From: Sphaerolaimus hirsutus
Lineage: Eukaryota > Nematoda > Chromadorea > Monhysterida > Sphaerolaimidae
DNA: 64,000 bases
Assembly (NCBI GenBank): GCA_964036195.1
Contig: OZ038451.1
Location: forward strand, 20,224,318 to 20,288,317
Direction of reading: 5' to 3'
The position numbers and the translations under genes are program-made. The first letter of the stretch is position 1. The number at the start of each line of letters is the position of its first letter. The notes under the pieces were generated by a model. That model saw only the letters and a program-made list of their open reading frames with translations, ran no database searches and had not been told where the DNA came from. Below are positions 1 to 64,000 of this stretch, in pieces.

Positions 1-1199
1 GCTAATAAAATCAAAATCCTTCCAAAAAGAATACTATGTTCAAGGGAAAACATTCGCCGCTTTACGCGACTGTGTTTTTCGTTTAGGAATATTTTCTTTG
101 TGAAAAACCGCAATGCATAGGTATTCGTTATTGACTACGACATAAGGATTTTAACAATTCTGCTCTGTACCTTATGAATTTTTTGGTAGATTTACATAGA
201 TTTACATACATTATATCTGCATATCATAAATATATACATATTTATGAAATTGAAAACTCCGCCAGATACATATATTTATAAAATAGGGTGCGGCCTTTGA
301 TCGTGCCGCTGCGCACAGATGCGCTGAAAATTTACATGCGCTGGGAGTTTATATGCGCTGCGAGCTTACATGCGCTGGAGGCACACCGCCCTCCTGATAG
401 GCTGTGAAAGCAAAAGCTGGTTTTACAAAAGCAAATGAACCAGCTAACAGATAGCTAAACGAACAGGCACGTTGCACAGACACAAAATTTGTGACCGGTA
501 AGTAACCTATCACGATATTGCAAAGTTATTCCGATTTTTGCACAGTTGTTGTCGGAGGCTTTTATGTTACAAAAAAATTACCATGAACGCTTCAGCTTTT
601 GACAGTTTCATTCAGTTCAACGCAAATACACTAAACTCTCACTCGAAAAATTAAATCATAAATATCTTATTTGCAAAACAAAAACTAGTATCGAGTAAAG
701 CCGTAAGAATAAACTCAAATCAACAATAAACTATCAGAAACTAGACACACAATTTATCTAGAAAAACTATACCTTGAAAGTCCTTAGGCACCCTAAAACA
801 AAACATTCGCTATGGCAGTGGCACAATGATAAATACGCTTTATATAAGCTATGTGCACTTACAATAATATTTACTGGAACCACGGACCAGTCCCGCACCT
901 TGTCAATGTCCAGTAGAAAAAAACAGTTCACATAGATTTGGAAAATATCATGTAAATCGAAGTGCACGTAAAATTAGAATTGGGTTTTTAACAGGGGCAC
1001 TTCACGGGACTGGCTCCGGGGTAAACTCTGTCAGTTTCGGTGCATTGAAGTTTGCAACGATGTAGCATATTGATGGATATTAATTGGTAGGATATTTACA
1101 TCGATATCGAAAACCAAAAATTTCAAAACAACATCGTTCCAACTCAAATCTACCTGAATCACCAATCCCAATCGACAATATAATCAAATGGCCACCTAT
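1..1199. other. AT-rich intergenic stretch, no gene recognised
   Basis: No exon with coding character and splice sites was found. Bases about 40-115 contain a copy of the motif seen near 20450, 22250 and 22830 (attcgccgctt...acgcgactgtgttt...aatattttcttt), the end of an inverted-repeat transposon. The only notable open frame, 767-967 (-), has no splice-site support. Confidence 0.5.
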
Positions 1200-3529
1200 T
1201 CAATCAGACGGGAAATCCGAAGCTCCGCCCACTTTACCCCCGGCCAGTTCATTGTCGCCGCGGTTGTACACAACCACATGAACTCCGTCATTTTTGGTGC
1301 AGAAAATACGCTCTTTGCACTCCATTTCCGCATTTTCGTCCACTTTTGTCGAAACACCCATCGCCTGCCGCACGTTCATCGCACCGTGGCTGCAAAATGT
1401 ATACCAGATTTTACATTTCAGAAATCCGGGGAGGGGGTTGTGTTTAGGGTTGGCCGATGTTTTTTTTAAACGTTTTTTTTTTTAAACGTTTTTTTTTTTT
1501 AAAACATGACGTCCGAAATGTTTTTTTTTTTTAAAAAACATCGGCCAAATTTTTTAGTACTAAGCACTAGGTATTTTGCAAAATTTTTGCGCGCATGCGC
1601 GCAATTTCACACACAAATTGACATTGGTGGTTGTTTTCATTGGTTTTGTTGCATTTTTAGTATCAAAACATCCATTTCTATGTGCTACCATGGGTGAATA
1701 AGCCGACATATGTTGCTGTAATATATACTATTGAGGTAATGTGCTTCCATGTACCTCCACAGTGTGTAACTTCACTCCCAAAGTAACAACCTCCTTTTAT
1801 AACCTTGTTTGATCACCATTCCGTGCCAAACTTTACCTGAAGTCACGAACATTCGACTATAAGGCGATATACGAACGATATGTTGACGAAAAATGGATAT
1901 TTTTGACACAAATCACCACTTATAATGCTATCCCATGGCTCCACAGCCATTATATGGTCATATTTAACATCACAGAGTATTGCCAGTGTCTGATATACCT
2001 ATATATGTTGACACTAGGTCATATCTGGGAGCTTTTAAAAAAAACATCGAGTTAAAAAAAACGTTTTTTTTCCAACCCTAGTTGTGTTGCACTTTTCAAA
2101 ATCTCAGAAAACATTAAAAATTATATTTGAGGCGTCTACTTCTAAAAGTCGACAAGTCCAAAATATGAAAGTTTCGAGTTAGGCCTTAAACGTCATCTGG
2201 GACTACTTCAGCACATTTTTTTATCATTTTCCATAAAAATTTTTGACCTCACATGCCCATATGGCAAAGTGACAAATTTGACATTTTTAGGGAAAAATGC
2301 AAAAATTTCGGGCAAGAAGTCGACAAGTCCACCTAGTTTAGAGCAAGAAGTCCATTCCTCCGCTTCTTTTTTTATGGGAAAAAAAGCAAGAAATGTTATA
2401 TGTCCACTATGGACAGCTATTTACTTCTAAAAGTCGACAAGTGCATAAATTGCCCACAAGGCAGCCTCGGCCTCCCCGGGAACAAAAATGTTCTCTAGTG
2501 CAAGAAGTCAGAAGTGATGGAACTTAATGGAAAGCATGAGAGAGCAAAATTGGACACGCACCACGGGCCTGGAATTGGGTCCGAAACTTAAAATGCGATT
2601 TACTCAAAATCACATTTTGTGGACTTGTCGACTTTTAGAAGTAGAGGCCTCATTTATTTTCTTGGATTATTCTAGAGATATTTAAAAAAGATATACTATG
2701 ATTTTAAAGAATATCAGAAAATTTCTCAAAAATACAATACTTATATATTTATATGTTTTCAAGGTTGCTCAAAAGATATTCTATTAACTAAATTCTATTT
2801 TTGAAAGTTTTTCTGAAATTATATAACGAATGTGAATATCGGGGGGGGGGGGGGGGGTGCGGTGATAGTACCGATATGGTGGATAACTGCGCTGGCAGTT
2901 TAGATGCGCAGAGAGTTTCCACCATGCCTCAGCCCCCCCCCTTTAAAGGAATTTGAACAAAAAATATATCACGCAAAACTAACAACTTTAGCTTCTCATC
3001 TGTCACCATATTACCATTCTCATCGATGCGCACGGCCGCAATCAACATTGGCATGGCGCCAAAACCAAAGTACAGCCAATATCGCCGCTCCCCGATGAAG
3101 TATATTGTACGGCGCAATTTTGCCTGAGTTAAGGTTGGCAGTTGGTTAAATTTACCACAGCGGAGGTTTTGAGGGAAATCTATCGATGATATTTTGTACA
3201 GCGAGAACTATTTAAGGAAGAGTGCGGTTTTGTGATCTGGTAACATCAGACGCATAGTGATGAGAGAAACGTTTTCATGACGACCCCGTTTAAAAAAATC
3301 ACCAAAATGGAATTTGAAAATTTACCGCACCGTAAATACAACCGCGGTAAACCGTTTCCCACCCAGCCATTTGAAAACCCAATCCCAACCAATTAAAAAA
3401 CAACCTTATCAAAATCCTCCGAAGGCCTGCGCATGAGCACCTGCAAATTATCATATAGAAAATCGACCGCTCGCTCAACGGCGCCGTGCCGCAGCGTGAC
3501 CAATCGCAACTCGGCCAGGGCCGAGTCAA
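1200..3529 (-). CDS. 3' part of an unrecognised multi-exon gene (three exons)
   Basis: Three exons fit in phase: 3441-3529 (acceptor after a ccccactcag tract, donor CAG|GTGCTC), 2984-3123 (acceptor aactcag, donor GTTAGT) and terminal exon 1200-1389 (acceptor ttttgcag, stop TGA at 1200-1202). Phases 2/0, 0/2 and 2/stop agree. Visible segments are DSALAELRLVTLRHGAVERA in the first exon, WLYFGFGAMPMLIAAVRIDE in the second, and ECKERIFCTKNDGVHVVVYN in the last. GC-rich third positions contrast with the AT-rich introns. The last exon faintly resembles the G-(V/I)-x-VVV core of FAM3/ILEI-type domains, but I do not assign it. The 5' exons are not found; the gene ending at 4702 limits where they can lie. 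A hAT-like element sits in the last intron. Confidence 0.6.
1445..2080. mobile_element. hAT-like non-autonomous element, TAGGGTTGG ends
   Basis: Ends TAGGGTTGG / CCAACCCTA, flanked by the exact 8-bp duplication gttgtgtt (1437-1444 and 2081-2088). The sub-terminal parts are T-runs with aaacg/gatg motifs in inverted orientation. No transposase. It lies in the last intron of the 1200-3529 gene. Confidence 0.85.
2125..2652. mobile_element. Inverted-repeat element with AGTCGACAAGTCC arms
   Basis: Left end cttctaaaagtcgacaagtc near 2135 is repeated inverted as gacttgtcgacttttagaag near 2625-2647. Internal copies of aagtcgacaagt occur near 2318 and 2428. No open frame of note. The target duplication is unclear. 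Confidence 0.6.
2840..2857. repeat. Poly-G tract
   Basis: A run of about 18 G inside the intron between exons 1389 and 2984. Length may be unreliable in assembly. Confidence 0.8.
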
Positions 3530-3559
3530 CTGAGTGGGGGAATTGCGTAGAGTTTGGGC

Positions 3560-3700
3560 CCCACACGCGCTAGTTGACATCGACACCAAATGTCAACTGG
3601 TGCCGATCCCGATTCGAAGCTTGCTGACGAGCCGACGAATGACGTTCAAACGCAAGCTTTAAATTGGGAACGGAACCAGTTGACATTTTGTGGCGATGTC
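3560..3700. mobile_element. MITE with GTTGACATCGACACCAAATG termini
   Basis: Left terminus ctagttgacatcgacaccaa; the right terminus is a diverged inverted copy ending near 3700. The centre carries gctgacgagccgacgaatga. The same family recurs at 43507-43668 and around 62090-62735. It lies upstream of exon 3441-3529. Confidence 0.7.
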
Positions 3701-3927
3701 AGTATATTCACGCAAAGTAATAGTAGTGGAATGAGTGAGAGCAAGAACAATGGAGTGAAATGAATGAAATACGTGCTTTTTATTTGGATGAGTTTCGGTA
3801 GATTTCGGTTTCAAGATACTTCTCATGACGAAGTTTTCCGGAAAGGTGTCTGAATTTTTCGAATTTTTGGTGATACACAATAGAAAAATCTCCCAGAGAG
3901 GGTAGCAAATCCAGCTAAGGATGGCAC

Positions 3928-4452
3928 TAGGGTGTCAACTTTCCGTTTTCCGCAGGCAAATTTTTTTCCGTTTCCGTTTTCCAGCTGCTAAATTTTTTTT
4001 CCGTTTCCGTTTCCGTTTTTCCGGCCCATTTTCCGTTTTCCGGCTAAATTTTCAGTTTTTCCGTCTTTTTTTTTCCGTTTTCCGGCTCAATTGTCTTTTT
4101 TTCCAACTTTTTTCATTTTCCAGCTCAATTTTCTGTTGCCGAACTGGCAAACATGCATGAAGGTTCATAATTATGTGAATTTTTTATATTTCTAGCAAGA
4201 TTTCAGCAAATTTTTTTATTTACGGATAAATTTCTGCAAATTTTTTCCCATTTCCGGCAAAATTTCAGCAAGTTTTTTCCGTTTCCGGCATAATTGCAGC
4301 AAATTTTTCCGTTTCCGTTTCCGTTTTCCGGCCTTTCATTTTTCCGTTTTCCGGCAAGTGCAAAAATTTTTCCGTTTCCGTTTCCGTTTTCCGGCAAGTT
4401 CGAAAATTTTTCCGTTTCCGTTTTCCGCCAAAAAGTTTTTGTTGACACCCTA
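3928..4452. mobile_element. hAT-like element with TTTCCG repeat body
   Basis: Ends TAGGGTGTCAAC / GTTGACACCCTA with the exact 8-bp duplication gatggcac (3920-3927 and 4453-4460). The body is degenerate TTTCCG/TTTTCCGG repeats pointing the same way in both halves. Apparent open frames inside are translations of the repeat. Related copies: 11205-11828, 43858-44762, 50168-50822. Confidence 0.9.
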
Positions 4453-4701
4453 GATGGCACTTGATTTTTCTACTGTTTTTTTAAATCAAAATTTCTGGCA
4501 AAATGTTTGATTAAAATTTTTAAATATCTATTTTTAAATGTTTTTTTAAATTCGTTTGAAAAAATTGATTTGAATTTTTTCGAATCCAACCACAGCTCCC
4601 ATAACAGTGAAAATAATACGCTTAAAGAAGCCGCGGGATGCACAATTGAAAAAAAAGTATTGTTCATTTTTTAACACGATTTTTAAAAACCCAACAAAAA
4701 C

Positions 4702-7592
4702 CTACTCCCAGTCAAACCAACCACTGTCATCCTTGCCCGGAAGCACATTGGTCACAAATTGTACCAACACGGGTCCATTTGGCACGGTGCCATCTGCGCC
4801 CATGTCATCTTGGCACATGTACTGCGCTGCATCGGTGTCGCGCACTGAACACGGTGCTGACATGATAAATAGATTTGAACCTGTCAGGGGGAGGGAAGGT
4901 TCTGTTGTGTTTAGGTTTAGGATTAAAAGTGAGAAAATTTATGGGATAGGTAACATTTGAAATGATATTGAAATAAGGGAAGGGGCTAAAACGGTGTAAA
5001 AAAAACACCCTCAAAAACAGAGAAAAAACCTGTGTCAGTAAAAGACGCCTGCGCCGTGGACGCATCAAATTCCAGACATTTCAGCAGTTCGGTGGGTTTC
5101 TCAGGGTTCATTCCAGCCACAGGTTGCAAGAGGAATTTTCCCGTCGCACGAGTCAGGTGCGTGCAGTGGAACAAGCGAGACTGCAATGAAATTTGGGTTT
5201 GAATGGGGGTGAAAAAGGGGTGATACGGTTGATATGGGATGTACGGGAGGGGTTATTGTTTCAAACAGTTTTTCTCATGTAAATAAGTGTTAAAAATAAG
5301 TACTTACTATCTAAACACAGCGGAAAAGTTTGCCAAGCTGCCTTCTACCCTAAAATCAAGTGTCAGACTTCGAATTACCCCCCCCCTCCAGTAAATACCT
5401 GCGGTTTCAGCGTAGAGAGTGACTTATTTGCGGCCATATAAAGCGACCCACATTCGGGATGCACAAACAGACGCACTGGTAAACGCGACTGCACCGGCGT
5501 GCGGTACACAGTCGGGGATGATTTATTCACCTGAAAAGTGACCTTTTTATTTTGTTGGCAGTTGTGCATTGGAAAAAAAAATGTGTATTTAAATTTCAGA
5601 AAATATAAATTTTGCAATTTTTGCTAGATAAAAAATTCCAAACTGTAATTTCTGCTGCCGTTAAAAAAACCGTTTTGATGCTTGCGTTTTTTAAACAACG
5701 GTTTAAAAAAGTTAATCCGACCAGAACAAAATAAAAAAATAAACTCACACACAATTTTGAGCCACCATTGAAACTTTCAAAACTAATTGGAAACTCTTCG
5801 ATCGCGACAAAAGCCGGTCTGCGGTCTTCGATCGACTCAGATGACAAATCAGGCGGCGGCGCATAAGCAATATACAGCGCTTGTTTTTTCTGTGTGGCGG
5901 CAAAAAGGATATAAATTGAGATTGAATATAAGCGGAGGTCTCAAATGGGGGTTGGGGAGGGGTAACCCCTCCATATCGCCCCGGTTCTGTAATCTACAGT
6001 ACACGGAAAAAATAAACGCAAACGTCCAATAATAATAAAAAACATTTCCGCGAGTGCCAATTAGGGTTCAAACGGNNNNNNNNNNNNNNNNNNNNNNNNN
6101 NNNNNNNNNNNNNNNNNNNNNNNNNNNNNNNNNNNNNNNNNNNNNNNNNNNNNNNNNNNNNNNNNNNNNNNNNNNNNNNNNNNNNNNNNNNNNNNNNNNN
6201 NNNNNNNNNNNNNNNNNNNNNNNNNNNNNNNNNNNNNNNNNNNNNNNNNNNNNNNNNNNNNNNNNNNNNNNNNNNGGGTGAGGCCCCCAAATCGTCCAGT
6301 TATCTATAAATTCAGATCCAGAAAAAAAAATCGGAAAAATATCTACCGTATACAGAAAAATAACAGCAAACGTCCATCAACAAAAAGACAAAAATATTTC
6401 AGCGAGTGCCAATAAACAAAATTGTCAAGTTACGATAAAAGTGGCAGGCGATAAGGAAGGGTGTGAATTTTCTAAAAGCCTGGAATAATTTCGCCACTTT
6501 TATTTTATTATTACATTTCTGCCAAAATTTAACAGTTGCCATCTTGCAACTTTGTTAATCACTTTTCTCCAAACTTGACCGCTTGTGGAATTGGCCCCAG
6601 CAGAAGCTTCATTACATGTTATTCATTTAATTTTAGTAAAACAAAAAATGAAGAAAAAACCTCATCAATAGCTACAGCAGGGGACACATTGTAGGCGGTT
6701 TGTCTCGTTATAGTGCAAACGACAGCGACAACATTTTGGGACCCCGATTTTTGTCCCATGTTGACCATTTGGCACACTTTGAACACCTGAAAAGAAAACA
6801 ACTGGACGTGGTGCGATTTAGTGGGGAAACTAAACTGATTTTTAGCGCGGAAATCATTGCCAAATTTAGGATAATGAAAGAGTTGATTTGACCAACAATG
6901 GATTTTGAGAAATTTCTGATGTTTTAAGACTATTTCTCAACTCAGACCAATCAGCGATGAAAATTGATATGCTGAAAACAAATTTTACCCTCAGCAAACA
7001 GATAGAGTGTTCTTCAAAATCTGGTGGCATCCACCTAATTTGAAGAAGAAAAAAAAACAGAGAAAAAAATCAACAAACAGTATCCGGTCTGGCCATGACT
7101 TTCTTGTCATCCGTTTCGTCACTTTTATTTTCACCATTTGTAAAATCATCATCTTTTGTATCCTCAAAAGTACCCTCCAAGTGAGTACAAACGAAATAGC
7201 GATTTGTGCTCTCTCCGGAATGGCGCTACGTAAAAGGCAAGTTTAAGTTTAATAAATATGAGGACACATCGAACGAATAAGCGAAAATCATGCATGGTTA
7301 TCGAGGGGCGGGATGCTACACTCGGGCAGATGGTCCCCGTATGACTTGGGAACTTGCCAAATTTTTTGACAAAAAATGGCAATTTGCCAGTTCTCCGACT
7401 TTCCGTAAAAATGCAGTCCAAAAACCAGTCAATACTGTTCTCCACAGCAGGATGAACTAAAAAAATCAACTTACTACAGACGCAGTAGACAGCGGTATGA
7501 CCCCAGTACACGCGTTTGCAAACGGCTCCGAGATTTTTATAGCCGGAATTTTGGCAAAATGCCCATCGGGTTTCAATTGATTTACAATCGTG
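4702..7592 (-). CDS. Unrecognised multi-exon gene, 3' end complete, N gap inside
   Basis: Exons: 7475-7592 (Cys-rich, donor GTAAGT), 7079-7225 (acidic linker including TNGENKSDETDDKK), 6661-6786, then the 6076-6275 gap, 5749-5889, 5399-5530, 5030-5180 and terminal 4702-4880 (stop TAG at 4702-4704). The last four join perfectly (phases 0,0,1) and give about 158 residues ending DDSGWFDWE. Exons 7079-7225 and 6661-6786 are also phase 0. The join of 7475-7592 (phase 1) to its neighbour does not match, so an exon may be missing. Paired cysteines (HCTHLTRATGKF, PCSVRDTDAAQYMCQDD) suggest an extracellular protein. I do not recognise the family. An exon could be hidden by the gap. Confidence 0.65.
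4881..5029 (-). other. Short intron with canonical ends
   Basis: 149-base intron between the last two exons. The donor follows GACACAG and the acceptor is the CAG of ccccctgacag. Phase 1 on both sides strongly supports the gene model. Confidence 0.75.
6064..6275. other. Assembly gap next to a repeat-element terminus
   Basis: Exactly 200 N (6076-6275), a placeholder length. The 12 bases before it, gggttcaaacgg, with the preceding ta, match the start of the TAGGGTTCAAACGGG element family seen at 57155-57775. The assembler therefore probably failed inside its ATCCCG repeats. Confidence 0.75.
6276..6660. other. No gene seen
   Basis: AT-rich sequence between the gap and exon 6661-6786. It holds a second copy of the motif acagaaaaataacagcaaacgtcc seen left of the gap near 6000, so a local duplication flanks the gap. 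Confidence 0.5.
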
Positions 7593-8201
7593 CTGAAGTT
7601 CAAACGAATAAGAATTAACGAATTAGAACGAATATTCAACTAGCGCGATCGAAAACAAATTGTAATGAATTTCGCCTAGAGGAAAACTGACCTTTCCATG
7701 GCTACACAGGCAATACGTTGGCCAGGAACTACAGGAAAGTATTTCGAAAGTTTTTCTATTTCTATTTAGGAAACATTCGTGCGAGAATGCCGGCAAAAGT
7801 CAACGATGCAATAATTAAAAAACACGATTTCAGTGCCCGCCTGCACCCAAATAGTAAGCATAAACATTTTTGGGGTTGATACAAAAATAAAAAAATTTAT
7901 TTGATGAATGCGAAACACTTCCATTTATTGTTTAAGCAACAGTTTTATTATCAACCCCACAGAAACATTGGGATGTTAATTTTTTTTGCTTTATAGAGGA
8001 TGTTACGCCAGTCAAGATGTTACGCCCTAACATCAAGTTTGACATGTTTTTACTTTGAATGAATGTGTGCTACTGTTTTCTCCATCCCTTGTGGCCGTTC
8101 AAAAATACCCCTAACACACCAAAAAGGGTATATTCCATGGTGCCCAAACTTGTAAATTATAAAAACTGAACAAGATTCCACCCAGAAAGCTGTCTAAAAC
8201 C
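7593..8201. other. Intergenic stretch between divergent genes
   Basis: Lies between the 5'-most exon seen on the minus strand and the Ig gene on the plus strand, so it may hold promoters for one or both. No clear TATA box or repeat was recognised. Confidence 0.4.
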
Positions 8202-11200
8202 ATGTTCAAATCACTAACAGTAATTTTTGTCACAATTTTGGCAGGCACTTTTCGGTCTTGCAACACTAAAGAAATACATTCAGTTTTCAAGCCAACTTTA
8301 GCTGGATATGATGTGACCTTGAATTGTGATGCAAAAACTTGTTGGTACATTTGTGCTCTTATCAGGGGTTGCCAGTAATTTGACATTTGTGGGGTTCATA
8401 GCAATTGGGGAGTGGGGGGGGGGGGTTTTCTGGGGTTCAATAATACTTTTTTTGGGATGTGGATATCAAACAGAAAAATTACTAAAACTAAATAAATAGC
8501 AAAAATATGGATATAAATGCATAAAACACAAAATTTGCTTAGAATCGGTACTGAGGTAAATAAAGTCATTAATGATTTTAGAGTAAAAATGAGCAAAAGT
8601 AACAAAAATTTGTTATTTTTGTGGAAAACTGGGCAAAATTGAGCAAAATTTGCTCCACACACATAGGTAAATGGCTGGGAAATTTGGGAATTTGTCGTTG
8701 AAATATTTTGACATTTTCATGGTAGCTTCATTTAATTTTTCAGCCATGGCAGCAAATAGCTCAGATTTTCACATCTGGACATTACCTGGTAATGAGGGAG
8801 GCATTGTGAGTACAATTGAACCTGGAAAATTCACAATCAATGACCATGCTTATCAGATAAATGATAACAGGTGAGGCCACTGATATCAATATGGTTTTTA
8901 TATGCCACTGAAAACACCCAAATCTAAATGTATTTTTTCTGTCTGAATGTATCTCATATTTTTCAGATCCATGATCATTATTGACATAACTGGAGATCAA
9001 ATTGGCACATACAAATGCATGGAGTTGCATGATGGGAAGGTGAAGCCAGCTCTGCAAGGACATGTGTACAAGTGAGTGGCTGCATTAAGTAGTGAACACG
9101 TGCATGGTGAAGGTGATATACATATTTACACATATGATAAACTGGAGCGACAAATCACTATAATTTGAATGATACCATATTTTGATGAATAAGGTTACGT
9201 GAAAAACTGCACCAAATTCACCCAAAGTAGAAGCAATGCGATAAAGATAGCGCTAGAAAATTTGATGTTTGTTCTTATATTCAGATGTGATAAGGTATAT
9301 TTCGTTGTAAGGTGTACCTAATTTCGCTGGAGTATACATATGTAAATACATACGTACACATTTACCATATTTACTCGAAAAATGCCTGCTTGAATGTGCC
9401 TACACACTAGTTTTCACCGTGACTAGGTACGTGTGAAAACTGAAATTTTTTCAAATGCAAATTACTGAATAATTTTTGTTTTAATTAACGATTTTGTTTA
9501 ATTTTAATTGGAATTTAAATTAATGATATTTAAAATTTAAAAATTTGAAAACTAAAACACACATAGCATACAAAAAGAGTAGTCTGGATGTCGCCATGTC
9601 GCCATTTCAGTTTTCACATCGGTCACGGTGAAAACTAGTGTGTGTAGGGCCAATAATCCCCCCCGCAAAATCCCCCCCCCCTGTTAGACGAGTGAGGAAA
9701 GAATAATTACCCCCCCCCCAAATAATTCCTCCTTACGGCCATACATAGGATCAATTAGTTAGGTACGTTCAATTTGAACAAAAATGGCATGTTAAAAATA
9801 CGGTACATTTAATTAAAGTCTCTCTTAATCACACTTTTGAAAAAAAGATAAGCCATGTTTTATTATTTCCTAAATTAAAACACATTTTTAAACCACAGAA
9901 TCCCTTACGTCATCACGCCAAAGGACTACATCTATGCCCTGTGGACAGGGGCCAGTTCCGCAAGTAGACAAGTTAAGAGTTAAAAGTTGAGTTAAAGGTT
10001 AAAAGTTGAGTCAAAAGTTGAGTTAAAAGTTAAGAGTTGAGTAAAAGGTTAAAAGTTGAGTCAAAAGTTGAGTTAAAAGTTAAGAGTTGAGTTAAAGGTT
10101 AAAAGTTGCGTCAAAAGTTGAGTTAAAAGTTAAGAGTTGAGTTAAAGGTTAAAAGTTGAGTCAAAAGTTGAGTTAAAAGTTAAGAGTTGAGTTAAAGGTT
10201 AAAAGTTGAGTCAAAAGTAGAGTTAAATGTTAAGAGTTGAGTTAAAGGTTAAAAGATGAGTTAAAAGTTGATTTAAAAGACAAATGGGTCATTCGTTGCA
10301 GAAGCGCGATACGCTGATCTTCAATCATATTTTGTCCCCGCACGGCCATTTCGAAACAATGTTCGGCGATTTTTTCTTTTTTTAGCGATAATTTTTTTGG
10401 ATACGTTATTTTCAAATGACGTGCATACAACATTGGCACCATGCCAGCGAACAGCCGTATCGATACCAATTTCATATTTTTATTTTTTTATATTTTTTTA
10501 CCATCATTTTCCACTTGTCTCTTAACTCAACTTTTAACTCTTAACTCAACTTTTAACTTTTCTCTTAAATTTTAACTTTTCTCTTAAACTTTAACTTTTC
10601 TCTTAAACTTTAACTTAACTCTTAACTCACGATTTGTCTTTTTACTCAACTCTTAACTTTTAACTCTTAACTTGTCCACTTGCGGAACCGGCACCAGGAC
10701 TTCTCATCACGGCAGCATTTGGTGTAGTCTGCGCACTGGTGCTTGCGGTGGCTTATTGCAATTACAAGAGGAGGCATAGAAATTCAGATAAATTTGGTCA
10801 GGATGTCGCCGCGCTTGATGTTGGTTGTCATTGAATTCAGATGGTAGTGATGTAAAAAGCCTGTGGCACTTTTTGCTTTGGTGCCGGTGCCAAGCATCAG
10901 ATGCTCTGTGCGTCAGATGCGGAGCTTTATATAATAGCTATAGCTAAAGCTTTTTATAGAGCTTTATACTATACATGCCACTCTTTTTGTGTTGCCACAC
11001 CGCAATGCACTAATATAGGACATTCAGCGGATCGAGTCACGTATGATGATTTGTCCTTTAGTCCAAGCTAGCGAAGCGATTTGACCCACGTCTCAGTCCG
11101 AGCGAGTTTTCCCCAATTTTTTGGTCAAAATGTCTAATATGTGCTCCGTTTTGCTAATTTTCACGTTTATAATCGCTGTTTCCACCTGTATACATGGTTA

Positions 11201-12074
11201 TGTATAGGGTGTCAAATTTCCGTTTTCCGTTTTCCGTTTCCATTTTCCACAGGCAAATTTGTTCCGTTTTCCATTCCGGTTTTCCGGCTGCTGAAAGTTT
11301 TTTTCCGTTTTCCATTCCGTTTTCCGGCCACTTTTTTTCCGTTTCCGCTTTTCCGGCTCATTTTCCGTTTTCTGGCTAAATTTTCAGTTTTTCCACCTTT
11401 TTCCATTTTCCGCCTCAATTTCCAGTTTTTCTGCCTTTTTCCTGTTTTCCGCCTCAATTTTCCGTTTTTTTCTGCCTCACTTTACCTTTTTCTGGCTCAA
11501 CTTGCCGTTTTCTGTTCCAGTCAAACTGGTAAACATTCATGCAGATTGTCAATTATGTAAATTTTTTCTGTTTCCAGCAAAATTTCTGCAAGTTTTTCCA
11601 CTTCCAGAAAAATTTGATCCATTTTCCAGCAAAATTTCAGCAAATTTTTCCATTTCTGTGCAAATTTAATTTTTCCGTTTCCGTTTTTCCGGCCCCTTTA
11701 TCTGTTTTCCGGCCGCTGAATTTTTTTTCCGTTTCCGTTTTCCGCCAAGTGCAAATTTTATTCCGTTTTCCGTTCCGTTTTCCGGCCGCTGATAATTTTT
11801 TTCCGTAACAATTTTTTTTGACACCCTAGACTTATGTACCGATTTTATTATCTATAGCGATGTTTCTACCTCTTGGCAAGATGCCAAGTCACCATACGGG
11901 GACTTTCCCATTCAGCCGCACTCGCCCACGCCTGTGAAGAGTAACGCGCCTGGATCACGTGGATCTGAAAACGCTGAACGCACGGGCACATTCCAACACC
12001 GGGATGGAGGTTCTGAGGACACTGGCACTGGCACGAACACTGGCACTGGAACAAAGACCGGGGATGTTGGTTGA
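8202..12074 (+). CDS. Single-pass membrane protein with signal peptide and one Ig domain
   Basis: Exons: 8202-8340 (ATG, signal peptide, first Ig cysteine in GYDVTLNCDAKT), 8744-8870 (core Trp in FHIWTLPG), 8967-9071 (D-x-x-G-x-Y-x-C motif, GDQIGTYKC), 9899-9948, and 10698 onward (helix GLLITAAFGVVCALVLAVAY then KRR stop-transfer). Phases 1,2,2,1 all match. If exon 5 runs to its stop at 10832-10834 the product is 185 residues. A further exon, 11881-12074 (DAKSPYGDFPIQPHSPTP..., Gly/Thr-rich, stop TGA), joins in phase 1 from a donor at 10796 or 10823 and would give a longer tail. The exon 1 donor (GTTGGT) is weak. The role is probably cell-surface recognition or adhesion (inference). A transposon splits exon 4 from exon 5 (see 9949-10694). 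Confidence 0.75.
8341..8743 (+). other. First intron of the Ig gene
   Basis: Starts at a weak donor (GTTGGT) and ends in the acceptor ttaatttttcag. Phase 1. It contains a poly-G run near 8415 and otherwise AT-rich sequence. Confidence 0.6.
9072..9898 (+). other. Third intron of the Ig gene, holding transposon copies
   Basis: Donor GTGAGT and acceptor aaaccacag. It contains the MITE at 9399-9648 nested in a diverged TACCGTATTTACTC-type element: an end near 9366 (catatttactcgaa) and C-rich arms at 9656-9730. Confidence 0.65.
9399..9648. mobile_element. MITE with CCTACACACTAGTTTTCACC termini
   Basis: Left terminus cctacacactagttttcacc; right terminus is its inverted copy ggtgaaaactagtgtgtgta. 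About 250 bp, AT-rich centre. Other copies: 27391-27629 and 36893-37136. Confidence 0.85.
9949..10694. mobile_element. Introner-like inverted-repeat element inside the Ig gene
   Basis: Terminal inverted repeats of about 38 bp (35 of 38 identical): left end GGGCCAGTTCCGCAAGTAGA, right end the inverse of GTGCCGGTTCCGCAAGTGGA. It is flanked by CAG on both sides (9946-9948, 10695-10697). Removing the element and one CAG gives TGG ACA GGA CTT, an in-frame join between the exodomain exon and the transmembrane exon. The left terminus has GG where GT would give an exact donor. A second donor 15 bases in (GCAA|GTAGAC) paired with the CAG acceptor also keeps frame. The left half carries a 50-bp tandem repeat, and the minus strand has a 77-codon frame at 10242-10475 that I do not recognise. 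Confidence 0.75.
9965..10275. repeat. 50-bp tandem repeat (GTTAAAAGTTGAG type)
   Basis: About six head-to-tail units built from gttaagagttgag, ttaaaggttaaaag and ttgagtcaaaag sub-motifs. The right arm (10510-10680) has diverged inverted versions. There are no unique spacers. Confidence 0.85.
11205..11828. mobile_element. hAT-like element with TTTCCG repeat body
   Basis: Ends TAGGGTGTCAAAT / TTTGACACCCTA, body of TTTCCG repeats. Flanks gttatgta and gacttatgta are similar but not an exact 8-bp duplication. It lies in the putative last intron of the Ig gene. Confidence 0.85.
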
Positions 12075-12225
12075 ACTTTGTGTGGAGGTACTTCAAAGTT
12101 GTAAAATGTATCCATTTGTAGTTAAAAAGTATTTTTGGATTTTTGTTTGCCATAATTAGTTCTGGCATAAGATTTATATAAATAATAATACCCCATTTTT
12201 TTCGTGTATATCTACAGTAAATATA

Positions 12226-12614
12226 CCGTATTTCCTCGAAATACCCCCCCTTGAATAAACCCCCCCCTCGGAATACCCCCAGGTGTTTTCAGGGTGAGGA
12301 AAAAATACCCCCCCCTCGAAATACCCCCGTTTGGAATGAAGTTCATCATGTATGCAATGTACATGATGTAGCTTGTGGGGATAATTTGCATCGCTGCTAT
12401 ACATAGACTAGTTTGTGCAACGATGCACGTTGATACGTCCAAATATGCCCCCCTTGGTTGCATTTCTTATCATTTTGTGTATGTTTTGCCTATTCTTTAC
12501 TACCTTATTCACGAAAATTTCTGGCGAAATAACACCCCCCCCCCTCGAAATACCCCCTCAAAATTTCCACTCTGAAAAAATAACCCCCTGGGGGTATTTC
12601 GAGGAAATACGGTA
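12226..12614. mobile_element. TACCGTATTTCCTCGAAATA element
   Basis: Termini taccgtatttcctcgaaata and the inverted gaggaaatacggta, followed inward by C-runs on this strand. The core includes catgtacattgcatacatga-like sequence and the tttctggcgaaat motif shared with the other copies. Confidence 0.9.
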
Positions 12615-12646
12615 GGCAAATCTCACGGGACACAACGCTCACGATC

Positions 12647-12882
12647 TCAAGACACAGGCATCGGGCGCCTACGCCACGCCAGCGCCATACGATATGAAAG
12701 CAGTTGTGCAGCCCAGCGGCAGCGTGTCCGATCAGTTGACGCAGTCGCAAGAAGAGTCCGCTTCTCGTAAACACCATCGAAGTCCGCAAAGTAGAACGGC
12801 AGAGTGAAGTTCGGCAGTGGTGGCAGCATGGGTTTGGTGTAGTTGATGGTAACAGTGGTCAATTCCATGAGTTGATACACCC
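12647..12882 (-). CDS. Orphan coding exon, unrecognised
   Basis: An acceptor (gacttttttccag) starts the exon at 12882. The phase-1 frame reads VYQLMELTTVTINYTKP then LPPLPNFTLPFYFADFDGVY, and stays open to a stop at 12647. GC-rich third positions and the balanced composition indicate real coding sequence. The 3' part may use another frame. A signal-peptide-like start at 13120 (-), MSILSKINALLLF, lies just upstream but its donors do not match the phase. Confidence 0.5.
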
Positions 12883-14160
12883 CTGGAAAAAAGTCTTGAT
12901 GTTTTTGATTTTTGTAGTGCAGTTACATTGCGTACCAATCAGCAAATATGGGTTCGTTTGTGGTGACATTTATTTTTAGTGGTGGTTATAGTGTTGACCC
13001 CCATAGTGTTTTATCCACCATTATATAAAAATAAAAAACAAAAAAATTTTCCATGCAAATTTTAACTTTGGACAACCACCAAAAAAGCAGCAATGCATTG
13101 ATTTTGCTGAGAATCGACATGCTGCACAAGGACACCTTAATTTATTACCCGGTATACTGGGTAAACACCAACATCTGTCACATTTCAAATGGGAGGACAG
13201 ATAAAAAATTTACTCCCATCCCGGAACATAAAGGCATTTAACCAGGAGTGTAAGTGATGAGAAAGGTGGTGAAAAATGTGTGATGTAAGTTGTAAGTAGA
13301 GTTGATGATTAGACTTAAGTTACAGCAGGTTTCTTAATGAACACACTTGTCAATTTACCCACCATTTATCACTTCACTCACAACTTATAACTTTACACAA
13401 CATTTGTCAGTTTTCTTGTCACTGAATTGGAATTGGCCTCACGTCTCAAATATTTCAAACAAATGTGAAATGTAAATGATCATGTGTTTTAATTGATGAT
13501 ATGATTCATCAGTGGCAGCTCAAAACTTTAATACTGATATATATTTACTATAAATACAGTGACACAAAGAGCCTACTGATTACAGAGTGCTTACTTCAAC
13601 TGATTCATTTAATTCGTATAACATAAATATGAACAATGAATATGTATCGCAAAATAGTGGGTGGAGGCGGGCAGATGGTATAGGACAGTGAGATCAAATG
13701 ACTGCCGACTGAATGCCAAACAAATGGTTGTGTGATGCGTAGTGAAGTGTCTTCACACTCTCATTTTATTTCAGCATGGAGCCACTTCTCTGTGTGAATC
13801 TACTGGGTGGCAGCATGTTGTGAAGCATGTGGAAACATGTAAACATCTCTTCACAGGTCCCAGCCCACTTCCACACTTCTCACACCGCTTCACAAACTAT
13901 TTTGCTGTTAGTGCACAAAAAAAACCCTAATTAAATGCCCAAATGTAGCCATTAGTGTCCGCCACAGCTAAATAGTAAACAAATTGGCCACTTAATATCA
14001 CAATTTTGTCACATAATGCTGTTGTCAACAAAACTCTAGATGGTCACATTTTGTAACTCGCCAACATCAAATGTGTTCACCAGAAAATAATCAAAGAAGT
14101 TGAACACAAATACCGCTACAAGCCTTAACAAATATTTAATGACAGTCTGTTTCATTCTAA
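12883..14160. other. Stretch without a firm gene
   Basis: AT-rich. The plus-strand frame at 13053-13241 and a minus-strand start at 13120 are weak candidates. No transposon termini were recognised. Confidence 0.4.
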
Positions 14161-14162
14161 AC

Positions 14163-14531
14163 ATACAAGTAAGTGTCTGACAAAAAATGGATTTTGTGCT
14201 ACTTTTTTGTTGGACACTTGAAAGTTGAAATGTTGATTTGCAGTGATTTACATGGGAGGGTTTAAAGTTGCATAAAAACATAACCTCTAAAATGCCACCT
14301 TTACAGAATTTACTTGGGGTAAATTTTGTGACATCATAATGACATCATTGCAGGAACAGAATTTGACAAAAACATTACTCTTAAATTTACCCAGGTAAAT
14401 TTTGTGAAGGAGGCATTTTAGAGGTTATGTTTTTATGCAACTTTTAACCTTAAACATACACCACCATAAATCAACATTTCAGATGTCTAACAAAAAAGTT
14501 GCCGAAAATCAATTTTTCGTTTGACACTTAC
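14163..14531. repeat. Long imperfect palindrome
   Basis: The left arm (14163-14330) and right arm (14390-14531) are inverted copies: aacataacctctaaaatgcc in the left arm pairs with ggcattttagaggttatgtt in the right. Probably a hairpin-type element. Confidence 0.8.
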
Positions 14532-14853
14532 TGGTCTTTATTTGGGGGGGGGGGATTTACAACTTGAAATATTTTGAAAAAAATTCTTAGCTTTGCATGT
14601 GGTGTAGTTATACTGTTTTTCTCACGTTTAGCTGTTTCTTACTTGATGTCTTTTTTGAATATCCAAACAGATGCCGGACCTGAATAGGACATTAAAACTT
14701 AAGAAAACAAAATTGAAATGCAGCGACAGGAACTATAGCAGTTATTGTTACTGGCAGTTGGCCTGCTGGTATATAGTGGGTGTCGGTGACCGGTGTTGTC
14801 TACACTGCCCCTAAATTCTAGCTTTCTACCACCCTCAGAACTGGAGGTACGGC
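14532..14853. other. Fragment of an element containing tgccggacct
   Basis: Holds gatgccggacct at 14671 and continues after the 14854-16086 insertion (ggtgccggacct near 16117). The motif recurs in the long-TIR element at 44933-47405. Confidence 0.5.
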
Positions 14854-16086
14854 CAACGATGGGTAAGTTCTCAAAAAAAAACACTTTCTGTGTTTTGAGT
14901 TTTTCAAAAATGAATACCTGAGTTTTTTGAGTTTTTTTCTCGAAAAAAACTTGAGTAACTCTGTTTTTATTTCTGTGTTTTTTTGTAAAAACTCGAGTTT
15001 TTAGAGTTTTTTACTAAAAAACTCGAGTTTTTTCCCAAAGAACTCAAGTTTTTCCAAAAAATTATGATTTATGGCATTTTGATGTGGAAACAGTGGTTTT
15101 CTTATAAAATATTGGTTTTGCACATGTTTTAGCTCCACATAACATCTGTGTATTCATTCAAGTGTCGAAAAAGTCCATACCACAATGAGTACATCCACAT
15201 CACAACACCAGCATCAACAAAATGCCCAGAAATCACAATTTACGCAGTACATCAAAATTCTTCAATGGATGTGCACTGTATGGAAGGCTACAGAATTGAT
15301 TTTAACTACAACTACTGTATTACCTTGAAATGGGGGTTTATTATTTCACCAGCAAATTTTGACAGGGGGGCTTATTTGAGGGGGGGGGGGTTATTATTTT
15401 GTCAGAAAATTTCATAAGGATCATGGTAAATAGTAGGCATTTACATTTAAATAGTAGTAGTCAATGTAAATAGTAGGCAGTTATAAATGTACAAACAGGA
15501 TATATTTGAAATAAACGTGTAAATAGATAGCTGCACAATCTAGTACAGTCTATGTGTAGCTGCGATGCAAATTAGCAGTAATAAATACACCATATACATT
15601 CGATAATACATGTACATCATCCCAGAGGGGGGTATTTGGAGGGGGGGCTTATTATTTTGCCATTCCATTTTGAGGGGGGTTAATTCAAGGTAATATGGTA
15701 TACTGAAACATGTTGAAACTTAAATTGTCAATTCCACCAGGATATGTGCAATTGTGCATGCCATCTTTAATTTCTTCTTTGTTCCATAATAAAATATGAA
15801 TACATTGATGTACATATTTTTTACATATACTATACATGCATATCTTATCTTGTTTAATTAGTTTAGCTGAATTCATGTGAATTCAACCACTTCGCTGAAA
15901 AAAACTCAAAAAACTCAAAAAACTTTTCTGTGTTTCCGTGTTTCTGTGTTTCTGTGTTCTCCAAAAAAAAACTCATTTGAGTGTTGAGTTTTTCAAAATT
16001 TGTGAGTTTCCGTGTTTCTGTGTAAAACAAAAACACAGAAACTCAATGAGTTTCTGTGTTCAATTTCTGTGTTCTTTCCATCGTTG
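14854..16086. mobile_element. CAACGATGG-ended element, GAGTTTTTT repeat body
   Basis: Ends CAACGATGG / CCATCGTTG with the exact 8-bp duplication ggtacggc (14846-14853 and 16087-16094). The body is rich in aactcaaaaa / gagtttttt and ttctgtgtt repeats. A TACCGTATTT-type element (15313-15700) and a short open stretch (15148-15310) lie inside. Confidence 0.85.
15313..15700. mobile_element. Diverged TACCGTATTACCTTG element
   Basis: Starts tactgtattaccttgaaat and ends caaggtaatatggta, with G-runs following both ends. Nested in the 14854-16086 element. Confidence 0.75.
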
Positions 16087-16094
16087 GGTACGGC

Positions 16095-17017
16095 ATCTGC
16101 AGAGGAAAAATTAAAGGTGCCGGACCTGTGTGTGTATGTGTGGGACACTGAAATAACATGTATGGCGACCCACCCTGTAGTGGGTCGCTGTGGCCTCCCC
16201 CATTGATGGGGAGTAGAGGGGGGTTACAACTGTATACCCCTGCATTTTCAGCTTTCTACTTACCCCATAGTGCGAGATAGAACATCCGTAGTGAAATCAA
16301 AAATAGGGTGCCGGATCTGACCGGGAAGGTGTTTACATATAACAGCAGAAAAGCCCATCCTATTCCTAGAAACGATACAACTCAAAATATGTAGTTTGTG
16401 CCTTGGCCCCCTTTGCAGAATTCACAACATTCCCATGGTTGCTGCCATTTGCAATCCCTTTGCTGCCAGTGATGTGAAAGGATCTGCGCCATAGATGGTC
16501 AATATTTGTGGCAGTTACTGAAGTGAGTGACAGGCATTGTGTTTAGCATAGGTAGTTGTTAAAATGTACTTTTACTCTCAAACTACGTATACTCGAGTAC
16601 TGAGAAATATGTTTACGTTTCCTCTGAAAAAAGTACCAGTACTCGCTTTTACATATACTTTTTGAAAGTACCCAAGTTCAGAATAGATAGTGTTTTACAT
16701 AGACGTTTTAAAGGCATAGAAGGAAAAGGGGAGCAAATATGCTAAAATGGAGAAAATAATTGAAAATGTGTATAGAAGCACAAATGTGTATGTAGCCAAA
16801 AATAGCTGAAAATAGGCAAAAAGTTATGAAAATAACTGAGTTTGAGCGAAAACTGGGTCACAAATCTCCTAAAGTGGCACTAAATATGTATTTTTTAGTA
16901 AATGTAAATACATTTTTCAACTTCACTGCACATCCCCATTTTCTGCCATGGGATGGGGGTCCACAAAGCCGACACTCCTGTAAAAGCAACATTCAAAAAC
17001 CACTCCAAAAGTCACAA
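16095..17017. other. Downstream flank of the receptor gene
   Basis: No gene. At 16560-16690 is an inverted-repeat segment with tactcgagtactgagaaata and agtactcgcttttacatata, related to 27130-27290 and 33235-33300. Confidence 0.5.
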
Positions 17018-19793
17018 TCACATCACCACACCCCCCATCGCTAACCGGCGCACGCACTGCACAAAAGTAGCCCAAAGCGCGCCGTGCGACCACACGAGCA
17101 CAACGGGGCTGGCGCACAGGTTCACGCTGTCCAACTGCCCGCCGACGGCCAACACGACGCCGGGCAGGAGGTCGCGGCCCAGGTGCACCAGCAGAGTGAA
17201 CAGGGTGATGCTGTTGTGCAACGCGACCAGCTTGATCAGGCAGCTGCGGATTGGCACCCAGTTTCTAAGAGTCGATAAGTCCAACATTTTGAAGATTACC
17301 GTATTTCCTCAAAATACCCCCAGGGCCCGGCAGGGGGTTTCTTTTGTCAGAGTGGAAATTTTGAGGGGGGTTATTTCGAGGGGGGGCTTATTCGAGGGGG
17401 CGGGGTTATTATTTCGTCAGAAATTTTCACGAAATTCGTAGTAATGAGTACGCTTTTATATACCCAAAACAGGTAATCAACGTGTCCAAGTAGGGTATAT
17501 CTGGACATATCAACGTCCATTGCTACACAAACTAGTAAATACATGTGTAGCTACGATGCAAACTGCGACCAACATATACATCATGTACATTGCATACATC
17601 ATGTACATAATTCCAGACGGGGGGGGGGGGGTTATTTTTTCGAGGGGGGGTTATTTTTTCCCCAGCTCAAAAACACCTGGGAATATTTCGAGGGGGCGGG
17701 GTTTATTCAAGGGGGGGGGGGGGGGTAAATCGAGGAAATACGGTAGTTAGACATCGGGAAAGGGAAAGGGTTTGAATCTACAATTTGGACATACCATTTT
17801 TCACCATCTTCCATTTTTTCAATGTCAATTTCACAATTTCACCCTTGTTAAAGTGTAACATTTTGACACTTTTGGAGCAATTGAGTGAAATTTAAAAAAA
17901 ATCTCAACCGAGAAGTCGATAAGTCCATGCTATCCAGTAAAAGGATACTAAGTTCACCCCATTTCATAAAGTTCTCTAAGTAAATAGGTATTTTCATTTT
18001 CACAACTGCAATTTACCTTGTCAATTCCATGCTGCGTTTTATGGACAGCCTGACATGCAGGGGCTGCGGTTGCCTGCCGAAATCCTTCCAAAACTCCCTA
18101 TTTTTCTCAAACAAGTGCCAACAACCAAATAGACACATCAGGGATATCAGCGTCAACAGCATTGTGCCCATAATTTGAACTGTTTCAATGCCCACCACCT
18201 TTCCATGGGTGCACATTGTTACCTGTGGGCAATCCCAGACCTTGCAAAATTCCCAGTAAAATGTAAAATGTCATGCAAAGTGTCAAACGCCATGTAAAAT
18301 GCCCTGTAAAATGGCAAACCTTTGACACTTTGCATGACACTTGACATTTACAGGTCATTTTACAGGGTCTAGGAATGGCACCAGTTCACGTGCTTTTGTG
18401 TCATAGGGCTGGACAAAAGTGTAGGCCATTATTGGCTGACTGGACATCAGGAGGGCAAACGCCCAGGGGGCCACTGTGAAAGTTGTGCAGTTTTTGTTGT
18501 GTTGTTTAGTTCTATTGGAGGTATGCCATTCTATCGGAAGAAATACGGTAATGTATTGTAATGTGCACCAACACCAGATTCATTGATATCGACAGCATTG
18601 CACTAATCTATTAATATGGAATGTTTTAAACACATTTGAGTTTACTGGAATGAATTGACGTTTTTTATGTCTGATGTTTTGTCTGAAGGTAACTCAACCA
18701 GCTCAACTGGTTAGAGATTTTATCCTGTCTCAAGACTCAACTCAAGACTCTCCTGTTTTTGCTGACTCGACCAAGTTGACTCGCTGACTCACTCAGCCAA
18801 AAGATTTGAATTGCCCAAACTCTAGTTTGAGAAATGAAGTTTCAAGCACTTTGGCTATCAGTAAATACATCTAATTTCACCTGTCACCAGAGCCCTGTTC
18901 CAGTAACTTTTAAACCAGTGTGTGTCATATATCCTGTAGTTTGTCAGCTTGTATGTGAAAAGAGCCCTTTCCAGTGCCAAAGAAGCAACAATGAACACCA
19001 CAACACAGTACTGGTTGGACGGCAGCCAAAGTACGAGACTGCATGTGATGCGTTCCATCTGTGAGACAAAATACTGTATTTACTTGAATAATTCTCCCGG
19101 GTATTTTTTTTTCATCAGACTTTTCGATGGGGGCAATTCGAGGGGGGACATGTTCGAGGGGGAATTATTTTTTCGTCAAAATTTTCAAGCATGTTTTTAT
19201 CAACTCAGTTTATGAAACAGGCTTTATTAACAACATAACATAGGTACCATTTTAGTTCAGATTATACGGAATAAATTTATCATATGCGTAAAGGGGGGAA
19301 TATCCGAATATCCCCCTCACTCGTCTAACAGCGGAGAATTATTCAAGGGGGGATTATTCAAGACGGTAAATAGGTAGGTATACTCTGCGGCATGCTATAT
19401 ACATTTTATGACGTGGACAGCACAGCGTGACGTCATCATTAAAATTTTTTTCCAAAAATAAAAAAAACTGACATAATGACGCCTGGCACTATTTTCTTAA
19501 CATTTTTTGTATTTTAAAAACTGACCGACCACGAGTAAACAAGGATTTTCTACGAAGTAGAGAGCTAAAAGCCTGTGGAACTCTATCGCAAAATTAGCGA
19601 CGCCCTTCACTTCTGACGCGATTGCCATATTTATAAATTGCCACCGTACAAAATTGTCCATAGTGCGAGTTTTCAAGACAACGCAAAGCAGAAAAAAATT
19701 GATTAAAATTGATAATAATGATAGTGCACACAAAAAGATCAGTGCTATTTGAGTAGGTGGATTAGTTAGCGTATCTTTCATAATTTCGCACAT
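17018..19793 (-). CDS. Seven-transmembrane G-protein-coupled receptor, chemoreceptor-like
   Basis: Five exons: 19554-19793, 18881-19058, 18382-18473, 18017-18222, 17018-17264. Together they make 963 bases, 320 residues plus TGA, with every phase matching (0,1,0,2). Exon 1 has TM1 (SILINFFLLCVVL) and TM2 with an Asp-like Glu (NMAIASE). Exon 2 has the TM3 cysteine exactly 25 residues before the Arg of LER, the DRY-equivalent. Exon 3 is TM4. Exon 4 has an extracellular-loop-2 cysteine (VTMCTHG), TM5 and a basic third loop. Exon 5 has TM6 and TM7 (NLCASPVVLVW in place of NPxxY). The LSIKRSMELTRNW segment before TM6 recalls nematode Sra/Sre-type receptors; that family call is inference. Introns 1 and 4 hold TACCGTATTT-type elements and intron 3 is an introner-like element. 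The plus-strand frame 18834-19064 is a shadow. Confidence 0.85.
17297..17745. mobile_element. TACCGTATTTCCTC element in receptor intron 4
   Basis: Termini taccgtatttcctcaaaata and gaggaaatacggta. Long G-runs near 17618 and 17710. The core carries the atacatcatgtacattgcat motif of the family. Confidence 0.9.
18223..18381 (-). mobile_element. Introner-like element forming receptor intron 3
   Basis: The whole 159-base intron is one inverted-repeat element. Read on the gene strand it begins GTGCCATTCCTAGACCCTGT and ends in ttgcccacag. The inner arms (tgacctgtaaatgtcaagtg against tgtcatgcaaagtgtcaaac) belong to the CCCAAGCCCTGTAAAGTG family at 49216-49438 and 62215-62697. Removing it joins CTG to GTA in frame between TM4 and the loop-2 cysteine. 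Confidence 0.75.
19068..19370. mobile_element. TACTGTATTTACTTGAATAA element in receptor intron 1
   Basis: The start actgtatttacttgaataat and the end ttattcaagacggtaaata are inverted relatives of the taccgtatttactcgaataa subfamily. G-runs follow. Confidence 0.8.
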
Positions 19794-19929
19794 TTTTTAA
19801 ATAATTTTTCACTTTTTCACTAACAGCTTGGATGTACGTTGATTTTACAATGAAAAATTTACTGTCCAATGAACTGTAAGTCCTTAGTGTGTGTAATTAG
19901 TGCTGTATTGTGATCGAAAAGCACAAAAA

Positions 19930-20349
19930 TACCGTATTTACTCGAATAATTCCCCCCACTTGAATAATTACCCCACTCGAATAATTCCCCCCTGTTAGGC
20001 GAGTGAGGAAAAAATAATTTCCCCACTTGAATAATCCCCCCCCCCCAATGATGGAAGGTAGTTAATGCACATTTATTTCAAAAACAATTGATGAAGTCAA
20101 CCCAAGCAAAAGAACTGTGTGTGGTTTGATTCACAGAATGCAAATGCAGTACATCGGGTGTTCAAAGATGCAAGTGTGCACTACCAATGGAAACAGGATG
20201 TGTATTTAGTGTGATAGAAACATGGCTGAAAATTTTGACGAAATAATAATCCCCCCACTTGAATAATTCCCCCCCTTGAATAGTTCCCCCCTCAAAAATG
20301 TCTGACGAAAAAATAATTCCCCGGGGGAATTATTCGAGTAAATACGGTA
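19930..20349. mobile_element. TACCGTATTTACTCGAATAA element
   Basis: Clean termini taccgtatttactcgaataa and ttattcgagtaaatacggta, with C-run arms. It lies just 5' of the receptor start codon, in the probable promoter region. Confidence 0.9.
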
Positions 20350-20784
20350 TAACTGAGTCATGCTGGCTGCTGGAAGGATGGAAAAATCTATCATCAACAA
20401 GTTAAATATTGCGGTGTGTGTTACTGACAACCCATTATATTACTGAAAGTTACCGGCAATTACCACAAGCGGCGAATATTTTTCCCGGAACGTTTTTTCG
20501 TTTTTTGGAACGATTTTTCTTTTATAAGTTACCCCGGTAATCACCGGTAAATGCGAAATTGTCAAATGTTATGCAGTGTCAAAAGTCATGTAAAATTAGC
20601 TGTAAAATATCAAATGTCTTTAACTCGAAAATACTGTATTTCTTCTAATATTGAAACCGAGATACCTCCAATAGAATAAAACTTCAAATTGAACGACAGG
20701 ATAGAAATTACGTTGAAAGAATGCCAAAAACAAAACAAAAACAAATGGATTGCCAGAGAGATTCGAGGATTCAAAAAGATAATT

Positions 20785-21196
20785 ACCGTATTTCCTTAAA
20801 ATACCCCCTGGGGATGATTGTTTAAGAGTAGAATTTTGAGGGGGGTAAACGAGGGGGGTATTTCGAGGGGGGGTATTTCGAGGTAGGGCTTATTATTTCG
20901 CCAGAAATTTTTTAACTCCCAGTACTAATTTGTTGTTTGTGATGTACGCAGCCGTTGAAAAATACAACAATAACCACCACTACAATACATGGTACAAAAC
21001 CTGCTCTCACGTAACACAATCACTGTTTCTGACGTGTGTTCTGCATTGCCCGGATACCAAACCGCAGCTTTAGTCGTAAATATGTTTCCTTTACATACAA
21101 TTTAGGTGGGTATTTCGAGGGGGTGGGTAATAATTTCATAGTGTCCATTTCGAGACGGGGGGTATTTCGAGGGGGGTATTTTGAAGAAATACGGTA
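20785..21196. mobile_element. TACCGTATTTCCTTAAAATA element
   Basis: Starts taccgtatttccttaaaata and ends tgaagaaatacggta, with G-runs on this strand. The core includes acacgtgtgttctgcattg-like sequence shared with 23450 and 53830. Confidence 0.85.
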
Positions 21197-21371
21197 TTAG
21201 GTCAATTTCAATTTGATGCTCTGATATCATTGTTGAGCTTCATAAAAAATAAAACTATGTTGAAATGAAAAATGTGTCAAAAAACTGGTGGAAAAAATAA
21301 AATTGTATTTTCCAATAAACGGCACCAATATTTACAACGGCACCTCGCTTAGAAAACGGCAATAAGTAGAT

Positions 21372-21800
21372 ACCGTATTACCTCGAAATACCCCCATGGG
21401 GGTTTATTATTTCGCCAACAAAATTTGAGGGGGGGTTTATTCGAGGGGGGGTCTTATTATTTCGTCAGAAATTTTCGTAAGGATCGTAGTAAATAGTAGG
21501 CATTTGCATGCCCAAAACAGGTAATAAATGTGTCCAAACAAGATATATTTGGACATAAAAACGTAGATTAGCTACACAAACATGTCCATGTGTAGCTGCA
21601 ATACAGATAAACAGTAATATACATCATGTACATTGCATACATGACGTATTTATTATGTACATGACGTACATCATTCCAAAGGGGGGGGGGTATTTCGGGG
21701 GGGGGGGGTTTATTATTTCCCCAGCCGATTTTGAGGGGGGTTAATTCGAGGGGGGGGGGGGTTAATTCAAGGGGGGGGATAATTCGAGGTAATACGGTAG
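21372..21800. mobile_element. TACCGTATTACCTCGAAATA element
   Basis: Termini taccgtattacctcgaaata and tcgaggtaatacggta. The core has tgtacattgcatacatgacg. Confidence 0.9.
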
Positions 21801-22587
21801 ATACGAAATGGAACGTCGCTTCTATTAGAACAAATACGGTAGTACTTGAATTTTCGAATTTTTTTCTGACAATATTTTAAAAATGTGAAAACTCAAAAAA
21901 TCGTAATTTTTAGTACATTTTCAAATTCTCGGTTCAATGCTTGTCATCCTCTCCTACGTCAGAGATTGTTCAATCAAATCTGTGTAACTTCGGTGGCAAG
22001 GGACTATATTTGCAAAGAGTTTGTTACTTGTTTCTATGTTACTTACATAAGTGGCGTTAATTGGTTGCGCACGCATTTTAATAGAAACAGTGTGTCCGAA
22101 ATGCATTTCAATTGACAAGTCCCATTGGGAAAACGAGTGTAAAACTTCTTTTGGGCACGACTGTAGCTTCCAAGGAATTTGAAATTCCATGACATTTGAC
22201 ATTTTCGCATTACCGGTGATTACCGGGGTAACTTATAAACGAAAAATCGTTCCAAAAAAGAAAAAACGTTCTGGGAAAAAATATTCGCCGCTTGTACGCG
22301 ACTCCGTTTTTTTAGTTTTTAATATTTTCTTTTTGTGAAAGTGTATACCTACATAAGATTATTGGAACTTCTAATAAGCTCCAAGGAAGTTCCAATAAAC
22401 TTAAATATAAAAAATATTACATTATTTATTTTAATACAGCGATGCCCGAGTATTTTTTCGTCTATGTTTTTACCCTCCCTTCCATTCTTTTAGGCATTGT
22501 TTCAGACATTCTGTGAAGTCCTGCCAATGTTTTGCTAATTTTTGTACCTGGCGGGCGGCAAAGTATGCGCCGAAAATTACTTATACC

Positions 22588-22711
22588 TACCGTATTTCCT
22601 CGAAATACCCCCCGGGGGGTGATTGTTTCATAGTGGTCTCGAGAGGGGGGGGGGGGGTCAAACGAGGGGGGGTATTTCGAGGGGGGGGGTATTTCGAGGA
22701 AATACGGTATC
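22588..22711. mobile_element. Short TACCGTATTTCCTCGAAATA element
   Basis: Only about 124 bp: both termini and G-run arms with no core. A minimal deletion derivative of the family. Confidence 0.9.
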
Positions 22712-23210
22712 TAAAATTACTTATCTACTGGCCGGTAACAACTAACGAGCAAGCAGGATACTTATGTACGCACTTTCACAAAAAGAAAATATTAAAAACT
22801 GAAAAAGGCACTTACAAGCGGCGAATATTTTTTCCCGGAACGTTTTTTCTGTTGTTTTTTTTGAACGATTTTTCTTTTATAAATGATGAGGTCATGATGA
22901 CGTCATGAGTTCCTTCAGAAAAATGCATATCATTCGGTCCGCGAACTATACTTCAGTTCTCATTGATTGTGAAACAAAAATTCATATTATTCATTCGTTT
23001 CATTAAACATTTGATCAAAAAATTATCACTTAAGTACCCCAAAACACTGATGGCATCTGCTGTCATTTTTTAAAATGTATTTTGTACACTTCCACATTTT
23101 TAAAATGTATTTTGCACATTTCCAGCAGTTTTGCTATGAGTATGACCCTTCTATTCGAGACCGCTCTTCTATTTACTTATTTCGTGGCTGGAGAAAAATA
23201 AAAAAGTGTA

Positions 23211-23642
23211 CCGTATTACCTCGAAATACCCCCAGGGGGTTTATTATTTCGCCAGCAAAATTTGAGGGGGGGGGGGGGATAATTCGAGGGGGGGGGGGTT
23301 TATTCGAGGGGGGTCTATTATTTCGCCAGAAATTTATGAAAATCCCCATACGCAGACGTAGAAAAATCGAACAATTACATAGATGTATATGTGTTTATAG
23401 GCATATATAACTGTATATACACAAAAAAACCTTCCCCAACGTCACTTAATCATCAGTTGTCACGTGTGTTCTGCATTGTACAGATCACAAACTGCGGTAT
23501 TTGTCATGTACGTTCACGTTACACTCAATTTTAGGGGGGGTATTTCGAGGGGGGGGTTTATTATTTCCTCAGCCGAAATTTAGGGGGGGTATTTCGAGGG
23601 GGGGTTAATTCAAGGGGGGGTTAATTCGAGGTAATACGGTAC
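23211..23642. mobile_element. TACCGTATTACCTCGAAATA element
   Basis: Termini taccgtattacctcgaaata and tcgaggtaatacggta, G-run arms, core with the tcacgtgtgttctgcattgt motif. Confidence 0.9.
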
Positions 23643-24307
23643 CTTCTATTGGAGACACGCACTTCTGTTAAAAGAAATACGATAAGTGGAACAAAATTGG
23701 ATTGTATCATGTGGGTTGAATTTCTACTTAGGTAAATTGCATGGACATTCATGTGATAATCTGCTGAGTGACATGTCAGCTATACTCGGCAGACACGATA
23801 CTCTACAAACAGATAGGAGTTATGGAAGGCGTGATGACGGCCAGACGGCCAGCCGAGAACTTATGGAAGGCGTGATGACGACGGAGTTAGTGTTAGTTGG
23901 AGACGACGTGATGGCGAGAGATGATGACGGCGACGAAAGTGATCACGTCATGATGGAGTGTTTCCTCCGGGAAAATGTACGGCGTAATGTCATCCGAGTA
24001 TAACATAAGTTAAATTCATACGTTCAACATTTATTCATTTTTTGTCAGTGTATGACATAGGTATACTCGGCGTACGTGATACTCTGCCCTCGCACTGATT
24101 TATGTCTCATGTTGGAAGCGTGCCAATGATTATTAAATCATGCGATTTCCGTAAAATTATGAAAAAAATTCATCGATGTGAATATGTTAATGAACAACAT
24201 TATAACAACAATCAATTTTGTCATCTTTTTATGAAACTCGGACGCGTTAACCATCGTTGGCACACTTCCAGCGGGAACCACGCGTGCAGGGTGTAAAGTA
24301 ACCGGAG
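23643..24307. other. Stretch with short direct repeats, no firm gene
   Basis: An open plus-strand frame at 23686-24003 runs through direct repeats of ttatggaaggcgtgatgacg and gatgacg. I see no splice sites or domain, so it is probably not a gene. Confidence 0.4.
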
Positions 24308-24496
24308 TATATGTACAAACACGCAAAAAACATAAATTATGTCACCTTTTCCATGCACTTCTATATAAATAACTGTGCCACACACACTTTTACAAAAAAT
24401 TCAAAAACTCAATTTCAAAAAACACTTTAAACTTAAAACACTTTTCATCACAAAGTCAGCCATCACTGCCTGGTGGTAGTCAATTCATCAACGCAC

Positions 24497-25086
24497 TCAC
24501 TCGCACCAACAATGCCCATAGCTGCATTTACATTGCGTGCCAAGTGGGCAGGGGAACCCACAGGGGCAATATGGGAAGCAGGGTTTATAGCCAAGTGGGT
24601 TCTGGAGATCGCCATTGTTCGTGTTGGCACTGTGATGGGATGGATTTTTTTTTGTTGACTGGCTTTTTTGCGTTTTGGATGATTTTTTTTGTGATGCTGT
24701 GAAAATTTATGTGGAAATTGATAAGGTGTTATGAGTTCTGACTTGGCGAATTTGCTTGAGTAATTTCTCCTGGGGGTATTTCGAGGAAATACCGTATCTA
24801 TGCGCCTACTAAAAATGTCCACAGCATCATAAATATGTAAAGGTCAAGGCTGTCCATAACGAAAGGATCTGAACAATTGAAAAGTCAACTCCAAAAGCCA
24901 CCTTTTTACAGCCAGTGCATCAGTGTCTAGTGCAACCGGAGGCCACCTTTTGCAGCCGCAAATCCGAGAAATGCAAATGCACTTTGATCCAGGCGGGCAG
25001 GGACGATCACAGTCTATAATTGGTGGAAATCGGGCAACTGCAAAAGTTGACACAGACACAACAACAGCGAGAATGAGGAACTTCAT
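24497..25086 (-). CDS. Small secreted cysteine-rich peptide, two-motif (copy A)
   Basis: Exon 1 is 24947-25086: signal peptide MKFLILAVVVSVSTFAVA, then a motif C-x3-C-x5-C-x-C-x4-C-x-C. Exon 2 is 24497-24629: a second motif of the same spacing with extra cysteines, ending CWCE and TGA. Donor AAAAG|GTGGCC (phase 2) and acceptor catcccatcacag (phase 2) match and give 90 residues. Exon 2 is easily missed because the longest open frame there is in another phase. A defence, antimicrobial or venom-like peptide is possible by architecture; function is unknown. Copies: 33660-34243 and 48279-48957. The intron holds a lone end of a TACCGTATTT element (24767-24797). Confidence 0.8.
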
Positions 25087-25459
25087 GTTTTTATTTTGTC
25101 GGCTTAATTTTTCAATTGCGGTTTTCAGTCTTCAACTAAATACAAGCAGATTACACTTTTATGAGCTTAAAAAATTGTGGGAGTGTAGTCTACTAAGTGC
25201 CACTCAAAAATGCAATCAGTGCAGCACTATTCCATAAAACATTATTGGAATTTATAGTTTCAACCATAAGCAGCTTCATTTTTGTAAATATTTGTCCACA
25301 AAGTTATTCAATGCAACTATTCCTAAGTATAATACAAACAGAGCTGAATCTTTTGTTCTGTTTTTAATATGTCAAAAAGCATCATTCTAAGTGCCACTCT
25401 GAAATGCAATCAGCAATAACTATTCTATAGCACCATCTCTGCATTTAAATTTAGCTAAA

Positions 25460-25960
25460 GTCGGCGGACATTTCACCCTACAAAATCGGAGAGTTAGAAT
25501 TCGCTCGTGAATAGAGCGAACAACGAAACTTGTGTCTCACGCGGACGCTAGAAATAAAAAAAGAAAATCATATTAGAAGAAAAATGGACGTTTCGCTGCG
25601 TCCGTGCGTGCCACGCCCTAGTTATCTACATTTTCAACGTTGCTCGTAAAGAATTTGACCGTTCAAACTACCGTTTTACTGTTCAAACTACCGTTTTTGT
25701 TTTTATTTTATTTTTCATTCGTTGGCTCCGTTCCAACAAAAGAGAACTTGGCAGCCGGCCAAAATTTCGAAATCCGCTATTAATATGAATAAAATAGGCT
25801 CACAATAGCTATATAACCATGTATATAAAAAAATAGCGATTATGAAAATGGAAACTGGCAAAGCAAAGCAAATTTTAACGATTTTTAGCTGACTTTCAGT
25901 TTCCACTCTCATTTGTATAATACGCAACTGGTAACTGGGATAAGGGCCAAGTTTTCATAC
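25460..25960. other. No gene seen
   Basis: AT-rich sequence between copy A of the peptide gene and the block shared with 33310-33430. Not found in copy B. Confidence 0.4.
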
Positions 25961-26121
25961 GTGACCCGATCTATTCCAAACGTTAAAATATTGCGTCACA
26001 ACTCACAATACCTGATGCCGTCATGCACTCTCCACTGGAGAGATTGACGCAAATGTTTGTAGGGCGATACGTCTGCCGACTTTATAATAGAGTGACTTAA
26101 CGCCTTGAACGTAGTTCGCAC

Positions 26122-26848
26122 TAGGGTTGGGAAACCGAACCGAACCGAACAGAGAACCGATCACTATTTTGGAACCGAGAACCGGAAACGAGCTAGAGAA
26201 CCGAACTGGTACCAAGAAACGGCACTTAGAACCGGAACCGAGCTCAATATCTGAAAGAACAGAAATTTTTATATAAAAGTCCGATCAAAATGCAGCGTTT
26301 GCACCGTTGCCTTTCGGACATTTTCCTCCCACAGATGTACGGGTGATTGCATGCGACAAAAAAAGGTTCATTTTTTGTTGTGGAATGAGAATATTGTTTG
26401 GTTTGGATTTGCACATTATTTCATATCTGATGTTTGCTACACTACAACACTCATGTTGTTTTTCCTTTATTCAGCTGATTATTACCCAATACTTAAAAAT
26501 TTAATTACCCGGAACTAGGGATGACCAAAAACGTTTTTTTCAACGACAGGGTTTTTTATTTGAAAAAAAGGGTTTTATTTCTTCCAAAAACAGGGTTTTC
26601 TTTTAAAATAAAACCGTTTAGTTGGGCTCGAAAAAGTGCTTAAAGAAGGTAATAATAGCAGGCCAAACACATTGGCAGTGGTGGTTCACACTGTACAAGT
26701 ATGTGGGGGTACATTGGCTGTATATTATATACTACACTAGCATATTACGGCTTATTATGACACAATAGCACAAACACTTAACACTTATTATTATTATTAC
26801 AATAGCCAAACCGGAACCGAACTTAAGAACCGAACCGAGAACCACTCC
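26122..26848. mobile_element. TAGGGTTGGGAAACCGAACC element (copy A)
   Basis: Starts tagggttgggaaaccgaacc. The body begins and ends with gaaccgaacc / gaaccgagaacc repeats. The end is obscured by a C-run at 26846. The same element is at 34647-36500 and, with exact target duplication, at 52111-53190. A tagggatgaccaaaaacgtt end lies inside at 26516. Confidence 0.7.
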
Positions 26849-27390
26849 CCCCCCCCCCCCCCGATGGAACCCCTTTACTTTGATGTTAGCGCCACTGTGA
26901 CAAGACACACTAGTTTATTACCAAAATTTCGGAAACTGATAAATCTGTTTCAAACGCGCTTGGGCTTCCTTCTGCCTGCGGACAATACTTGATCGCACTC
27001 GTGCCTACATCTTTTCAACAATAATCGTATGTTTTTTTCATTTTCTGTATTCAAACAAAATTGAATTATCACAAAGAATCACCGAGAATGTCAGCTGTAC
27101 CGCGCTGTTAGCCAGTGTGACGCAGAGTTGTGAAAAGTACCGAACTTTTTTCAAAGTGTACGTAAACGCAAAGTGTTTAATTTTTACTCACTCCCTGAGT
27201 ACAGAAAACTTTTCAAAAAAAGCAAGTTTTTTTTACTTTTACTCATGAGTAAACGTGAGTAAACGTACTTCTTCCCTCAGAAAGCATAAACGTGAGTATT
27301 TTCATTCAAAATCATTCATTTTCGTAACTTTTTGCCAATTTTACGCAATTTTTGTAAATATATTTGGTTCTATACTAGTGATGGATTGGC

Positions 27391-27629
27391 CCTACACACA
27401 CTAGTTTTCACCGTGATCGATGTGAAAACTGAAATGGCGACATGGCGACATTCAGCCTACTCTTATTGTATGCTATATGTGTTTTAGTTTTCAAATTTTT
27501 AAATTTTAACTTTCATCAATTTAAATTCCAATTCAAATTATATAAAATCATTCAAACGTGTTCATTAATTTGCATTTGAAAAAATTTAAGTTTTCACACG
27601 AAGTCACGGTGAAAAGTAGTGTGTGTAGG
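27391..27629. mobile_element. MITE with CCTACACACACTAGTTTTCA termini
   Basis: Inverted termini cctacacacactagttttca and tgaaaagtagtgtgtgtagg (slightly diverged). Same family as 9399-9648 and 36893-37136. Confidence 0.85.
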
Positions 27630-28342
27630 CACAATGGCACCAAAGGGTGCCGCGCCATGGCGCCATTGGCGCTTGGCGCCCTTTTTCTGTGGCGCCCTTT
27701 GCGCCTTGCGTCCACTTTCTGAAAGGCGCCATGGCGCCCTTGGCGCTTGGCGCCTGGCGCCCTGCCCTAACAAGGCGCCAAAATGGCGCCAGCAGGGTTT
27801 CAAGGTGAGTGCCAGTGACATAAAATGTGGCGGTGACGCAGTGATTGTCACCGCCTGCTTTTCGGATGTCACCGCCACAAAATGAGGTGTCTTCGCGGTG
27901 ACAATCACTGCCACTTTAATCAATCAATTGAATTATTTGATTCAGGGCACATTCTTGGCACACTAGATTGTAAATAAATAAAAGTGTAAAAGAATGTAGC
28001 ATCCTACGGCACGATTCGCGCTCATTAGCATTTGGCGTGCATAAAAAATATTCACTGGCTGGCGCTGGCGGCTCTTTGCACGCAGCAGAACAAATTCAAA
28101 AAATTCGAATCCCTTTGTGTGCTAAAAACATAGAAAAGTGAGCATTACATGGGAAAGCATTTTCACTACGTTCTTGTGATTTTGTTTTCTACCTTGTTTA
28201 CCTATATAGCAGTATTTATTTTTGAGACTGAAATCTTATGCTTTTGTTTGCTAGATTTTTCAACAACCGTCATTGATGCTGCCTTTAGTTTAGAACCTTT
28301 TTCTATCATATTTCATTTGTTGATAAATATATTTTTGCATAC

Positions 28343-28757
28343 TGTAACACGCTGGGCTGCGCCAAGAGCCCGCTTGTCCAGCGTGTTATCTGACTACGAG
28401 CCTCCCGAGGGCGGAATGGAGCTCGTCAACATCGGCGAGATGAAAAGAAAAGTGAACATTCGTGTTGCAGAGTTGTTTTTAGGATTCAACGTTGCCAAGC
28501 GACACGTTCAACAGTTTTTCATAAATTTCATATTTTGATTTTATCCAATGGCCGGTGGCCAACAAAACACGGTGCCGCGAGGGCAAAAGGAAAACTGAAC
28601 TGATTTACACACACAAGTAGCCACTTCTAAAGGATTGCCTGAAACATGAAGTTTAGGGGTTCAGAAGTGAACCCAAAATCCTACTTAGAATGGAAATAAA
28701 GAATATATAGAATAAAACAGGGTGTGGAATTATAGATAATGTAGTAATACTACAACA
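28343..28757 (-). repeat. 3' LTR of the retrotransposon
   Basis: 415 bp, TG...CA ends (minus orientation TGTTGTAG...TTACA). It differs from the 5' LTR at roughly nine positions. On the minus strand it is preceded by a polypurine tract with eight G. An antisense frame encoded in it is shared by both LTRs. Confidence 0.9.
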
Positions 28758-28908
28758 GTCCCCCCCCAAGTTCACCCTACAGGGGGGAACTGACAAAACC
28801 AACCAAGATCCTGTAAAAAAGAATAAAACAAAACCAATTTAAAAAGTACCAATGATCAATCACAAACAGTAAATATCACGATCAGGCCCTATCACCCACT
28901 CTTTGGAT

Positions 28909-30285
28909 TCATCTCACATTCCATTTGTGCTTCATCTGTCCCTGGAATGACTGGAATTGGCCGGGTAAATTGTGGTAGGTCCCATGGAAATCTGCTGCCT
29001 CATCGCATGAGTTGGACCATTTTTTTCCATTTGTGTTGATTGTGCGTGATGTTTTATGAAAATTCTGATTCCAAAATATGCGAGTATGGGGTCGACCGCT
29101 TTGTTTCTTTGCAACTGGCATGGCTGCAACCTTGCATCTGGTTATTTCAGGTGTGGCGGGAATGTGGTTCTGGGTTGGTTTGTGCCCTGGCGGCTTGTCT
29201 GGCCAGCGTCTGGCTGTCGCCACTGTGGGCACCTTCACACCCTTTTTCTTCTTGGCATGCAGCACATTTGTGTTGCCTTTTTCCAATTTGGTTCCCATTT
29301 TCTTCCCATGGGCTTGCTTGTACTGCTTTTGGCCATTCTCTACCTTGGTACTGGCTTGCACTGGTTGAATTCTGGAGTTGACAGGGGACAATTGACTCAA
29401 ACATTTTTGTCGGTCATTTGTCATACTCTCTGTGGTATTTGTGACTCCCATTTCCTGTTTGTATTTCTCTGACAACCTTTCCAGCTCGTTGTGTGCTGTT
29501 TTCACTACTTGCAGTGGTCCCCATATAGCTGCTTGTCCAATGAGTAGTGGGTCTGCAGGTGTCAGGAATTTTCTTAATTTTACCACAGCTGGCAGCTTAT
29601 CCTTGTGCTGTACTCCATCAGGGGTTGTGTGCTTCACCAGCATGTCATAAATTTGGAGCCATTTTCCATTGATGATATTTCCTGATGTTCTGATGTGGCT
29701 GCCAGTGTATGGTCGGAATTTTGCCCGCTCTTCTGTTGGGTTCATGGCTGCCCTTGCCCATATGCTTTCCAACATTGTGTCTTCAATGAATAAGCCAATG
29801 CTGCAGCCTGTGTCAATGTGTCCAGTTATTGGTACCCCTTGAAATGAAATGATTGCCAATGGGTCTGGCGAGTCCATGGAGAGGATGTGGGTATCCTTGT
29901 CATTTTTTGTGCTTGCCACAGTGGGCACCCATTCATCCAGGCCGCCCCATTCTTCATCTTCGCTTTCACCTCCGTATACTGCATTTTCTGCTTCATACTC
30001 TTCCTGAGTGCACTGACTCACTGGGCTGTCTTTTTGGAATGGGATGCCCATGTCTTTGCATTTTTCCTCCATAATTTGCTTTGCATCTTGCTCTGTTTCG
30101 CCGCGTCTGGCCATGTTGCGTTTGGCATTTTCCGCTTTGCCCGGTTGGAATTTTGGTGATTTGCTATCTACAAAGCAATTAGATGGTTCATGGGGCATTG
30201 GCCCTTCACAGCAAAAAATAGATCCGTGAAGCGTGTGGAAGCGGGCTGGATGCGCGTGAAGCGGCGCGCTTCCACACGCTTCCAC
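28909..30285 (-). pseudogene. Gag C-terminus plus retropepsin-like aspartic protease region
   Basis: A long open frame. Near its start are cysteines that look like the second half of a zinc knuckle (CCEGPMPHEPSNC). In the middle is the protease signature HIDTGCSIGLF with catalytic DTG. The C-terminal third is Lys-rich. It shares frame with the gag frames upstream (30448-31923) and is cut off from them by the 30205-30590 insertion. No polymerase follows; the frame ends about 150 bases before the 3' LTR. Confidence 0.75.
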
Positions 30286-30590
30286 ACGCTTCCACCAACA
30301 TCACGAGATTCTGGGTGAAGTGTCTTCCACACGCTTCACCTATCTTCACCGCGCGCTTCACGCGCATCCAAACATGTGGAAGACACTTCACGCCGCTGGC
30401 GCTTCCACACGCTTCCCCCGCATATAAATTTGCGTGGGAGCGCGATATTAATAAGCGTGAAGTGCCTTCACGCATTTTTTCGTGATGTGTGTGGAAGCGC
30501 TGACATGCTTGGTGAAGCGTTCGGGAAGTGTTGGCGTGAAGACACTTCCCGACGCTTCACCGCGCATCCACACACCCATTTTTTGCTGTG
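30205..30590. mobile_element. Insertion with GTGAAGCGTGTGGAAGCG repeats
   Basis: Inverted ends cacagcaaaaaa / ttttttgctgtg enclose repeats of cttccacacgcttcac in both orientations. It interrupts the gag zinc-knuckle region of the retrotransposon, so it is younger than it. Confidence 0.75.
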
Positions 30591-31960
30591 CTTGGTGTAG
30601 ATGATGAGTGCACCATGGCCCCTTGTGTGTTTTTGGGTCGAATGTTGCGCGTACTTCTGCTTGTGCACTGCTGCTTATTGATGAGTGTTGTGCTTTTTGC
30701 TCCATTTGCCAGTTCTGGTTATTGCGACGGTCTGTTTGCCAGTTGCGGTATCTTTGGTGAGGCCGCTGGTTCTGCTCTTCTTTGCGCTGTGTGCGTGTTC
30801 TTTCCACTGACTGACGTGCCGCCTCCATCATGGTTACTGCCATGTCCAATGTGCAGGCATCTTCCACCCAGCGCTGCTGCCACATTTACCAGCAAGATGC
30901 TGGGACCAATTTTGGTACTTCAATGAACAGCTTATCACCTATCATTTGTTCCCGGTCCCTATCTGATAGCCGCTCGCTGATGTGGTAAAATTTGGTGCAT
31001 AGGCATGTGTACAGCTCTGTCACAGACTCTCCGGCTGTGGCCTTTAGGTTGTACCAATCCGCCACTGAATATATTTTGTGGTCCAACCGATAAATTCCGA
31101 TTAATTTGTCTACCACATACAAAATGTCATGGCGTCTGGCAATCCTGATACTTAGGTACCGGTTCTGGGCATCGTCAATTAAACATTGCTGGAATACGCT
31201 GTTCCAAAACAGTTGTTGTTGGCTTTCTGGTACACCCATGGACTGCTGCATGACCATGTGGAGCCAGAATTTGAATGGCCCGGTCTTGCTCTTCTGGTCC
31301 CCGTCAAATTTTATTTGCTTACTCGCTGCCGATGCTACGTGTCCCACGCTCATTCGGTCATTGGGTATGACTTGCGTGCTCAGCCTTGGCAGTCCATCAG
31401 GTGACAATGCGTATTCTTCCATGTACGCAATCATGCGTTCCAAAATTGATCCCTGTGGTAGCGTCGCCAATCGGTCATCTGTCACCCATGTCCATGGGTC
31501 GCTTTTCCTGTTGGGCTGTGGGTCGCCGCTGTAAGCCACTGCCATGGTTTGGCTGCTTGCTGATGGGTCGCCCTTTGCTGGGCTTAGCGCACGTTTGGGG
31601 CTTCTCGACTTTCTGGGCAATTTTGTTGTCAATTAGACCAAATGATCCAGTATCTGTTGTTGCTGTTGCAGTTGTTGCTGGTGCTGTTGTGCTTGTTGCT
31701 GTTGCTGTTGTGCTTGCTGTTGTTGTTGCTGCTGGATTATGTTTATTAGTGTTGACATGTCCATTGATCGTGCTTGCACTTTCAATTCTCGCCGTGGGGT
31801 GGGAACGTACGCGGCGCGTTGTGGTCGTCTTTTGTCGTGCTGAAATACTTTTCTGCCAATTTCAGCACTTTTTTTGCCAGCACTTCTGTGCCGTCTTTCC
31901 ATGGGGAATTGAATTTGGGCCATTTATCTTTGGCGTCCTTGATGCTGTCGTCGCGATGTT
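30448..31960 (-). pseudogene. Gag-like region with in-frame stops and a frameshift
   Basis: The frames 31923-31633, 31632-30886 and 30885-30448 lie in one register, separated only by stop codons at 31633-31635 and 30886-30888. A glutamine-rich run at 31640-31735 precedes a capsid-like helical section (FKFWLHMVMQQSMG, LIGIYRLDHKIYSVADWYN). Upstream, a different register (31960-31785) has coding character (KDKWPKFNSPWKDGTEVLAK), so a frameshift lies near 31800. The copy is broken or depends on recoding. Confidence 0.7.
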
Positions 31961-32271
31961 CATTTAGGGCGTTTCCCGCATTTCAAAGCGCCCACCTGTC
32001 TGGGGCCTGCGTCCATTCTGAAATTTTTTGTGTGAGCTGGCGCTCTGTATACGTGACTTGACGGGCGGTTTTTGGGGAAGCCGCTATCCGAGCCCGATTG
32101 GGCATTTTCGTCAGTGTCAGGCATCCTGTGCCTACCGGGCGCTCGTGTGGCGCGCCGCCTGCGTTGAATTTACGCTGCGGTGGGAATTTTTTCGCGCTGC
32201 CGATGCCTTTGTTGCAGCCGGCCTTTTTGCGTGTGGGTTCAGTTGACTTTTTACGATCCGTACAATCACCA

Positions 32272-32686
32272 TGTAACATGCTGGGCTGCGCCAAGAGCCC
32301 GCTTGTCCAGCGTGTTATCCGACTACGAGCCTCCCGAGGGCGGAATGGAGCTCGTCAACGTCGGCGAGATGAAAAGAGAAGTGAACGTTCGTGTTGCAGA
32401 GTTGTTTTTAGGATTCAACGTCGCCAAGCGACACGTTCAACAGTTTTTCATAAATTTCATATTTTGATTTTATCCAATGGCCGGTGGCCAACAAAACACG
32501 GTGCCGCGAGGGCAAAAGGAAAACTGAACTGATTTACACACACAAGTAGCCACTTATAAAGGATTGCCTGAAACATGAACTTTAGGGGTTCAGAAGTGAA
32601 CCCAAAATCCTACTTAGAATGGAAGTAAAGAATATATAGAATAAAACAGGGTGTGGAATTATAGATAATGTAGTAATACTACAACA
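32272..32686 (-). repeat. 5' LTR of the retrotransposon
   Basis: 415 bp, TG...CA. About 2% different from the 3' LTR, indicating a fairly recent insertion. Confidence 0.9.
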
Positions 32687-33236
32687 ATACATTGTGGGTT
32701 TTGTAGATTTTGACTCATTTTCACGTGTTTGAATTGACTGTCACGTGTGGGTGAGATTTTTTCAAATTTTTTTGTTGCAAGTCTTGTTTTTGTTGATTAC
32801 ATTCTGGAGAACATGAAAAAGAAGTGAGTGTGTGGACTCCAGTGCTGAAACATATTTTTAACACATACAGGGCATTGCATGCACCTATTTAGTTTGGCGC
32901 CTGGCGCCTGGTGCCCTATTTTTCAAATGGCGCCATGGCGCCCTTGGCGCTTGGCGCCCTCTTTCCATTGCGCCTGGCGCCCACTTTCCGAATGGTGCCA
33001 TGGCGCCCTTGGCGCCTGGCGGCGCCCTTTTTTCTGTGGCGCCCTTGGCGCTTGGCACCCACTTTTTGAATGGCGTCATGGCGCCATTGGCGCTTGGCGC
33101 CCTTTTTTCTGGCGCTTTTCCATCACTTTTCTATACCCATTTTCGACTAGTTTCCCATATTATTAGCATATTTTATCCCTTTTTCCCTTTTATGTTTTTA
33201 GAAATCTATATAAAAGATGATTTGAAATACGTTTGC

Positions 33237-33310
33237 AGTACTCGAGTACTTTCAAAAAGGGTACGTAAAAGCGAGTACCGGAACTTTTTTCAGAGCAAAC
33301 GTAATGCACA
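33237..33310. repeat. Fragment with TACTCGAGTACTTTCAAAAA
   Basis: Inverted relative of the segments at 16580-16680 and 27130-27290 (agtaccggaacttttttcag, gtaaaagcgagtacc). Confidence 0.55.
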
Positions 33311-33443
33311 TGTCCTAATACATGACCCGTGACCTAATCCTTAAAATATTGCAACACAATAATGACGCCATGCACTATCCACTGAAGAGATTGACGCAAA
33401 TGTTTGTAGGGCGATACGTCTGCCGACTATACAAACACGCAAA

Positions 33444-33643
33444 NNNNNNNNNNNNNNNNNNNNNNNNNNNNNNNNNNNNNNNNNNNNNNNNNNNNNNNNN
33501 NNNNNNNNNNNNNNNNNNNNNNNNNNNNNNNNNNNNNNNNNNNNNNNNNNNNNNNNNNNNNNNNNNNNNNNNNNNNNNNNNNNNNNNNNNNNNNNNNNNN
33601 NNNNNNNNNNNNNNNNNNNNNNNNNNNNNNNNNNNNNNNNNNN
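33444..33643. other. Assembly gap at the duplication junction
   Basis: Exactly 200 N. The left flank ends acaaacacgcaaa, matching copy A at 24309-24322; the right flank starts caattca, matching 24480. About 157 bases are expected here by comparison with copy A. Confidence 0.85.
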
Positions 33644-33659
33644 CAATTCACCAACGCAC

Positions 33660-34243
33660 TCACTCGCACCAACAATGCCCATAGCTGCATTTACATTGCG
33701 TGCCAAGTGGGCAGGGGAACCCACAGGGGCAATGTGGGAAGCAGGGCTTATAGCCGAGCGGGTTCTGGAGATCGCCATTGTTCGTGTTGGCACTGTGATG
33801 GGATGGATTTCATTTTGTTGATTGGCTTTTTTGAGTTTTGGATGATTTTTTTGTGATGCTATGAAAATTTATTGGGAAATTGATAAGGTGTTCTCCTAGG
33901 CGAATTTGCTTGAGTAATCCCTCCTGTGGGTATTTCGAGGAAATACGGTATCTATGCGCCTACTAAAAATGTCCACAGCATCATAAATATGTGAAGGTCA
34001 AGGCTGTCCATAACGAAAGGATCTGAACAATTTAAAAGTCAACTCCAAAAGCCACCTTTTTACAGCCAGTGCATCAGTGTCTCGTGCAACCGGAGGCCAT
34101 CTTTTGATGCAGCCGCAATACCCAGAAAAGCAAATGCACCAGTATCCAGGCGGGCAGGGAATATCACAGAATTCAATTGGTGGAAATTGGGCAACAGCAA
34201 AAGTTGACACAGACACAACAACAGCGAGAATGAGGAACCTCAT
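33660..34243 (-). pseudogene. Secreted cysteine-rich peptide, copy B with altered splice donor
   Basis: Exon 1 starts at 34243 (signal peptide MRFLILAVVVSVSTFAVA plus the six-cysteine motif). Exon 2 is 33660-33792, nearly identical to copy A, with an intact acceptor. The donor that is AAAAG|GT in copy A reads AAAAG|AT here (34100-34101), so exon 1 cannot splice the same way. Read through, it runs to a stop at 33998 with a non-cysteine tail. In the mature part many residues between the cysteines differ from copy A while the introns and flanks hardly differ. It may be broken, or express a one-motif product. Confidence 0.6.
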
Positions 34244-34646
34244 GTTTTTATTTTGTCGGCTCGATTTTTCAATTGCGGTTTTCAGTCTTCAACTAAATAC
34301 AAGCAGATTACACTTTTATGAGCTTAAAAAATTGTGGGAGTGTAGTCTACTAAGTGCCACTCAAAAATGCAATCAGTGCAGCACTATTCCATAAAACATT
34401 ATTGGAATTAATAGTTTCAATCATAAGCAGCTTCATTTTTGTAAATATTTGTCCACAAAGTTATTCAATGCAAATATAAGTACAAACAGAGCTGAATCTT
34501 TTGTTCTGTTTTGAATAGGTCAAAAAGCATCATTCTAAGTGCCGCTCTGAAATGCAATCAGCACATAACTATTGTATAGCACCATCTCTGCATTTAAATT
34601 TAGCTATAATAGAGTGACTTTACGCCTTGAACGTAATAGTTTGCAC

Positions 34647-36500
34647 TAGGGTTGGGAAACCGAACTAGTGATGGAATGGCGCCATTGGCGCCATGGCGCC
34701 CATTATTTTGAATGGCGCCATGGCGCCCTTGGCGCTTGGCGCCATTTTCGCTGGCGCCAATTTGGCGCCCGGCGCCATTGTTTTGGATGGCGCCACAAAT
34801 GGCGCCGACATGTCGGGATGTGAAGTTATATTTTACCATATTCTAGTGGAAAAATCTGCTGAATGATATCATATAGGTGATATTTCATACATTTACTACT
34901 GTAATTTTTGCTAGCCTTGCAAGTTTGGGTTCATGTTCATTGTTTTATACCGCACAAACAGCAATAATGTCCCACAATTGAAAAAAAACTTCGATCACCT
35001 AAACTAAAACAATTTGTTCCTTACCAAACATTAGTTATTAGTTATTCAGAATATACCTAAGTTTTTTAAATTTGAGTGGCTATATGCCTTCAAAAGGCTT
35101 TTGGGAAGAGTTTGATTCTTTGAAAATATTCTGCTCTACATGGATATCGTAATGTGTAGTTTTGACATTTTTATACCCATTCTCTCTACACTGAATATAA
35201 TATACAATAGACGATAGATACAGCGATACAGTGTTGGCCAGGGCTGCCATGCACACCTTTCCCATTACATGTTTCCCTGTTACATTGTGGTGCACAGAAC
35301 GGTATTTCTAGCAGGCTCGATTATTTTTCAACAGCTCGCTTAGACCTGAAGGGGAGTTCGAGGAGAGCGACTACCAGACGAAAAAATAAAGCAACCTGGT
35401 AAAATAATGGACCCTCTCGAGTGTGCCCATTGAATCACCCCCCTCAAAAGTTGCTCACAAAAGAAAAAACCCCCAGGAAATCTAATATACCTATTATTTT
35501 CATGATACAATAAGTTTTTAGGGCTTTTCACAATCAGAAAAATTGTAAAATGTTATCATCACAGAAGCACTTTGCTCTATAAATGCTTCTGTGATGATAT
35601 ACATGTTGAAATAGTAAATTTTGTTGTTGGCGCCATACTTTCTGGCGCCCTTTGGCGCCCGGCGCCATTTTTTTAGATGGCGCCATGGCGCCAATGGCGC
35701 CTGGCCCCAATTTCTCTGGCGCCTGGCGCCATTTTGCCTGGCGCTTTTCCATCACTAAACCGAACCAAACCGAACAGAGAACCGAGCACTATTTTGGAAC
35801 CGAGAACCGGAAACGAGCTTGAGAACCGAACTGGAACCAAGAAACGGCACTTAGAACCGGAACCGAGCTCAATATCTGAAAGAACAGAAATTTTTATATA
35901 AAAGTCCGATCAAAATGCAGCGTTTGCACCGTTGCCCTTCGGACATTTTCCTCCCACAGATGTATGGATGATTGCATGCGACAAAAAAATAAAAAGTTCA
36001 TTTGTTGTTCTGGAATGAGAAGATTGAAATGGCTGTTTGGTTTGGATTTGCACATTATTTCATATCTGAAGTTTGCTACACTACAACACTTATGTTGATT
36101 TTCCTTTATTCAGCTGATTATTACCCAATACTTAATAATTTAATTACCCGGAACTAGGGATGACCAAAAACGTTTTTTTTCAAGGACAGGGTTTTTTATT
36201 TGAAAAAAAAAACGGTTTTATTTCTTCCAAAAACAGGGTTTTATTTTAAAATAAAGCCATTTAGTTGGGCTCGGAAAAGTGCTTAAAGAAGGTAATAATA
36301 GCAGGCCAAACACATTGGCAGTGGTGGTTCACACTGTACAAGTATGTGGGGGTACATTGGCTGAATATTATATACTACACTAGAATATTACGGCTTATTA
36401 TGACACAATAGCACAAACACTTAACACTTATTATTATTATTACAATAGCCGAACCGGAACCGAACTTAAGAACCGAACCGACAACCACCCCCCCCCCCCC
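34647..36500. mobile_element. TAGGGTTGGGAAACCGAAC element (copy B), interrupted
   Basis: Same element as 26122-26848, split by the hAT-like insertion at 34666-35757. It ends in a C-run near 36487. Confidence 0.7.
34666..35757. mobile_element. hAT-like element with GGCGCC arms
   Basis: Ends TAGTGATGG / CCATCACTA with the 8-bp duplication aaccgaac (34658-34665 and 35758-35765), though this site lies in an aaccgaacc repeat. GGCGCC arms at both ends. The unique core (34800-35600) has no recognised gene. Confidence 0.8.
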
Positions 36501-36892
36501 AATGGAACCCATTTACTATGATGATAGCGCCACTGTGACAAGACACACTAGTTTATTACCGAAATTTCGGAAACTGATAAATCTGTTTCAAACGCGCTTG
36601 AGCTTCCTTCTGCCTGCGGACAATATTTGATCGCACAGTGTGACGCAGAGTTGTGAAAAGTACCCACCTTTTTTCAAAGTGTAAGTAAAGGCAAAGTGTT
36701 TAATTTTTACTCACCCCCTGAGTACAGAAAACTTTTTTTTTAAAAGCTAGTTTTTTTACTTTTACTCATAAGTAAACGTGAGTAAACGTACTTCTTCCCT
36801 CAGAAAGCATAAACGTGAGTATTTTTGTAACTTTTTGCCAATTTTACGCAATTTTTGTAAATATATTTGGTTCTATACTGATGATGGATTGG

Positions 36893-37136
36893 CCCTACAC
36901 ACACTAGTTTTCACCGTGATCGATGTGAAAACTGAAATGGCGACATGGCGACATTCAGCCTACTCTTATTGTATGCTAGGTATATGTGTTTTAGTTTTCA
37001 AATTTTTAAATTTTAACTTTCATCAATTTAAATTCCAATTCAAATTATATAAAATCATTCAAACGTGTTCATTAATTTGCATTTGAAAAAATTTAAGTTT
37101 TCACACGAAGTCACGGTGAAAAGTAGTGTGTGTAGG
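36893..37136. mobile_element. MITE with CCTACACACACTAGTTTTCA termini, copy B
   Basis: The duplicate of 27391-27629, at the equivalent position inside the GGCGCC element. Confidence 0.85.
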
Positions 37137-37664
37137 CACAATGGCGCCAAAGGGCGCCGCGCCATGGCGCCATTGGCGCTTGGCGCCCTTTTTCTGTGGC
37201 GTCCTTTGCGCCTGGCGCCCTGCCCTAACAAGGCGCCAAAATGGCGCCAGCAGGGTTTCAAGGTGAGTGCCAGTGACATAAAATGTGGCGGTGATGGAGT
37301 GATTGTCACCACCTGCTTTTCGGATGTCACCGCCACAAAATGAGGTGTCTTCGCGGTGACAATCACTGCCACTTTAATCAATCAATTGAATTATTTGATT
37401 CAGGGCACGTTCTTGGCACACTAGATTGTAAATAAATAAAAGTGTAAAAGAATGTAGCATCCCACGGCGCGATTCGCGCTCATTAGCATTTGGCGTGCAT
37501 AAAAAATATTCACTGGCTGGCGCTGGCGGCTCTTTGCACGCAGCAGAACAAATTCAAAAAATTCGAATCCCTTTGTGTGCTAAAAACATGGAAAAGTGAG
37601 CATTACATGGGAAAGCATTTTCACTACGTTCTTGTGATTTTGTTTTCTACCTTGTTTACCTATT

Positions 37665-38241
37665 TTTGACAAAATGAAAAGATGCAGGTTTCGTCCCTTT
37701 TCATGGACCTGCTCCCAATTTTGTGCGGGAACTCATCAGCATGAACACAAATGGGTACTTATATACCCTTTAAACAACCCTAAAACAAGCACAGATGCAA
37801 AACCTCAATAAAAAAACAGTAGAAAAATAACCAACCCTTTGGTGGCCCTGTCCAGAGGGACTACTGTGATTGGAAGCCATGCGGGGTCTTTTGAACTGCT
37901 GTCGATTGCCGTTGTTGTTGTTTTACGCCGCGACCGTAAAAAGGAGGTTTTCCCACTGCGAGGAAACTTGAACTGAACAAAAATGTCCGACAGGTCCACT
38001 TTCAACGTCCCAAAATTAAATACTCACTTCCACACACTTTTGCACGCGAAACAAAGCTCTGCCACAGAGCTACAGCGTAGTCATAAATTACGAGCCACAA
38101 AAATAAATGTCCGAGCCAAATTTGCAGCGAAACGATCAAACGCAGCGCGTGGAAAATTTCCTTTTTATTTGTATTTTTCACGAAAGGATACAGTTGTGCG
38201 GCAATATTCCGGCAAATGTTCCAAGTGATGTATTTTTTTAT
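37665..38241. other. Insertion present only in copy B
   Basis: Copy A runs without interruption from ttgtttacctat to atagcagtattt; copy B has about 575 bases between these. The minus frame 37805-38005 (DLSDIFVQFKFPRSGKTSF...) has some coding look but no known domain. The class of insertion is undetermined. Confidence 0.6.
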
Positions 38242-38385
38242 CTATATAGCAGTATTTATTTTTGAGACTGAAATCTTATGCTTCGGTTTGCTAGATTTTT
38301 CAACAACCGTCATTGATGCTGCCTTTAGTTTAGAACCTTTTTCTATCATATTTCATTTGTTGATAAATATATTTTTTTGCATACA

Positions 38386-41125
38386 TTGTGGGTTTTGTAG
38401 ATTTTGACTCATGCGGGGGTTTATATAGATTGTGAATCGCTTTTAGCAATTTTTCCCCCTAACTTTCTTCTATACCTATCCCTCTGGTGGAACAATTTGC
38501 TATCTATCCAACCCCATGGAGGGTCAAAATCTAGGATACCCCTACCCTGCACTGAGTGCAGCGTGAATGAAAAAAAATATGAAAAAATCGTGTCCGTGGA
38601 TGAACGAAATTCGCCGGAAAATGGGCTAAGTGGTGCGAGTGGATGAAATTCTTTCATCCAACGGTTCATACGGATAAGAAGCTGAGGATGACGGACTGTT
38701 AAATAAGCAAACTCATAAAAAATGGATTCAAATCGTTGCAATTACGTTTTTGTCCACTACAAGGAAACCTCCATGGGTAGAGGGAAGCACATACATGTAG
38801 TGTAGTGTTTTGCATTGTTTTGTCGAATGACAATTTTCACGTGTTTAAATTGACTGTCACCTGTGGGTGAGATTTTTTCAAATTTTTTTGTTGCAAGTCT
38901 TGTTTTTGTTGATTACATTCTGGAGAACATGAAAAAGAAGTGAGTGTGTGGACTGCAGTGCTTGCCAGCAGCCAATTGCATTTGTTTTGTTTTCGCGTGT
39001 TGGAAAAGGGGTTTGAAGTTGTTTCAGGTACTTTATTGTCAATCAGATACAGCATGAAATACAGAAGTGCAAAGCTAGCAAGCTTCCTAGTTGAAGTTTC
39101 TATTGCTAACTTATTTATTTTGCGAGGTCAATTCGAGACTGAAGTAAAAATTTCCAGTTGCAGAAACACAGGGATTTGTATAAAAAACTTGGCTACAATA
39201 ATTAGCTAGATACAATGCACAAATAGGATACATTTAGCCTAAACAGTTGGCTTACGCAGCACGCGTACACATTCAAACAAGTATTGTAAAGAAATACAGA
39301 GTACAAATTGGGCGAGAAAGAAACAATTAATCTTGCAGGGCGCTAAATCGGCAAACTTGGGTGAGTTACTTATCTATTCCAATATGTCAGAAAACATTGA
39401 CACACTTTTGGAAACTAATTTGATAGAGTTGGAAACTGTAAGTAGCATTGTAAACCATTCCTAATAATCAGCAGAGCAGGGTATATAATAGATGTATAAT
39501 AATCATTTCCTGAAAACCTATAATTAATAAATGAGCAAATTGGGACTTAATCAAGGTAAATGGGCATCATAATCAAATGAGGTTTGAAATTATCTATATA
39601 ATTATATTAAATGAGCAGGGTTCAAATTAAGTATTTACTTGACTCAAATAGTAAAGCATTGCGAAGTTAAATAATATGCCTACGCAAACGGCTACGTAAA
39701 TATATGCTAGTCACACATTAGTTGACATAAGTTATCAACATTTTACAGGATTTGAGTTTCCTAATTTATGAGTAAACCATCTGAATGTATATTTTGAAAT
39801 AACCAGAAAATTATGGTGAGTTGAATGAGCTAAATTTATGTATATAAACCTAAATATAACATAATTGACATTTTAACTTGAATATTCCACATAAACCTAC
39901 AAATAATTTATAAGACACTTTCTTAATCAAATATTCTCCATGGATAAATAATATAGCACATGAAAACCAAACATGAGTTGTGGTCCAATAATATGGTGCA
40001 TGAATAGAAATAGTTTGTGCAGATAAATTACATAGTGCATGAAATAAATAAAGCAGGCAAATGAATTAAATGGACAAAATGGGCCTAATTATCAAATCTC
40101 TGTATTCTCTATCCATACATTCCACTACGGTCAACACACACACCCCCCACCCGTCAAAACAGACACAATGAATTTATAAACCCCCCTCCCTTATTTTGTG
40201 TTTAGAGAACAGCATAATAACTCCCTATAAATGGCAAAAGCTGTGGTTTGTGATTCAGGAAATGCAGAACACACGTTAAGCCAAGATTACAGCTCAGCGT
40301 AAAATGATGATGAAAAATGAAGCTGTAAAATTAATTAAGATTTGTGTGGATGAAGCTACAGGCAGGCTGTCCGCAAAAGTCCACCCCGTGGTAAACAGGC
40401 GTGTGAACCAATGCGGGTGAACGATTTTTGTACTACCACGCAAACAAAAATTGCTTGTGTTGGCGTAATATTACCCACACGCTGTAGGCCCAATTGCGTG
40501 TAAAACAAATGTGTAACACTGCAACAACACTGTGCAACGTGTTACTGCATCTGTTCCTCACGTTGCATAGTAGTGAGCAAAAAAAATGGGTGACTCACAC
40601 TGGATGTGCATTGAGTTTTCATTGTTTTCATTCACTTATATGATAAATAAACATTTACATAAAAATACAAAAGTGCATATGCAAGTTGAAATTTTAATTT
40701 ATATGGGTAAATACATATTTAAGATAAAAATTCCCCCTTTATTCCCCTCAAAAAATTCCCCTAAAGATCTTGGTCAAATAATTTACTTTGCACATGAATC
40801 CACATATGCAAGTAAAAATGATCTATAATTTTTTTACATTACTGACCCACACTGTGAAATGGATGTTTTTTTGAGCGTGTGGGATGTACCCCAAATTTAG
40901 AGGTCACTCGAAAATTGACCATTTGCTGCGTGTTAGTATGTTTATACTAACACGCACTGCATCATGTGGGGTAAATCTGCTAACACATTGCATAGTGCAA
41001 CTTAGGTGTTAGTCATTTTCTGTACCCCATCAAAAACAGCATCTGCATGGTACACGGGTTACACAATTTTTCCTATTTTCGCGGCAGCCTAGCCTGGCTA
41101 CAGGTCTCCAATTTTGTATTGATAA
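38386..41125. other. Long AT-rich stretch without a recognised gene
   Basis: 38408-38840 resembles the core of the 46340-47244 element (gcgtgaatgaa...ttgtcgaatga). 40144-40285 is a degraded TACCGTATTT-type element. Around 40370-41095 is a possible inverted-repeat element (aggcaggctgtccgcaaaag / ggcagcctagcctgg). No exon with splice sites was found. Confidence 0.5.
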
Positions 41126-41127
41126 TA

Positions 41128-41313
41128 CACCATATTCACTCGAATAGTTCCCCTACTTGAATAATTTTCCCCTGTTAGGCGAGTGAGGAAAAAATAGTTT
41201 TCCCACTCGAATACCCCCCACTGATGCATAATTCTCACACTTGAATAGTATCCCCCTTAAAAAAGTCTGAGGAAAAAATAATTCCCCTTGGGAACTATTC
41301 AAGTAAATGCAGT
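41128..41313. mobile_element. Short TACACCATATTCACTCGAATA element
   Basis: Diverged termini (catattcactcgaatagt / ttcaagtaaatgcag) and C-run arms of the TACCGTATTTACTC subfamily. Confidence 0.75.
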
Positions 41314-41354
41314 CTGTATCAACTATCAATACCTTAATTGTGACCAATACTGAG

Positions 41355-41535
41355 TGTTATCAGCCACAGCTAGATCAAAATGAAAAATCCAATTTTTTTC
41401 ATTTTACGTCAAAATTTTATGTCAGGGAACGAATTTTACATTTTACGTCAACAATTTCATCCAACCATTGATGTAAAATTATGATGTAGAATGGAAAAAA
41501 ATGTAATTTTTCAATTTGCGGTAGCTGTGGCTAGG
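41355..41535. repeat. Fold-back with GCCACAGCTA ends
   Basis: gccacagctagatcaaaatg at 41361 is answered by the inverted gcggtagctgtggc near 41535. The interior has cattttacgtcaaaatttta-like inverted motifs. Confidence 0.65.
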
Positions 41536-41539
41536 GTTC

Positions 41540-42710
41540 AATCTTATGTTTTGGCATCCAAACCTTACATTTTTGTATCCAAATGTTCATGTAAGATTTG
41601 GATACAAAAACGACAACAAGATTTGGATACAAAACATCAGATTTAGATACATATTGCTACATACATACATAGATTCATGCTAGATACATACATATTACAG
41701 ATACAATTGACACCTTACTTAACATTTGTCATGACAATTGACACTTTGCATGACATTTCATATGAAATTTGACACTTTACAGGGCTTGGGACTAGTGATG
41801 GAAAAAGCGCCAGACTTTTGGCGCCAAGCGCCAAAAGCGCCATGGCGCTTTTCCGATGTGCGGCGCCAAGCGCCAATGGCGCCACACGAATTTAGCGCCA
41901 AGCGCCAAAAGCGCCATGGCGCTTTTCCGAACCGTAGCGCCAAGCGCCAATGGCGCCAGAGGACAATAGCGCCAAGCGCCAATAGCGCCAGCGCCAAAAA
42001 AAGTCGAACATGTTTCTACATAGGTATATACACAGCCGTATACACAATTGATTATTTTACCGGTTACTACATAAATACTGAGCTATTTTAGAACTGGAAA
42101 AACGAGTTTCTTATGTCTGAAAAATAATTTTTTTAAACAGTATAACGTGAAATGTTCTGCATCCTATTCACCCATAGTGAAAGATAATACCGTATTTCTT
42201 CTAATAGATGGGCATAGGCGTCTAATAGATTGGCGTCTCCAATAGAAGGTACACATTTTCAACTTAATTTTTGCCATGAAACAAACAGAAGGACATTCTC
42301 CAATAGAAGGTACACTTTTTGGACTTTGTTTGGGCCACGAAATATATAGAACGGGGCCTCTAATAGAAGGGTGAAATTGCTGGAGATGTGCCAAAACAAT
42401 TATCTCTCATATTTATGACGTATTTGATAGGTTAATCCGCCGGAAAGTTACACAGATAGTATGGCGCTTTTTTGGCGCTTTTTAAAGTGCGAGCGCCAAG
42501 CGCCAATGGCGCCACAGCATCATAGGGCCAAGCGCCAAAAGCGCCATGGCGCTTTTGGAGAGCACGGCGCCAAGCGCCAATGGCGCCACGGCAAAAAGGC
42601 GCCAAGCGCCAGAAGCGCCATGGCGCTTTTTGGTTTGGCGCTAGCGCCAGGCGCCAGCGCCATGGCGCTTTTCCATCACTACTTGGGACTACCCCAGCTC
42701 CGCGAATAAA
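41540..42710. mobile_element. CCCAAGCCCTGTAAA-family element split by a hAT-like insertion
   Basis: Left part 41545-41792 has the tttggatacaaaaac and tgacactttacagggcttgg motifs of the 62215-62697 copy. The right end, cttgggactaccccag, follows the insertion at 42682, and the element again finishes at a CAG. Confidence 0.65.
41793..42681. mobile_element. hAT-like element with AGCGCC arms
   Basis: Ends TAGTGATGG / CCATCACTA with the exact 8-bp duplication cttgggac (41785-41792, 42682-42689). Arms are agcgccaagcgccaa repeats. The core includes a cttctaatag / tccaatagaagg segment (42190-42370) opening taccgtatttcttctaatag. Confidence 0.9.
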
Positions 42711-43237
42711 CAGGTTCAACCATAAGCAACAAGATAAAGATTTTACAAAAAATGTGAATTTTTTCACAATTTTTACAAAAATATGAATTTGTATACAATT
42801 TAACAAAAAATTTACAAAAATTCTAATTTGTATACAATTTAACAAACATGTTACACAAATCCTAATATTTATACAATTTTTATTTTTATTTTGAAATTTT
42901 CCATTTTATTTTATTTTATTCTTAAATTTTCCATTTTATTTTTTTTTCTCTGAGATTTTGCCAACCCTGGTTCTGACATCTGGAATATTTATATGAATGA
43001 TTGGCTAGTATCGATTACACCTAAACAGCTGCGTGAACTTTAACCCCCTATAATTTGATCTACCTAACCTGCGTGCAAGCTCCTATTTCCAGTTGTTTAC
43101 ACATTGGGGTAGGATACCCACCCGTACATTGAAGATTCCCATAGGTACATTGAAAGTTTTGGGTATCCTGTATAGTGGGATGCCCATAGGTACATAGATG
43201 AGGATGCCCATTGCGGGGATACCCAACAGTATCCTCC
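42711..43237. other. No gene seen
   Basis: AT-rich. 43100-43235 carries gggtatcc / ggatgccc short repeats (tacccaacagtatcc) next to the ATCCCG element. Confidence 0.45.
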
Positions 43238-43809
43238 CACGGGATCCCGATCCCGATCCCGGATCCCGTGAAATTCCGGGATTTAGCAGTTCCGTTCCCG
43301 ATCCCAAAAATTTTCAAATCCCAATCCCGATCCTAAGAAACTCCAAAGTCCGGGATCCCGATCCCGGAAAAATAGTGGAAATTATCAAAAGTGAAAAAAA
43401 CCACCAGCGTTCATTTTATGCCACTTTTCTGGCATCCAACAGTGTTTTGAGACCTTTATGAACAACTGTGGATGCCAGAACATTGGCCAAAAGCTTTATC
43501 CCAATGGCCCCACACACGCTAGTTGACATCGACACCAAATGTCAACTGGTTCCGCTCCCAATTCAAAGCTTGCGCCTGAACGTCGTTCGTCGGCTCGTCA
43601 GCAAGCTTTGAATCTGGATCGGCACCAGTTGACATTTGGTGTCGATGTCAACTAGCGTGTGCGGGCCCATTACCCCAATCCCGATCCCAAAAAATGCCAA
43701 AAAGCCCGATCCCGATCCCGTGACCCCAATCCCGGCCAATCCCGATCCCAAAATCTCAAAAAAACAATCCCAATCCCGATCCCAAAAAATCAATCCCATT
43801 TGAACCCTA
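43238..43809. mobile_element. hAT-like element with ATCCCG body, left end lost
   Basis: Right end tttgaaccctag matches the TAGGGTTCAAA family at 56587-57775. The body is cgatcccgatccc repeats plus the family's ttctggcatccaacagtgtt core. A GTTGACATCGACACC MITE is inserted at 43507-43668. Confidence 0.8.
43507..43668. mobile_element. MITE with GTTGACATCGACACCAAATG termini
   Basis: Near-perfect terminal inverted repeats (acgctagttgacatcgacac and gtgtcgatgtcaactagcgt). Same family as 3560-3700 and 62090-62735. Confidence 0.9.
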
Positions 43810-43857
43810 GCTGCGGCTTATAACAGCCAGTATTGGGCACAATAAAGGTATTGATAC

Positions 43858-44762
43858 TAGGGTGTCAAATTTCCGTTTCTGTTTTCCGTTTCCGCAGGAA
43901 AATTTTTTACCTTTCCGTTTCCCGTTTTCCGGCAGCCAAAAAATTTTTACCTTTCCGTTTTCCGGCAGCCGAAAATTTTTTACCTTTCCGTTTTACGTTT
44001 TCCGGCAGCTGAAAATTTTTTACCTTTCCGTTTCCGTTTTTCCAGCCCATTTTTCCGTTTTCCAGCTGATAAATTTTTACCTTGCCGTTTCCATTTTACC
44101 AGGCCATTTTTCCATTTTCTGGCTCAATTTTCAGTTTTCTGGCATTTTTCCATTGTTTTTCCAATCTGTATTTATCTTTTTCCACTATGGTGCTTTCAAC
44201 TACCAGGTTCTTCTGTCATTCATAATTTTTATCAGTATCCAAATCTGTAAAAAACAGAAAGTAATTTTGGACACATACTTTGCAGCCCGCTGAGTATACT
44301 TTTTACTGTTCAGTTACATCAAAGTTCACTTTTGCTAAATTCTTATTGTTGTTGTAGTGTATTTTTGCTACCTTTTGATGATTTTTTGTTGGTTCAGTTA
44401 AGCTTGAACTACAAGTGAAGTTACTGGCAAGATCCATAGTTGCAGAATGTACAGCTACCACAATCAAAGCCAAACAAGCAAACCTGCATGCAGGTTTTCC
44501 TTCTGCAAATTTGTCTTTTACGGTGCAAATTTCACTTTATTTTTTTCCATTTCCATGAAAATTTCGCTTTCCGTTTTCCGGCATTTCATTTTTCCGTTTT
44601 CCGGCCAACAATTTTTTTTACCTTTCCGTTTTCCGCTGAGTGAAATTTTTTTACCTTTCCGTTTTCCGGCAGAAATTTTTTTTACCTTTCCGTTTTCCGT
44701 TTTCCGTAAAGTGAAAAATTTTCACCTTTCAGTTTTCCGTGAAAATTTTTTTTGACACCCTA
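43858..44762. mobile_element. hAT-like element with TTTCCG repeat body
   Basis: Ends TAGGGTGTCAAAT / TTTGACACCCTA with the exact 8-bp duplication attgatac (43850-43857, 44763-44770). Repeat arms; unique centre about 44200-44520. Confidence 0.92.
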
Positions 44763-45559
44763 ATTGATACATATATTATCCATACAAAAATTGGAGACCC
44801 GTGGCATCGTCCACACTCATTTAAAATAATTTTACTTCATTTTACCTCATCATTTTATGATGAGCTGTAATCTACGCTTTAAAAACAATGACTGTGTTAT
44901 GCTAGAACAAAGTTTATACCATCTATGTAACGATGTCTCAAAATGACACAAAAACCACCATGTTTATGACCCTAGGCTTATATAAGTAAACTGCGTCCGG
45001 ATCAAGTCCGGCAGTCAGTTTACAAACTTACAACTGATGCCGGATCTCCCGCTATGGGGGGCATATAAACCTGTATTTTGGGGGAAATATAGATGACACC
45101 CCCCCTCTACTATATACCAATTGAGGGGCAGCGGCGACCCCCCGATGTAGGGTAATCGCATAGGCAACAAATTTTATGCGATTTTCGCTGTCCGCGTCAA
45201 GTCCGGCACCCAGTGAATTTCCGCTACTTTGGGTTCCGGACCTCCAGATAAGCGGGCACAACGAAGTTGGAACTTGGTGGGGATAAAACCGACATCCCCA
45301 CCACACTGTGCACTAGTTCAAGTGTCAGCGGCCAGCCAAAAGCAATGCTCATCATGCATTATCCATTTAAAGCTGTGTGCGCATCATGTCCGGCACCCAT
45401 TGGCCTTTTCAAAAAAGTAGGCAATGGATAACTCATCTTACAATATAATAGCACAATAGCACACCATACCATGCGATGAAATCGGCTTTTTTCTGCAACT
45501 GCTTAACAGGAACTCTTCACCCGCCCCCTTTAGTCACATACAAAAAGTTACCACAAATC

Positions 45560-45870
45560 AATTTTTTTCAATGACACTTGAAAAGTTGGTTTAGGATGCC
45601 CTCTAGGGGAGGGTTTAAGGTGTAAAATGGTGTAAGCGACCTTACCCCAAAAATGCCTCACTGAAGAATTTTAATGGGGGTGAATGCAATGACGTCATTT
45701 ATGACATCATTACAGTATAAAATGATGTCATAAGTGACGTCATCACATTCACCCCCATTAAAATTGGTGAGGCATTTTTAGGGTAAGGTCTTTTACGCAA
45801 TTTTATACCTTAAACCCTCCCAAAGAGGGCATCCTAAACCAACTTTAAAAGTGTAAAACAAAAAAATCGA
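45560..45870. repeat. Long imperfect palindrome
   Basis: Arms about 45563-45713 and 45722-45868: tggtttaggatgccctctag pairs with gagggcatcctaaaccaact, and ttaatgggggtgaatg with cattcacccccattaa. Confidence 0.85.
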
Positions 45871-46339
45871 TTTAAAGTGAATTTTTGGTATGCGACTCTA
45901 GGGGGTTGTGGTGTTACCATTCAGCGGTGCTGAACAGGAAATTCCATTGTATTGCACAAAATGGTATGGTACTGTGGAATTTTTATAATTACTAAAAAAA
46001 TGCTTTTTATTGTACATATCATCAAAATATTCCACTGGCGGAAAACATCAATAGGAGACAGAAAATCGAGGCGAGCGACACCTTTGGTGGGACGCTGGTG
46101 CCCTCCCCGCAGTGTACAATAGGATAGGGGATGTCGGCTATATCCTCCCAAGTTTCAACTTCATCATGCCCGCGTTTCTGTAGGTAGGGCACCCGAAGTG
46201 GTCGAAATCCACTGGGTGCCGGACTTGATGCGGACAGATAAAATATAGATTTTTTACTGCATATACAGTGACCGACATTTAGGTGGGTCGCCGGCGTACC
46301 TGCGTTAGTATATAGTAGGGGGTGGATGTGGGCTACATC

Positions 46340-47244
46340 TAGTGATGGAATGGCGCCATGGCGCTGGCGCCATATGAGGGCGCCAAAGGGCGCCGCGCCA
46401 TGGCGCCATTGGCGCTTGGCGCCCTTTTTCTGTGGCGCCCTTGGCGCCTGGCGCCCACTTTCTGAAAGGCGCCATGGCGCCCTTGGCGCTTGGCGCCCTT
46501 TCTCCGCGGCGCCCTTGGCGCCTGGCGCCCTGCCCTAAAAGGGCGCCAAAATGGCGCCAGCATGGTTTCAAGGTGAGTGCTGCGTGAATGAATAAAAAAG
46601 AAAAAAACGGGTCTGTGAATGATCAAAATTCACTGGAAAATAGACAAAGTGGTGTGAGTGGATGTATATGTTTCATCCAATTTTTATCAGATGCGTGTAA
46701 CGGATCAGAAGCTGAGCATGATAGACCGGTGAACTTGCAAACTCGTAAATCAACGGATTGAAATTATCGGAATTCCGTTGTCGTCCGCTTCAAGAAAACA
46801 TATTTGATTATCTATTTGATGTGCATTCATTGTTTTGTCGAATGAGAATTTTCAAAGTGTTTGAATTGAATATCACGTGTGAGTACGGTTTTTGCACAAA
46901 AGTTTGTTGCTAATCTCATTTTTGCTGATTACATCCTGGAGAACATGAATAAAGAAGTGAATGTGTGCACTACAGTGCTGGAGAAGCATTTTTAGCACAC
47001 GCAGGGTATTCTACTCGCTTTGTTATTCTGGCGCCATTGGCGCCTGGCGCCCTTCTTTTTAATTGGCGCCATGGCGCCCTCTTTCCGTGGCGCCTGGCGC
47101 CCACTTTCCGAATGGCGCCATGGCGCCCTTGGCGCTTGGCGCCCTTTTTCTGTGGCGCCCTTGGCGCTTGGCGCCCAGTTTCCGAATGGCGCCATGGCGC
47201 CATTGGCGCCTGGCGCCCTTTTTTCTGGCGCTTTTCCATCACTA
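46340..47244. mobile_element. hAT-like element with GGCGCC arms
   Basis: Ends TAGTGATGG / CCATCACTA with the exact 8-bp duplication gctacatc (46332-46339, 47245-47252). Best intact copy: left GGCGCC arm 46350-46560, unique core 46560-47028, right GGCGCC arm 47029-47230. Confidence 0.92.
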
Positions 47245-47459
47245 GCTACATCCTCCCCAAATTTGACATCTTGACTCCCACCATAGCGGGAGATATGGCG
47301 TCAGCAGTAACTTCAAAAACTGACTGCCGGACCTGATCCGAACGCAGTTTACTTATATAAGCCTAGGGTCATAAACATGGTGGTTTTTGTGTCATTTTGA
47401 GACATCTGTGTACATTACAAACAACAATTTAATACTGGGATTGCAAAAAAATTTCTGGT

Positions 47460-47577
47460 GGAAAAATAACCCCCCTCTTGAAATACCCCCTAGTTTAACC
47501 CCCCCCCTCCAAATTTCCACTCTGAAAAAATAACCCACCCAGCGGGGGGGGGGGGGGTAATTCGAGGAAATACGGTA
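47460..47577. mobile_element. Right end of a TACCGTATTT element
   Basis: C-run arm, ttctggtggaaaaataaccc, then gaggaaatacggtac. Its left part lies before the long-TIR element at 44933. Confidence 0.8.
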
Positions 47578-47785
47578 CAATCATTCTATAATAGTATTTG
47601 AGGAATGCTCGTCTTGCAATTTCCCATACAAGTATGTATTCTTTGAAATTCTGATCCTGGTCATCAGAGGTAAAAAAGCCACAAAAAGCCACTTCCGAAA
47701 ATGTGAAAGACACTTCATGCCATAGTTCATTATTCAGATGGGTTATGGTAGGATTCACTGAGTGTGATGTCAACCGAGTATACAA
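47578..47785 (-). pseudogene. Orphan coding-like fragment
   Basis: The minus frame reads SVNPTITHLNNELWHEVSF, then FTSDDQDQNFKEYILVWEIA, with a balanced composition. It runs straight into a TACCGTATTT terminus. No neighbouring exon was found, so it may be a broken gene or an isolated exon. Family unknown. Confidence 0.4.
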
Positions 47786-48278
47786 GTAAAAAAAACCACT
47801 TTACATTTACATCTGAAAACGGCAGAAGAGAGAAGAATCGCCAATAATAGGGCAAAATTTCTCAAAAATCACTCCAGATAGATGAGCGGCCCCTGGGATA
47901 GATAGATAGCTATCAGATTGGGGGAGGGCTATCAGATGTTATATGTACTTATTTATTGAGCATTATGTCTGAAAGTTGCTTATGCAATACATTGCTCATT
48001 GACTTGGTCATGTGTTATGTATTCTGTCGAGTGACGGGTGAGCTCTCTGAAATTCACACGTGAAGTTGAATTCATATTTAAATACATATTTGGGTTTTAC
48101 TCTTTTTGGTCAGTAGCTGACATTTGTACAATCACGCAAAAATCACCAAAAATATCAGATTCTCTACGCAGCGCAAAACACAACAACTACAAAAAACACT
48201 TTTAAGTTACAACACTTTTCTTCACAAAGTCAGCCAATGAGCCATCACAGTCCGGTAGTCATCAATTCACCAACACAC

Positions 48279-48957
48279 TCATTGACACCAGCAATGTCCG
48301 TGATGGCATACACAACGTGTTCCGGCCCGACAATATGGGAAGCAATCGAGTTGTTTGTAGCACCTACAGCGGTGTTCAACGCACCCGCAAAATTGTCCAG
48401 GGAGACAGGGGGGTTGACAGTAACATAGACCAGTCAGGCTAGCCTTCAGCCCGCACCTATTGTGTGGGAGATTTGAGTTTTATGTGAGCCCGCTACTATA
48501 TATGAAGCCAGCTAAATACAGTTGAGCATGTTGTCTCTAACTTTTATTTTTAATTTGAGTTTTTTGAGCATGTTAAATATGTAACACCACTTGTAGACCT
48601 GTTGTCCAGAATTGAAAGGCCACTTCAGAATGGACACACACACACACACTAGTTGACAATTACTAACTAAAAGTGACCTCCATTTTAGTTGACAAAATCA
48701 GTTGCTCAGTTGATCAAAATTGTATTGCATATGCATTCTATGTTCTTTTTTTGTGACTCTCCTCATTTTATAAAATTTTATATTGACCAAGTTGCTTTCA
48801 CAAAAGGAGCTTTCGATAAAAAAAAACAAATCTCAACTAGTGTCTGTTGGTCCAATCTATGGTTTTCATCCCAAAGTTACCGATTTACAACATCGGGATA
48901 TTTGGCAACTGTAAAGGTGAACATTGACACAACAGCAGCGAAAATAAGGAACTTCAT
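48279..48957 (-). CDS. Secreted cysteine-rich peptide, copy C (both motifs in one exon)
   Basis: Exon 1 is 48881-48957 (signal peptide MKFLIFAAVVSMFTFTVA). Exon 2 is 48279-48438, with two consecutive C-x3-C-x5-C-x-C-x4-C-x-C motifs and a CWCQ end. Donor CG|GTAACT and acceptor aaggctag agree in phase 2, giving 78 residues. The 3' flank (cttcacaaagtcagcca) matches copy A. Here the signal exon lacks a cysteine motif, whereas copies A and B carry the first motif on the signal exon; intron position has therefore shifted within the family. Confidence 0.75.
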
Positions 48958-49215
48958 GTTTTTTTTGGTCAGCACAATTTTTCAATTATAGTTTTCAACT
49001 ACAAACAGAACTTACACTTTAATTTGACTTTAAAATATTGTAGGTGCATACTAGTCCATTATCCTAAATAAGTCCCACTCAAATATGCAATCAGTACATC
49101 ACCATTCCATTAAACCGTATTGGCATTTATAGTTTCAACTATAAGGAGCTTCATTTTTGTAAATATTATGTTGACAATGAAACTAAATACAAACATAGAT
49201 GTACCTTTTATCCAG
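48958..49215. other. Upstream flank of peptide copy C
   Basis: Still recognisably similar to the upstream flank of copies A and B (caaatatgcaatcagtacat, agcttcatttttgtaaat), so the promoter region was duplicated too. Confidence 0.6.
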
Positions 49216-49438
49216 GTGCCAATCCCAAGCCCTGTAAAGTGTAAAGTAAAGTGTCAAATGTAAAGTCAAATGCAAAGTAAAGTGTCAATCAAAACAAAAA
49301 AGAAAAGATTTTATTACTGAACTTTGCATGACAATTGACAGTTTACTTGATACTTTACTTTACATTTGACATTTGACTTGACACTTTACTTTACAGTTGA
49401 CACTTTACTTTACACTTTACAGGGCTTGGGACTGCCCC
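49216..49438. mobile_element. Introner-like family member outside genes
   Basis: Begins GTGCCAATCCCAAGCCCTGT after CCAG and ends with the inverse, followed by CCAG. Interior: aaagtaaagtgtcaaatg repeats. Same family as receptor intron 3. Confidence 0.8.
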
Positions 49439-49441
49439 CAG

Positions 49442-50159
49442 TTGTTTTTTAATAGGGTGTGAAGCATCCTGACTGCCACTCAAAAATGCATTTCTGGCAT
49501 TTAATTTTGGCCACCAGATTTCTTGAAATACCCCCTAAACCCCTAGAATTAACCACCTTGAAATATCCCGCTGTCCGAGTGAGCAGAAAAACATAAACCC
49601 CCTTTGAAACTGATATATTACATATAGGTAAATATTTCCTTGTGTTTGCTTTACCGAAGCTAGAAGAAATGGAACCGACAACCTGTGACAACAGAAAAAA
49701 ATTATATTACTATGATCACGTCATATATACACCTTGTTTGTTCTATGCAAAAAGCGTGATTGAGATCGGGGCAGGCATATTACACACATCAACCCGGCAC
49801 GCACATATGTCCGGCACGCACATAGACTATGCACGCACACAGCTGGAGCTGTGTCTGCTGGGCCATGTGCATGCTGAGTTTATGTGTGTTGAGCTACGTG
49901 CACGCCGGGCAGGGGATTAGTATGGCAACCACGGGGCTGTGTGCACATGACACTGGGTGCGGCAAACACAAATGGCAGAGAACAGAGAACAATGCCTAGC
50001 CTTTGTGTTTGGCAGCCAGTACCATGATCCACAACAGCCCCCCCCCAAACAGATGATGCCCATGCGTGTTGATGTCTGCTGTGGGCAGCTGAAAAAAAAT
50101 GGCGATATACACTAACATATGGAATTTTTCAAGTGCTGTCGTTGTCGTAACAAAAACCT
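49442..50159. other. No firm gene
   Basis: A plus-strand frame at 49642-49920 passes through cggcacgcacat repeats and has no splice support. 49520-49600 is a degraded TACCGTATTT arm. Confidence 0.4.
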
Positions 50160-50167
50160 GTGTGAAC

Positions 50168-50822
50168 TAGGGTGTCAAATTTCCGTTTTCCATTTTCCGT
50201 TTTCCGCAGGCAAATTTTTTCCGTTTTCCGTTCCGTTTTCCGGCTGCTGAAATTTTTTTTCCGTTTTCCGTTCCGTTTTCCGGCAACTTTTTTTTCCGTT
50301 TCCGTTTTTCCGGCTCATTTTCCGTTTTCCGGCTAAATTTTTAGTTTTTCCGCCTTTTTTCCGTTTTCCGCCTCAATTTCCAGTTTTTCTGACTTTTTTC
50401 CGTGTTTTACCTCAATTTTCGATTTTTCCACCTCATTTTACCTTTTTCTGGCTCAACTTTCTGTTTTCTGATCAGCCAAACTGGTAAAAATTCATGCAGA
50501 TTGTCAATGATGTAAAAAAATTTCTGTTTCCAGCAAAATTACTGCAAATTTTTTCCACTTCAAGCAAAATTTCAGCAAATTTTATCTGTTTTCCAGCAAA
50601 ATTTCAACAAGTTTTTCCATTTCCATGCAAAATTGATTTTTCCGTTTCCGTTTTTCCGGCCTCTTTTTCCGTTTTCCGGCTGCTGAAATTTTTTTTCCGT
50701 TTCCGTTTCCGTTTTCCGCCAAGTGCAAATTTTTTTCCGTTTTCCGTTCCGTTTTCCGGCCGCTGAAAATTTTTTTCTGTTTCCGTTTCCGTTTTCCGTA
50801 AAAAAATTTTTTTGACACCCTA
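50168..50822. mobile_element. hAT-like element with TTTCCG repeat body
   Basis: Ends TAGGGTGTCAAAT / TTTGACACCCTA with the exact 8-bp duplication gtgtgaac (50160-50167, 50823-50830). Confidence 0.92.
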
Positions 50823-50909
50823 GTGTGAACGGTCCTTTAAAGCACTCAGTGCATGTTTGATGTTGAAGTATTTCCAGGTGTTTTCCTATTTGGCAGATAT
50901 TGAAATGCA

Positions 50910-51302
50910 TACCATATTTCCTCGAAATACCCCCAGGGGGTTTATAATTTTCAGAGTGGAAATTTGAAGGGGGGTATTTCGAAGGGGGCTTATTCGAGGG
51001 GGGTTATTATTTCGTCAGATATTTTCGTGAAAGTCATAGTAAGGAACACGCTTTTACATACCTAAAACCGGTACTAAACGTCTCTAAATAGCATAAATTG
51101 GGACATTCAACGTACATCGCTATACAAACTAGTGAAAATATATGTGTGTCTGCGATGCAAACTGGCAGCAATAAATACACCATGTACATTGCATACATGA
51201 TGTACATCATTCCAGGCGGGGGGTATTTACAGGGGGTAGGGTTATTTCTTCTTCAGCTCAAAAACATCTGGGGTATTTCGAGGGGGGGTATTTTGAGGAA
51301 AT
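50910..51302. mobile_element. TACCATATTTCCTCGAAATA element
   Basis: Starts taccatatttcctcgaaata; the end is diverged (gaggaaatttgtgc). The core has atgtacattgcatacatgat. Confidence 0.85.
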
Positions 51303-51548
51303 TTGTGCACCAGAGAGGAAAATATCTGTTCACTTCATTGTGGTAATTGCAGATGGGAACAGAACAGAACATTACCGCGATCAGAAGATAAAAACATGTA
51401 TCATCTTCAGAAATCAAGGCATTCAATGTAGGCACAGAAATATCCATAAAGTAATGGAAAAGCGCCATGGAAAATGGATGCAAGGGAACCATATGGCAAT
51501 ATATTCAGGCATATATCTCATTGAAATTCAGAGTCCCTAAGTCCCAAC

Positions 51549-54500
51549 TCATGTAGACACCTTGAAAACCTCATATTTGTGATTTAATTTTTCGCTCGCT
51601 TCACTCCACCTGTCATCATTCAAAACACCATAGTCAGAATTTTCACAAAAATAAACCCTGGCCATTCTAGAATGTACTAGAGCCATTCCGCACATGGCAC
51701 AAGGATTTCGAATTACGAAACATTGAAAACTGGTACATAAGTATTGGGATTCGGAGTACATAAGTGGTCCGGCTTCTGTTTGAGATGAAGTGGCCGAAGA
51801 GTGAAAAGCGCCGCCGCCTTGCAATCTGTAAAATGATAGTTGGAAATGAAAATACGAGAAGGCTCTGCAACGGGTAGATAGATATAGGGGTATTCTACAT
51901 TTTGACCCTCCGGGTTTGGATAGATAGTTGAGCGCCCCCCCCCCAACCACCCCCCCCCCCTTTGCTACCCCTGGATAGATAGCTGGAGTGTGGGGGCGGT
52001 AATCCCCACCCTACTGAACACCTGAGTGTGATAGTGTTCAAAGAGGATCGACTTTCCAGAATCGGGGTGACTTTTTTGAATTTTCGGGATCTGGATTGGG
52101 GTCTCGGGACTAGGGTTGGGAATTTCAAAATTTTCGGTTCCGGTTCTCGGTTCTAAAAATTTTCGGTTCGGTTCTCGGTTCCAAAAAATTTTCGGTTCCG
52201 GTTCTCGGTTCGGTTCTTAAGTTCGGTTCCGGTTCGGTTCTTTCGGTTCCAAATTTTAAAAAATTTCGGTTCCGGGTAATGAAAAAATCGGGTATCGGGT
52301 AATGAAAAAATCGGGTATTGGGCAATAATAAGCTGAATAAAGGAAAAACAACATACAGTTGTAGTGTAGCAAACATCATACATGAAACCATGTGCAAATC
52401 CAAACAAAGCAGCTGTTTCAATCTCATTTCAAAGTGCCCTGGATATTCTGCCGCAGCTAACCCGCGACAAGGCAACCCATAAAATTTGAATTTGAACAAG
52501 TTTTTTTTATTTTTTGTAACATGCAATCACCCGTACACAGGGACGTATCCAGGATTTTGGAGCGGGGGCTGCTTGTTTACGGAGCCCAGCGAACGGGGGG
52601 GGGCCCCCCTAAAATTTTTACTATGTGGTGGCGGAATGGCGTCATGGCGCTGACGCCATTCGAAGACGCCACGCCATGGCGCCATTGGCATGGGCGCTGG
52701 CGCCAAAAATCACTTATATCTATGTAAATATACATACATATTCATATAGCGACAACCCGGCCATTTCATCTATTTAAAAGAGTACAGGGCAAATTCTTTC
52801 AAAATACCCCTGTATGATGGAGAAATGCGCGCTTGCGCGCAAAATTTTTTTCACTACACCTTTAAAAGTTGTACTAAAAGTTGCATTTTCAGCAACTTTT
52901 TTAGGTCTCGCCCGGGAAGGGGGGGGGGAGGACTGCAGCCCCCCCCTGGATACGTTCTTGCCCCTACATCTGTGGGAGGAAAATGTCCAAAACGCAAATG
53001 TTGCATTTTGATAGGATTATTGAAAAAATTTTCGGTTCTTTCGGTTCGTTTGTTCGGTTCCGGGTCTAAGTGTCGGTTCTCGGTTCCGGTTCGGGTATTT
53101 TTTTCGGTTCCGGTTCTCGGTTCTCGGTTCCAAAATAGTGCTCGGTTCTCGGTTCGGTTCGGTTCGGTTCGGTTCGGTTCCCCAACCCTACTCGGGACCG
53201 AGATTTTGGTATAGTATTCTTGCTTTTTCGATAATTTTCCATAAATAAGGTGTAAAAACAACCAATTAATGCACCAGAAGTGGCATAAAATGCACACCGT
53301 TACCGGAAACGGTTTGTTTGCTTTTAGTTTTCGGGATCGTGATTGGGGCTTCGGGATCGGGACTGTAAAATCCCAAAACAATTTGGGATTTGGGATCGGG
53401 ACCGTGATCCCCTTTGAACCCTTATATGTCACAGCTGCAGGGGCCAGATATAGATGACGCATTAACTACACCTTTCGCACGGCTGTCCGCCCCCCCCCCC
53501 CATTTGAGAGGAACCTGTGCCTGTAGGCATGTAAACCCGCTTGGCATGTAGACACGGGATCAGGGGTTTCCAAGGTTTTCACCCTCGCGGGGGCTTTATA
53601 GATAGAAAATCCTTCTTCCGAGGGATAGATAGCTGAAAATTATTCTGGGGGAAGGGCTCGCTGGGGAGAAAATATATACCGTATTTCCTCGAAATACCCC
53701 CCCCCCTCGAAATACCCCCCCTCAAAATGGACACTATGAACTTATAAACCCCCCCTCGAAATACCCCCCCCCCAAATTTAGTGTATAGAGAACGTAAATG
53801 ACAAAGGCTGCGATTTGTCATCCCGACAATGCAGAACACACGTTAAAAACGATGACTCTGTTATGTGAGAACAGTGTTTGTACGTCTACACACTTATAAA
53901 TGTCTTTAGAGTCTTATAAATGGCGATTTTTGTTGCATTTTTCGACGTCTGCGTACGTTTCAGACGACATTTTAGTACTGGTATTTCAAAAAATTTCTGG
54001 CGAAATAATAAACCCCCCCCCTCGAAATACCCCCCCCCCTCGTTTAACCCCCCCTCAAAATTCTCACTCTGAAACAATAAACCCCCCGGGGGTATTTCGA
54101 GGAAATACGGTATGATAAATATGGCAAAAGTGACAAAACAGAGCAAAATTTAGCGATTTTGAGTAAGAAGTGGGGAAAATGGCCCAGTTTGCTCTACATA
54201 GATACCTAACTAGATAATTGAGCGGTTGTGGGAGCCCAGGGGATAGTAGCCCCGAGAAAAATAGATAGCTGAGTAGCCCTCCCCATGAGACCCCTCGCAA
54301 CGTGTCTACATGCCAAGCGAGCCTACATCATTCGAGAGACCCCCAATCAGCACTGCAAGCTCACCTAGCGATTTCATCCAACACACACATGACTGCGTGT
54401 CTGAGTGGGTGCGCCCGCATCCCAGTAGACACTGCCAAAACTTCAAATTTCGAATTAACCACGGCTGCGCTGTTGTCGCATCGATTCTCTCTGGCGACAT

Positions 54501-56449
54501 TTTTCAGTCTGTTGATAATATCGACGATCTTCGAGCGCGCATTCGAATCGAAAATCGATCCGTCGATAACCGATTCGATGTATTTATTTGGGCGAAATTT
54601 GACGGGCCAACGTGCTTTGGCTATCTCGAATTGTTGCCGTGTGAGTGGCTGAGTTGCCGCTACGGTGACAGTTTCGAAATTGGAGATCTGCGGAAATATT
54701 CATGTACATTTAAATGTTTACATTTCTATTCGTGTGATCTATTCGAATATACATATGCTCAAGGACGTATCCAGGGGGAGGGCGGGGGGGGGGGGGCTGC
54801 AGCCCCCCCCCCTTCCCGGGGTCAGACCTAAAAAGTACCGGAAAATGCAAATTTTCCTATATATTTTTCGATGTTTCTAACAAATTTTGCGCGCAAGCGC
54901 GCAATTTCTTCCCCATGCAGTGTTTTTTCAGCGGGTCGACCTGTGTAAACCAAAATTCTTGGAAATGAACACATTTTTGCGAATTTCGCTCTATATTTAT
55001 GCATATTTACATACATATAAAGCGGTTCCTAGCGCTGGCGCCAACGCCAATAGCGCCACGGCGTGGCACCTTTGTATGGCGCTAGCGCAAAAACGCTTTT
55101 CCGTCCCTATATAGGGAAAAATTTTAGGGGGGGGGGGCTGAGCCCCCCCCCCCCGTTCGCTGACCCCCGTAAACAAGCAGCCCCCCCGCTCAAAAATCCT
55201 GGATACGTCCCTGCATATGCTCAAGTTCAAATGCTAAATGCATAACCATAACCATACAGTCAGGGCCGTATCCAGGGGGGGGCGGGGGGGCTGCAGCCCC
55301 CCCCTCCCGGGGCGAGACCAGAAAGTGACCGGAAAATGCGACTTTTTCAACGTCAGCGTAAAAAATTTTGCGCGCAAGCGCGCATTCTTCACCACACATA
55401 GGGTATTATCATCAGATTTGCTTCATGTGGTCGCAAATCGCTATAAATACACTCAATGTTGTTCTTTTTGATGTTTTGTATGTATATTTACATACATATA
55501 CAGCGTTCCATGGCGCTGGCGCCAACGCCAATGGCGCCATGGCGTGGCGCCTACAAATGGCGCCATTCCGCCACTATGTAGCTAAAATTTTAGGGGGGGG
55601 GCTGAGCCCCCCCCCTCGCCGGCCTCCGTAAACAAGCAGCCCCCCCCCCCCCCGCTCAAAAATCCTGGATACGTCCCTGCATACAGTTACTGGGAGCTTT
55701 GAAAATAACTGTTGTATTTTTCTGTAAAAACGCGATCGTTTAAAAAAACAATGTTCCTTCCACCCTCAAATATAAGCATTGACAGTAAAGCCAACAATAT
55801 CTAAAAGTTCCACCCAAATGTTACCTGTTCTTTCAAATCATGATTTTGCGACAAAATCTCGTCATGGTTATTTACGCTGGCTGCGGGAAACATCAAAACT
55901 AGTTTACAGTTTTTGTGTGTATGACAATCGCGCACGTGAACCAAATGCGAGTGATCCAGACCTGTGTTCAATCAAAATTGAGCCAAAAATCAATCAAAAT
56001 CAAAACTAAAAATGCCACCAATGTCAATTTGTTTGCGAAATTTCTAGCTTTTGCACAAAAAAATCGAAATAGCGCGCGAATAAGCAGTAAAAATTTCGGC
56101 TGCCGTTGTTTTAAGAAACGGTCTCGACGCTAGCGTTTTTTAAAAACGGTGACAAAATACCGAACACTCCTATTACGATCCCAAAAACTAAAAACAACCA
56201 CACACCCGAACATAATACATTGCCTTTACTCTTCAACCATTTCATCAAGCCGGACACATTTTTCGGCAGCGGCACGTGGGCGGCAATGAAATCGACCCAT
56301 TCAAAATGGGTCACCCTGTATCGACGTTCTAGTACGGGTTCTATGTTGATTGAGCTAGTACAGGGTGGCTCATGATCGATTCCATCGTTTTGTGACACTT
56401 TTGCCACCTTTGGTAAGGGCTCTTCGATAGTGTGAGATTTGTTAGACAT
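51549..56449 (-). CDS. ADAT3: tRNA-specific adenosine deaminase subunit 3 (ADAT3/Tad3)
   Basis: Four exons: 56206-56449, 55825-55961, 54365-54687, 51549-51825. Total 981 bases, 326 residues plus TGA, phases 1,0,2 all matching. ADAT3 pairs with ADAT2 to convert A34 to inosine in tRNA anticodons; ADAT3 is the structural, non-catalytic subunit. Evidence: PLTRQQFEIAKARWP (the family's Q-F-E-x-A-x-x-x-WP segment), HPLRHAVMCVLD (HAV, with Val in place of the catalytic Glu of HAE, as in ADAT3), YLCTSF then NPCAMCGMALVHSR (zinc-binding PCxxC) and a C-terminal LNHKYEVFKV. Length is close to yeast and animal ADAT3. Introns 2 and 3 are full of transposons. The start is the first Met, at 56449. Plus-strand frames at 54302-54831 are antisense shadows. 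Confidence 0.93.
52111..53190. mobile_element. hAT-like element with GGTTCGG body in ADAT3 intron 3
   Basis: Ends TAGGGTTGGGAA / CCCCAACCCTA with the exact 8-bp duplication ctcgggac (52103-52110, 53191-53198). Repeats of ggttccggttctcgg. The 52538-52960 element is nested inside. Confidence 0.92.
52538..52960. mobile_element. CAGGGACGTATCC hAT-like element
   Basis: Ends CAGGGACGTATCC / GGATACGTTCTTG; flanks cccgtaca and cccctaca match 7 of 8. G/C-run arms and a short ggcgcc-type centre. Confidence 0.85.
53240..53460. other. Diverged CGGGATCGGG repeats
   Basis: tcgggatcgggactg / gggatcgggaccgtgatccc, with tttgaaccctta at 53414, is a worn copy of the ATCCCG element family. Confidence 0.55.
53688..54113. 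mobile_element. TACCGTATTTCCTCGAAATA element in ADAT3 intron 3
   Basis: Clean termini taccgtatttcctcgaaata and tcgaggaaatacggta. C-run arms; core with gcagaacacacgttaaaaac. Confidence 0.92.
54760..55213. mobile_element. CAAGGACGTATCC hAT-like element in ADAT3 intron 2
   Basis: Exact 8-bp duplication catatgct (54752-54759, 55214-55221). Arms of G- and C-runs with ctgcagccccccc; centre with gcgccaacgccaatagcgcc. Confidence 0.92.
55261..55679. mobile_element. CAGGGCCGTATCC hAT-like element in ADAT3 intron 2
   Basis: Exact 8-bp duplication catacagt (55253-55260, 55680-55687). Close relative of the neighbouring copy at 54760. Confidence 0.92.
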
Positions 56450-56586
56450 CTGTAGGTAGGGTTGGGATTAGTTTTTTAATTGATTTTGAGTATTGCATGA
56501 TGTTCGTGTTTTTTAATGAGAGATTTATAGAATATTTCGATAATATATACTGTTTTCGTCTTCTTTTAATATTTAACGGTTACGCG

Positions 56587-57146
56587 TAGGGTTCAATTCA
56601 AACGGGATCCCGATCCCGATCCCGGATCCCGTGAAATTCCGGGATTTACCAGTCCCGATCCCGATCCCGAAACCCCAATCCCGATCCCGAAATCTCAAAA
56701 ATACCAATCCCGATCCCGAAAGTTTTCAAATCCCGATCCCGATCCCGAGAAACTCCCAAGTCCGGGATCCCGATCCCGGAAAAATTAGTGGAAATTATAA
56801 AAAGTGAAATAATGACGTTTTTGCATGCAAAAAAGTGGATGCAAACCCCCAGCGTCAATTTTTTGCCACTTTTCTGGCATCCAACATTGTTTTGAGACCT
56901 TTATGAACAACTGTGAATGCCAGAAAAATGGCCAAAATCTATATCCCTAGAACCCAATCCCGATCCCGGAAAAATGCCTATCCCAATCCCGATCCCGTGA
57001 CCCCAATCCCGGCCAATCCCGATCCCGAAATCTCAAAAAACCAATCCCGATCCCGATCCCGAAACCCCAATCCCGATCCCGATCCCGAAATCTCAAAAAG
57101 TGAATCCCGATCCCGATCCCGAAAAGTCAATCCCGTTTGAACCCTA
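56587..57146. mobile_element. hAT-like element with ATCCCG body, tandem copy 1
   Basis: Ends TAGGGTTCAA / TTTGAACCCTA; gttacgcg on both sides (56579-56586, 57147-57154). Body of cgatccc repeats with a unique core (aaataatgacgtttttgcat). Confidence 0.92.
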
Positions 57147-57154
57147 GTTACGCG

Positions 57155-57775
57155 TAGGGTTCAAACGGGATCCCGATCCCGATCCCGGATCCCGTGAAAT
57201 TCCGGGATTTACCAGTCCCGATCCCGATCCCGATCCCGAAACCCCAATCCCGATCCCGATCCCGATCCCGAAATCTCAAAAATACCAATCCCGATCCCGA
57301 TCCCGATCCCGAAAGTTTTCAAATCCCGATCCCGATCCCGAGAAACTCCCAAGTCCGGGATCCCGATCCCGGAAAAATAAGTGGAAATTATAAAAAGTGA
57401 AATAATGACGTTTTTGCATGCAAAAAAGTGGATGCAAACCCCCAGCGTCAATTTTATGCCACTTTTCTGGCATCCAACAGTGTTTTGACACCTTTATGAA
57501 CAACTGTGAATGCCAGAAAAATGGCCAAAATCTATATCCCTAGAACCCAATCCCGATCCCGGAAAAATGCCTATCCCAATCCCGATCCCGATCCCGTGAC
57601 CCCAATCCCGGCCAATCCCGATCCCGATCCCGATCCCGAAATCTCAAAAAACCAATCCCGATCCCGATCCCGATCCCGAAACCCCAATCCCGATCCCGAT
57701 CCCGATCCCGAAATCTCAAAAAGTGAATCCCGATCCCGATCCCGATCCCGAAAAGTCAATCCCGTTTGAACCCTA
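57155..57775. mobile_element. hAT-like element with ATCCCG body, tandem copy 2
   Basis: Same element again, sharing the middle gttacgcg and followed by another (57776-57783). It differs from copy 1 mainly in the number of cccgat units. Confidence 0.92.
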
Positions 57776-58004
57776 GTTACGCGGCATATAAATTGCTACA
57801 GAAAATATCCCAAAAATGTAAACTATTGATGCATAACGATTATGTATTAATAACTATGGATTACACATCGAAATTTGTTCAAAACGGCTAGCAAAAAAAC
57901 TGCAGGATGTTCGCTATTAATAGAAATTTCCGAAGGTAAAGAAAACAATTCCCAAAATTGAACAAACCAAATCAATGGTATGACTCATAGTTATATCAAA
58001 CGGA

Positions 58005-58503
58005 TCAATTTTGCCATTCCCGACGGTCGCTTCGACAATTTTTCAGCTTCAATCGCCAATCTAAAACCTGAAACATTTGGCATCATGCCAAAAAATCTAA
58101 TTTTTGATAAATACACATTGCAGTTGACTTAGTCACAATGTACTCACCTGGGGCAGCGTGAAAACGTGGAATTCTTGTTGGACAGCTACTTTAACAGCGG
58201 TTGCGTAAACTTTAGGACTGTTTCAGGCTAATTGTATTCGAGCGCTCCGCACTCACGCTGGCACTTTGCCAATATTTCATCAGCGGTTAACAAAGGAAAC
58301 AAAAGTTGATTATAATCAGCCAACTTTCTACAAAATGTTATGAAAAAGGCGGCGTCTATGATACTTCCCGACGAAAAAAGAAAAAAGCATATTGCGAAAT
58401 CAAATTGCTGAGAGCAAAGAATAGTCTCGTCCGGGGGACATGACGGCTTCAAAAGAAATACACAAGTTTCTGTTGGCTCCTTACGAATTTGGGATCGGGT
58501 CAT
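58005..58503 (-). CDS. Partial unrecognised gene with small introns
   Basis: An ATG frame from 58503 reads RSQIRKEPTETCVFLLKPSC and later FPLLTADEILAKC, open to 58228, with a strong donor GTGAGT at 58256. Exon 58148-58217 (acceptor cctgaaacag, donor GTGAGT) reads KVYATAVKVAVQQEFHVFTL. Exon 58005-58067 (acceptor acatgtttcag type) ends in TGA. The last two join in phase; the first does not (phase 1 into 2), so an indel or a wrong boundary is likely there. Family not recognised. Confidence 0.45.
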
Positions 58504-59791
58504 GTATGTAATCTTGGCTCAAGTGCAAGTTTGGTATTGGATACGGTTGGATACAATTGGATATTGTACATACGAGAGTAAAAGACACAGGATCTGCATT
58601 CGTGTCACCGCCAATGGCCGCGGAATTCGATTAAGCAACCGGAAATGGTCGTGAATGGCAGCCCACACACTATTTGACACATGTTTATGTACAAACAGAT
58701 GTATCCAAACGGCCGTTTTGGCATTTTGCCAAGATTACATAGGAAGATCCGAATTTGCATATATATGTAACTGGTCCAAAATTGTGTAGTAATAAGCCAC
58801 TCGAGTATATGTTAACACTTGATCTGCACATTGGATAGGGGTCACTGTTTGCCTAATCACTTCTGTATCTTTACATTTTACGGACGCGTTTTCAGACGCC
58901 GCATTCTTGTATTAAAACATGTGGGGACTTCCGTTCCAAAAGTTCACAAGCGCCAAATCCAGAAAAATCGAGTCAGCTGTGGAATCGACATCCACGTATA
59001 ACTCTGCTTATTTTGGTAAAAAAATCAGTGTTATAGTCCATTTCGTTCCCGAGATACAGTGGTACCGTTTTTCAGAAAAATCACAATTTTCATATCGAAA
59101 GTGCACATATCCATCTCAGATACCCTATGAAAAACAGGACTTTCATTTCGTAAGTGCACATATCCATGTCGGACCACCGGAGTTTCATTTCATAAGTGCA
59201 CATATCCAAAAAATAGTTTCATTTCCAAAAGTGCACGTGTGCTCCGGATCGCTCGCGAACAGCTGGCCGGATTTCCCATACAAAATAAAGTTTCATTTCC
59301 AAATGTGCATACGTGAATTTCCAAATTTATTTTGCACTATAAATCAAGTACGGGTATAAATATAGATCTGAAAATTTAGGTTTGTGTACTTCTCGAAAAG
59401 GGCTTCTCAGTGGTGTAATTGGTTTTGCCCTGCGATGCACCGTTAGGAAGTTATTTACATTTCAAGTTCAAATTTTCAAATTTACTCCTTTTTTGGGTGG
59501 TTTACAAAATATGACATAACTCCCAAAATATTTACCAGCCGACAAAACTTAGGGACACAAAAATTGTAGACAAATGTCCGAGATATCTGAAAAGTGCAGG
59601 GCAAGCTTTGTCGCCCAAACATGGCGCTGCCGGGCCAGCGCCAAACTTTAAAATACGATTTTGAAAAATCAAAAAACCTGGATATGTTAACTTTTGGAAT
59701 GAAAGTCCCCATGTTCCCTTTTGATACAAATGTTTCCACACCCTTGAACTGGTTTCAGATTAAAACAGAAATAGGTAATTGTTTGAATTCG
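58504..59791. other. Intergenic stretch with diverged tandem repeats
   Basis: 59070-59310 has five or so irregular copies of tttcatttc..aagtgcacatatcca. The open frame across them (58919-59359) is probably spurious. It may contain the promoter for the plus-strand gene at 59792. Confidence 0.45.
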
Positions 59792-60988
59792 ATGGCGGCG
59801 CTGCGTTTGCTGTCGATTTTGTGCCTGTGCTGCGGCGTGGCTGTGGGAGGGGGCGATTCCTCAAAAGAACCCCTGCAGCCCTGGCAAGATGCCAACGTGA
59901 GTCAATTCGCATGGCGCCTAGGCGCATTGTGCCATTTTTCCACAAATTGGCTCAACTTTTCTCGACGCCGCCCCCGACTAGGTTTATTCAAATTAATTTC
60001 CCTTTTCCCTGGCGACGATTTCTTTTTGTTGTGTAGTATTTGGGTTTCATGATGTCCTGACATCATGAAAAAAATTCAATGCCATCTTGGCTTTCTCCCA
60101 TTCATTTTCACTACCTTTCACGCAGGGACGTATCCAGGATTTTTGAGCGGGGGGGGGGGGGGGCTGCTTGTTTACGGAGGCCAGCGAGGGGGGGGGGGCT
60201 CAGCACCCCCTTCCCCCCTAAAATTTTATCTACATAGTGGCAGAATGGCGCCATGGCGCCGTTGGCGTTGGCGTCAGCTCCATGGAACGCTGTATATGTA
60301 TATAAATATACATACAAAACAGCGAAAAGCACAACATTGGGTGTATCTATAACGATTTGCGGCCACATGGAGCAAATCTGATGATAATACTTTATGTCCG
60401 GTGAAGAATGCGCGCTTGCGCGCAAAAATTTTTACGCTGACATAAAAAAAGTCGCATTTTCCGGTCACTTTCTGGTCTCGCCCCGGGAGGGGGGGGGCTG
60501 CAGCCCCCCCCTGGATACGGCCCTGCTTTCACAAATTTTCGAAAACCCACTTCAAAAGGTCCAATTTTGCATCGATGACAAGAAATTTGAAGGATAACTT
60601 AAACGCAATTCTTGGAAACTCAAATTTTTGGACTTACCGACCGTTTACAAATAGACGCCTCAATTTTTTTGTCACCTGACTAGTGATGGAAGAAGCGCCA
60701 AAAGCGCCATGGCGCTTTTCCACCACTACATCTGTCCATTCATTCCCGCAGGAGTGGCCGGTGGTGCGGTGCGAGCGGGCGCAGGCGGACAAGATTCTGC
60801 TGGACGCGCTGGTCACCTGCTCGCCCTTCATGTACTGGTGCAGCGCCGACGACGCCCGCGATGGCAGCCCCGCGCTCTTTCTTTGTTGGTTATTACTGCG
60901 CATTTTTGCTACGTATTTCGTTGTCAATTTTGCAGCGAAAATTCTCAGCGCAAGTAATCGACTCTCAACACTCCAGCTATCTATCTAA
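59792..60988 (+). CDS. 5' exons of a secreted or membrane protein, unrecognised
   Basis: Exon 1 is 59792-59896: signal peptide MAALRLLSILCLCCGVAVGG, then SSKEPLQPWQDAN, donor GTGAGT in phase 0. Exon 2 starts at 60752 after acceptor cattcattcccgcag, also phase 0: EWPVVRCERAQADKILLDAL, then TCSPFMYWCSADDARDG. GC-rich third positions mark exon 2 as coding up to at least 60880. The frame stays open to a stop ending at 60988, but AT-rich sequence after about 60890 suggests an intron. Three closely spaced cysteines suggest disulfides. The intron holds two transposons. Confidence 0.65.
60123..60525. mobile_element. CAGGGACGTATCC hAT-like element
   Basis: Flanks ctttcacg (60115-60122) and ctttcaca (60526-60533) match 7 of 8. 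G/C-run arms, ctgcagccccccc. Confidence 0.88.
60681..60728. mobile_element. Minimal TAGTGATGG element
   Basis: Only about 48 bp: TAGTGATGGAAGAAGCGCC joined to GGCGCTTTTCCACCACTA. Terminal repeats without a core; no clear target duplication. Confidence 0.75.
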
Positions 60989-61015
60989 CCCCCAGGCCAC
61001 TCAGCGGCAAGGGCC

Positions 61016-61154
61016 CATTCCGCAAAAAAGCCCATTCCGCATTTTTGCCCATCCCGCAAATTATGTGACCCATCCCGCAATGTGCACATTTGCGGGATGG
61101 GTCACATAATTTGCGGGATGGGCAAAAATGCGGAATGGGCTTTTTTGCGGAATG
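61016..61154. repeat. Nearly perfect 139-bp palindrome
   Basis: Arms of about 68 bp built from cccattccgc and cccatcccgc units, meeting at tgtgcaca. Only one base of difference is visible between arms. A very strong cruciform or hairpin former. Confidence 0.92.
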
Positions 61155-62089
61155 CTACACTGTCCACTCAGCTATCGATCTATCCCGAGCTTATTTTTGG
61201 CTATATACCGTATTTGCTTGAATAATCCCCCTTATTTGAAAATGGGTTATTTTCCTAGTGCGTGAAATTTTTTACCAACCAAATACGATTTCGTAAGCAA
61301 ACCATATTAACACGTATTGGCGCACCGCACACTGGCTTTGCACGTTCAGCGTTCGAACGTTTTTTGCCATCCGCTGAACTAAAAACGCGGAACCGCCAAA
61401 AGCGCTGAACTCCAGATCGTCCGGACGATTGAAAATTGGGTGGTTTGTCAATTCAGCGAGTGAAAAATTCGGACGATTTGGCATGCTGAAATGATTTTGA
61501 ACGCTGATCTGCAAAGACTATAGTGCGTTACGAATATTCTGTCACTTTTAAATGTGTTTTCTAATGCATGTGTCAAAACTGTTTTTTAACTAGTCGAAAA
61601 ATTTTAGTAAATACCTACTTATGCGCTAGGTATTTTGCAAATTTTGCAAACTCACATTCACATGCAAGTTACCATTGGTGGTTGTTTTGATTGGTTTTGT
61701 GGTTTAGGGTCAGGGCTCTGACTAAATGTTTTTGTTTGCTCGAGTAATCGAGATAAGGGGATCTATAAAAAGGTAGTCAATTTTGCATGGGCGATCTGCA
61801 CATTGAATTTGAAAGTGAACAACTCACCCATTTCTGGGTCAATTCAGACTGTTCAGCACTTAAAATGATCGTGACAACCTGCAGATTCAATTTTTGAGGT
61901 CGGAGTAGTAATGTCTAAATTCAGTGTTTCAACACGAAAAAATTTTTTTGAGCATGTGAAGATACGCCTTAGACCAAAATAAATCATCCTGCCGAAAAAA
62001 TTTTACACTATCTCTCATCAATCAAAAGTTATAACACTTGAAACTTTCGCCTCCCATCCTTAACATAACAACATGCAGAACAGTGCATT

Positions 62090-62735
62090 GACCCCACGCA
62101 TGGTAGTTGACATCCACACTTAATGACAACTGGTTCCCATCCCAATTCAAAGCTTTTGCATTTGAACGTCATTCGTCGGCTCGTCAGCAAACTTTGAATT
62201 GGGATAGGAACCAGGGGGCAGTCCCAAGCCCTGTAAAGTGTAAAGTAAAGTGTCAAATGTAAAGTCAATTGCAAAGTCAAATGTCAAATGTAAAATAAAG
62301 TGTCAAATGTAAAGTCAAATGCAAAGTCAAATGTCAAATGTAAAGTAAAGTGTAAAGTAAGGTGTCAAATGTAAAGTCAATTGCAAAGTCAAATGTCAAA
62401 TGTAAAGAAAAGTGTCAAGTGTAAGGAAAGTGTCAATTGTGTATCCAAATCATATTTTTCATATCCAAATCTTATGTTTTTGTATCCAAATCTTATTTTT
62501 TGACAAAAGATTTGGATACAAAAACAAGATTTGGATACACGATTGACACTTCTTCACATTTGACTCAACATTTGATACTTTACTTAACATTTGACATTTG
62601 ACTTAACATTTCACATTTGACTTAACATTTCACATTTGACTTTGCATTTCTTTACATTTGACACTTTACTTTACACTTACAGGGCTTGGGATTGCCACCA
62701 GCTGACATTTGGTGTCAATGTCAACTAGCGTATGT
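62090..62735. mobile_element. GTTGACATC MITE split by an introner-like element
   Basis: MITE halves 62090-62214 and 62698-62735 (ttggtgtcaatgtcaactag) surround the 62215-62697 insertion. Confidence 0.85.
62215..62697. mobile_element. Introner-like family member, long copy
   Basis: Begins ggggcagtcccaagccctgt after CCAG and ends acagggcttgggattgcca followed by CCAG. The CCAG is part of the interrupted MITE, so target duplication of about 4 bases is visible. Interior of aaagtgtcaaatg repeats and a tttggatacaaaaac hairpin. Confidence 0.85.
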
Positions 62736-63480
62736 GGCACCATAAAGACAATAAGAACATGAAAATGAAATCTCCAGGTGATTCTAATCATTTCAAGAGT
62801 TCATTTGTGAAAATCAGCTTAGAAATGGCTGAAATATGCAGTTTTGAATTTGCATGCAATGTTCTTCATGGTTTGGAGGCGGAACTTTAAAGTGATGTAA
62901 CTTACGACTGGAAATAGATATTGGAATTATTGTTACAACTTCAAAAACCGGATCAAATCGCCATACGCAGGAATTTAGACATCACTAATCCGACCCCAAA
63001 AATTGAATCTGCAGGTTGTCCTCATCATTTTAAATGTTGAACGATCCAAATCGGCACAGAAATGGCCTAGTTATTAAGCTTCAAATCCAATGTGCAGATC
63101 GGCCATGCAAAAATACCACCTTTTTATAGACCCCCTTCTCTTGGGATTGGGGAGTATTCAAGCAAAAAAAACATTTCATCCTATCCCAGACACCAAACTT
63201 GAACAGCATTAAAATCGACCAAACCCTTCTGCAAATTAAACCCTACCGCTTGCTGAACCAAACCATCCGGACGTTTTTACATGTTCTTACTGTTCGAGTT
63301 GCTCATAGATACATATCACACGCGGAAATGCCAAAACTCAAAAAAACTAAAAAACGCAAAAACTCAAAAAATAAATGATTTTTGGAAAAACTTTCCTCTC
63401 TTCTTTTTTGAAGCTCTAATGCCAATTATATAAGACTCCAATTTTCATGATTTTATCTCACATTGTGAATGAGAATGACA
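62736..63480. other. No gene seen
   Basis: AT-rich interior of the 61318-63770 element. 62820-63120 repeats sequence themes of 61790-61990 in inverted orientation (gcagattcaattttt against aaaaattgaatctgcagg), so inverted arms extend far inward. Confidence 0.5.
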
Positions 63481-63770
63481 TCTTAAAGCAACAGTAGCAC
63501 GGACGCTGAACTCAGCTCCGACGCTGAACCTCGACGCTGAAATGAAGTGTTCGGACACTTCCAATTTTATCGACGCTGAAATGTAGAGTTCAGCGAATGA
63601 CAAAAACTGGTCAAAATTTCGCCCAAATCCATCCGAATTCGTTCGGACGCTGAATGTCAAAGCCATAAAAAGCCCAAATTAAGCCGTCCGAACCGCGGAT
63701 GGAGTTCAGCGTCAGCGGATTTCAAAAAGTTCGAACGCTGAACGCGCAAAATCAGTGTGCGGTGGGCCAA

Positions 63771-64000
63771 TGATAATTGTGTAGGTCCCTAATAGAGTTG
63801 GAATTTCAACATTTTCCGGGCTCGGGTATCCTGTGCACAAAAGTTCGGGTCGGGTGTTGGTCCCCAAAAATGTGAGAACTTTATCAGATTGTCGGGTCGG
63901 TTCCCAAACTTAGCCCCGGTTTTCGTTGCCGTTGCATTTTATGTCACAATTTTGCAGCTTGTGGCCTGAACAAAGTGTTCTCAGCTGCGACGGGCATGTG
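63771..64000. other. Window edge, no gene seen
   Basis: Starts a TTCGGGTCGGGT / GGGTATCCTG degenerate repeat (63815-63920), possibly another simple-repeat element whose far end is outside the window. Confidence 0.4.

Follow-up and report, generated by a model that had tools for sequence, protein, structure and literature searches.

A probable introner in a nematode membrane-protein-like gene: a palindromic transposon flush with a CWG target duplication

The window, the whole 64,000-nucleotide stretch of Sphaerolaimus hirsutus DNA that was analysed, carries on its minus strand a gene in which a short predicted intron coincides, but for three bases, with a palindromic transposon. In the order of the gene's strand, the features are as follows.

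18882..19058, minus strand: exon before (MERITCSLVLW...); the span is the extent of the paralogue match
18382..18473, minus strand: upstream exon (TVAPWAF...KAREL), placed by eye and by paralogue matches
18382..18384, minus strand: 3-base target duplicate on the upstream side, CTG as read on the minus strand, forming the final codon (Leu) of the exon before it; paralogues have Leu or Ile here
18223..18381, minus strand: intron as predicted, 159 nt, GT...AG, made up of the element and one copy of the target-site duplication; phase-0 frame; paralogues lack it
18226..18381, minus strand: transposon (palindromic MITE, 156 nt), whose GTGCC end comes first in the direction of the gene; placed by family comparison and hairpin
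18223..18225, minus strand: 3-base target duplicate on the downstream side, CAG as read on the minus strand, which provides the predicted 3' splice AG
18017..18222, minus strand: downstream exon (VTMCTHG...SMELT), placed by eye and by paralogue matches
17021..17278, minus strand: exon after (NWVPIRSCLIK...); the span is the extent of the paralogue match

The minus-strand borders of the intron read GAACTG/GTGCCATTCCTAGACCC...GGTCTGGGATTGCCCACAG/GTAACAATG (slashes mark boundaries) or, at greater length, GAACTG/GTGCCATTCC ... GGGATTGCCCACAG/GTAACAATG. Nearly the whole of the 159 nt is one inverted repeat, with both arms located, and as RNA the sequence folds into one long hairpin of -80 kcal/mol that joins the two ends; none of 200 shuffled sequences folded as well (mean -37.5, sd 3.6 kcal/mol; z -12). 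An earlier sequence-only reading had proposed a 159-base inverted-repeat intron at 18223-18381, and the arms, fold, borders and family matches bear it out. That reading had also equated the element with the whole intron, which holds for the 156 nt of 18226-18381 but not for the closing CAG, a copy of the target duplication. Similarly, the element end does supply the predicted GT donor and CAG does close the intron, but the acceptor comes from the target duplication rather than from the element. Excision in silico keeps the frame, as claimed, in phase 0, with the junction E L/V T M C. Three features count against an introner (an intron-generating transposon): the donor GTGCCA is weak, no clear pyrimidine tract is present, and an alternative GT, likewise in frame, lies 18 nt inside the element.

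The description of the gene as a 7TM receptor was not established. It matched no family in a Pfam search and no relative among 545 scored candidates in a protein-database search, and the PDB search returned one weak unrelated match (E 0.016). What the predicted protein does establish is a membrane-protein-like gene with paralogues. The statement that all other exons fit holds by eye and through the paralogue matches, which span four exons, and has no wider support.

Paralogues were found by searching the genome with the joined protein, and nine stretches (L122-L130) were read. Five of them (L122, L123, L124, L125 and L127) have a single exon across the intron site and align through the junction without a gap; L123 and L127 are near-identical, leaving four distinct stretches. 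L130 was judged by eye to be open through the site, whereas L128 stops short of it and L126 is ambiguous upstream, and neither is among the five. Relatives with an ordinary intron at this position and no element ends would have spoken against an introner, and the opposite was found. These uninterrupted paralogues also bear on the possibility that the element entered a pre-existing ordinary intron, which afterwards shrank down to it. With one genome at hand, any single gene could have had that history; yet the paralogues are intronless at the site, and in many copies described below the exon directly meets the duplication on both sides, which invasion would not give. We regard this history as very improbable.

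A further paralogue stretch, L129 (G000:C15:21963700-21964050), contains an exon whose start is flush with the right end of a family copy (CAG/GAC), two codons upstream of the window intron site, and whose other end is flush with the left end of another family copy (CTG/GTGCC). Judged from their near ends alone, both introns adjoining this exon seem to be elements. Since the element ends lie at different places in L129 and in the window gene, introns of this family would have arisen repeatedly among these related genes. At residue 90 the comparable paralogue stretches have Leu or Ile, encoded by CTG in L123, L124, L126 and L127, CTT in L125, ATA in L122 and ATC in L129. By these codons the exonic CTG of the window gene looks original and the intronic CAG derived, so a single later mutation in the intronic duplicate (CTG to CAG) probably created the AG of the window intron. 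Against a strong form of this reading, CTG..CAG pairs also flank copies with no clear exon (L048, L049).

The 348-Mb assembly (762 contigs) was searched with the window intron as query. Among 2558 first-look candidates, the 40 that were scored contained at least 86 matching stretches at E <= 0.001, which excludes chance. Three other copies used as queries gave 1525, 2900 and 995 first-look candidates, with 40 scored each. In all, 133 distinct copies were read; flank duplicates (L062, L064, L068, L086) and the incomplete L077 were left out of the counts. The usual ends are GTGCCARTCCC and GGGGCAGTCCC. Tallied ends comprised 61 GGGG and 60 GTGC, so that the element has a GGG end and a GTG end. 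The flanking 3-mers are identical in 77 of the 133 copies, and 72 of these pairs are CWG (CAG with CAG or CTG with CTG); when the flanks were displaced by 3, 6 and 9 bases, matches fell to 4, 9 and 3 copies. The element thus duplicates CWG upon insertion, and it belongs to a large family whose ends are flush with that duplication in these 72 copies. Two further members lie in the window.

49216..49438, plus strand: second family copy, of subfamily 2, flanked on either side by the CAG duplication; two other contigs carry identical copies
62215..62698, plus strand: third, longer family member, CAG on both sides

The identity of the first of these to copies on two other contigs indicates that part of the family is young. 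Flank GC did not separate copies by splice-capability (12/22 GC-rich and 16/30 other copies in subfamily 1; 14/30 in subfamily 2). Mixed duplications were observed as CTG..CAG more often than as CAG..CTG (11 versus 5 of 122), outside clear exons too; we give no cause for this. Other repeats are also present in the window, where Rfam gave no match: dispersed repeats beginning TACCGTATTTACTCGAATAATTCCCCCC or similar, in both orientations and with long C or G runs (~17290-17740, 19080-19380, 19930-20350 and elsewhere); another dispersed repeat, likewise in both orientations, around TTACCGGTGATTACCGGGGTAACTTATAAA (20480-20580 and 22180-22330); and minus-strand open frames at 28909-31632 that by eye resemble the gag and protease regions of a retrotransposon.

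Duplication of CWG together with GGG ends suggests the NuwaI group of the PHIS superfamily, whose elements are described as having CWG duplications and ends usually starting GGG and as occurring in animals only (PMC4482050). The present family shares the duplication (72/133 exact CWG pairs) and has GGG at one end. It differs from NuwaI as portrayed there (PMC4482050) in having GTG at the other end, a difference that would create a splice donor, and no coding partner with these ends was found. The gene types encountered in this genome (TMEM121, DB module, PKG) agree with an animal host. The PHIS-type transposase family PF13359 has 163 matches in the genome; among the stretches examined no autonomous partner with the ends of the MITE was found, the one placeable right end being different and a third stretch having no such ends. 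Of these 163 Harbinger-type matches, a set noted with L120 and L121, many have the same score. Every match runs across stop codons, which probably mark an intron. A pair of copies shares 99.8% identity over 4164 bases, indicating that this other transposon spread lately.

Family copies also lie exactly inside conserved exons. Removal of the element and one duplicate from L010 gives a gap-free alignment to class III alcohol dehydrogenase (ADH5) over 93 residues, and the joins of L075 and L106 align without gaps to SIRT5 across 88 residues and to cytoplasmic dynein heavy chain across 81 residues. Across or beside further copies, Pfam matches were to DB module, TMEM121, ZIP, carboxypeptidase, DUF7027, SIR2, ELP1, Galactosyl_T, MYND, acyl-CoA dehydrogenase, thioredoxin, RINGv, dynein and trypsin. 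Homology supports 17 exonic copies, 16 by Pfam or PDB and the window copy by its paralogues.

Homology-supported copies: L001, L006, L010, L011, L015, L027, L028, L066, L067, L069, L073, L075, L081, L090, L091, L100, L106

Within this list, the scores of L015, L028 and L066 do not reach the cut-off set by Pfam itself. For L028, L069 and L081 the match is confined to one side of the junction, and L027 has one domain on each side. The boundary was shifted by one base for L027 and L069. Counting against the joins, that of L090 (thioredoxin-like) has two extra residues beside the junction relative to its best PDB relative, and of 52 copies tested in GT-first frames 36 gave no homology as against 16 that did. 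L005, which presumably resembles TMTC proteins, gave nothing with Pfam and was left out of the count.

All 17 supported copies are GT-first on the coding strand. Because the tested copies were mostly picked by long or high-scoring joined frames, this is not a blind count; the 52 GT-first copies were submitted as 36 and then 16, the first 36 on the GT-first strand only, and the 16 further frames gave no Pfam match. Opposite-strand frames, comprising all 29 copies of codon score >=4 without homology plus L073, gave none in 30 (10, then 20). Among the 45 copies of codon score >=4, homology was found for 15 GT-first (the window copy included, via its paralogues) and 0 GT-last. The orientation bias by codon score itself is weak and not beyond its background: copies scoring above 8 (n=26) divide into 19 GT-first and 7 GT-last (p 0.03), low scorers into 31 and 20, and high and low scorers are alike (p 0.32). 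The seven GT-last copies (L109, L003, L111, L060, L101, L107:1345 and L102) had no Pfam match in either frame orientation; L060, L003 and L101 score nearly equally on both strands, and the other four are GT-last by margins of 3.6 to 7. Frame-shift controls for open-run length were weak.

An AG stands at the border in 14 of the 17 supported copies; its lack in L073, L011 and L066 counts against the proposed splicing. L073 (G000:C3:25042792-25045941) is flanked by CTG on both sides in a gene for a PKG-like kinase, with an alignment that is gap-free through the glycine loop; by eye, the next three introns of this gene are GT-AG, and the kinase motifs are kept. L011 also has CTG on both sides, with an in-frame AG 9 nt earlier, and L066 has CAT on both sides and a Galactosyl_T match below cut-off. 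L103, L071 and L070 likewise have CTG on both sides, are GT-first and lack the border AG, and are coding-like by codon score only. Internal AGs in the CTG copies are out of frame with donors at 0, 6 and 18 nt, although in L073 a pair of internal sites that adds 42 nt stays in frame (both by eye). For such copies there are three options: tolerance of a TG end, use of another site, or broken alleles.

Exact removal restores an exon whether it is spliced or not, so the joins show exon insertion only. Taken by themselves they could for the most part reflect unspliced insertions carried by dead or polymorphic alleles, a view with which the three copies lacking AG and the weak codon-score bias agree. 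It is hard to square with the 17/17 GT-first copies and their 14 AGs, with frames that are open and conserved in these genes, with the further introns and kinase motifs retained by the PKG-like gene, or with exonic copy ends that are 3-21% different from the arm consensus and so do not look fresh; we give it little credence. From orientation, AG and conserved genes together, we infer splicing. A different account would have the hairpin rather than the usual splice signals drive removal, as proposed for Amoebophrya introners (PMC7789003), leaving the dinucleotides of little weight. The very stable hairpin, which brings the two ends together, and the copies without AG fit such a process. The hairpin is the same in both orientations, however, yet the supported copies are all GT-first, and neighbouring introns in the PKG-like gene are GT-AG, making this account improbable as well.

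We propose that a non-autonomous palindromic transposon, presumably mobilised by a PHIS transposase, takes CWG as its target and duplicates these three bases on insertion. Of its two ends, one begins with GT and would serve as the 5' splice site; the downstream duplicate, if CAG, would serve as the 3' splice site. Given the end that starts GTGCC, insertion at CAG yields exon-CAG/GT...CAG/exon, and splicing at these exact sites would take out the element with one duplicate and restore the coding sequence. For the window gene, the insertion probably hit a CTG leucine codon, the intronic duplicate of which later became CAG. By each feature tested the window intron has the character of an introner with predicted splicing: like introns match up to both predicted splice boundaries, 17 homology-supported exonic copies having flush ends; introns stand where relatives (paralogues here, not orthologues; five stretches, four distinct) have none; and inverted repeats and a target duplication mark DNA transposition, as they do in some of the known introner families. 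The introner proposed by the sequence-only reading is thus supported directly by the observed family and its ends, by the flush CWG duplication, by copies exactly inside conserved coding exons and by intronless paralogues. Taken together, we conclude with a probability of roughly 0.88 that the window intron is an introner, a NuwaI-type (PHIS superfamily) non-autonomous palindromic DNA transposon forming introns at CWG.

Introners of Micromonas and Aureococcus were reportedly described by Huff et al. in 2016. Closest in logic to the present family are the Chrysochromulina introners, in which the element brings the 5' splice site and the target duplication the 3' splice site; they differ in having a 4-bp duplication and no terminal inverted repeats, and in not being from an animal, as against a 3-bp CWG duplication and a long palindrome here (PMC9860276). 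Those of Amoebophrya share inverted repeats forming a hairpin and 3-5 nt direct repeats at exon borders, but belong to a dinoflagellate and have mostly non-canonical, motif-poor borders, whereas here one family has GT and mostly AG in its exonic copies (PMC7789003). In an animal, Fritillaria borealis, introner transposons with weak splice sites are named as one possible source of odd introns, and ~95% of introns escape GT/AG (PMC13326754); in the PKG-like gene here, by contrast, the three further introns are GT-AG. A 2022 survey found introners in only two animal groups (PMC9860276), and one fungal paper lists PIF/Harbinger among repeats in gained introns. Intron formation, proposed here, is not mentioned for NuwaI in the passages of PMC4482050 drawn upon, and searches of the open-licence literature yielded no account of an introner belonging to PHIS or NuwaI.

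How introns originate has long been debated, and for gain on a large scale the best candidate is the introner. A transposon type that targets CWG would explain such gain base by base, one end and the target together making both splice sites with the protein unharmed, and the existence of paralogues that have the element and others that lack it opens intron gain to direct testing. The CTG copies raise the question of how strictly the spliceosome of an animal needs AG. We put forward tentatively, and with some doubt, that CTG (perhaps CAT) insertions also act as introns, the host removing GT...TG ends perhaps via the hairpin and a single later mutation in the intronic duplicate supplying the AG, a step that the window gene seems to have taken. 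If true, this would be a transposon-born intron caught maturing stepwise in an animal.
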